A stretch of DNA of 33,883 nucleotides, from contig CANGIC010000007.1 of NCBI GenBank assembly GCA_947453795.1, positions 1 to 33,883 on the forward strand, read 5' to 3'. Within the stretch, counting starts at the first letter, position 1. Every line of letters begins with the position of its first letter. Made by a program: the position numbers and the translations under genes. This document shows, in pieces, positions 1 through 33,883 of this stretch. The notes under the pieces were generated by a model. The model searched no databases and was not told the DNA's origin. It worked only from the letters and a program-made list of their open reading frames with translations. Source of the DNA: Flavobacteriales bacterium. GTDB taxonomy: Bacteria > Bacteroidota > Bacteroidia > Flavobacteriales_D > Crocinitomicaceae.

Positions 1-1
1 G

Positions 2-2581
2 GGTTGGCTAAACCTATGTGGGGCAATGACGGGCGCACAAGGACCTCAAGGAATTCAAGGTCCTATTGGTTTGACAGGTGCTACAGGTCCACAAGGTCCC
101 ACTGGTTTGACAGGTGCTACTGGGGCGCAGGGTCCAACAGGATTGACTGGCGCTACGGGCGCCACTGGCCCGCAAGGTCCTATCGGTTTAACAGGTGCAA
201 CAGGAGCTACGGGTCCACAAGGTCCTATCGGATTGACTGGTGCAACAGGAGCTACGGGTCCACAAGGTCCTGTCGGATTGACAGGTGCAACAGGAGCTAC
301 GGGTCCACAAGGTCCTGTCGGATTGTCAGGAGCAACAGGAGCTACAGGTCCGCAGGGTCCTACTGGTTTGACAGGTGCTACTGGACCACAAGGCCCTACT
401 GGTCCGGCGGGAGCTGACGGTGCTATTGGTCCGCAAGGCCCTATCGGTTTGACGGGTGCAACGGGTGCTACTGGACCACAAGGTCCGATCGGTTTGACAG
501 GGGCTGCTGGGGCAGTCGGTGCTACTGGCGCTACTGGGCCACAGGGTCCTATCGGTTTAACAGGGGCTACTGGAGCTACAGGATCTACAGGTCCGCAAGG
601 TCCTGCGGGTGCTGATGGGGCAGTCGGCGCTACTGGCGCTACTGGGCCACAGGGTCCGGCAGGAGCTACGGGAGCTGCGGGCCCCCAAGGTCCAGCAGGT
701 GCTGCGGGAGCTACAGGTCCGCAAGGTCCGGCGGGAGCGAATGGTCAGGGTGGTGTATCGGTTTCAGGAACAGGCATTACATTGACAGGCACTGGCACGG
801 TTGCAGATCCTTATGTCATCAACGAGAACGACGATGATTGGAAGATTCTTGGAAACGCAGGAACTGTAGCTGGAACAAATTTTATTGGGACAACTGATGC
901 TCAAGCATTTATTACAAAAACTGGAGGTAATGCTGCTGCCAATGAGCGCATGCGTATTTTGGCTACCGGACCGGGAATTTATAATGCCACTACACCTTTT
1001 GCTGGGGATGTATTTTCTGTATATGCCACAGGGGCAACAGGTGCCATAAATCCTTTAGGCACATTCGCCCTTAATGGCTATTCAGCAGGCAATGGGACAG
1101 GTGTTTATGGCGAAACCAATGGTGGAGCTTCTACAAATGGAACAGCAGTTTGGGGAAGTATGTATGGCACTGCAACGCTAGCTTCATCATCGAGCGAAGG
1201 TGTTTGGGGATCGAACTCAACTGCACCTGCAGGAACGGGAGCAACAGCAGCCGTGGCCGTAGGTACACGCGGGGAAGCTACCGGAGCCGCAGGAACGGCG
1301 ATCACTATTGGTGCTTTGGGGATTTCAACGGGAACAACAGGTTCAGCTTACGGAGTCTATGGTCAATCTTCTTCAATAGCTGCCATGGGAGTTTTTGGAA
1401 TCAACCTTGACGTTAGCGCGAATCCAGCACATGGTATTCAAGGACAAACAGGGGCTGTCGGCAGTGCATCAGGAATTCGAGGTTTTAATACCGCAGCAGC
1501 GATTGGTGCTGCTCAAAATGGTTTTGGTGTCCGCGGAAGTGCCAATACGGCGCCTACAGGAACAGGATTCGTTATGGGGGTTCGCGGTGACTGTAGTGGT
1601 GCAACGGGTTCGACCTATGGTGTCTATGGCCAGTCCGCTTCAGCCACAGGATTTGGAGCAGATGGTGTAAATACAAATGCAAGTGGAACAGGATTGTTCG
1701 CTGTCGGAAACAACTCAGCCGGAACCTATCTCACAGGTGGGTCAGGGGCAGCGATTAATGGCGCCGTCATTGGGACCTTTTCGATTGCAAAAACTGTCGC
1801 GAGCGGAAATGGTGTTGTCGGTATTGGAAACAACCTTACAGGTACCATTTTAACTCCTTCCACGGGTAGTGGTGTAACTGGAGTCGGTACTAATTATGGA
1901 ATTGTAGGTTATGCAACAACAACGGTAAATGCAAACCCTTTAAACAACTTGGCGTTGAATGCAGCCACCGCAAGTGCAGGTGGATATTTCGAAGTGCAAG
2001 CAGGAGGCGTTGCTCAGACTTGGGCTTATGTTGGCGTTCGCGACAACACAGGGACCTTACGGAAAATCATCGGTGCGGGTACGGTAAATACAATCGTGAA
2101 AGACCTGAATGAAAAAAATGTGGCACTTTCTTGCCCAGAAGCACCTGAAAACTTGTTCCAAGATTATGGTGTTGGCCAATTGGTAAACGGTAAAGTACAC
2201 ATCACTATCGATCCAATCTTTGCGAAAAATATTGTGGTCAATGAGAAACATCCATTGCGTGTATTTGTGCAATTGGAGGGTGATTGCCAAGGTGTCTATG
2301 TCACCAATAAAACGAAGGATGGATTTGATGTCATCGAGTTGAATGCTGGATCTTCCAATACGGCGTTCTCATGGTCGATTGTTGCAAATCGTGCGGATGA
2401 GGTATTGCCAGATGGCACTATTTCCAAGTATTCTAACGAGCGTTTCGCTCCAGCACCAGGTCCACAAGAAAAGTTAGTGCAAGAAACTAGTGAGGAAAAT
2501 TCGAACGTGCGCAATGTTACCTCGGAGGAACCTGTTTCGCCTACTGGTATTAGTCCGAAGCAAAATCCACGAAAGTTATAG
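2..2581 (+). CDS. Collagen-like repeat surface protein, 5'-partial
   Basis: The frame is open to the left edge, so the true start and any signal peptide probably lie outside the window; the first in-frame ATG is at 26. Counting from that ATG, residues 1 to about 245 are nearly uninterrupted Gly-X-Y triplets rich in GPQGP, GLTGATG and GADGA. These are typical of bacterial collagen-like proteins that form trimeric stalks. A Gly/Ala/Thr-rich region with recurring VYG and GVRG motifs follows (about 250-660) and resembles a repetitive fibre or beta-helix. A C-terminal domain of about 150 residues (from [14 protein letters not shown]) is a conserved-looking ending that I associate with similar Bacteroidota proteins. 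The last 40 residues are polar and rich in Glu, Ser and Pro. No T9SS sorting domain is visible. A cell-surface or tail-fibre-like structural role is inferred. A strong terminator follows. Confidence 0.8.
181..360 (+). repeat. 45-bp tandem repeat in the collagen region
   Basis: Four consecutive 45-bp units begin at 181, 226, 271 and 316. Each encodes five Gly-X-Y triplets (protein unit close to [15 protein letters not shown]). The units differ by only a few bases, mainly ATCGG versus GTCGG at the start, so they look like recent duplications. Looser copies continue to about 740. Confidence 0.8.
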
Positions 2582-2611
2582 TCGTTTGATTTAGTCAACG
2601 CAAAGCATAGG

Positions 2612-2642
2612 AAAAGCATGTATCGCATACATGCTTTTTTTT
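2612..2642 (+). terminator. Rho-independent terminator after the collagen-like gene
   Basis: Perfect 8-bp stem GCATGTAT/ATACATGC with a 3-nt loop, extended by A4/T4 pairs and followed by eight T residues (2635-2642). It lies 31 bp after the stop codon. The A-tract on the other side may also give weak termination on the minus strand. Confidence 0.85.
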
Positions 2643-2706
2643 GTGTCTATACATCCACATAGAATCTTTCGGACTTTTGGTTCTTGCCCATCCAAACGGA
2701 TGTTAG

Positions 2707-3783
2707 TTACTTCTGTGCGAAGCGGTACAAGATATATGCGATACCTCCAAATAAAATATTCGGTACCCAAACCGCTAATTCTGCAGGAAAACCAACCTTC
2801 ATGGCAGCAACAGTGGTCACTTTCATGGCGAAGATATAAATGAAGATAATCCCCAGACCAAGTGCGATACTGATGCCTATACCTCCGCGTTTTTTTCGGG
2901 AAGAAACCGATACGCCGATGATCGTCAACACATAGGACGCAAATGGGTACGAGGTACGTTGATTGAGCTCAATTTCGTACATGGGTACATTTCCAGAACC
3001 CTTTTCCTTTTCCCTTTGGATAAATCCTTTCAACTCCGAGTAAGTCATGGCTTCGGCAATATTATCGCGCTGGGCCATTTCCTCAATTCTAAACTTAAAC
3101 ACGGTGTCTTTTTTCTGCCCTTCGTGGACCACATCATTCGGATACCCCACTCTTCGTTCAAAATAATCCGTCAATACCCACTTATCTGTGCCTTGCTTAT
3201 TCTGGGCAGAGCGTGCTTTGATGAAGTACTTGAGCTTTTTCTTCTCATCCCATTGCTCCAGCACGAAGTCATTGACTACATTTTGTTCGGACGAAAAACT
3301 AGAGAAATAGACCACTTGATTTCCGGGATATTCCGCATGATAATCTTCCACATACATGGCATCTCGGTAGTACTTCTCCTCGAATGCCAAGCGCACCTTA
3401 TTTGCTTTGGGCAAAATGAAATGATTCATAAACAAGGAAATAACCATTAGAATTGTCGCGGAAATCATATAAGGTCTCAGAAAGCGATGAAAAGGCCTCC
3501 CGCTATTGAGCATGGGAATGATTTCGGTGTCTTGCGCCATCTTCGCCGTAAACCAGATGACTGAAACGAAAATGATCATTGAGGAAAACATGTTCCCGTA
3601 GAAGAGAATGAAGTTGAGGTAATACTCGAAAACAATCCCAGATAGTGGCGCTTGGTTGTCGATAAATTCGCTCAATCGTTCTGATAAATCAAAGACCATA
3701 GCGAGAAGCATGATGATTCCCAGCATGAAGAAGAAGGTCGTTAAGAACTTCCGAATGATATATTTATCGAGGATGGAAAGCAC
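2707..3783 (-). CDS. LptF/LptG family permease (YjgP/YjgQ)
   Basis: This is a 358-residue inner-membrane protein of the family that forms the transmembrane part of the LptB2FG transporter, which extracts lipopolysaccharide from the inner membrane. The N-terminus LDKYIIRKFL followed by a helix is typical. Three helices are visible near residues 13-33, 55-80 and 105-120, then a periplasmic domain of about 160 residues, then three more helices near 283-300, 303-322 and 330-352. The length matches the family. The start is GTG, one base after the tgt stop; no earlier start is possible and the next in-frame ATG would delete the conserved N-terminus. I cannot separate LptF from LptG with certainty, though the single-copy position after tgt suggests LptG. 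Confidence 0.85.
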   Translation of the reverse strand: MLSILDKYIIRKFLTTFFFMLGIIMLLAMVFDLSERLSEFIDNQAPLSGIVFEYYLNFILFYGNMFSSMIIFVSVIWFTAKMAQDTEIIPMLNSGRPFHRFLRPYMISATILMVISLFMNHFILPKANKVRLAFEEKYYRDAMYVEDYHAEYPGNQVVYFSSFSSEQNVVNDFVLEQWDEKKKLKYFIKARSAQNKQGTDKWVLTDYFERRVGYPNDVVHEGQKKDTVFKFRIEEMAQRDNIAEAMTYSELKGFIQREKEKGSGNVPMYEIELNQRTSYPFASYVLTIIGVSVSSRKKRGGIGISIALGLGIIFIYIFAMKVTTVAAMKVGFPAELAVWVPNILFGGIAYILYRFAQK

Positions 3784-3784
3784 G

Positions 3785-4915
3785 TTACAATCGTTGTCCT
3801 AATTTTGGCGTTACTGCATTTTTCCACTCAACGAAAGTGCCGTCGAGAATTCGTTTACGGGCTTCTTTCATTAAATCGAGGTAAAACGCGAGATTATGAA
3901 TCGTTGCAATTTGAATTCCCAAGTTTTCGCCTGACTTGATCAAATGACGCAAATAGGCCTTGGTATAGACCTGATCGACGTAGGCAGTTCCCGAAGCATC
4001 AAGGGGAGAAAAATCCATTTCCCACTTCTTATTTTTAATGTTGATTGTCCCTTCTCGTGTAAATAGCATTCCGTGGCGCGCATTTCGAGAAGGCATGACG
4101 CAATCGAACATATCTATTCCCATAGCGATGCACTCCAATAAATTCACTGGCGTACCCACCCCCATCAAGTAGCGTGGTTTTTCAGCGGGTAAAATTTGGC
4201 AGACATGATCTGTCATCTCATACAACTCGTCATCTGGTTCACCAACCGAAAGTCCACCAATGGCATTGCCGATGGCACCAAAGGAAGCGATTGTTTCCGC
4301 GGATTCAGTTCTCAAGTCTTTGTACACACTACCTTGCACAATGGGAAAAAGTGCCTGGTTGTAGCCATATTTGGGCTCCGTTTCTTCCATTCGGTCGATG
4401 CAGCGTTTCAACCAGCGGTGTGTCATGTGCATCGATCGTTTGGCATACTGATAATCGCACGGATAAGGTGTACATTCATCAAAAGCCATGATGATATCGG
4501 CACCTATCGACCGTTGAATGTCAATGGCACGCTCGGGAGTGAAAAAATGATAGCTCCCATCGATATGCGATTGAAACTTCACCCCTTCTTCATTGATTTT
4601 TCGAGAACCAGACAAGGAATAAACTTGGTATCCGCCACTATCGGTGAGCATTGGACGTTCCCACCCCATAAATTGATGGAGTCCACCTGCTGCTTCCAGC
4701 ACTTCAATTCCTGGTCGAAGAAACAAATGATAGGTGTTTCCAAGGATAATTTGTGCGTTGATGTCATCGCGCAATTCCTGCTGATGCACCCCTTTCACTG
4801 AACCAACAGTTCCGACAGGCATGAATATCGGCGTCTCTATTGTGCCGTGATCGGTGTGCAATAATCCTACCCTTGCTCGGGATTTGGTGTCAGTATGAAG
4901 AAGGTCAAAGTGCAT
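3785..4915 (-). CDS. tgt: tRNA-guanine transglycosylase
   Basis: This 376-residue enzyme exchanges guanine 34 in GUN-anticodon tRNAs for the queuine precursor preQ1. Visible signatures are TDSGG (91-95, general-base Asp92), DECTPYPC (146-153), GGLSVGE (220-226), YLMGVGTP (249-256) and FDCVMPSRNARHG (270-282, nucleophile Asp271). The stretch that normally carries the CxCxxC zinc ligands (about 306-318) has no cysteine, although the downstream ligand His340 is kept. I recall other Bacteroidota Tgt proteins also lacking these cysteines, so the enzyme is probably active. It is the first gene of a two-gene operon with the LptF/LptG permease and has a promoter element just upstream. Confidence 0.95.
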   Translation of the reverse strand: MHFDLLHTDTKSRARVGLLHTDHGTIETPIFMPVGTVGSVKGVHQQELRDDINAQIILGNTYHLFLRPGIEVLEAAGGLHQFMGWERPMLTDSGGYQVYSLSGSRKINEEGVKFQSHIDGSYHFFTPERAIDIQRSIGADIIMAFDECTPYPCDYQYAKRSMHMTHRWLKRCIDRMEETEPKYGYNQALFPIVQGSVYKDLRTESAETIASFGAIGNAIGGLSVGEPDDELYEMTDHVCQILPAEKPRYLMGVGTPVNLLECIAMGIDMFDCVMPSRNARHGMLFTREGTINIKNKKWEMDFSPLDASGTAYVDQVYTKAYLRHLIKSGENLGIQIATIHNLAFYLDLMKEARKRILDGTFVEWKNAVTPKLGQRL

Positions 4916-4938
4916 AAAATGTTGAAAACTAAACGGCG

Positions 4939-4946
4939 CAAAGATA
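4939..4946 (-). promoter_or_regulatory. TAnnTTTG -7 element for tgt
   Basis: On the minus strand this reads TATCTTTG, an exact match to the Bacteroidota -7 consensus, 23 bp upstream of the tgt ATG. No convincing -33 TTG was seen at the usual spacing. Confidence 0.55.
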
Positions 4947-4967
4947 AAGCTATTTCATTAGTCCCCC

Positions 4968-4975
4968 CATCTTTG
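4968..4975 (+). promoter_or_regulatory. -7-like element at the glycosyltransferase start
   Basis: CATCTTTG matches TAnnTTTG at all but the first base and ends only 2 bp before the ATG at 4978. If it is used, transcription would start at or after that ATG, favouring a near-leaderless message or a start at the next in-frame ATG (4996). Confidence 0.35.
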
Positions 4976-4977
4976 CA

Positions 4978-6135
4978 ATGAAGCTTTACGCCGACATGCA
5001 TTTTATACCATCTTTCGAGCCATCTGCATTTTTATATGTCTTCCTTACATTTGGGATAACGGCGCTCGTTCACCTTTTATATGTGCTTGTTGTCCAGGGT
5101 AGATTCGCATTTTACAGGCAAAAAAAAACAAATCACGAGGAGGCAACGCTCCCGCCCATTTCACTCATTATTGCTGCGCGAAACGAGTCGGACAACCTGT
5201 ATGAAAATCTTCCGTTCATTCTCGATCAAGACTACCCCTTGTTTGAAGTCATTGTCATCAATAACCAATCTGTAGATGATTCCAGTCAACTGTTGCGGGC
5301 ATTTCAGAACGAATACCCAAACCTTCATGTTATTGAAGTGGAGCGGAACCCACACCTTCGTCCAGGAAAAAAGCTGTCCATTACCATAGGCATTAAAGGC
5401 GCAAAATATGAGCATTTCGTATTGACGGATGCCGATTGTCGTCCGGCTTCGCGGTTCTGGCTTAAGTCGATGGCGAAGTCATTCCAGGGCGAAAAAGAAC
5501 TCATCATCGGGTATGGCCCTTACACCCGCACAACAGGATTTTTGAATCGCCTCATTCGCTACGATACGGCCTCCATCGGGATCAGCTATTATTCGATGGC
5601 CTTGTCCGGTCTTCCTTATATGGGCGTAGGTAGAAATATGGGCTACACCAGAAACCTTTTTGAATCGGTAAATGGTTTTCGTTCGCATTATGGATTGGCA
5701 TCGGGAGACGATGATCTTTTTGTTCAGGAAGCAGCGACAAAGCATAACGTTTCCATCAATATTGAAAAGGATGCCTTCTGCTACTCTGCCCCTTGTTTGG
5801 ATTGGGATTCATGGATCAGACAGAAAACAAGACACTATACGACTACAGATCGCTATGAGGTTATTAAAAAATGGATGTTAGGAATATATCCACTGACCAT
5901 GTTGATCTTGCTTATTTCCTTTGTTATTTTGATGCTGAGTAATGATTTCCGATGGTTAAGTGCCTCGGTATTCGTTTTCGTTACAGGTGTTAAATGGTGG
6001 ATACAAGGCCGTTGTTTCAATAAATTGAACGAGGTCAGCTTAGTAAAGTACCTGCCATTTTGGGATATCATGTACACGATTTTGATGCCGATCATTTATT
6101 ATTCATCCGAAAAAAAGGCAGCAAACAAATGGTAG
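4978..6135 (+). CDS. Family 2 membrane glycosyltransferase
   Basis: This 385-residue protein has an N-terminal helix (about 18-40), a cytoplasmic GT-A catalytic domain and C-terminal helices (about 300-320, 326-343 and 358-376). GT2 signatures are ISLIIAARNE (61-70), NNQSVDDS (95-102), the DAD metal-binding motif (151-153), GDDD (243-246) and RQKTRH (281-286), which stands where processive-type enzymes carry Q/RxxRW. The layout resembles other membrane GT2 enzymes acting on lipid-linked sugars or polysaccharides; donor and acceptor cannot be read. ATG 4978 is used here, but the ATG at 4996 is possible because a -7-like element almost touches the first ATG. The 3' end overlaps the sigma factor gene by 7 bp. 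Confidence 0.85.
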   Translation: MKLYADMHFIPSFEPSAFLYVFLTFGITALVHLLYVLVVQGRFAFYRQKKTNHEEATLPPISLIIAARNESDNLYENLPFILDQDYPLFEVIVINNQSVDDSSQLLRAFQNEYPNLHVIEVERNPHLRPGKKLSITIGIKGAKYEHFVLTDADCRPASRFWLKSMAKSFQGEKELIIGYGPYTRTTGFLNRLIRYDTASIGISYYSMALSGLPYMGVGRNMGYTRNLFESVNGFRSHYGLASGDDDLFVQEAATKHNVSINIEKDAFCYSAPCLDWDSWIRQKTRHYTTTDRYEVIKKWMLGIYPLTMLILLISFVILMLSNDFRWLSASVFVFVTGVKWWIQGRCFNKLNEVSLVKYLPFWDIMYTILMPIIYYSSEKKAANKW

Positions 6136-6734
6136 AAGGCGAACACTTATCCGACAAAGCACGACATGATCTCATTCTTGTAGATGCGGCACGGAAAGGA
6201 AATCAAGCAGCATATGCTGAATTGATGGACCGGTATCGAGAATCGATTTATTACATGATGCTGAAAATGGTGAAGAACCAGGACGACGCAGACGATTTAA
6301 CGATCGAGGCCTTTGGGAAAGCTTTTAGCCGTTTGGAACAATACTCTCCGAGTTACGCTTTCAGCACTTGGCTCTTTAAGATTGCATCAAACAATTGCAT
6401 TGACTTCATCCGCAAGAAACGTATCAAAGTCACCTCCATGGATACGGGCTTCACTTCCAGCGATGGCGAAGTGATGTACATTGAAGCCAAAGCATCGGTC
6501 ATGAACCCAGAAGAAACAATTATTCACGGACAAAAGGTTTCACACATGCGTGTGCTTGTGAGTAAATTAAAACCGCGTTACCGGGAACTTGTTGAAAAGC
6601 GCTATTTCGAGGAATTGAGCTACGAAGAGATCGCAGATGAATTGAATCTTCCATTGGGTACTGTAAAAGCACAGCTGTTCCGCGCGCGAGACTTCTTGGC
6701 GGGAATGATGGAGAAAACAAAAGACACGATTTAA
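6129..6734 (+). CDS. ECF-type RNA polymerase sigma factor
   Basis: This 201-residue sigma-70-family protein has region 2 at about 26-100 (AFGKAFSRLEQY, FSTWLFKIASNNCIDFIRKK) and region 4 at about 142-195 (LSYEEIADELNLPLGTVKAQ, the helix-turn-helix that reads the -35 region). No region 1.1 or 3 is present, as in ECF factors. The ATG at 6129 lies inside the end of the glycosyltransferase gene, so translation is probably coupled; the frame is open further upstream, but that extension is only glycosyltransferase sequence in another frame. No anti-sigma gene is adjacent; the next gene is rsmG. The region between the sigma domains (about 103-130) is longer than in minimal ECF factors. The regulon is unknown. 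Confidence 0.9.
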   Translation: MVEGEHLSDKARHDLILVDAARKGNQAAYAELMDRYRESIYYMMLKMVKNQDDADDLTIEAFGKAFSRLEQYSPSYAFSTWLFKIASNNCIDFIRKKRIKVTSMDTGFTSSDGEVMYIEAKASVMNPEETIIHGQKVSHMRVLVSKLKPRYRELVEKRYFEELSYEEIADELNLPLGTVKAQLFRARDFLAGMMEKTKDTI

Positions 6735-6785
6735 CCTGTCCATTCGACCACCTCATTTTCCTTGGCCAAAGCGGGCCTTTTCACC

Positions 6786-7406
6786 ATGAAGCAAATTGCA
6801 CATTACTTCCCTACCCTGACTGACATCCAACAGCGTCAACTTGCCATGCTGGGAGATCTTTACGCGCATTGGAACGAACAAATCAATGTCATTTCGCGCA
6901 AAGACACGGAGAACTTCTACGAACGTCATGTTTTACATTCGCTGGGTATTTCCAAAGTAATTGAATTTTCGGAAGGATCTAAAATTCTCGACATTGGCAC
7001 CGGCGGTGGATTTCCTGGTATTCCGCTAGCGATTCTCTTCCCTGAATGTCAATTCACTTTGGTAGATTCCATTGGAAAGAAGATTAGGGTGGTCAACGAA
7101 GTTAAAAATGAGCTGGGACTTAAGAATGTTGTCGCGATCCACGAACGGGCGGAAAACATAGAAGGTAAATTTGATTTTATTGTCAGCCGAGCCGTAACAG
7201 CCATGCCCGATTTTATCCGATGGACGACAGGGAAGATTTCCAAGCAAAATAAAAATGCCTTAAAAAACGGGATTTTATACCTGAAAGGTGGTGATTTAAC
7301 AGAGGAACTATCTACCGTTCAACAGAAAATCACGTTATACAACTTGAGTGAAATTTACACCGAGGAGTTTTTCGAGACAAAGAAAGTTGTTCACGTTAAA
7401 CTTTAA
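6786..7406 (+). CDS. rsmG: 16S rRNA m7G527 methyltransferase
   Basis: This 206-residue enzyme (GidB family) methylates N7 of G527 in 16S rRNA using S-adenosylmethionine. The cofactor-binding motif ILDIGTGGGFPGIPLA (67-82) and the following acidic LVDS (92-95) are clear, as is the conserved SRAV (134-137). The N-terminal RHVLHSL also fits the family. I chose the ATG at 6786; a TTG at 6762 would add eight residues that do not resemble the family. The gene follows the sigma factor by 51 bp and is probably in the same transcript. Confidence 0.93.
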   Translation: MKQIAHYFPTLTDIQQRQLAMLGDLYAHWNEQINVISRKDTENFYERHVLHSLGISKVIEFSEGSKILDIGTGGGFPGIPLAILFPECQFTLVDSIGKKIRVVNEVKNELGLKNVVAIHERAENIEGKFDFIVSRAVTAMPDFIRWTTGKISKQNKNALKNGILYLKGGDLTEELSTVQQKITLYNLSEIYTEEFFETKKVVHVKL

Positions 7407-7420
7407 CGGACAACATTGAC

Positions 7421-7960
7421 TTAGGACAGCTTATACTTTTTGAAGAACACGTCCCAGTCCCAAATGAAATTCGCCATTACCTCATCTAGACGCTTTAAGA
7501 ACAGTGGATTTGGCGCTTGCATGCGTTTGAAATACTCATCTTGAAATTCGTTCAAGCCGTATTTGTGAAACATGGCTTTGGACATGCCATAAATCATATT
7601 CTTTGACGGATGATTTACACGTGTGATAAACGATTGGTAATCGCGAACAAGCTTTTCAAAATCGGCATCCTTCATGTCGTAAATACGTGCTAATTTTTCA
7701 AAAATGAGCTTCTCCACACGACCAGCTTGATCTGCTTCAAACGTACTTTCTAAGAAAGATAAATTACCAACGATAACGATCATTCCAAACTCACCACTTT
7801 CGGCATTCGAAATTTCAGGAGATTTCATGAAAACAGCATCTTCATTGATCAAGGATGCCACCTCTTTAAATCCATTATCTACAGAATCAAAAATCGCGTT
7901 GATGAACACGTTTGCCACTTGGTTGTCCGAAAGTCTGCGCTTAATCAATGTTCCCAGCAT
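7421..7960 (-). CDS. Conserved hypothetical protein, about 179 aa
   Basis: The 179-residue soluble protein has no signal peptide or transmembrane segment. It looks largely helical, begins MLGTLIKRRLSDNQVANVF, and ends in an aromatic and basic tail (WDWDVFFKKYKLS). I recognise no named domain. The composition, intact frame and clear -7 promoter element 31 bp upstream support a real gene. It is convergent with rsmG, with 14 bp between the stops. Similar uncharacterised proteins probably exist in related flavobacteria, but that is a guess. Confidence 0.75.
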   Translation of the reverse strand: MLGTLIKRRLSDNQVANVFINAIFDSVDNGFKEVASLINEDAVFMKSPEISNAESGEFGMIVIVGNLSFLESTFEADQAGRVEKLIFEKLARIYDMKDADFEKLVRDYQSFITRVNHPSKNMIYGMSKAMFHKYGLNEFQDEYFKRMQAPNPLFLKRLDEVMANFIWDWDVFFKKYKLS

Positions 7961-7991
7961 AATGTCCTGTGTTGATAATACTTACTACTTA

Positions 7992-7999
7992 CAAATTTA
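7992..7999 (-). promoter_or_regulatory. TAnnTTTG -7 element
   Basis: Minus strand TAAATTTG, an exact -7 consensus, 31 bp upstream of the ATG at 7960. Confidence 0.5.
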
Positions 8000-8038
8000 A
8001 CGATGTCCTGCAGGGTCTGACGGCGAGGTGCCTATAGG

Positions 8039-8069
8039 TTTTCAACCAAGTTTTCAACACTATTCAACA
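8039..8069. repeat. Three TTTTCAAC-type direct repeats
   Basis: TTTTCAACC (8039-8047), TTTTCAACA (8051-8059) and TATTCAACA (8061-8069) lie 12 and 10 bp apart in the 220-bp gap between two divergent genes. They resemble loose DnaA boxes or operator half-sites upstream of the cation ATPase. The function is unknown. Confidence 0.5.
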
Positions 8070-8180
8070 CTATTTTCCGCTTTTCGTGTAAAAATCAGAG
8101 AAAAAGGAAGGTGAAGTCATGCCCAATTCCAGTTTAAAAGCGCTTCTTGACCTTTCATTTTAACGAAAAGACTGTACCGC

Positions 8181-10625
8181 ATGAAACCAGGATTAAGCGC
8201 AAAAGAAGCGCAACAACGATTGAGGAATAATGGACCAAATGAGCTACCAACAGAGAAATCAAGTGGGGTGTTGCGCATTTTGAAAGAAGTACTGCGCGAA
8301 CCGATGTTCATTCTGCTATTGTCCTCCGCGACCTTGTATATGATTCTTGGCGATTTCAGTGAAGGCGTGATTCTCCTCTCCACCATCAGCATAATCATTG
8401 TAATCACATTCTTACAGCATAGAAAAACAGAGAAGGCGTTAGAGGCCCTCCGCAATCTGGCCGCACCTCAAGCTTTGGTGGAACGAGACGGTGTTTTCAT
8501 CCGCATTCCAAGTCGTGACATTGTCGTTGGGGACCTTGTTTCTTTGCAGGAAGGAGACCGAATCCCTTCTGATGGTATATTGCTAGAAGTCAATTCCTTG
8601 GAAGTGGATGAGTCCGTGCTCACAGGGGAAGCCCTTGCCCTGCAAAAAAAATGTGGGGACACTATTTACGGTGGAACACTCATTACGCGCGGCAGGGCTA
8701 TTTTTGAAATTGCTTCTACCGGCATTCAAACAGAATTTGGGAAGATCGGAAGTTCATTGAATGCCATACACGTTCAACCAACAAAACTTCAAGCTGAATT
8801 GGGGCGGCTCATCAAGTGGCTAAGCATCATCGGTGCAGGAATTTGCGTTGTTGTCGTTCTGCTTTTTTATTTCACACAAGGACATTTTATCCAAGCACTT
8901 CTGAATGGACTTTCTGCGGCGATGGCTATTCTACCGGAGGAATTCCCCGTAATCATGACTGTATTTTTGGCTTTGGGCTCATGGCGTCTGAGTAAATCAA
9001 ACGTTCTCACACGAAAGTCCTCCGCCATTGAAACACTGGGTTCAGCGACTGTATTGTGCAGCGATAAAACCGGCACCATTACCTGCAATAAGATGGTTGT
9101 ATCTGAGGTAGTACCAATTGGGCTTGGTGGCGAAAATAAGCTTATGGTTTTCGCGAAATTGGCCTGCGTAACACCTGTGCAGGACCCCATGGAACGGGCA
9201 ATACACGAATACAATACAACGGACGCCCAAATTCAGTCCCTCACCCTTGAACGAGAATACGGACTAAGTACCAAACTGACCGCCATGACCTTGGTTTACC
9301 AAGGAGGTTCCGAACGACTTATAGCCACTAAAGGGGCACCAGAAACACTCTTCCACTTGTGTCATTTCACGGATCAAGAAATCGTGGTGTGGCAAGAAAA
9401 ATTAACCCTACTTGCGCAGAAAGGAATGCGCATTTTGGGCGTTGCCGAGGGACATCTTGATGCTCAATCCTTGCCAGAAAGCCAAGAAGGATTTTCTTTC
9501 ACCTTTTTGGGGTTGGTGGCCTTGTCAGATCCGGTGCGGCAAGAAGTGTCCACTACCATTCAAGAATGCCGCAGTGCTGGAATTCGCATCATCATGTTAA
9601 CGGGTGATCATCCCGAAACTGCGGCAACAATCGGGGCTGAAATTGGCTTAAGTGCCAACGCCTTGCTCATTGGTGCAGCGATTAATGAGTTAACAGATGA
9701 ACAACTTCGCCTTCGATTGGCACAAACGGAAATAATTGCGCGATTAAAGCCCGAGCAAAAGTTGCGTATCGTCCTTGCGTTGCAGGCATCGGGAGAAATT
9801 GTAGCCATGACAGGTGATGGCGTGAACGACGCCCCTGCGTTAAAAGCAGCAAACATTGGTGTAGCCATGGGGTTAAAAGGAACGGATGTGGCCCGTGAAG
9901 CATCCTCCTTGGTTTTACTCGACGACAATTTCAATTCTATTGTTCGCGCCATACGATCTGGAAGAAGGATTTACGACAATTTACAAAAAGCCATGTCCTA
10001 TGTTCTCGCTATTCACATTCCCATCATCGGCCTCACCCTTTTACCTGCCTTTGTTCCCAGCATTGCCCTAATTCTAATGCCACTTCACATTGTTTTCATG
10101 GAAATTATCATTGATCCCGTCAGCTCCATTGCCTTTGAATCTGAAGCAGAAGAAAAAGACATCATGCACCATCCTCCGCGAAAATCAAACGCACGTTTTT
10201 TTGGAAAACCAGAAATTACTCAATCGTTAGTTGACGGACTTCTTTTGTTTGGATGTGTTTTACTTGTTTACCTGTTTTCGAAGCACGGGGGGCATACAGA
10301 AGAACAACTGAGATCAATCACTTTTATGGCATTGGTCGCATCGAATTTACTGATGGTCTTGTCCAAACTTTCTATGTCGCGCAGTATTCTATACAGTTTT
10401 ACGAGTAAAAACAAATCGGCAAAATTCATCATCCTCGCTGCCGTGTTTCTGATGATCATCGTTTTTTGCGTGCCAGGCATCGGTGCACTTTTCCACATGA
10501 CCTACCCCGGACATCTGCATGCCGTTTATGCCTTATGTGCGGCGCTAGTTTTTACTATATGTTTGGAAATCCTAAAAGTTATTCGGCGAAAAAGAAAATC
10601 ATTTAACACCGCCCAAAACCTCTAG
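8181..10625 (+). CDS. P-type cation-transporting ATPase (P2-like)
   Basis: This 814-residue ATP-driven cation pump has an N-terminal cation-ATPase segment (GLSAKEAQQRLRNNGPNEL, 4-22), a pair of helices (about 42-56 and 60-78), actuator-domain TGE (148-150), PEEFP in helix 4 (252-256), the phosphorylation site DKTGT (Asp295), KGAPE for nucleotide binding (384-388), TGD (474-476) and TGDGVNDAP (544-552). Helix 6 carries IIIDPVSSIAFE. The overall plan is that of Ca2+-type pumps, but PEEFP replaces the PEGLP of SERCA and PMCA, so the ion is not certain (Ca2+, Mn2+ or another cation). The dephosphorylation loop reads TGEALAL instead of the usual TGESxPV. The 3' end overlaps the convergent phosphatase gene by 27 bp. 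Confidence 0.9.
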   Translation: MKPGLSAKEAQQRLRNNGPNELPTEKSSGVLRILKEVLREPMFILLLSSATLYMILGDFSEGVILLSTISIIIVITFLQHRKTEKALEALRNLAAPQALVERDGVFIRIPSRDIVVGDLVSLQEGDRIPSDGILLEVNSLEVDESVLTGEALALQKKCGDTIYGGTLITRGRAIFEIASTGIQTEFGKIGSSLNAIHVQPTKLQAELGRLIKWLSIIGAGICVVVVLLFYFTQGHFIQALLNGLSAAMAILPEEFPVIMTVFLALGSWRLSKSNVLTRKSSAIETLGSATVLCSDKTGTITCNKMVVSEVVPIGLGGENKLMVFAKLACVTPVQDPMERAIHEYNTTDAQIQSLTLEREYGLSTKLTAMTLVYQGGSERLIATKGAPETLFHLCHFTDQEIVVWQEKLTLLAQKGMRILGVAEGHLDAQSLPESQEGFSFTFLGLVALSDPVRQEVSTTIQECRSAGIRIIMLTGDHPETAATIGAEIGLSANALLIGAAINELTDEQLRLRLAQTEIIARLKPEQKLRIVLALQASGEIVAMTGDGVNDAPALKAANIGVAMGLKGTDVAREASSLVLLDDNFNSIVRAIRSGRRIYDNLQKAMSYVLAIHIPIIGLTLLPAFVPSIALILMPLHIVFMEIIIDPVSSIAFESEAEEKDIMHHPPRKSNARFFGKPEITQSLVDGLLLFGCVLLVYLFSKHGGHTEEQLRSITFMALVASNLLMVLSKLSMSRSILYSFTSKNKSAKFIILAAVFLMIIVFCVPGIGALFHMTYPGHLHAVYALCAALVFTICLEILKVIRRKRKSFNTAQNL

Positions 10626-12254
10626 AATTGGAGTTCCTGTCATGGCGCCGCTGCGTTGTAGATGCAGGATGTGGGATAAGGTTGCGGCGATATCCGTGAT
10701 TTCAATGGGACGAAAGACTTCCTGAGCGGGAATGCCATTGCCGAACCAAAGCAACGGAACATGTGTGTCATAATTGAATGCTGATCCATGACTTGTTCCC
10801 TTATGTGCTACGGGATCATCAACCTCTTTCATCAAATAGCCCGGTTCCAAAATAAACACCACATCGCCGCTTTCTTTAGGATGAACTCCTTTGATCACCA
10901 TTGCTTGCCACTGGTCTCTAGCGGCCGCATTCAAATCTGTGGGTGTGTACACTGCCTTAACCCCTTGCCATGAGCGAATTTGATTCGCAACGAATTCAGC
11001 CACTTGATCAATGTTCAACTGAAGTTCTGTGATTTTTTTATGGTCCAAATAAATGTTTTGATTCTCTTCACAAAGTACCAGTGGCGCACCAAATTTTTCA
11101 GCACTCGACTTTTTCAAGCCGTCAAGTTGCTCTTTGACGAAAAGGTATCCACCAGGCAAGTTGTTATCGACCAAATATTGAGGCACAGGAACTACGGCGT
11201 GGTCAGCCGTTAAAAACAGCACAAAACCATCTTTGCCATATTGCTTTTCCAGGGTACAAATCAACCGTGCAATTTCTAGATCTAGGCGCAAGTACATGTC
11301 CTCTAGTTCAACAGAGCGCAACCCAAATGAATGTCCCGCAATATCGGGCGTAGAATAGGAAATACACAGCATGTCGGTTTGTTCATCAGCACCCAGATTT
11401 TCCGAAGCCATGGCTTGAATGGCAAAATTTGTGAGGTAGGTATTGGCAAAAGGTGTCACTGTAAAAAGGGAAAAATTATTTTTTCCTGCGGCAAGTGAGG
11501 TCGCATTCAATTGCGCCAAATCGTAAGGAAAGGTTGGTGTGGTTTTGCCTGAAAGGAGCTGTTCGTAGGGAGAATTGTCGGGTCCAGATGCTGTATATGT
11601 AGAGATATCGTATAGGGTGTTCCACGAATCCTTCATGTACTTTTCCGCATTGTCACTGGCGTTAAAATCCTGCACCCATGTCGGCAATTCGTTCTTAAAG
11701 AAAGTACTTGTAATGAACTTTCCAGTAGCATAATCGAACCAATACGAGCCATTGCTCAAATGTCCACCCGGTAAAATGGCACTTCGGTCCTTGATGGAAA
11801 CGGAAACCACGCGCGCACTTGGATAGGTCATTTTTAGTTGATCTGTAATGGTATAGGTTTTTAAATTTTGAGGCGAGCACATGCCACCAGCCGAAATTGT
11901 CCCCACGGACTTCTCGGTAGAATCGTAGACACAATTCAACACTTTTCCAGAATTCCGATCAAACCATTCATTACCTACAATGCCATGGTTGGCCGGTGTT
12001 GTCCCTGTGTAAATACTGGCATGACCAGGTCCAGTAAAAGTCGGGACATAATTGTAAAGCGTTGTGCGGCAGTTGGTGCCATTGTGCATGATTTTTTTAA
12101 ACCCATTTTCTCCGAACCGTTCTTGATAGCGGTAGAGGTATTCATAGCACATTTGGTCCACCACGATGCCAACCACAAGTTTGGGTTGCACTGACTTTTG
12201 ATTGAACGCCAAAAATGGAAAAACAAAAATGATAGAAAGGATTAGATTCTTCAT
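10599..12254 (-). CDS. PafA-like alkaline phosphatase superfamily phosphomonoesterase
   Basis: This 551-residue exported enzyme has a signal peptide (about 1-19). It belongs to the type I phosphodiesterase/nucleotide pyrophosphatase branch of the alkaline phosphatase superfamily. Candidate nucleophile Thr74 lies in PTFTGPGH. Asn95 (GNEWF) and the Lys155-x-Arg157 pair (SIKDRSA) match the spacing of the Thr79, Asn100 and Lys162/Arg164 set that defines the calcium-stimulated phosphatase PafA of flavobacteria. Zinc ligands are expected in VVDQM (Asp33), TPDIAGHSFG, TADHAVV and SHGSAF. Periplasmic or secreted phosphate scavenging is the likely role. No sorting domain is present at the C-terminus. 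Its last 9 codons overlap the end of the ATPase gene on the other strand. Confidence 0.87.
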   Translation of the reverse strand: MKNLILSIIFVFPFLAFNQKSVQPKLVVGIVVDQMCYEYLYRYQERFGENGFKKIMHNGTNCRTTLYNYVPTFTGPGHASIYTGTTPANHGIVGNEWFDRNSGKVLNCVYDSTEKSVGTISAGGMCSPQNLKTYTITDQLKMTYPSARVVSVSIKDRSAILPGGHLSNGSYWFDYATGKFITSTFFKNELPTWVQDFNASDNAEKYMKDSWNTLYDISTYTASGPDNSPYEQLLSGKTTPTFPYDLAQLNATSLAAGKNNFSLFTVTPFANTYLTNFAIQAMASENLGADEQTDMLCISYSTPDIAGHSFGLRSVELEDMYLRLDLEIARLICTLEKQYGKDGFVLFLTADHAVVPVPQYLVDNNLPGGYLFVKEQLDGLKKSSAEKFGAPLVLCEENQNIYLDHKKITELQLNIDQVAEFVANQIRSWQGVKAVYTPTDLNAAARDQWQAMVIKGVHPKESGDVVFILEPGYLMKEVDDPVAHKGTSHGSAFNYDTHVPLLWFGNGIPAQEVFRPIEITDIAATLSHILHLQRSGAMTGTPILEVLGGVK

Positions 12255-12313
12255 GCAGCACGATTTGAGGGTTAAAATTAGTCAAAGCACGACACGCGCG
12301 TTCATTTCAAGAT

Positions 12314-12321
12314 TAACTTTG
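12314..12321 (+). promoter_or_regulatory. TAnnTTTG -7 element for miaE
   Basis: TAACTTTG is an exact -7 consensus and ends 13 bp before the miaE ATG, giving a leader of only a few bases. Confidence 0.55.
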
Positions 12322-12334
12322 TACAAAAAAAAAG

Positions 12335-12925
12335 ATGCTCGGATTAAAAATGGCGACTGATCCACGGTGGGTAAATATCGTCGAAAAGAACATTGAAGAA
12401 ATTCTAATTGACCATGCCTTTTGTGAGCAAAAAGCTGCAAGCAATGCCATTTCAATGATTGTTCAATATCCACAATACCCCGATTTAGTGGAAGCCATGA
12501 CGGCCATTTGTCAGGAAGAAATGGAGCATTTCGGCATGGTGCATCAGAAACTTCAAGAGCGAGGTCTCACCTTGGGATTCGAACGGAAGGATCCCTATGT
12601 TCATGACTTATCCGATTATCTAAAGAAGTCTAAAAATACGGGTTCACGCGCAAGCCATTTTGTCAATCAAATGTTATTTGCGGCTATGATTGAGGCGCGA
12701 AGCTGTGAACGATTTAAAATACTCTCAGAAGAAATCAACGATGAGGACCTGCGCACCTTCTATCGCTCACTGATGGAAAGTGAAGCGCGTCACTACACGA
12801 CCTTTTTAAGTTTTGCCCGAAAATATGGGGAAGGAATACCTGTTGATGAACGATGGAACGACTTCCTGGAATTTGAATCTTCCCTTATGGAAAAGTACGG
12901 GAAAAACGAAACCATGCACGGATAA
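12335..12925 (+). CDS. miaE: tRNA-(ms2io6A37) hydroxylase, MiaE-like
   Basis: This 196-residue helical protein of the ferritin-like di-iron family hydroxylates the isopentenyl group of modified A37 in tRNA. Expected iron ligands are visible: Glu31 in DHAFCEQKAA, Glu62 and His65 in EEMEHF, Glu120 in MIEARSCERF, and Glu150 and His153 in ESEARHYTTF. The length matches MiaE. The isopentenyl and methylthio enzymes (miaA, miaB) are not in the window. It stands alone, divergent from the phosphatase and with its own -7 element. Confidence 0.9.
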   Translation: MLGLKMATDPRWVNIVEKNIEEILIDHAFCEQKAASNAISMIVQYPQYPDLVEAMTAICQEEMEHFGMVHQKLQERGLTLGFERKDPYVHDLSDYLKKSKNTGSRASHFVNQMLFAAMIEARSCERFKILSEEINDEDLRTFYRSLMESEARHYTTFLSFARKYGEGIPVDERWNDFLEFESSLMEKYGKNETMHG

Positions 12926-12952
12926 AAAAAGGGCGAATTTACATCCGCCCTT
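12924..12952 (-). terminator. Rho-independent terminator of the carboxypeptidase gene
   Basis: On the minus strand the stem AAGGGCG/CGCCCTT (12929-12935 with 12946-12952) is followed by a T7 tract (12924-12930). It lies 25 bp after the carboxypeptidase stop and touches the 3' end of miaE. Confidence 0.85.
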
Positions 12953-12976
12953 CCTATGATCATTCGTTCAATTTGT

Positions 12977-15811
12977 TTAGAGTACCGCAAATTTAAGTTG
13001 TCCGACTTTTCCGTTCTTCACCGTTTGAAGATAGAACAATCCGCTACTCACGTAGTCTAATTCAATCATTTGCGTACTCGTCACAATAGTCTGTGACAAA
13101 ACAACCTTACCGTTCATATCGTATACTTTCAATTCTTGACCTATTTCTAATCCTGAAACAACAAATTGTCCATTGTTCGGGTTAGGCAGCACTTTCACGC
13201 CATTGTAAATCAAGTTGTCTATAGAGGCACAGTCTTGAACGGAAAGCACCAGTGAAGATGTTCCGACACAACCATTTGCATCGGTGAAGGTTGCCGTTAA
13301 TGTTTGTGTACCCAATCCCGCAATTGTTGGGTCGAATGTCGTTCCTGATACACCAACCCCAGAAACGATTGTGTTCGCTGGTGCAACCGTCAATTGAATT
13401 GTTCCACCCGTGATGCAAACAATGTTGTTTGCTGCAGAACTGGTAAGCGTTACAGTAGGCAATGCATTTACCGTAATGTAGTTTGTCAAAGTCGATGTAT
13501 TCGAGCCAGCTGCATTGGTTACGGTCAAGGTCACCGTATAGGTTCCTGGTGTTGCATAGACATGTGAAGGCGACTGAGCTGTAGCAGTTGCGCCATCTCC
13601 AAAATTCCACGCCCAAGTTGTTGGTTGGTTGGCCGACAAATCATTAAAGCTAACTGAACTGTTGACGCATACCGATGGCGATGAAGTATTGAAAGATGCT
13701 GTAGGTGCTACCACTTGACCTGCATCGTTGAACATGATTTTGAAATCATCGAAATAGTACCCATCCCCATTCGTTCCGCCATCGGAAGCCAATTTGAAGC
13801 GCACTTTAATGACTTGTCCGATGTAATCACTTAAGTTAATTTCTTCCAACACCCAAGTCGACTGCACCCCTTCATATACGGGCTGATTGTTTGGTTGAAC
13901 ACTACCATTGGCACTTGTCCCTGGCACTGTATAGTTTCCACATTGTCCAATCCATGTTGTTCCGCCATCTGTTGACACTTGGAATTGAACGTAGTCGTAA
14001 TCCGCTTCAATGTTCCATTTCGCATAGTACGAAATTCCAGCAGAAACAGCGTTTGTCAAATCAATCGTTGGCACATAAGTATATGTTTTCGATGCGTTAC
14101 TTGCATAATTTCCTGTTGGGCTATCGGCATAAGACGTTGATGCTGAAACAAATGTCGACGTTGTTGTCCCCCAAGTACCTGTCCAATTGGCATTCGAGCC
14201 ATCTTCAATCACTTGAACAGTAAGTGCTCCATAGGTTTTCACGATTGTATCTTTCTTCACCCACATTCCATTGTCCGTTTTCAAGATGTACTTGATTTGA
14301 TCACCATATTGAATGGCAGGGTTGAGCACATAAGAGATGGCACCGGATGTATTCGTCATCAAAGGAATATCATACACCATAGGTGCGCCTACCGATTGGA
14401 TGTTTAACAGCGGCTGAATAGAAACCGTCACTGCGCCATTTTCACGACCAAGTCGTTGTGCCGTATGCGAGAAATTGCCCGTCAATGTAGCAACCGTTGA
14501 AGGATCTGCATCCTTTACGATCAAGTACTTTCGGCTTATGTGTGCCAAAACAAGATTGGGGAAAAGCATATCCTTGCAAGTCGCTACTATTTCAGATGCC
14601 GGCTGCCAGAACGCTGTTCCTACCTCTGGGGTATGCACAAACATGGTGTCCTTCACCCCTACGCCAATGTCCAACTTGTACATGTAATCGTCGGAGTCAC
14701 CAGATGCAGGATACAAAGCGGAACTTTTCATTGCCGTATATCCATTGTACTGCACCATGTGGTTTGTTTCGGCTTGAAAGTAATTGTGGTGCGGAGCAAA
14801 TTCAGCAGTAGTCGTTCCAATCGGGAACAAGATGTCTTTGGCATAGGTATGCGCGTTGAATGCTGAAATAAAGTGGTTGTTTTGTACCAACCATCTCACT
14901 GCTTGCACTTCAGGTTCTGAATAAGCTGCCGTTCCGCAATAGGTATCGTTGCTCGTGTTTGTACTCGTTCCCGTTGTCCCCCAGCCATAGCCATAATTAC
15001 GATTTAGGTCAACACCATATACACCTCCACCGTTGTTGCGGCGATTTTTACGCCACATACCACCCCCATTTGGGTTTGTGGATTCGTTGTACAGGTATCC
15101 ATCTACATTTATGCACGGTACAAAGTAAAGTTGCATATTGTCGACGATGTATTTTACCTCATCGTTGGTGTTGTAGTTTTCCAGCATGTACCACATAAAG
15201 AAGATGGTTTCCATCAAACTCATTGGTTCACGTGCATGGTGAATGGCCGTATAAAGCACTTTCGTTTCCGTACTTTCATCTGTATTTGGATTGTCAGAAA
15301 TTCGCACATAATAAATCGGGCGATTCTCACGAGAAAGGAAGGTTGAAATAGGTGCTTTTGTCGTAATCAAATTTGGATAGAGCGTTGCCATTTGATCCAA
15401 TTCGGCAAGCATCTCGTTGTATTTGAGGTAGCCACCCATTGTACCTTGATTAAAATTTGTGGGAGTCACGGGATTAAAACCTGTACTTCCTCCATTGCCG
15501 GCTGCGCAAGTGGCATTTTTTGGTGTATACCCACTAGGATCTGACATGTGTTCGATGTAATAGGCCTGTACATCTTCAATCAACACTTCATAATCGAAGT
15601 TATTTTCATTCATGATTGCAATTTCCAAATTGGAGAAATCGGAAATAAAGAAGACACCTTCTTTGTAGGTACCGTGGTCGACCGTAACACCCAAATCACC
15701 TAAACGCTTCAATTCAAGCGCGTCAGCAAATACTTTTACGCGTGAATAAGAGGTTTGGGCAAAACTGATGGTGCTTAAAACAGTAAAAAGGAGAGTAATT
15801 AGTTTTTTCAT
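12977..15811 (-). CDS. Secreted M14 zinc carboxypeptidase with PKD and T9SS sorting domain
   Basis: This 944-residue multidomain protease has a signal peptide (1-18, cut near SFA/QT), a propeptide-like region to about 120 and an M14 catalytic domain at about 125-420. Zinc ligands are His192 and Glu195 (HHAREP) and His321 (NAHTYAKD); Glu396 (HTPEVG) is the catalytic acid; VDLNRNYG (267-274) holds the substrate-binding Asn/Arg. A jelly-roll or MAM-like domain follows (about 535-695), then a PKD domain (about 703-782, WNFGDG), an Ig-like linker (about 785-858) and a type A T9SS sorting domain (about 869-944, VLPNPNNGQF, KVYDMNGKVV). It is therefore exported across the outer membrane and probably anchored or released. 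The frame opens at a TTG at 15820, but the ATG at 15811 gives a normal signal peptide. It is a single-gene transcript with its own terminator. Confidence 0.92.
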   Translation of the reverse strand: MKKLITLLFTVLSTISFAQTSYSRVKVFADALELKRLGDLGVTVDHGTYKEGVFFISDFSNLEIAIMNENNFDYEVLIEDVQAYYIEHMSDPSGYTPKNATCAAGNGGSTGFNPVTPTNFNQGTMGGYLKYNEMLAELDQMATLYPNLITTKAPISTFLSRENRPIYYVRISDNPNTDESTETKVLYTAIHHAREPMSLMETIFFMWYMLENYNTNDEVKYIVDNMQLYFVPCINVDGYLYNESTNPNGGGMWRKNRRNNGGGVYGVDLNRNYGYGWGTTGTSTNTSNDTYCGTAAYSEPEVQAVRWLVQNNHFISAFNAHTYAKDILFPIGTTTAEFAPHHNYFQAETNHMVQYNGYTAMKSSALYPASGDSDDYMYKLDIGVGVKDTMFVHTPEVGTAFWQPASEIVATCKDMLFPNLVLAHISRKYLIVKDADPSTVATLTGNFSHTAQRLGRENGAVTVSIQPLLNIQSVGAPMVYDIPLMTNTSGAISYVLNPAIQYGDQIKYILKTDNGMWVKKDTIVKTYGALTVQVIEDGSNANWTGTWGTTTSTFVSASTSYADSPTGNYASNASKTYTYVPTIDLTNAVSAGISYYAKWNIEADYDYVQFQVSTDGGTTWIGQCGNYTVPGTSANGSVQPNNQPVYEGVQSTWVLEEINLSDYIGQVIKVRFKLASDGGTNGDGYYFDDFKIMFNDAGQVVAPTASFNTSSPSVCVNSSVSFNDLSANQPTTWAWNFGDGATATAQSPSHVYATPGTYTVTLTVTNAAGSNTSTLTNYITVNALPTVTLTSSAANNIVCITGGTIQLTVAPANTIVSGVGVSGTTFDPTIAGLGTQTLTATFTDANGCVGTSSLVLSVQDCASIDNLIYNGVKVLPNPNNGQFVVSGLEIGQELKVYDMNGKVVLSQTIVTSTQMIELDYVSSGLFYLQTVKNGKVGQLKFAVL

Positions 15812-15817
15812 TTCTGG

Positions 15818-15825
15818 CAAAGTTT
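15818..15825 (-). promoter_or_regulatory. -7-like element at the carboxypeptidase start
   Basis: Minus strand AAACTTTG matches TAnnTTTG at seven of eight positions and ends 6 bp upstream of the ATG at 15811. This implies a very short leader and argues against the TTG at 15820 as start. Confidence 0.4.
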
Positions 15826-16025
15826 GCAGCCAATTTACGGCTTTTTTTTATCCGTTCATTACTTCACTACTTTTTCCTTTTTTTGAGATCTGAAATTAAG
15901 GTTAAACTAATCCTCTAATCCAACTATTTCCTATTTAAAAATTACTAAAATCAGAATATAAACGCGCAAAATCTATGATCTGTGTTCGAAAAAAAATAGG
16001 TATCCGTATAATCATTGGAAAGCAT

Positions 16026-16033
16026 TATTTTTG
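16026..16033 (+). promoter_or_regulatory. TAnnTTTG -7 element for sppA
   Basis: TATTTTTG is an exact -7 consensus ending 17 bp before the ATG at 16051. It lies inside the extension that would result from a TTG start at 16015, and so supports the ATG. The rest of the gap 15826-16025 is AT-rich and holds nothing else recognisable. Confidence 0.5.
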
Positions 16034-16050
16034 ATAAAAAAAACAGTTGT

Positions 16051-17847
16051 ATGCCTGAAAATAAAATCACCTTTGGAAAAATCTTTTGGCCAAGTTTACT
16101 TGCCGTTTTCATCATGTCCATTATTGGGTTGTTTATTTTCATCCTGATTATTGGAGGAATCATTGGCAGCTTTGGTGAATTTGGGCCAAAACCCTTGTCC
16201 CTTAAAAACAATACAGTCTTGCACATGGTTTTGGACGGTGAAATTGGAGAAACATCCAACAGTACTTTTGATCCCACCTCTTTTCAAGTGAATAGAACCA
16301 TTGGCTTGAGTGACTTGCTTTTCGGAATTGAAAACGCAAAAAATGACAGTAAAGTAAAGGGCATTTTTCTCGAGGTAAACGATTTAAATTGCGGCTATGC
16401 CAGTCTTCGTGAAATTCGAGAAGCCCTAATTGATTTTAAAGCATCTGGAAAATTTATCGTTGCGTACAATGCTGGGGAAGTGATAACGCAGAAAGAATAT
16501 TATTTGAGTACGGTCGCGAGCGAAGTGTACGCTTTTCCATCCTCCGCAATGGAGTTTTTCGGACTGGGGGCTGAACTCACTTATTTCAAAAACACCTTGG
16601 ATAAGTTGGAAGTTGAAGTGGAGATTATTCGCGGAAGCAACAATGATTTCAAAAGTGCTGTTGAACCATTTTTTCGCACAGACATGAGTGATTCGAGTCG
16701 TGTTCAAATAGAACGCTACCTCACATCTATGTGGGAAGACATTCGCACGGACATCTCCAAAGAAAGGAATGTTTCCATTACAAAGTTGAATGACATTGCG
16801 GAAACCGCGGCCATTCGAAGAGCCAACGATGCCGTTAAATTAAAGCTGCTTGATGGCGTCATGTACCGCGATGAAGTGATCGATTTGCTCTCCGAAAAAA
16901 TAGGATTAGAAAAGGGGGAAGAACCAGAATTTCAAGCATTTGAAAAATATGCCCGCAAAAAATTCTATTCGGAACAAAAGCTAACCAAAAATGACGACCC
17001 AAACATTGCAGTTATATTAGCCGAAGGAGAAATCTCTACCGATGGGGATGGATTAAGTGCGAAGGACATCTGTAAATTGTTTCAAGATGTGCGAAAAAAC
17101 AATTCAATCAAAACTGTTGTTTTTCGGGTGAATAGTCCAGGTGGAAGCGCCTTGGCGAGCGATGAAATATGGCGCGAAGTGGTCATCACCAACAAAAGCA
17201 AACGCGTGATTGTCTCTATGGGTGATGTCGCTGCATCGGGTGGGTATTACATCGCCGCTCCGGGAACAACGATCTTTGCGGAGCCGACGACAATCACCGG
17301 GTCAATTGGTGTTTTTGGGATGATTCCCTACCTGGGGAAAATGCTTGAAAACAAATTGGGCATTACTTTCGACCGTGCAGGAACAAACACGCATTCCATC
17401 ATGTCACTCATGAAAAAACTGACACCCGAAGAGTTGAAAATGATCCAAGAGGAGGTCGATTACACCTACATGGAATTTCTTAATCGCGTAGCTGTCGGTC
17501 GCCACATTTCTGTTGAACAAGTGAATATGATTGCACGTGGACGGGTGTGGACAGGGAGAGACGCGCTACAGATTGGGCTTGTTGATCGACTCGGCGGACT
17601 GAAAGATGCCATACAGTATGCCTCCAAAAAAGCGGGAATTAAGGACAAAAAAGTGCTTTACTACCCATTGAAAGAAGAAGGCATGTGGCAAGAAATTCTG
17701 GAAGATTTCGAAGAAGAAAATGGCGCTATGGTCATGTCAAAACATGAATTGCCTGAAGCATTGACAAACTCGTATGCCGCGATTTTACGGATGAGCAACC
17801 GCTTTGGCATTCAGATGCGCTTGCCTTACGAAATAACGATCCACTAA
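16051..17847 (+). CDS. sppA: Signal peptide peptidase SppA, long (67K) form
   Basis: This 598-residue membrane-bound serine protease degrades signal peptides left in the inner membrane. An N-terminal anchor helix (about 12-40) is followed by two tandem S49 domains. The Ser-Lys dyad can be placed: Lys201 in the first domain (FKSAVEPF) and Ser396 in the second (GDVAASGGYY). Also conserved are FRVNSPGGS (358-366) and TITGSIGVFG. The length matches the duplicated E. coli-type enzyme rather than the short Bacillus form. The ATG at 16051 is preferred over an upstream TTG because a promoter element lies between them. The stop overlaps that of the convergent barrel gene by 4 bp. Confidence 0.95.
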   Translation: MPENKITFGKIFWPSLLAVFIMSIIGLFIFILIIGGIIGSFGEFGPKPLSLKNNTVLHMVLDGEIGETSNSTFDPTSFQVNRTIGLSDLLFGIENAKNDSKVKGIFLEVNDLNCGYASLREIREALIDFKASGKFIVAYNAGEVITQKEYYLSTVASEVYAFPSSAMEFFGLGAELTYFKNTLDKLEVEVEIIRGSNNDFKSAVEPFFRTDMSDSSRVQIERYLTSMWEDIRTDISKERNVSITKLNDIAETAAIRRANDAVKLKLLDGVMYRDEVIDLLSEKIGLEKGEEPEFQAFEKYARKKFYSEQKLTKNDDPNIAVILAEGEISTDGDGLSAKDICKLFQDVRKNNSIKTVVFRVNSPGGSALASDEIWREVVITNKSKRVIVSMGDVAASGGYYIAAPGTTIFAEPTTITGSIGVFGMIPYLGKMLENKLGITFDRAGTNTHSIMSLMKKLTPEELKMIQEEVDYTYMEFLNRVAVGRHISVEQVNMIARGRVWTGRDALQIGLVDRLGGLKDAIQYASKKAGIKDKKVLYYPLKEEGMWQEILEDFEEENGAMVMSKHELPEALTNSYAAILRMSNRFGIQMRLPYEITIH

Positions 17848-18554
17848 CCGTTGTTACGGCGGCGGTAATTTCGTTTTTTACTCGTCCATTTGTATTGACG
17901 CTTGTTGCTGAAGTTGCTTTTATAAACAGGTTTTACGCGGTAAACCAAGCCGATGGTATGTTGCACATAATCGGTATTGGACGCCCATATATCACTCACC
18001 AAGCCAAGCTTACCCGCAGTTTGCAAGCGCAAGCCCCAACTTTTAGAAAACCAAAGATTTGCCCCTAAAGTAAGACTAACCATCGGCGTCAATGGTGTTG
18101 ACATTGTTTGTCGGTAGGTCATTCCCGCACCAAAGGCGAAGTACATATCCAACCATTGGGCGTAATAGGCCATACGCGGCAAGAAACTGTATTTGAAGGA
18201 TGCATCAGCAGCGGCGAAGACCCCTTTTACCCCTGTCGAATCATTGATTAATTTTGATGTCGAATAGTGGTTATAGGAAAGGGAACCGTCAAAGCTCCAC
18301 CCTTTTTTTAAATACCGATCAACAGATAGTGTTGTAGGATAATACAGGTAATTCCAAGAATTTTGGTAATCCAGCAACTTCGAAAAGGCCAATCCATCGT
18401 CATCCACCACATTCCACCCAAGGCCAATCATCCAGCGGTATGGGTCATTTTTACGCCGAAGATAGGCCGATTGAGCATTCGCATGGTCCATCCATCCACA
18501 CAAGCAAATGGCGAAAAGGAGTAGTGCGAATTTTCTAGTGATCAATCGGGTCAT
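17844..18554 (-). CDS. Predicted outer-membrane beta-barrel protein
   Basis: This 236-residue protein has a signal peptide (MTRLITRKFALLLFA, cleavage near ANA/Q at about 28). Alternating hydrophobic and polar strands follow, rich in Tyr, Trp and Gly (WMIGLGWNVVDDDG, MYFAFGAGMTY, TIGLVYRV), as in small outer-membrane barrels. The last 25 residues are strongly basic (KWTSKKRNYRRRNNG), an unusual tail. I do not recognise a named family; OmpA-barrel or outer-membrane-beta-barrel groups are possible. The frame extends upstream to 18587, but that would overlap the promoter element at 18585-18592, so the ATG at 18554 is used. Confidence 0.75.
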   Translation of the reverse strand: MTRLITRKFALLLFAICLCGWMDHANAQSAYLRRKNDPYRWMIGLGWNVVDDDGLAFSKLLDYQNSWNYLYYPTTLSVDRYLKKGWSFDGSLSYNHYSTSKLINDSTGVKGVFAAADASFKYSFLPRMAYYAQWLDMYFAFGAGMTYRQTMSTPLTPMVSLTLGANLWFSKSWGLRLQTAGKLGLVSDIWASNTDYVQHTIGLVYRVKPVYKSNFSNKRQYKWTSKKRNYRRRNNG

Positions 18555-18584
18555 AAAGGAGTGTTCTCGATGATTTAATTCTTG

Positions 18585-18592
18585 CAAAGGTA
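18585..18592 (-). promoter_or_regulatory. TAnnTTTG -7 element for the barrel protein gene
   Basis: Minus strand TACCTTTG, an exact -7 consensus, 30 bp upstream of the ATG at 18554. Confidence 0.5.
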
Positions 18593-18604
18593 AGGAAGTC
18601 CTTC

Positions 18605-18636
18605 AAAAAAAGAAGCCCCCGAAAAATCGAGGGCTT
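18605..18636 (-). terminator. Rho-independent terminator of tig
   Basis: On the minus strand AAGCCC/GGGCTT (outer stem, 18613-18618 with 18631-18636) with an inner CGA/TCG pair is followed by TTCTTTTTTT. It lies 18 bp after the tig stop codon. Confidence 0.85.
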
Positions 18637-18653
18637 AGGTAACTTCTTATCAC

Positions 18654-20006
18654 TTACTTTGAAGCCAGTTCCACGAAGTCATCGTAAGAAATTTCTTTCT
18701 CGGATAACTTCACTGTGCTTTTGAAATAATCGGTCAATTTTTGTTCTGCGAGCATGTCGTAAATTCTATTCGCTTCCTCTTTGTTTCCAAGGACTTGAAG
18801 CGCTGATTGTGTCAATTCATTGTCCTCAGGTGCAGGAATTCCGTACTGCGCATAATTGCTCACTAGCAATCCTTTAGTGAAGGCAATTACCTCTTGGTTA
18901 TCCAACTTGATTTCGTTGTTTTTAAAAATGCTCGTTTGGATCAATTGCCATTTTAAGCTTTTCGCATAGCCATCGTACTCAGCGTCCAATTGTTCGTCAG
19001 AGATGGGTTTTTCGTTTGACAATTTAATCCAGCGCTTCAAGAACGCATCCGGCAAATGAATCGCGGTTTTCTCCAGCAATTCATCATAAATCGTGCGTGT
19101 CAACAAGCGGTCTGAATCGTTTGCAAACATATTGCGCAAATCTGTGGCAATGCGTTCTTTCAATTCTTTTTCCGAGGAAATAGCTCCTTCACCAAACAAG
19201 CGATCAAATAGCTCCTGGTTGAGGTCAGCCGGCTCCATGTGTTTGATTTCATTGATTGTCAATTGGAATTGATCCGAAATTGACGCCAATGCTGATTCTT
19301 GAATTCCCAACATAGAAGCGGTGTCACTTCCGCCACGAGAAACGTGTGCTGGATTCACCACAACTTTATCTCCTATTGCTTTGCCTTCCAACGCTTTTTT
19401 CGCTTTCGCATCTTTTACAAACTCCATGGAGATTGTAGAGGAGTGTAGGATTCCACCCTCTTTAATTTCACCTTCAGCATTGAGCTCAACGAATTGAGCC
19501 AGAATCATGTCTTTTTCCCCTACCGTATCCGAAGAAATCAACTTGCCATAGCGGCGCGTAAGGTCTTCAATTTGCTTTGAAATAAGGGCGTCATCGATTT
19601 TCACTTTTACGTGGTCGAATTTGCTTTTTGCAGACAATGGAAGTTCAAACTTAGGGCTCAAACCAATTTCGAACTCAAACGTGAAATTTTCTGGCTTTTC
19701 AAAGTTGCCCTCCACATCACGACCAGCTTTAGGAATTGGGTTTCCAAGGATATCGATTTTTTGTTCCGCGATAAATTGGTACAATCCATCGTTGACAATT
19801 TTGTTTAACTCGTCTGCAAGAACGCCTTTACCGTATTGCTTTTGCACAATTCCGAAAGGAACGTGACCTGGGCGGAAACCTGGTATCTTAGCTGTTTTAC
19901 GGTATTTTTCCAATGTTGCTTTCACCTTATCCTGATAATCTCCAGGTACGATTTCAACCTTTAACAATGCATTCAATGCATCGACATCTTGACGAGTTAC
20001 ATTCAT
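18654..20006 (-). CDS. tig: Trigger factor
   Basis: This 450-residue ribosome-bound chaperone has the ribosome-binding signature GFRPGHVP (43-50) in its N-terminal domain. An FKBP-type prolyl isomerase-like domain (about 150-245) follows, then a long helical C-terminal substrate-binding domain (about 260-430). The length is close to the 432 of E. coli. The isomerase domain is poorly conserved at the sequence level, as is common in Bacteroidota. It lies 24 bp downstream of the terminator of tRNA-Leu on the same strand and has no clear -7 element of its own, so readthrough from the tRNA promoter is possible. Confidence 0.93.
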   Translation of the reverse strand: MNVTRQDVDALNALLKVEIVPGDYQDKVKATLEKYRKTAKIPGFRPGHVPFGIVQKQYGKGVLADELNKIVNDGLYQFIAEQKIDILGNPIPKAGRDVEGNFEKPENFTFEFEIGLSPKFELPLSAKSKFDHVKVKIDDALISKQIEDLTRRYGKLISSDTVGEKDMILAQFVELNAEGEIKEGGILHSSTISMEFVKDAKAKKALEGKAIGDKVVVNPAHVSRGGSDTASMLGIQESALASISDQFQLTINEIKHMEPADLNQELFDRLFGEGAISSEKELKERIATDLRNMFANDSDRLLTRTIYDELLEKTAIHLPDAFLKRWIKLSNEKPISDEQLDAEYDGYAKSLKWQLIQTSIFKNNEIKLDNQEVIAFTKGLLVSNYAQYGIPAPEDNELTQSALQVLGNKEEANRIYDMLAEQKLTDYFKSTVKLSEKEISYDDFVELASK

Positions 20007-20030
20007 TTTAATTTCAATTATAGCTTAAAC

Positions 20031-20058
20031 AAAAAAGGTCTCGTTAATCAACGAGACC
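20031..20058 (-). terminator. Terminator between tRNA-Leu and tig
   Basis: Perfect 9-bp stem GGTCTCGTT/AACGAGACC with a 4-nt loop, followed on the minus strand by T6 (20031-20036). It starts 9 bp after the mature tRNA end. Confidence 0.85.
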
Positions 20059-20066
20059 ATTTTCAG

Positions 20067-20148
20067 TGCGGATGGAGGGACTCGAACCCGCATACCTCTC
20101 GGCACCAGATCCTAAGTCTGGCGTGTCTACCAATTTCACCACATCCGC
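20067..20148 (-). tRNA. tRNA-Leu (anticodon UAG)
   Basis: This 82-nt gene has a perfect 7-bp acceptor stem GCGGATG/CATCCGC, a D arm, the anticodon stem CCAGA/TCTGG with loop CTTAGGA (anticodon TAG, reads CUA), the long class II variable arm expected for Leu, and the T arm GCGGGTTCGAGTCCC. The CCA end is not encoded. The discriminator base is A, as expected for leucine. Confidence 0.97.
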
Positions 20149-20202
20149 AAATTTATTTCAATTGAGGCCGTCCGTGTGACGCTACCTTCCCTTTCGGGAT
20201 TG

Positions 20203-20210
20203 CAAAGATA
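20203..20210 (-). promoter_or_regulatory. TAnnTTTG -7 element for tRNA-Leu
   Basis: Minus strand TATCTTTG, an exact consensus, 54 bp upstream of the tRNA 5' end. TAAATTTG at 20148-20155 also matches but overlaps the first base of the tRNA, so it is less likely to drive it. Confidence 0.5.
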
Positions 20211-20330
20211 ATAGTTTTATTTAGAGAATGAAAAATCAACACAGGAAAAAAAATGAATTTTGCCTAGGTCACCTCTTTTTTTTGTGGAAAAGTCGTGATA
20301 ACTGAATTCTCAACGCATAGGTGTTCAGTG

Positions 20331-20338
20331 TAAATTTG
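20331..20338 (+). promoter_or_regulatory. TAnnTTTG -7 element for the flavin reductase gene
   Basis: TAAATTTG, an exact consensus, 18 bp before the ATG at 20357. Confidence 0.5.
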
Positions 20339-20356
20339 TAGCAATCAATTCAGGCA

Positions 20357-21253
20357 ATGATCTCATTAGACCCAAAAACGCTTCCAGTACCCAAAGTTCA
20401 CCAGTACCTACTTGGTGCTATTGGACCGCGCCCTATTGCGTTTGCATCCACCGTTGATGCCGAAGGAAATCACAACTTGGCACCGTTCAGCTTTTTTAAT
20501 GTTTTCAGTGCCAATCCTCCCATATTGATTTTCTCGCCAGCACGAGCGGGTAGATCCAATACCACCAAAGACACCTACAACAATGTAAAAGTCATCCCCG
20601 AGGTAGTGATCAATGTCGTCAATTTTGACATGGTGCACCAGATGAGTTTGGCAAGTTCACCCTACCCCGCAGGCACGAGTGAATTTACAAAAGCTGGATT
20701 CACCGCACTGGCCTCCGAGACCATTCAACCCATGCGCGTAGCCGAAGCCCCCGTTCAATTTGAATGCAAAGTAAATCAGGTGATTGAACTGGGCACTGAA
20801 GGCGGTGCAGGAAACTTGGTGATTTGCGAGGTAACCCGCATTCACATCCGTGAGGAGGTATTGGATGCCAATGGTATGATTGATCAGAAAAAAATCGATT
20901 TGGTGGCGCGCATGGGTGGCAATTGGTATTGTCGTGCGGATGAACATTCGATGTTTGAAATTACGAAACCCATAACCACATGTGGGATTGGTTTCGACCA
21001 CTTACCTGCTGATATTCTCGCAAGTGAGGTTTTGAGCCGAAACGACCTTGGTCAGCTTGCTGGCATTGAAGCACTTCCGGATGAGACCGATGTAAATGAA
21101 TACAAATTGTTAGAACTTAGTGAATTGTTCGTATCTTTAGAAGACGACGCGAATGCCTTGGAAAATGCCCTTCATGTGCGCGCCAAGGAATTGCTAAGTG
21201 AAAACAAACTGGACGAAGCGTGGATGACGCTTTTGGCCTTTAATAATGGATGA
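20357..21253 (+). CDS. Flavin reductase-like domain protein
   Basis: This 298-residue soluble protein has an N-terminal flavin reductase-like (FMN-binding split-barrel) domain over about residues 15-200. It is marked by GAIGPRPIAFASTVDAEG (21-38), NLAPFSFFNVFSANPP (40-55) and SLASSPYPAGTSEF near 97-110. The C-terminal 90 residues are acidic and helical, an extension common in the Bacteroidota members I know. These proteins bind FMN and are assigned as flavin reductases or flavoredoxins; the substrate is not known. No signal peptide is seen. The next gene starts 26 bp after the stop and is probably co-transcribed. Confidence 0.85.
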   Translation: MISLDPKTLPVPKVHQYLLGAIGPRPIAFASTVDAEGNHNLAPFSFFNVFSANPPILIFSPARAGRSNTTKDTYNNVKVIPEVVINVVNFDMVHQMSLASSPYPAGTSEFTKAGFTALASETIQPMRVAEAPVQFECKVNQVIELGTEGGAGNLVICEVTRIHIREEVLDANGMIDQKKIDLVARMGGNWYCRADEHSMFEITKPITTCGIGFDHLPADILASEVLSRNDLGQLAGIEALPDETDVNEYKLLELSELFVSLEDDANALENALHVRAKELLSENKLDEAWMTLLAFNNG

Positions 21254-21279
21254 ATCAATAACAATTAAAATAAATCAAC

Positions 21280-21684
21280 ATGTTTAAACTCACGGGATCC
21301 GTAAAAATGGTGGGCAATACCGTTCAAGTATCGGAGAAATTTTCAAAGCGCGAATTTGTGGTAACAGATGCTTCTGGCATGTATCCACAAGACATTATGT
21401 TTCAAGCTACACAAGATAAATGTAACTTACTTGACGGGTATCAAGCGGGGGATCAAGTAGATGTTTCTTTTAACCTACGCGGTCGTGAATGGACGAGCCC
21501 AACAGGTGATGTGAAGTATTTCAACACGCTTGAGGCATGGAGAATTGAGCGTTCCAATCAAGGAGCTACGGTTACAAATGGCGGACAAATGTCACCAGTA
21601 AATTTAAATCCTGTTGCCGCTCCAGTTGCAGCAGCCCCAGCAGCCATTTCTGAAAGTGGTGCAGATGATGACCTACCTTTCTGA
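21280..21684 (+). CDS. DUF3127 protein with SSB-like acidic C-terminal tip
   Basis: This 134-residue protein has a conserved domain at about 1-92 that I recognise as DUF3127 (FKLTGSV, NLRGREWTSPTGDVKYFNTLEAWRI); its pattern is compatible with a small beta-barrel OB fold. A low-complexity Ala/Pro/Val linker (about 107-122) is followed by the tail ESGADDDLPF. This architecture of a compact beta domain, disordered linker and acidic DDxPF tip is that of single-stranded DNA-binding protein. In SSB the tip recruits replication and repair proteins. A nucleic-acid role for this protein is inference; the family has no assigned function that I know of. Confidence 0.8.
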   Translation: MFKLTGSVKMVGNTVQVSEKFSKREFVVTDASGMYPQDIMFQATQDKCNLLDGYQAGDQVDVSFNLRGREWTSPTGDVKYFNTLEAWRIERSNQGATVTNGGQMSPVNLNPVAAPVAAAPAAISESGADDDLPF

Positions 21685-21711
21685 TTTCACAGAAAAAAAT
21701 AGAATGAATTG

Positions 21712-21734
21712 AGCCGGTTTATCCGGCTTTTTTT
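21712..21734 (+). terminator. Rho-independent terminator after the DUF3127 gene
   Basis: Stem AGCCGG/CCGGCT with a 5-nt loop followed by about seven T residues, 27 bp after the stop codon. Confidence 0.85.
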
Positions 21735-22063
21735 ATGGATAAAACGCTCAGACTTGATTTGTCATTCCCTAAATTTGGGGAATAGGTATACATTGGCGTC
21801 CATCAAGAAAAAAACCGGAGCTGTTAAAAATTCGGTCTCTCTTTTTATAAATGACTCAGGATCGAAAAATCCCTTATCGAAAATTGATAATCACCTTTGA
21901 TTGATGAAGTAAATTCCAAAATTTTCCCAGGGTAAGCCATTGCTTTGGTTGATTCATTTCATCAATTGTACCGCCTCGTCCACGGCTTAAATCCCAGGGC
22001 TAGGAGAAGCATTCTCGCGACTTCGCTCCCCAAGTTTTGGATATATGCCGTTTTTTGTTGGTT
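21735..22063. other. Gene-poor stretch with an inverted repeat and a GC-richer tail
   Basis: I see no credible gene in this 329-bp stretch. It holds the inverted repeat ATTCCC/GGGAAT (21764-21769 and 21778-21783) around the sequence TAAATTTG, which matches the -7 promoter consensus. A GC-richer block around 21970-22035 (including GGAGAAGCATTCTCGCGAC) looks unlike the AT-rich flanks. It could be a remnant of an interspersed repeat or a small RNA; neither can be shown here. Confidence 0.35.
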
Positions 22064-22423
22064 TTAAAGAATAGTAAGGTACCCCGTCACATCGATGTAT
22101 TCTTGAGAGTTGTACTTGCGGTAGCGAATTTTGTACACATAAGTACCTTCACCAAACACCTGTACTTCTTGATTTTTCTTTCCTGTTCGGGCATTTACAT
22201 ACAAATCAAAAGGTGTCATGAATGTCTTGGCTTCATAAACCAACTGTCCCCAACGCGAGTAGATTTGAATCGAAAATTCAGCCAAATCACATTTACATCC
22301 AATTGACAATTTCTCTCCATTGGCTTTTGAAAGTGACGATGGTACCGTCAAACAGGTATCCTTTTGTTGCGCAGAAGCAACGCATCCAAGGAAGAGTAAA
22401 CTACAAAAAAGAAAATGTCTCAT
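22064..22423 (-). CDS. Small secreted protein resembling a stand-alone T9SS type B (CHU_C-like) domain
   Basis: This 119-residue protein has a signal peptide (MRHFLFCSLLFLGCVASA/QQ; FLGC could also be a weak lipobox). The remainder, about 100 residues, aligns by eye with the gliding-motility-associated C-terminal (type B sorting) domain: SIQIYSRWGQLVYEA (51-65, usual form IyNRWGelVFe), GTYVYKIRYR (93-102) and GYLTIL (114-119). The usual front motif FTPNGDGiND and the central WDG are degenerate or absent. A CKC pair (Cys43, Cys45) lies where the domain begins. Normally this domain ends a large protein; here it is the whole protein. The role is unknown. Confidence 0.75.
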   Translation of the reverse strand: MRHFLFCSLLFLGCVASAQQKDTCLTVPSSLSKANGEKLSIGCKCDLAEFSIQIYSRWGQLVYEAKTFMTPFDLYVNARTGKKNQEVQVFGEGTYVYKIRYRKYNSQEYIDVTGYLTIL

Positions 22424-22433
22424 GTTTTTTTCT

Positions 22434-22441
22434 CAAAAATA
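22434..22441 (-). promoter_or_regulatory. TAnnTTTG -7 element for the small secreted protein
   Basis: Minus strand TATTTTTG, an exact consensus, ending 10 bp before the ATG at 22423. A TTG lies about 24 bp further upstream. Confidence 0.45.
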
Positions 22442-22473
22442 GCGATAAACCGCAATCACACGCCACAAGGAAT

Positions 22474-22481
22474 TATCTTTG
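22474..22481 (+). promoter_or_regulatory. TAnnTTTG -7 element for the ABC-F gene
   Basis: TATCTTTG, an exact consensus, 19 bp before the ATG at 22501. Confidence 0.55.
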
Positions 22482-22500
22482 CGCCCTTAAATAAGACATT

Positions 22501-24132
22501 ATGATTTCAGTTGATGGCCTTGCCGTAGAGTTCAGTGGAAAAATCCTTTTTAGCGATGTTAATTTTGTCATCAATGAAACCGACAAAATTGCGTTGATGG
22601 GCAAAAATGGCGCAGGAAAATCAACCCTTCTGAAAATTCTGGCTGGGCAAAACAAGCCCACAAAAGGTGGCGTATCCTCACCCAAAGGCACTGTCATTGC
22701 TTATTTACCGCAGCATTTGCTTACCGCAGATGACTGCACTGTTTTCGAAGAGACCTCGAAGGCCTTCAAAGAGATCTTTGCCATGAAGGCAGAAATGGAT
22801 GAAATCAATCATCAGTTGACCGTCCGCACCGACTACGATTCAGACGATTACATGAAACTGATTGAACAAGTTTCTGAACTGAGCGAAAAATACTATTCCA
22901 TAGAAGAGATCAATTACGATGGCGAAGTTGAAAAAACGCTCAAAGGACTAGGATTTGAGCGGGATGATTTCGATCGTCCGACCTCGGAATTCAGCGGTGG
23001 ATGGCGAATGCGGATCGAATTGGCTAAAATCTTACTGCGCAAACCCGACCTTATTTTACTCGATGAGCCAACCAATCACCTCGATATTGAATCCATTCAG
23101 TGGCTTGAAAACTTCCTTACCGAACAAGCGAAGGCCGTAGTCGTCATTTCCCACGACCGTGCATTCGTTGATAACATCACTACACGAACAATCGAAGTGA
23201 CGATGGGACGCATTTACGATTACAAGGCGAAGTACTCCCATTACCTTGAATTGCGCAAGGAACGACGCGAGCAGCAACAAAAGCAGTACGACGAACAGCA
23301 GAAGTTCATCGCCGAAACAACCGAATTTATTGAGCGATTCAAGGGTACTTATTCAAAAACTTTGCAAGTGCAATCGCGGGTTAAGATGCTCGAAAAACTG
23401 GACATCATTGAAGTGGATGAAGTGGATACATCGGCTTTACGCCTTCGCTTCCCTCCAGCGCCACGCTCAGGAAACTATCCTGTTATTGTCGAAGAGTTAA
23501 GCAAGGCCTATGGTGAACACATTGTATTCAATAATGCCTCCATGACCATTGAACGCGGTCAAAAATTGGCTTTTGTGGGAAAGAATGGCGAAGGAAAATC
23601 GACCATGATTAAAGCCATCATGAATGAAATCGACTTCAAAGGCAATTTGCAATTGGGGCACAATATTAAAATTGGCTATTTCGCACAAAATCAAGCGGCC
23701 ATGCTCGACGAGGAACTATCTATTTTTGAAACCATAGACTACATCGCGGTTGGAGATATTCGCACGAAGATCAAAGATATCTTGGGTGCTTTTATGTTTG
23801 GTGGCGAAACGAGTGCAAAAAAGGTGAAGGTACTTTCAGGTGGGGAACGCACGCGATTGGCCATGATTAAATTGCTGCTTGAGCCCGTGAACTTGTTGAT
23901 CCTCGATGAGCCCACGAATCACCTCGACATGAAGACCAAAGACATTATCAAAGATGCCTTGCGCAATTTCGACGGCACGCTGATTATTGTTTCTCACGAC
24001 CGCGACTTCTTGGACGGACTGGTTACCAAAGTTTTTGAGTTCGGTCAGAAGCGTGTGAAGGAACATTTCGAAGACATCAAAGGATTCTTGGAAAAGAAGA
24101 AGATGGAATCTCTTCGAGAGATAGAGAAATAA
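22501..24132 (+). CDS. ABC-F family ATPase (soluble, ribosome-associated type)
   Basis: This 543-residue protein has two ATP-binding cassettes and no membrane domain. Cassette 1 has Walker A GKNGAGKS (34-41), signature SGGWRMR (165-171) and Walker B LILLDEP with Glu189. Cassette 2 has GKNGEGKS (360-367), signature LSGGERTR (445-452) and Glu470. The charged helical linker between them (about 240-320, KERREQQQKQYDEQQ) is the P-site tRNA interaction motif region of ABC-F proteins. Family members act on the ribosome to rescue stalled or drug-bound complexes. Length and linker resemble YbiT-type more than EttA or Uup, but I do not assign a subfamily. It is convergent with the glycosyltransferase gene, with 6 bp between them. 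Confidence 0.9.
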   Translation: MISVDGLAVEFSGKILFSDVNFVINETDKIALMGKNGAGKSTLLKILAGQNKPTKGGVSSPKGTVIAYLPQHLLTADDCTVFEETSKAFKEIFAMKAEMDEINHQLTVRTDYDSDDYMKLIEQVSELSEKYYSIEEINYDGEVEKTLKGLGFERDDFDRPTSEFSGGWRMRIELAKILLRKPDLILLDEPTNHLDIESIQWLENFLTEQAKAVVVISHDRAFVDNITTRTIEVTMGRIYDYKAKYSHYLELRKERREQQQKQYDEQQKFIAETTEFIERFKGTYSKTLQVQSRVKMLEKLDIIEVDEVDTSALRLRFPPAPRSGNYPVIVEELSKAYGEHIVFNNASMTIERGQKLAFVGKNGEGKSTMIKAIMNEIDFKGNLQLGHNIKIGYFAQNQAAMLDEELSIFETIDYIAVGDIRTKIKDILGAFMFGGETSAKKVKVLSGGERTRLAMIKLLLEPVNLLILDEPTNHLDMKTKDIIKDALRNFDGTLIIVSHDRDFLDGLVTKVFEFGQKRVKEHFEDIKGFLEKKKMESLREIEK

Positions 24133-24138
24133 ATTCCT

Positions 24139-25248
24139 CTAGAAATTACGGATTAATTTTCTGCCCTTCCATTTCGGTTTAAACCAGTACATCATACATA
24201 GGATGAGTAGGGTGTAGAATGGAAAAAGGAACTCGTAGATTGGGATAAAAAACCACGATTTCAGGCGTCCAATTCTACGGAAATAAGGGAAGAATAGCCC
24301 CATATCGATTGCCGTCTTTACCCCGAAAATCAGCCAGAATGAACACCAGTCATGCGCAACGCCTTTCGCCGCGAGTAAAGCCACAAAAGCGAAAGTCAAT
24401 GCGGCTTGTATGATTGCGAGCGCGGTACTCAGATGATCTTTTACATCACCCGTTTTCGCTAACCATCTCAAGCGCTGATGGATAAATTCCGAAAAGGATT
24501 GAGGTGTTTCTGTGTGGATGGCTAAAGCGGGATCTGTCATCAAACGCACATCTGCAGCGCCCTCTCTGAAGTCTCTCAGTAGGTAAATATCGTCACCACT
24601 TGGCATGTGGGCATGGCGCTCAAAGTGATCTAAGCGCACAAAGGCCTCCCTGCGGTACAATAGATTTGCGCCACTCGCCATGATCGGACGCTTCCACCCT
24701 GCCAATCCACAGTTTGCCGCATTCACCAAAATCAAATCGACTTCATACAAGTGCTCGTACCAGCGTTTCGCCACCATCACCGCGGGTAGAATATACATGT
24801 CCGCTGCTTCCAAGTTCGAGAGTGCTATAAAATAGTCACGCTGAAAGCTGATATCGGCATCCATGGACAAAATCCATTGTCCACTGCTTTGTTCTATTCC
24901 ACGTCGAATCGCCACTTTTTTTCCTTCCTCATTTTCCTTCAATTCGATGATTACGGCATGGGATGGATTTGTTTTTTTCATAATAAAGGGTGCCGACCCG
25001 TCATCGGAATGGTCGTCCACGAATATATATTGCATTGGACTTGCCGTTGCATTCTCGATAGATTGGAGCAGAGGAGACAACCGATTTTTCTCATTTCGAA
25101 AAGGAATAATGACAGCTACCTGTTCATTCAACACCTTTTCAAAACCATTCACATAGTGCTTTTCTTTTCGCCGTTGAAGAATATATCCCCAGCCAATGAT
25201 TCCAAACAAAATACCTCCATACATCGCGAAAAAAAGTCCTACCATCAT
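24139..25248 (-). CDS. Family 2 glycosyltransferase, membrane-anchored
   Basis: This 369-residue protein has an N-terminal helix (about 4-24), a GT-A domain and three C-terminal helices. Signatures are VAVIIPFRNE (44-53), VDDHSDDGS (77-85), DAD (130-132), GDD (218-220) and QRLRW (258-262), the last typical of processive or membrane GT2 enzymes. Its ATG overlaps the stop of the upstream flippase-like gene in an ATGA junction, so the two are translationally coupled and probably act in one pathway, such as glycolipid or surface-polysaccharide synthesis. The sugar is unknown. A second ATG follows directly and could be the true start. Confidence 0.85.
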   Translation of the reverse strand: MMVGLFFAMYGGILFGIIGWGYILQRRKEKHYVNGFEKVLNEQVAVIIPFRNEKNRLSPLLQSIENATASPMQYIFVDDHSDDGSAPFIMKKTNPSHAVIIELKENEEGKKVAIRRGIEQSSGQWILSMDADISFQRDYFIALSNLEAADMYILPAVMVAKRWYEHLYEVDLILVNAANCGLAGWKRPIMASGANLLYRREAFVRLDHFERHAHMPSGDDIYLLRDFREGAADVRLMTDPALAIHTETPQSFSEFIHQRLRWLAKTGDVKDHLSTALAIIQAALTFAFVALLAAKGVAHDWCSFWLIFGVKTAIDMGLFFPYFRRIGRLKSWFFIPIYEFLFPFYTLLILCMMYWFKPKWKGRKLIRNF

Positions 25249-26168
25249 TGTTCAGCACGTTTTAAGAACACCAGCGAAAGCGCTGTTGGGATGAACAAAT
25301 TCATCACCCAAATGGAGAATGCTGCGATCACCACGGAAAGTTCTTGCATTCCCGCTGCAGCAAAAACCCAAACCGCAACAGATTCACGCACGCCAAGTTT
25401 TCCAAGGAACAACGAAGGGGCTAGCGTGATCCAAAAATAGTATTGCCAAATCCACAAGACACTCGTCGCGTTCATCTCCATGCCAAATGCATACAATACG
25501 CAAGCGAATTGCACAGTAAAGATTAAGTGGCGAACAAGCGCTAAGGCGAACATCTGAAGTCGTATATGTTTGTGATTTGTCAGAATGGTTAAAAGGCCGT
25601 CGACAAAAGTTCGCTTGCGGAAAAACTTGAGCAACCATTCCAACCGAAAGTAAAAAAATAGAAAAGCCAAGGATGCCGCGCTAATTGTGATATAGCTCAG
25701 TGACCCAAACGCATTGCTAAATGGCATTTTTTGAAGTAGCATAATACCCAAAGCACCAACGAGCATGGTTACGACGAACTGCGACATACTTCCAATCAAC
25801 GTCAACAAGGTGAGTTGGATTCGGTATTTACGCTCGAAATAAAGCACCCTGCCGATGAAGTTTCCGAGCATGTTTGGCGTCAGCATGCCTGTAATCATCC
25901 CCGCCAAGAAGCTGTGAAAGCGCGTTGATTTTTCCCTTTTCACCGCTGCACAATCCAACGACAAGTTCCATTTTCGCCATTCTGTCCACCAATTCAATGG
26001 TATGAGTAAAAATCCAATAATTAAATAAAAAGGATGCTTCAATCCAATTACTTGTTGATTCCAGTCTTGATGTTGAAAGCGTTGAACCATAAAAATAATG
26101 AGCACGACAAAGGCAAGCAATTTGAGGAAATTGAAGATTGTCTGCCTATTTTTTATAGCTTTATACAA
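25245..26168 (-). CDS. LPG-synthase-type flippase-like integral membrane protein
   Basis: This 307-residue protein has about seven to eight transmembrane helices and motifs of the lysylphosphatidylglycerol synthase TM / UPF0104 (AglD-like) family: PLNWWTEWRKW (57-67), GMLTPNMLGNFIGRVLYFERK (about 93-113) and LGKLGVRESVAVW. Related proteins often sit beside GT2 enzymes and are proposed to move or modify lipid-linked products. The only start compatible with the frame is TTG at 26168; a stop lies upstream and the first internal Met is at residue 27. Its start and that of ruvC are divergent and only 14 bp apart, so each promoter must lie within the other gene's beginning. Confidence 0.8.
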   Translation of the reverse strand: MYKAIKNRQTIFNFLKLLAFVVLIIFMVQRFQHQDWNQQVIGLKHPFYLIIGFLLIPLNWWTEWRKWNLSLDCAAVKREKSTRFHSFLAGMITGMLTPNMLGNFIGRVLYFERKYRIQLTLLTLIGSMSQFVVTMLVGALGIMLLQKMPFSNAFGSLSYITISAASLAFLFFYFRLEWLLKFFRKRTFVDGLLTILTNHKHIRLQMFALALVRHLIFTVQFACVLYAFGMEMNATSVLWIWQYYFWITLAPSLFLGKLGVRESVAVWVFAAAGMQELSVVIAAFSIWVMNLFIPTALSLVFLKRAEQ

Positions 26169-26182
26169 CGAAGAAATTTTGA

Positions 26183-26740
26183 ATGGTTGAAGATAAGATT
26201 ATTCTCGGAATTGACCCCGGAACCACGATTATGGGATATGGACTTATTCATGTGCAGAAGAATCAATTGACCATGCTCAACTTCGGCATTGTTCAACTCA
26301 ACAAGTTGCCGACACACCCCGATAAACTCAAGCGCATCTTCGATCGTATTTCTGGAATCATTCAGGAATACAAACCAGATGAACTAGCCATTGAAGCGCC
26401 ATTCTTTGGGAAAAATGTGCAATCTATGTTGAAACTAGGTCGTGCCCAGGGTGTAGCGATTGCTGCAGGTTTAAGCCACAATATTCCTTTTGAAGAATAT
26501 TCACCGAAACGCGTAAAACAGGCCATTACAGGAAGTGGTAGTGCTTCGAAAGAACAAGTTGCAGCCATGTTACAAAAGCTTCTCAAGTTTGAGGAAATGC
26601 CCAAATACCTAGATGCTACTGATGGTCTAGCTGTGGCGGTATGTCATCATTTTTCTAAAGGTATAGGCGAACACAACAAATCGAAAGGTGGTGGATGGGA
26701 TTCATTTATTCGCCAAAATCCAGACCGTAAAAAAGAGTAG
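26183..26740 (+). CDS. ruvC: Holliday junction endodeoxyribonuclease RuvC
   Basis: This 185-residue RNase H-fold nuclease resolves four-way DNA junctions with RuvAB. All four catalytic acidic residues are visible: Asp11 (LGIDPGT), Glu71 (AIEAPFF), Asp144 and Asp147 (YLDATDGLAVA). The loop SPKRVKQAITGSGSASKEQV (107-126) is also typical. It begins a three-gene plus-strand cluster; the next gene starts 1 bp after its stop. Confidence 0.96.
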   Translation: MVEDKIILGIDPGTTIMGYGLIHVQKNQLTMLNFGIVQLNKLPTHPDKLKRIFDRISGIIQEYKPDELAIEAPFFGKNVQSMLKLGRAQGVAIAAGLSHNIPFEEYSPKRVKQAITGSGSASKEQVAAMLQKLLKFEEMPKYLDATDGLAVAVCHHFSKGIGEHNKSKGGGWDSFIRQNPDRKKE

Positions 26741-26741
26741 C

Positions 26742-27386
26742 ATGAATGGGGAACACCAATCCAGCATTGCGTTTTGGCCCATTTTTTCCATCGGCGGAAT
26801 CTCGTTATTTGTCGTCTTCTTTTTTATTGCAGCAGCACATTATCCGGGGGGTTCTAATGCCCACTTGCACGCCATTGGATTCAGCTGGGCGGACAACTAT
26901 TGGTGTGAATTATTGGGTGAAAATGCAAAAAATGGGGTGCGAAATCTTGCACGCCCTTATGCCATGATTGGTATGGTAATCTTATCGGTGTCGGTTTCTG
27001 TTTTTTGGTGGAACATTCCTAAAATGGTCTATGAAAAAAGTCGACTTATCCGAAGTGTCATGCGGTATTGCGGTATGTTATCCATGCTCTTTTCCGCGTT
27101 AATTTTCACCAATTGGCACGATGGAATCATCTACGCGGCTGTAATCACAGGCGCTGTCTCATTCACACTGCTGTTCTACGAACTTTTTCGCAACAAGCGA
27201 GACTTTTTATCCTACTTTGGTGTTGTTTGTCTTGGCTTCATTTTCATGAACTGCATTATGTACATCACCAATTTCGGCATTGAATTTCTACCACTAATTC
27301 AAAAGATCACCTTTGCCATAACATTGATTTGGATCATCCTTGTAATTTTACAGTTGAAAAAGCACACCTATCCGTCAAAGACATGA
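26742..27386 (+). CDS. Six-helix membrane protein of unknown function
   Basis: The 214-residue protein has six predicted helices at about 13-32, 74-92, 105-123, 127-146, 156-176 and 186-205. The loop after helix 1 (YPGGSNAHLHAIGFSWADNYWC) is long and conserved-looking, and FTNWHD (122-127) is a possible polar functional motif. The layout recalls DUF998-like proteins, but I am not sure. The ATG at 26742, one base after the ruvC stop, is chosen over the upstream GTG within ruvC. It is translationally coupled to the next gene through an ATGA overlap. Confidence 0.75.
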   Translation: MNGEHQSSIAFWPIFSIGGISLFVVFFFIAAAHYPGGSNAHLHAIGFSWADNYWCELLGENAKNGVRNLARPYAMIGMVILSVSVSVFWWNIPKMVYEKSRLIRSVMRYCGMLSMLFSALIFTNWHDGIIYAAVITGAVSFTLLFYELFRNKRDFLSYFGVVCLGFIFMNCIMYITNFGIEFLPLIQKITFAITLIWIILVILQLKKHTYPSKT

Positions 27387-27748
27387 TGAAAAAGCGCAAA
27401 CCCAACAAGAATATTCTATCGACGAAAGACTTCATCCTTCGGATGATTAAATTCTTCTTGATATCCCTGAGTTTTATGGCTGTGTCCTTGCTTATCGGAG
27501 TGCTTGGTTACCGGCATTATGCCAATCTCTCCTGGATTGATAGTTTTTACAATGCCTCGATGATCCTCACGGGTATGGGACCTGGAAATATTCTTACGAC
27601 CACAGGAGGAAAGGTTTTCTCATCCTTGTATGCTTTGTTTAGCGGTATCGTTTTCTTGACAACTGCGGCGATTTTCATCTCCCCAATTGCCCATAGGTTG
27701 TTGCATTTATTGCATGTGGATGAGGAGGATGAAGAAGTTTCAGCATAG
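27383..27748 (+). CDS. Two-helix protein resembling a potassium-channel pore with altered filter
   Basis: This 121-residue protein has helix 1 at about 22-42, a short amphipathic pore-helix-like segment (WIDSFYNASMIL, 51-62), then TGMGP (63-67) where two-helix potassium channels have TVGYG, then helix 2 at about 78-100 preceded by GGKVFSSLYALFSG, as in the channel family. The tail is acidic (HVDEEDEEVSA). The topology and spacing match KcsA-type pores, but the filter lacks the Tyr-Gly pair, so potassium selectivity is doubtful. The start overlaps the previous stop (ATGA); a second ATG follows at 27386. The family may be uncharacterised. Confidence 0.7.
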   Translation: MMKKRKPNKNILSTKDFILRMIKFFLISLSFMAVSLLIGVLGYRHYANLSWIDSFYNASMILTGMGPGNILTTTGGKVFSSLYALFSGIVFLTTAAIFISPIAHRLLHLLHVDEEDEEVSA

Positions 27749-27827
27749 CTTATGTGCCAAATGCATTGTACGAAAGAACTAGTGCATAGAATTGATAGCA
27801 TTTGCATGCTGATTCCATTTTCTTAAC

Positions 27828-28241
27828 ATGTTATTTCCATTAATATCAATCGTTTCTAAGGGAATCTTCAAAACAATTGAAATGGCCAGAAGTAAAAGAG
27901 AAATCTATCTCGAGATGTGCAAGAAAAAATGGGACGGAAAGGGTGAATACCAAAGTTGTCTCAGAAATTTACGGAACTCAAAGACCAAAAAACACATCAT
28001 GGCACCCGCATGGTTACTCGTGCTCTTAGTGGCCGCATATTTCAATTGTCCTGCATGGGCGATGATGCTGGCTAGTATACCAGTGCTTGTGAAAATTCAC
28101 AAAATTCATAAAGAGCTAGACCATAAAATAAGAGTTTCAACATTGGCTATGTTTTGCCTGGAAATTGAATTTGGGGCATCAAAAACAAGTGATGAACCAG
28201 AAATGACAGATGCGTTAATCGATTTGTTCGGGAGCAAGTAA
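27828..28241 (+). CDS. Hypothetical protein with one or two membrane segments
   Basis: The 137-residue protein has a basic N-terminal half (MARSKREIYLEMCKKKWDG from residue 19), two adjacent hydrophobic segments (about 60-73 and 76-90) and an acidic C-terminus (EPEMTDALIDLFG). The start could be 27828 or the ATG at 27882. I recognise no family. It ends 10 bp from the end of the DUF350 operon on the other strand and appears to be transcribed alone. It is a real gene by composition and length, but support is modest. Confidence 0.55.
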   Translation: MLFPLISIVSKGIFKTIEMARSKREIYLEMCKKKWDGKGEYQSCLRNLRNSKTKKHIMAPAWLLVLLVAAYFNCPAWAMMLASIPVLVKIHKIHKELDHKIRVSTLAMFCLEIEFGASKTSDEPEMTDALIDLFGSK

Positions 28242-28251
28242 TTTAAGTGTG

Positions 28252-28776
28252 CTACATGATACTTGGCACATCCGGGTAAGGGATAAAAGACTCCAAGAAT
28301 ACGATGAAAGGTTCCTTCGCGAACATGGCAGTTACTATAGTGAGTGTAACCAACAAGATGGCAACCCCTACATTGTTATCCCTAATTTCCTCGTATTCTT
28401 TGAGTTGAGTCGTCATAATGGCAAATAGCTTGTAGGCAATAAAAATGATGATTCCGCTAAATACATAGCCCAACAACAGGAATAACCCTGTGTATTGCAG
28501 GCAGGATAAAATATAGGAAAATCCTACTTCACCTGAGCTATTCAGCACTTTAAACGTCGCTGTAAGCGGTTGCATGATGCCAAAGGTGATGTAGGCAACG
28601 GAGAAAATTGTTCCACTCAAAAAAATCATGAACGAAAGATTCTTGTACGGATCAACTTCGTTGGTTTTTCTGATGTAAAAGTTCATCATTACCATTTTGG
28701 TAAAATACACCGTCATGATACCGATCATCATTGCGAGCAAAAGCTCAATTCCTGCAGGTCCAAATAAATTCGTCAT
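28252..28776 (-). CDS. DUF350 family membrane protein
   Basis: This 174-residue protein has four helices at about 8-30, 47-69, 87-118 and 134-153. The repeated pattern of a polar residue set before a helix (YKNLSFMIFLSG at 45-56, RDNNVGVAILLVT at 132-144) is the internal duplication typical of DUF350 (YjfL-type) proteins. DUF350 members have no proven activity; I recall them in envelope-stress clusters with PspA-like and polyamine-related genes. This is the last gene of the five-gene operon, 12 bp after the preceding stop. Confidence 0.7.
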   Translation of the reverse strand: MTNLFGPAGIELLLAMMIGIMTVYFTKMVMMNFYIRKTNEVDPYKNLSFMIFLSGTIFSVAYITFGIMQPLTATFKVLNSSGEVGFSYILSCLQYTGLFLLLGYVFSGIIIFIAYKLFAIMTTQLKEYEEIRDNNVGVAILLVTLTIVTAMFAKEPFIVFLESFIPYPDVPSIM

Positions 28777-28788
28777 CTTTTTTACATT

Positions 28789-30516
28789 TTAGTTTTTAGG
28801 TCCAAGTGCTACATACCAGTAGCGCATATTTCCGCATTCATCGGACAGCACCCCGGGTTCATAACCCGGATATGTTGTTTCCCATGCGTAGTAATTCAAT
28901 CCATTGTAGGCAATCGACTTTCCTCTATAATTTCCAGAAATCCCCAAAATGGCATGTCCATATTGATCGGATGCCAACACCACCACATTGTAGCCAAGTC
29001 GGGTCAATACATGATAGAGAAGTACGCTCCGTGTATCACAATCGCCTTTAAAGTTGCCCATAAATTCAGTCGGGGACTGCAAACCGAACTTAATCAATTC
29101 AAGACATGGTCCTCCCGTCTGGTGCCACTCCGTAATAAATCCACCGTAGGTTCGGTCGGCCTCGCTATGTGTCAAATCATGCACTAAGCAATAGGGGATA
29201 TTTTGAATTGAGGTGACAATCATGTCGGCAGCTTTTTGTCTATTCAGCTGTTTCTTTTTGATGATGCGGCTATATTCATCAAGCACCTCATTTAAATATT
29301 CCGCGCGTTCGGATGTCAATCGGCGATAAATTTGACGCCAATAGGCCTGGGATGACTCTGCATCTACTTGGAGTTGATCGCGTTTAATTCTGGAAATATG
29401 ATAGTAGTCATCCCTGACCTTAAAGGTGGCCGCATAGTTCCTGCTTCCATTGTCCTTCCAATTCAACTTGTGGATGCGAAATTTCAATTTTAGCGTATCC
29501 TTTTCTTTTGTAGTGACATGCATAGAGTCCACCTCGGTCTCGATTACGTCGTCATCCTCAGGTTCAACATATTCGCTATCCTCCTTCTTTTGATCCTCCT
29601 TAAGTGCATCACGAACTTGGGAGAAATAGAACAACAACTGAAGGGCAAGAAGAATCCATCCCAGTGATCGAACAAATTTTCCCGTTCGTGCGATCAGGAA
29701 CAGAGAAATACCCAAAAGCAAACCATGTACATTGCTGAAATGAGGTCCGAGTTTGATCATTCCGAACAAATTCCCTAAAATAAGTGCCCATGCAAAAAAA
29801 TTGAGCAATGGACGTTGAATGCCCAAGTGATTTTGTAAGGAAGGGAAATGCTTAAAAAGTCCATGAAGGACGATAGATGCAAAAAATACCGCAGGTAGAA
29901 GATAGGATAAGACGCTGTTTGCGCCTGAGAAATGAAGCAATGAACCTAAAATGAACGTCATTAAAGCAGCGCCTAGCAACAAAGAAATTAATTCTTTCCC
30001 GCGGCTTATGGTTGGTGCATTCGGCAAAACAGGTTGTTGACCTTGCAAAGGAGCAGTCAACAGCGTCATTGACCGACCAAAACAACCTGAGTTCGCTGCT
30101 CCACCAGTGACCGATGTAAGTTTTGACCCCAATAAAGATGTTGATTTTACGGGAGGCGGTGGCGGTAATGGCTTTGTTAACTTGATTAAAATTGTTCCTT
30201 CAAAAGGAATCAACTGCTCATTTTCAAGTGTGACTTTATCCGCAATAATAAGATCTCGAATGACAAAATGCTTCACCCGTTCTGCGATGTATTCGCCCTC
30301 ATTGACAAAAAACCGCAGGGTATGGTGACGGGTTGATCGAAAATACTGACCCACGCAATGTTCTTCCAAATCCACCTCATCGATCGCGATGGCATCATAA
30401 ACATCTCCAACATGAAGAAGGCGTTCCGAAAAAGTATAGGCGCCAGAAGTGTGACTATCTCCCTGACGGAAGAAGCCCTTCACCTTACCTTGCAGATATA
30501 TTACCTTTTCTTTCAC
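28789..30516 (-). CDS. Multi-pass membrane protein with periplasmic transglutaminase-like domain
   Basis: This 575-residue protein has an N-terminal soluble domain (about 1-115) and a Pro-rich linker (PLPPPPP, 117-122). Next comes a Gly/Ser segment with one Cys (GCFG), then about five helices (174-195, 201-219, 237-255, 262-276, 284-298), an acidic linker (305-330) and a large C-terminal domain (335-575). The latter ends in a transglutaminase-like or papain-like fold: Cys493 in GDCDTRS, His521 in GHAILG, and the YAWETT region (543-548) as the place for the third residue. With five helices and a cytoplasmic N-terminus, the catalytic domain would be periplasmic. The function could be peptidase or amidase activity on peptidoglycan or envelope protein. 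The ATG overlaps the upstream stop by 4 bp. Confidence 0.75.
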   Translation of the reverse strand: MKEKVIYLQGKVKGFFRQGDSHTSGAYTFSERLLHVGDVYDAIAIDEVDLEEHCVGQYFRSTRHHTLRFFVNEGEYIAERVKHFVIRDLIIADKVTLENEQLIPFEGTILIKLTKPLPPPPPVKSTSLLGSKLTSVTGGAANSGCFGRSMTLLTAPLQGQQPVLPNAPTISRGKELISLLLGAALMTFILGSLLHFSGANSVLSYLLPAVFFASIVLHGLFKHFPSLQNHLGIQRPLLNFFAWALILGNLFGMIKLGPHFSNVHGLLLGISLFLIARTGKFVRSLGWILLALQLLFYFSQVRDALKEDQKKEDSEYVEPEDDDVIETEVDSMHVTTKEKDTLKLKFRIHKLNWKDNGSRNYAATFKVRDDYYHISRIKRDQLQVDAESSQAYWRQIYRRLTSERAEYLNEVLDEYSRIIKKKQLNRQKAADMIVTSIQNIPYCLVHDLTHSEADRTYGGFITEWHQTGGPCLELIKFGLQSPTEFMGNFKGDCDTRSVLLYHVLTRLGYNVVVLASDQYGHAILGISGNYRGKSIAYNGLNYYAWETTYPGYEPGVLSDECGNMRYWYVALGPKN

Positions 30517-31733
30517 TTCTTGCGTGGCTTAATTTTTCTTCCGTGAATGATTTCAATTTCAACGCGTCGGTTCATGAGCATCCCCTCTTGCGAATCATTC
30601 GATGCGCGTGGTTCTGTTTCTCCTTTTCCAATGGCCTTCAAGCGCACCGGGTCAATTCCTTTTTCAATTAAATAGGCCCGAACACTATTGGCGCGTGCTT
30701 GTGATAAGCGCAAATTGGAGTTGTCATTCCCACGGCTATCGGTATGTCCATAAATATTGGCTTTACACGCTAAGTGCTCCAGCAAATACAAGCTTAAGCG
30801 ATCCAAATCCTTTGCTGAACTTGGAAGAAGGCGGTTGCTGTTGGTATAGAATTGAACGTTCGGTAAAACGAGTGATTCTGTTTCAATGATTTCCACCGTA
30901 TCCCTTGAATGAGTATTCGCATCATCCGTATTGCGCGTATCGTCTGAATCGGTCTTGTCTCTTCTCGCTTCATCGGCATCCGAATTGTCTCTCCGCTTGT
31001 CATTGTCGGTAGAATCTGGTGTAAACCAATCTGAATCATCTCGGTCATTTTGCTCCGTGGAATCACTGGCGTCTCGATCGGTCCTCTTATCGTCACAAGT
31101 GCGCAACAATAATGTCAGCAATCCGAGTAAGAGCAAAACACTGATGAGACCACCACATCCTATTCTACCCAAATTTAAACAGCCACCAGACAGCGGCATA
31201 TTTAGACAGCCCGAACCCATTGTAGAAACATTCGCGCATCCACCTCTTGAAACGCCAGGCAAACAGCCATTGGTAGAACCATCTAGAAATGAATGAGTTC
31301 CGTGAATGGATTTACGTTGTTTTAGTTGGTCGTTGAATACTTGGTCATTTAGTCTTCGCAATTTACACACGACATCTGCTTTCAATACCCCATGTCGAAC
31401 ACCGTCAACCTCGCGGATTTCAGAAATTTCTGGATTTAGGATTGTGACCTCTTCGGCATTGAATTTTCGTGCTATGTCGAGTGGATATTCACCTGAAAGG
31501 GCCGGAAAAACTTCCAAACCCAACAGATAGCGGTCTTCCAAAAATGATCCATTCCATGTGCTCGGCAATTCTCCCGTATGCGGCGCAGCATTTGAGAGCA
31601 CCTTTCGACCAATCGGTTGAATGTGATTTAAGGTGAGCCCCTTACTTTCATCCGTTAAATAAGGTGCCGTCGTAAAACTACATTCCAGTCGACCGTTCAC
31701 CCACATTGGCGCTATTTCCTTTGCTTCGCTCAT
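30513..31733 (-). CDS. Inner-membrane OmpA-domain protein (MotB-like topology)
   Basis: This 406-residue protein has no signal peptide. Residues 1-150 form a soluble domain of unknown type. Residues 155-195 are a Gly-Cys-rich stretch with Cys at 157, 166, 176, 185 and 193. One helix (about 195-210) follows, then a highly charged Asp/Arg/Ser/Thr linker (214-280), then an OmpA C-terminal domain (about 290-397) that binds peptidoglycan. In that domain YGHTDSRG gives Asp332 and SQARANS gives Arg347, spaced like the diaminopimelate-binding Asp/Arg pair of OmpA; NRRVEIEI (388-395) is also typical. The layout places the N-terminus in the cytoplasm and ties the inner membrane to the cell wall. It overlaps both neighbouring genes by 4 bp. 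Confidence 0.85.
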   Translation of the reverse strand: MSEAKEIAPMWVNGRLECSFTTAPYLTDESKGLTLNHIQPIGRKVLSNAAPHTGELPSTWNGSFLEDRYLLGLEVFPALSGEYPLDIARKFNAEEVTILNPEISEIREVDGVRHGVLKADVVCKLRRLNDQVFNDQLKQRKSIHGTHSFLDGSTNGCLPGVSRGGCANVSTMGSGCLNMPLSGGCLNLGRIGCGGLISVLLLLGLLTLLLRTCDDKRTDRDASDSTEQNDRDDSDWFTPDSTDNDKRRDNSDADEARRDKTDSDDTRNTDDANTHSRDTVEIIETESLVLPNVQFYTNSNRLLPSSAKDLDRLSLYLLEHLACKANIYGHTDSRGNDNSNLRLSQARANSVRAYLIEKGIDPVRLKAIGKGETEPRASNDSQEGMLMNRRVEIEIIHGRKIKPRKK

Positions 31734-32752
31734 TGTAGCTGTTCGAAGTGATCGAAAAGTTTGATTGTTGTGCGCTTTGTTGGCGTTTTAAAAATGCGTG
31801 TCCGATTAAATGGAGGATCTTCGTACAAGGATTCGTGCGAAAGCGAATAGTTGTAATTCTGTAAGAGATACTCCGCGCAGTCCTTCTTCATTTTTGAATA
31901 TTCTGCTGCAATCACCAGCACCATTTCATCTCCAAAGTACTTTCCATACAGATAGGATGTGGCATAGCGAACATACATGTAGGCCGGTAGCAGCGAGAAG
32001 AAAAGTGCGAAGAGAAGAAACAATACCAAACCTGAATTTGGCTGATGAAAGAGTAACTCAAAACGCTTGAAGGGCATTCCCGCGTGCTTCAGTTCTTTTC
32101 TAAAATGGGCCAATAAGTGTCGGTTGTTTTTTACTAAAAGTGCCTTCTTTACACTCAATTTCTTTTCCAATACATCAATTTGTTTATGAATGTGTCGGAT
32201 TTTGAATTGCTGAATGCGCACATTCTTTTCAGTGTTAAAGATGATTTTTTGTTCACTTTCCTTTTTTTCAATGAGCATGGAAATAGAGCCCAGCTGTTGG
32301 TCAGTCATGCGCTGCTTCGATTGGGCAAAATTAACATACACTTGATTTTTATAGCCCTGTAAATCCTGGGAGATGGATTGGCGAAACACAAAAGCACTGA
32401 TCGGAACAATCAAAGTAAAAACCAGCAACATGAAGAGTACAATCCGAAAGATATTCGCGCCATTCACAATCAATTTTTTCATAGTGACCACCTCACCTAT
32501 TGGCAATTGAATAGTCAACAGCGTAAAACGTATGATGGAGAAAAACACAAAAGTGAGCACCCCAGCCAGTGGCAAGGACAAGGCATAGTCTAAGGACAAC
32601 AAATAAAAGAAGTAATACAGTGAAAGAAAGGACGCAGAGATGACCAAGATGAAATAAAATGTTGCTTTCGCATAGGCAGACCTCTCCCCCGACGAGCACC
32701 GAAGCAAGTGTTTGGTATCCAATCCAAAAAGCAAGGTCGCTAGGCGCTCCAT
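31730..32752 (-). CDS. DUF4407-like membrane protein, divergent paralogue
   Basis: This 340-residue protein has three N-terminal helices (about 31-53, 58-80 and 102-122), a charged helical or coiled-coil segment (about 125-222), a fourth helix (241-260) and a cytoplasmic-looking tail. This is the architecture of the DUF4407 protein encoded directly upstream, only with a shorter coil. The N-terminus (LDTKHLLRCSSGERSAYAK) resembles the DUF4407 entry region, and FTLLTI stands in place of DRFIVSS. I therefore read it as a divergent DUF4407 paralogue. Its ATG follows the upstream TAA with no gap, and its end overlaps the OmpA-domain gene in ATGA. Confidence 0.7.
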   Translation of the reverse strand: MERLATLLFGLDTKHLLRCSSGERSAYAKATFYFILVISASFLSLYYFFYLLSLDYALSLPLAGVLTFVFFSIIRFTLLTIQLPIGEVVTMKKLIVNGANIFRIVLFMLLVFTLIVPISAFVFRQSISQDLQGYKNQVYVNFAQSKQRMTDQQLGSISMLIEKKESEQKIIFNTEKNVRIQQFKIRHIHKQIDVLEKKLSVKKALLVKNNRHLLAHFRKELKHAGMPFKRFELLFHQPNSGLVLFLLFALFFSLLPAYMYVRYATSYLYGKYFGDEMVLVIAAEYSKMKKDCAEYLLQNYNYSLSHESLYEDPPFNRTRIFKTPTKRTTIKLFDHFEQLQ

Positions 32753-33883
32753 TTACGATTCTTTGTAGAAGTCTTCTGGGTTATCATTGATCTTTTTTCC
32801 CGTCGATTCGCTCCACTTATTGACCACTTGAGAAGCAAGTTTATCTTGCTCGGCCAACTGCATTTTCTTGACATTCAGTTCATGGTCAATTTCGAGGAAA
32901 CTTACTTTTTCAGCATCTTTTGACCCGTTTTGTGTATCTACAACAGACTCAGAAAACACAATGCCATGTTGCGCTTCAATGCGTTTTTTATTGTTCTCCA
33001 CCAGGTATTCATACGCCCCTTTGTTCATCATCATTTTAAAGAAGATCGGCCCCGCTTCTATAGAGAAAAGCACCAAGAAGATAATGATTGGAATCCAAAA
33101 ACTCAATTCGTGTGAGATATGGATCCGCTCCAACAAACCATCCAGTTGATAGGCCATTTGCTGATTTTTCTTGTACTCACTATCACGACTTTTATCAATG
33201 ACATCAATTTCTTTCATCAAGCGTTTCTGACGATCTTTTAACCCTTGAATTTCAGGTGCTTTTGATGCAATTTTCGCTTCTAGTTCTGCCTCTTGCTTGT
33301 TCAAGTTTTCACGTTGCGTTTTTGCTGCCGGACCTTCACCGGCCTTCCCTGATCCTATACGACCAGCAATTTCATCTTCCAGACGTTTGCGCGCATCTTG
33401 AATTTCCATTCGCCGTTTTTCAAATGTTGATTCAATGTCCATTTGCTCCTTCTCCACTTTGGCGAGATCGTCTTTCTTCGCCTTCATTTCCATTTCCTTT
33501 TGGGCATCTGTATTTTGATTCAGCTCAATTAAATACTTGTCCTGTTTTTTCTGTAATTCAGCATCAATTTCCGTTTTCAAAATGCGCACCTCCAATGGAG
33601 TTGAAATCGCAATTCCAAGAATGAAGGCAATGATAATCCGCGGCAATGCCTGCAAGAGTTCTTTACCTGAAATCGAATCTTTGCCATCACCCTTTCCTGT
33701 GCTGGACACAATGAAGCGGTCCATGTTTAAAATAATAGATCCCCAAACTACGGCAAAAAACAGGGCCAAAAGCACCCATCCCCATGCCAATGGATTGTCA
33801 CTTACCGCATCCCCTTTGGGTGCAAAAATGGTGTAAAATGCATAGCCACCGGAAACAGCAGCAAGCAATCCCGTGCAGAAAAC
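32753..33883 (-). CDS. DUF4407 domain protein, 5'-partial
   Basis: At least 371 residues are visible. The frame is open to the right edge (VFCTG precedes residue 1 of the visible ORF), so the first helix and start lie outside. Visible parts are the end of helix 1 (LLAAVSGGYAFYTIF), helix 2 (30-47), the family hallmark NMDRFIVSS (48-56), helix 3 (74-90) with STPLEVRIL (89-97), a long coiled coil (about 98-245, rich in Lys, Glu and Gln), helix 4 (257-276) and a helical tail. DUF4407 proteins are widespread in Bacteroidota and uncharacterised. It is the first visible gene of the operon; the promoter is outside the window. Confidence 0.88.
   Translation of the reverse strand, partial: VFCTGLLAAVSGGYAFYTIFAPKGDAVSDNPLAWGWVLLALFFAVVWGSIILNMDRFIVSSTGKGDGKDSISGKELLQALPRIIIAFILGIAISTPLEVRILKTEIDAELQKKQDKYLIELNQNTDAQKEMEMKAKKDDLAKVEKEQMDIESTFEKRRMEIQDARKRLEDEIAGRIGSGKAGEGPAAKTQRENLNKQEAELEAKIASKAPEIQGLKDRQKRLMKEIDVIDKSRDSEYKKNQQMAYQLDGLLERIHISHELSFWIPIIIFLVLFSIEAGPIFFKMMMNKGAYEYLVENNKKRIEAQHGIVFSESVVDTQNGSKDAEKVSFLEIDHELNVKKMQLAEQDKLASQVVNKWSESTGKKINDNPEDFYKES

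Follow-up and report, generated by a model that had tools for sequence, protein, structure and literature searches.

The window, by which we mean the whole stretch of 33,883 nucleotides analyzed here, carries on its forward strand a short gene for a channel-like pore protein, preceded by ruvC and by a gene for a six-helix membrane protein. The features of this region, with residue numbers referring to the channel protein, are as follows:

26183-26740, forward strand: ruvC, Holliday junction endonuclease, the upstream gene of the run (Pfam RuvC, 1e-45).
26742-27386, forward strand: six-helix membrane protein, 214 aa, with no significant Pfam family (open reading frame, structure prediction, Foldseek).
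27383-27748, forward strand: channel-like pore protein gene of the GMGP family, 121 aa (open reading frame, Pfam and profile matches, relatives, predicted structure).
27422-27520, forward strand: helix 1, residues 14-46 (structure model; G39 and G42 invariant, R20 and Y43 near-invariant).
27533-27568, forward strand: pore helix, residues 51-62 (structure model; D53 and M60 near-invariant, L62 invariant).
27569-27589, forward strand: filter-like loop T63-G64-M65-G66-P67-G68-N69 (conservation, profile alignments; family form [T/G/A/S]GMGP, then usually V).
27602-27709, forward strand: helix 2, residues 74-109 (structure model; K77, F79, Y83, G88, F91 and P101 conserved).
27692-27715, forward strand: histidine motif H104-R105-x-x-H108-x-x-H111, at the helix 2 end facing the cytoplasm (conservation; sidedness deduced from the channel fold).

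The channel open reading frame begins with the ATG at 27383, its stop ends at 27748 (121 codons plus the stop), and the protein carries TGMGP and GKVFSSLYALFSG; coordinates and motifs are thus those claimed in the preliminary description of this DNA. One base lies between the ruvC stop and the six-helix start, and the six-helix stop overlaps the channel start in ATGA (27383-27386), so that ruvC, the six-helix gene and the channel gene probably share one message. A scan for promoter-like sites (3 versus 6.6 expected) and terminator-like sites (2 versus 2.0 expected) added no support for an operon, and the operon claim therefore rests on gene spacing. About 80 bases 3' of the channel gene, on the same strand, 27828-28241 encodes a predicted protein of 137 residues with a hydrophobic stretch; it matched no Pfam family at E 1 and may belong to the same gene run. 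A glycosyltransferase-like gene occupies 24139-25248 on the reverse strand, and relatives of it, judged alike by eye from the cluster representative, turn up near the channel gene, on the strand opposite to it, in 13 of the clustered loci.

Two same-genus homologues of the channel gene gave a dN/dS of 0.036 when compared with each other. Against the window gene, its two nearest homologues, of the same genus, gave pN of 0.05-0.07 and pS of 0.72-0.73, the latter near saturation, which makes the ratios of 0.02 and 0.03 rough. With pN low relative to pS and a dN/dS indicative of purifying selection, this open reading frame is a real, strongly constrained protein and not a chance one.

The AlphaFold2 model of the channel protein (single chain, 71 sequences) reached a pLDDT of 85.3 and a pTM of 0.71, and both this model and its structural matches have the helix, pore helix, filter loop and helix fold of the two-helix K+-channel pore superfamily. 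With the single window sequence as query, the PDB returned KCNK3 (TASK-1) at 1.1e-6 and NaK at 1.1e-3, and a family profile of 38 members matched NaK (2ahy) at 6.9e-5 and, at 1.6e-6, a NaK mutant that mimics CNG channels. Profile-profile comparison was made with channels of Bacteroidota that had scored below the family in our genome scan, and it gave a probability of 97.6% (E 3.5e-12) for three RCK-type pores and of 97.1% (E 4.9e-11) for six short channels with a TIGYGD filter. The window protein scored 22.3 bits against the Pfam family Ion_trans_2 (PF07885), whose cut-off is 22.5, and 23.4 bits in a genome search; at E 0.1 or better, 19 of the 38 members matched this family, the window protein with the best E-value. 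A Foldseek search of the PDB gave 742 matches, none of them under 0.001, the best having an E of 0.013 with a probability of 1.00; the best 50 of the 742 were NaK variants save for one entry described as a potassium-selective channel. VIA-align superposed the model on NaK2CNG (4zbm; Z 12.0, rmsd 5.1, 94 residues aligned) and on the MthK pore (3ldc; Z 11.1, rmsd 3.1, 81 aligned), Z values of 11-12 lying in a range where, as the tool warns, helical proteins may share a common arrangement only. Since Z alone is insufficient for a helical protein, we combine these values with the sequence profiles, and together they indicate that the channel protein is homologous to ion-channel pores at the superfamily level. 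The proposed likeness to channel pores is therefore borne out by significant profile similarity and agreeing fold matches, and the two absences that had been named as telling against it, of profile similarity to channels and of conservation in the filter-like segment, were looked for and did not occur.

The preliminary description had TGMGP standing in place of TVGYG and suggested SGMGP/TGMGP as a possible family motif. Among 61 members gathered without any motif query, L[TGAS]GMGP is present in 55, and it still holds in 41 of 45 once the profile seed (14 of the 61, from the same genus and order) is removed. Two of the 61, the broken copy L023 and a divergent Proteus member, fall outside the 59 in which the loop is aligned, and the four aligned exceptions read GGEGPV (Thioclava), GGMGLV, SGLGII (L160) and GVMGAV. 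The motif is thus indeed that of a family, with GGMGP as its commonest form in the genome-scan set: the first place is G in 34 of the 59, and the residue after the proline, G68 in the window, is V in 49. Neither GYG nor GFG occurs in the filter position of any of the 59, so no TxGYG-type signature was found.

How the loop is laid over a K+ filter depends on the comparison. A PDB profile alignment and a gapless stretch against the TIGYGD channels place T-V-G-Y-G-D over G64-M65-G66-P67-[V, here G68]-[D/N69], and the VIA-align ranges fit this register (94 residues aligned between model 20-114 and chain 19-113; 81 between model 23-103 and MthK 18-99), the support being taken from the ranges and not from a residue-level alignment. 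The comparison with the RCK-type pores gives another register, with GMG over GFG and a gap of two residues. On these alignments, GMGP[V/G] over TVGYG is the better-supported register, although it is not fully settled, so that the replacement of the filter stands while its exact register needed adjustment. In either register the aligned TVGYG signature is missing, and the inner-filter TVG stretch of the NaK/CNG type is not kept, being GMG in the favored register and LTG in that of the RCK comparison. The altered filter is confirmed, at the level of sequence, as a family trait that is nearly invariant across phyla. The position that we take to correspond to the pore-helix Trp68 of KcsA is Asn57 in the window protein, and it is N in 99 of 118 sequences, a set that is partly motif-selected.

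These motif counts rest on the 61 members obtained from a genome scan and a plasmid search in which no motif was asked for; they derive from 73 different rows, of which 12 were left out for scoring less than 60 bits (canonical channels, a fragment of a broken copy and one spurious match). A further 80 named loci had been found through the motifs MIL[TA]GMGP and HRL..H..HV and were included in the 118-sequence conservation set, and counts from that set consequently cannot prove those motifs. In the scan of genome contigs that supplied these 80, at least 513 relatives were confirmed; the 80 kept include Planctomycetota, Verrucomicrobiota, Nitrospirota and Margulisbacteria. The family as a whole spans Bacteroidota, Planctomycetota, Verrucomicrobiota, Nitrospirota, Margulisbacteria, Alphaproteobacteria and Cyanobacteria; from plasmid records come Thioclava, Gloeothece and the divergent Proteus mirabilis member (30% identity, in chromosome-sized records labelled plasmid), whose loop reads SGQPVEP and whose histidines are kept. 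A profile scan of Bacteroidota at E 0.001 matched 104 of 395 genomes, 44 of them above 60 bits, with the next score at 44.5; two of the 44, G161 with internal stops and G369 with a partial copy, were excluded from the 61 as weak or broken hits. Most of the weaker matches are open frames of 331-420 residues, and those whose sequence was inspected are canonical channels, either RCK-type (L017, L019, L165, L166) or short (L021, L162-L164, L167, L168). In a tree of 75 rows the sequences cluster by phylum (5 changes for five groups, against a minimum of 4 and a shuffled mean of 9.9), with many forks unresolved, and in our sample this gives the impression of an old family passed on mostly by vertical descent. 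No NCBIfam family matched the channel protein at E 1, and two annotated plasmid homologues are labelled “hypothetical protein.” Public annotation sometimes gives such proteins the name potassium channel family protein, a name that should not be given from homology alone. A search of open-licence papers, by titles and abstract starts, returned no description of the GMGP channels; in that literature the protein has a known fold with a filter class for which no report was found.

The second conserved element lies at the end of helix 2, which reads P101-x-x-H104-R105-x-x-H108-x-x-H111. HxxxHxxH is present in 53 of the 57 members whose alignment covers that end; the four remaining members all lack it, giving 53 of 61, and the three histidines are found in 39 of 43 when the profile seed is removed. 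With a spacing of i, i+4, i+7 they share a single face of the helix, and we take them, from an alignment with NaK, to lie at the inner mouth of the pore. One or more of the three are missing in 8 of the 61 members: all three are gone from Gloeothece and one from each of L128, L138, Thioclava and L144, and L146, L149 and L150 are without the motif. Because of these eight, gating by the histidines cannot be universal in the family.

The filter of K+ channels is among the most conserved motifs known, and the lineages that have replaced it (NaK, CNG, CASTOR) have been instructive about selectivity. The GMGP family, whose members are about 120 residues long, carry no additional domains and have a different filter fixed across phyla, amounts to a clean natural experiment; it raises the questions of which ion GMGPV passes and whether three histidines are able to gate a pore, and the small size of the protein puts direct structural and bilayer studies within reach. 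NaK (2ahy, 3e83) and its CNG-mimicking mutants (4zbm, 3k06) are the best family-profile and fold matches, with the same two helices, pore helix and short loop at a similar length. The NaK filter, however, is TVGDG where the GMGP family has [T/G]GMGPV, and to our knowledge NaK has no HRxxHxxH end. The pore part of MthK and of the Bacteroidota RCK-type K+ channels gave the strongest profile-profile match and shares IGxxGY, W-D and K-F around the pore with the family, but these channels read TVGFGEV, TVGFAEV or TVGYGEV and have an RCK domain, which the GMGP protein lacks. The short TIGYGD channels of Bacteroidota are similar in size and in the order of their elements, and their filter aligns with one gap in the following loop; they nevertheless keep a canonical filter, have neither GMGP nor HRxxHxxH, and score 31-38 bits against the family profile, the lowest counted member scoring 68. 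The plant nuclear channels CASTOR, POLLUX and DMI1 are tetrameric pores in which TVGYG is replaced (PMC6697748); an RCK gating ring is present in them, as is an acidic residue in the filter, and they are compared with the GMGP family by description only. No RCK-like cytoplasmic domain of the CASTOR/POLLUX type was found in the channel protein, which ends 12 residues past helix 2.

The model that we favor, whose chances of being right we put as evenly balanced, has the protein form a homotetrameric cation pore in which the filter is of a non-K+ kind and a cytoplasmic histidine collar serves as the gate. The channel protein would be the single subunit of a small inner-membrane homotetramer with the KcsA/NaK pore fold, its K+ filter replaced by the family-specific L-[T/G]-G-M-G-P-V, and the lining of the outer mouth would consist of four such loops. 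In the favored register, glycine would replace the threonine of the innermost K+ site and proline the filter tyrosine, and because of these two changes the queue of four K+ sites known from TVGYG is not expected to form. Cations may pass such a filter with weak or altered selectivity, much as they do in NaK and CNG channels. Four copies of HRxxHxxH would form a histidine collar near the inner mouth, closing or opening the pore on protons or on a metal ion. Pores with replaced filters are known to conduct, and the available precedents point in different directions: CASTOR, without TVGYG, is Ca2+-selective (PMC6697748), whereas TbIRK, with a GGYVG filter, prefers K+ over Na+ about 7-fold (PMC5429665), and the ion passed is for this reason not readable from sequence.

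The gene neighborhood was then compared across 112 loci, which differ in length, so that all neighbor counts given below are lower bounds. The predicted structure of the six-helix protein, modelled from only 5 sequences, has a short helix in addition to six long ones, and it had no good match among solved structures (best Foldseek E 0.51). Its best Pfam match was DUF4010 (E 0.2), and nine members of its family gave one match each to DUF5985 (0.0016), MerC (0.011) and DUF998 (0.49). In a hand count of 60 genomes, 15 had a full-length channel, 11 had the six-helix partner, 7 had both and 6 had the two adjacent. Coupling of the two proteins, as proposed earlier, agrees with the ATGA overlap in the window but is looser in the wider sample than had been suggested: 8 of the 15 channel genomes are without the partner and 4 of the 11 partner genomes without a full-length channel, and the regular co-occurrence expected of a two-component system was not observed. 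The proposed operon with ruvC similarly fits the gene spacing in the window, but the link recurs in only 12 of the 112 loci, 8 with the genes adjacent and 4 with a gap of 543-640 bases holding the six-helix gene. All ruvC-linked loci are Flavobacteriales or Crocinitomicaceae by title except L040 (Flavobacteriia) and L039 and L045 (Chitinophaga pinensis); the contigs of these three match genomes of the window's genus, and the Chitinophaga pinensis title is probably a naming slip of bins. The six-helix partner and ruvC are lineage-specific neighbors.

Other neighbors differ between lineages. A DUF1003 gene lies on the same strand in 12 of the 112 loci, overlapping or within 150 bases in 9 of them and with a 4-base overlap in four; since this family is rarely named in the open-licence literature, the channel link may help to assign it. 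The DUF1003 genes overlap the channel open frame in L042, L043, L048, L055, L071, L074, L099 and L101. A scan of 42 neighbors identified an MscS-type gene twice and a bestrophin and a chromate transporter once each. The Thioclava channel gene is flanked by a patatin and an MscS-like gene, and that of Proteus mirabilis (L038, 2440-3840) lies between two universal-stress-protein-like genes, Usp having been found once in each of two Pfam scans of neighbors. Among the best 25 of the 72 and of the 57 same-strand neighbor families in those scans, most occur once. As neighbors vary in this way, no observed partner is obligatory.

The best-surviving alternative, which we still consider unlikely, is that the channel fold is used for a role other than ion passage, as a non-conducting subunit or a sensor regulating, for example, DUF1003, VIT1 or the six-helix protein. 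A proline-containing loop in place of the filter would suit such a role, and 4-base overlaps like those with the DUF1003 genes (four loci) and with the six-helix gene are often seen for subunit genes. However, the neighbors change between lineages while the filter stays fixed, which argues for a function carried by the loop itself, and the six-helix partner is absent from more than half of the channel-bearing close genomes (8/15).

Less probable again is a pore or leak for divalent metals that acts together with metal transporters, in which the histidine collar would bind Fe2+, Mn2+ or Zn2+ and the filter would pass the metal. VIT1 lies on the same strand in 7 of the 112 loci, and in 6 of these it overlaps the channel gene or is separated from it by less than 20 bases or so (its identity in L064 is supported by a Pfam match at 1.1e-66), and the three conserved histidines at i, i+4, i+7 would be suited to binding a metal. 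Yet all six of these adjacent loci belong to Flavobacteriales, judging from title or lineage, 105 of the 112 loci have no VIT1 in the stretch examined, and the one VIT1 gene of the window genome is on a different contig from the channel. The filter also lacks a conserved acidic residue before the trailing D/N, unlike CASTOR with D265 (PMC6697748). A broader version of the favored cation-pore model, in which the family is a separate, ancient class of tetrameric pores across phyla, with a fixed GMGPV filter selecting a non-K+ ion and a histidine gate responding to metal or protons, possibly tied to Fe2+/Mn2+ handling through VIT1, is one that we put forward tentatively and regard as doubtful.

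As improbable as the metal pore is the reading that the pore is K+-selective after all, GMGPV keeping two or three carbonyl K+ sites in the manner of the GGYVG filter of TbIRK and the protein serving as the K+ leak or uptake pore of the cell. In the window genome (G000, 91.55% complete) the channel gene is the only Ion_trans_2 match over the cut-off, with one other scrap at 12.7 bits, and the search found neither TrkH nor DUF1003; another K+ pore of the Ion_trans_2 or TrkH families, the two that the search for K+ systems covered, is therefore not evident there. The K+ preference of TbIRK, which lacks the signature (PMC5429665), also speaks for this reading. Against it stand glycine and proline in the favored register, at the inner-site threonine and the filter tyrosine respectively, and the second filter glycine, which is kept in the window but is usually valine in the family (49/59). 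The homotetrameric cation pore with a non-K+ filter remains our preferred reading.

Two further candidates were set aside. A match to SieB (superinfection exclusion) reached 0.0084 in Pfam with 16.2 bits, below the cut-off of 26, and 10 of the 38 members matched it at E 0.1. A viral or mobile origin with a phage role is unlikely, as viral contigs scanned with the single channel protein held no relative, phage records gave none at E 0.01, and the family profile found just two loci on viral contigs (L172 and L173, IMG/VR), which could be host sequence. In L137 (1495-3339, reverse strand) a channel-family stretch ends an open frame of 614 residues, either as a fusion or because the frame runs on upstream. 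Broken or partial channel copies with internal stops are present in same-genus genomes at G007:C1:53656-53919 (L023), G010:C119 (L018/L024) and G018:C317 (L016); in G007 the degenerate copy begins 3.8 kb past an intact one.

Follow-up and report, generated by a model that had tools for sequence, protein, structure and literature searches.

We found that the five minus-strand genes at the right end of this contig form a real, conserved and transferred gene system. The window, by which we mean the whole stretch of 33,883 nucleotides analysed here, corresponds to contig 7, in full, of a draft assembly of 2.59 Mb. In transcription order the genes encode DUF4407a (32753..33883; 376 aa, truncated at the 5' side by the edge of the contig), DUF4407b (31730..32752; 340 aa), an OmpA protein (30513..31733; 406 aa), a transglutaminase-like protein denoted TGL (28789..30516; 575 aa, GTG start), and a DUF350 protein (28252..28776; 174 aa). 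The original prediction, made from the sequence alone, had described five tightly joined reading frames that all encode membrane proteins. All five reading frames and exactly the same gaps were recovered (junctions of 12, -4, -4 and 0 bp, from the DUF350 end towards DUF4407a), and transmembrane (TM) segments were predicted in all five products (4, 4, 1, about 5, and 4). The first ~50 residues of DUF4407a were absent from the rest of the window's own assembly. NCBIfam gave matches to the OmpA domain alone, all below cut-off. The left end of the window (2-2581, plus strand) holds a collagen-like G-x-y repeat protein of about 859 aa that is open at that end.

The original prediction had read the genes as a single system, to be abandoned if they were rarely neighbours elsewhere; many other genomes proved to have the same neighbours, arranged in the same order. 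TGL served as the probe for this survey. Within the family, a single query sequence detected it in 11 of 100 genomes and a profile in 40 of 240 (17%); a phylum-wide sample, in which three candidates were scored per genome for many genomes, gave TGL in at least 8 of 395. We then defined architectures by reading about 50 loci with grown profiles. About 18 loci, the window and about 17 others, had the order DUF4407a-DUF4407b-OmpA-TGL-DUF350 (type I), the genes lying about -30 to +20 bp apart in almost every locus; where members are missing from type I loci, this coincides with contig ends or, in L016, with the picking of reading frames (DUF350 was seen separately there). Type I usually starts with a sixth, soluble gene (about 150-180 aa) upstream of DUF4407a, a position that in the window lies beyond the contig end. 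Type II, with 12 complete loci, comprises eight genes in the order TGL'-c4 (a TM protein)-DUF4407a-OmpA1-OmpA2-DUF4407b-TGL-DUF350, and thus contains two TGLs and two proteins that join a cytosolic beta domain (betaN) to a TM segment. When c4 was considered as a homologue of the sixth type I gene, the comparison was not significant. A form without OmpA (DUF4407a-DUF4407b-TGL-DUF350) was seen in L019, L022, L063 and L077, and in L064 and L095 with no visible DUF350. Finally, a minimal TGL-DUF350 form was found at ten loci, with the gene order reversed (DUF350 first) in L065 and L066.

Co-occurrence pointed in the same direction. Among the 240 genomes, 40 had TGL, 53 had DUF4407 and 31 had both (odds ratio 28, Fisher p about 5e-17, a descriptive value because the genomes are related), far above chance expectation. 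Seven of the nine TGL genomes lacking DUF4407 carried the minimal form, and the other two had TGL on short contigs; the 22 DUF4407 genomes without TGL indicate that DUF4407 has other contexts too. Since the gene order is conserved in other genomes, chance is excluded.

The operon also moves between lineages. A maximum-likelihood tree built from 32 DUF4407a proteins separated type I, type II and the OmpA-less form into supported groups, and architecture therefore follows descent. The same tree crosses taxonomic boundaries: a sequence of genus g16 was nested among those of genus g22 (98/100), and one from family f6 paired with a g2 sequence of family f1 (100/99), with a long branch in the pair. 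In addition, two genomes (G615 and G630) each carried both type I and type II. Patchy presence, the tree and these double occurrences together argue for horizontal spread, and since the operon is patchy and transferred between lineages, we regard it as accessory rather than housekeeping. A search of viral contigs, phages and plasmids yielded no TGL relatives except for a 27% match on a Halorubrum plasmid, and the plasmid search yielded no DUF4407a. On that plasmid (p117; L026, 5977-6738) the distant archaeal TGL relative stands beside genes annotated as GrpE and tubulin-like. The GrpE neighbour is the second chaperone-cofactor link of TGL after DnaJ, which was seen as an N-terminal domain (6.8e-23) of the TGL protein of L064 (8323-10236, minus strand); in L023 (3177-7310) the region upstream of a minimal TGL-DUF350 pair encodes a PIN-TPR-GreABC protein (9e-10) and contains a DnaJ-like reading frame.

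The two DUF4407 proteins, which had been expected to share a four-helix, coiled-coil plan, indeed have four predicted TM segments each. DUF4407a matched Pfam PF14362 at 183 bits (cut-off 31.3; E 9.7e-54), whereas the divergent paralogue DUF4407b, with a shorter coiled coil, remained under that cut-off (23.7 bits, 3.4e-05) and was recovered as a DUF4407 relative by alignment and by a profile grown from relatives. Alignment and hydropathy place a coiled-coil hairpin, with GxGP at its apex, between TM3 and TM4 of DUF4407a, and an invariant N-x-D-R-F-I at the end of TM2. Because of the charge bias (positive-inside), the hairpin is predicted to be periplasmic. An AF2 model of the DUF4407a homologue from L015 (a Chitinophaga by the depositor's label), built on a two-sequence alignment, was confident in the hairpin only. 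The assignment of the last gene to DUF350 was borne out at 32 bits against a Pfam cut-off of 26 (PF03994, 1.4e-07; four predicted TM). We counted 41 DUF350 members in TGL loci, nearly all adjoining TGL. A survey of domain correlations reportedly includes DUF350 together with transglutaminase. Tandem DUF350 pairs close the type II operons of L087 (13463-14407) and L099 (11367-12299). Profile searches against the PDB gave no meaningful match for DUF4407a or DUF350.

The OmpA protein combines a cytosolic betaN, one TM segment by hydropathy, an acidic linker and a C-terminal OmpA domain (PF00691, 5.6e-19) in which a motif check found GHTD...RA. The HTD...R motif, whose Asp and Arg we take from the OmpA literature to be wall-binding positions, is kept in the window and in most type I members and is degenerate in type II. 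The predicted link from the inner membrane to peptidoglycan is thus supported for type I by the single TM segment and the conserved motif. Wall anchoring is not universal, since the wall-binding Asp is gone from the OmpA-like domains of type II and OmpA is missing altogether from other forms. The betaN domains of OmpA and TGL were related by hhalign via a type II bridge (94% and 80%); a direct comparison of the two N-terminal domains was not significant. Type II encodes the beta-domain/TM protein and TGL in two genes and type I has them fused, which argues for their working together.

TGL starts with its own betaN and continues through about five predicted TM segments to a domain resembling transglutaminases and cysteine peptidases. 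In an alignment of 27 diverse members, Asp-Cys, His, Glu and Thr were all invariant, with C493, H521 and E546 as the predicted triad of the window protein. A pattern check found C, H and E in 57 of 62 sequences, and three of the five exceptions are cut by contig ends. The window protein had no Pfam match of its own; Transglut_core matched 9 of the 27 relatives weakly (E up to 0.1, best 3e-4). Among PDB profiles, 4fgo matched best (E 0.017 only); we take it to be Legionella LapG, a periplasmic protein. On the basis of these weak profile hits and the invariant triad, TGL probably belongs to the transglutaminase-like superfamily. Simple hydropathy gave about five TM segments in the window and a single N-terminal one in short forms; in L020 and L074 it gave two, an even number, and a third had to be assumed. 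The odd number, or the single N-terminal segment, would place the enzyme domain outside the inner membrane. Of the periplasmic cysteine-protease-fold enzyme in the original prediction, the periplasmic cysteine-protease-like domain is backed by the sequence; the papain/transglutaminase fold itself is unconfirmed, since the AF2 models were poor (mean pLDDT 42 for TGL, also from a two-sequence alignment, and 52 for DUF4407a).

Taken together, we tentatively favour, at somewhat less than even confidence, a wall-anchored inner-membrane complex that would control a periplasmic cysteine peptidase or transamidase. The two DUF4407 proteins would form the membrane scaffold and, judging from hydropathy and charge, extend their coiled-coil hairpins into the periplasm. 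OmpA would span the membrane once and, given its conserved motif, bind peptidoglycan, while TGL would hold the periplasmic cysteine-peptidase/transamidase domain suggested by its triad. As the constant companion of TGL, DUF350 would most likely serve to position or gate it. Since a cytosolic beta domain is common to OmpA and TGL, a cytosolic signal could pass outwards, as from LapD to the LapG protease. Upon such a trigger TGL would act on an envelope protein, by cleavage or by cross-linking, and the operon may perhaps act as a conflict or defence module.

The last point leads to an alternative that we consider possible, if somewhat unlikely: an anti-phage or conflict system in which infection is sensed by STAND/TPR proteins or by the cytosolic beta domains, whereupon the membrane complex, through its periplasmic enzyme, would damage or seal the infected cell's envelope. 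The accessory, patchy and transferred nature of the operon is consistent with this, and so are its neighbours. Of the roughly 10 type I loci in which sufficient downstream DNA is visible, 9 have within about 7 kb a member of c7, a family of large TPR/STAND-like proteins, or a 5' remnant of one. L015 has a full-length NACHT version; NACHT/STAND-TPR proteins follow the operon in L015, L016 and L072, and in L016, L072 and L076 other STAND-TPR proteins occupy the c7 position. In the family, c7 was found in 12 of 40 genomes with TGL versus 8 of 200 without (p 5e-06), and 15 of its 37 places (a hand count) are within 10 kb of a TGL operon. RhuM-Fic, a HEC-04 ATPase, HsdR and a PIN-TPR-GreABC protein were present in some flanks, and TM-OmpA parts like those of the operon are described in iSTAND systems. 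The iSTAND and vWA-MoxR conflict systems are accessory too, with occasional transglutaminase-like peptidases (PMC7159879); the operon differs in lacking the vWA-MoxR core and in having STAND genes beside some loci only.

However, c7 is absent from the window's own genome, and c7 arrays are also found where the operon is absent, with neighbours that recur from array to array, so that a shared insertion site (a common hotspot) explains the linkage as well as joint function does. For the same reason, and because the stand-alone arrays share cassette neighbours, c7 is unproven as an obligatory component. The enrichment in defence islands that the original prediction had suggested as a check was not seen either: comparing 118 flank with 118 control proteins from the same genomes (controls partly from the same contigs, and counting families rather than proteins), PADLOC matched 69 families in flanks and 200 in controls. 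Since the c7 linkage has this second explanation and the PADLOC comparison was negative, the defence role is at present conjectural. As to c7 itself, its tandem arrays (L069 12953-20000, L020 12620-18007, L074 3431-7892, also L122 and L125) have a nearly constant start of ~160 aa and are divergent behind it, and remnants of about 30 codons of its 5' end (e.g. L016 4633-4713, L072 12895-12981) precede unrelated STAND genes. Judged from sequence, it looks as if cassettes were swapped behind a common 5' end.

Rather unlikely as well is a system for envelope stress or surface remodelling, comparable to Psp/Yjf or Lap in role and not in descent, whose complex senses strain on the membrane or wall and whose TGL trims an adhesin or other envelope protein. 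Psp-linked Yjf operons contain DUF350 (YjfL) and predicted intracellular beta-rich proteins (PMC11237479), features that the operon shares, and the predicted wall anchor of OmpA and the LapG-like triad enzyme fit the same scheme. A further hint, at lipid metabolism, comes from genus g22, in which a hotdog-type thioesterase (c6) follows DUF350 on the same strand, with gaps mostly of -1 to +55 bp (L020, L069, L070, L071, L072, L074, L076 and L087). We considered c6 as a fixed insertion anchor and rejected this: G000 and G037 carry close homologues at other sites, and in several g22 genomes lacking the operon all homologues are distant, so c6 may instead be an accessory gene. Unlike Psp/Yjf, the operon has no PspA, CesT/Tir, DUF4178 or polyamine gene, and its DUF350 is a four-TM form paired with TGL. 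The link to PspA and polyamine clusters raised in the original prediction was not seen: no PspA-like protein was found among the operon genes across loci or in the part of the flank proteins scanned, and the flanks examined contained no recognisable gene for PspA, DUF4178, spermidine synthase or a c-di-GMP receptor. Lap (LapD-LapG, peptidase C93/BTLCP) resembles the operon in coupling a periplasmic cysteine enzyme of the transglutaminase-like type to a signalling partner in the membrane. TGL differs from LapG in that it is itself anchored in the membrane and carries a fused cytosolic beta domain, with a C-H-E triad and with DUF4407, OmpA and DUF350 as partners; no LapD, c-di-GMP domain or adhesin was recognised in the general scan of the flanks. 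Moreover, a general stress system would be expected to be less patchy than a presence in 17% of the family.

We consider improbable an ion-driven or gated wall-anchored channel of the Zorya/MotAB kind, with the DUF4407 pair as a stator-like pore and OmpA as plug and anchor. Zorya has a comparable one-TM wall-binding OmpA protein beside a multi-TM protein and a comparable accessory distribution, and the invariant motif at the end of TM2 of DUF4407a could suit such a role. PADLOC (2023) matched the operon genes to ZorB via the OmpA domain and to LmuB via the coiled coil only, which we regard as generic similarity; the ZorB3 match of the OmpA protein (3.5e-09) was likewise confined to its OmpA domain. 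Against a channel, neither DUF4407 protein matched MotA_ExbB or ZorA in Pfam or PADLOC, and the operon, unlike Zorya, has an enzyme and DUF350. No adjacent ZorC, ZorD or ZorE was recognised in the flanks scanned (the window's upstream side being cut by the contig end), and some forms lack OmpA. That the genes are packed together without a common function is very improbable: the proposed complex is a deduction, but the order has been retained across genera and families through deep divergence, together with linked variants.

We return to the reading that we favour, the wall-anchored complex around TGL. The gene set appears to be undescribed, as no known kind (Zorya, Psp/Yjf or Lap) fits it and no publication was found in the open-access literature searched; judged by title and abstract, none of the three papers there that mention DUF4407 describes such a system. 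In its broadest form, which we regard as distinctly doubtful, the operon may represent a new class of transferred, wall-anchored inner-membrane machines of Bacteroidota. In these, a signal from the cytosol, which might come from STAND/TPR neighbours that look cassette-swapped, would switch on a periplasmic cysteine protease or cross-linker and so protect or kill the cell via its envelope. Should the favoured complex operate as envisaged, families of unknown function (DUF4407 and one branch of DUF350) would make up a new kind of accessory envelope machine, and both would gain testable partners together with an enzyme whose catalytic residues can be named. It would also mean a new inside-out route by which periplasmic proteolysis is controlled in Bacteroidota.
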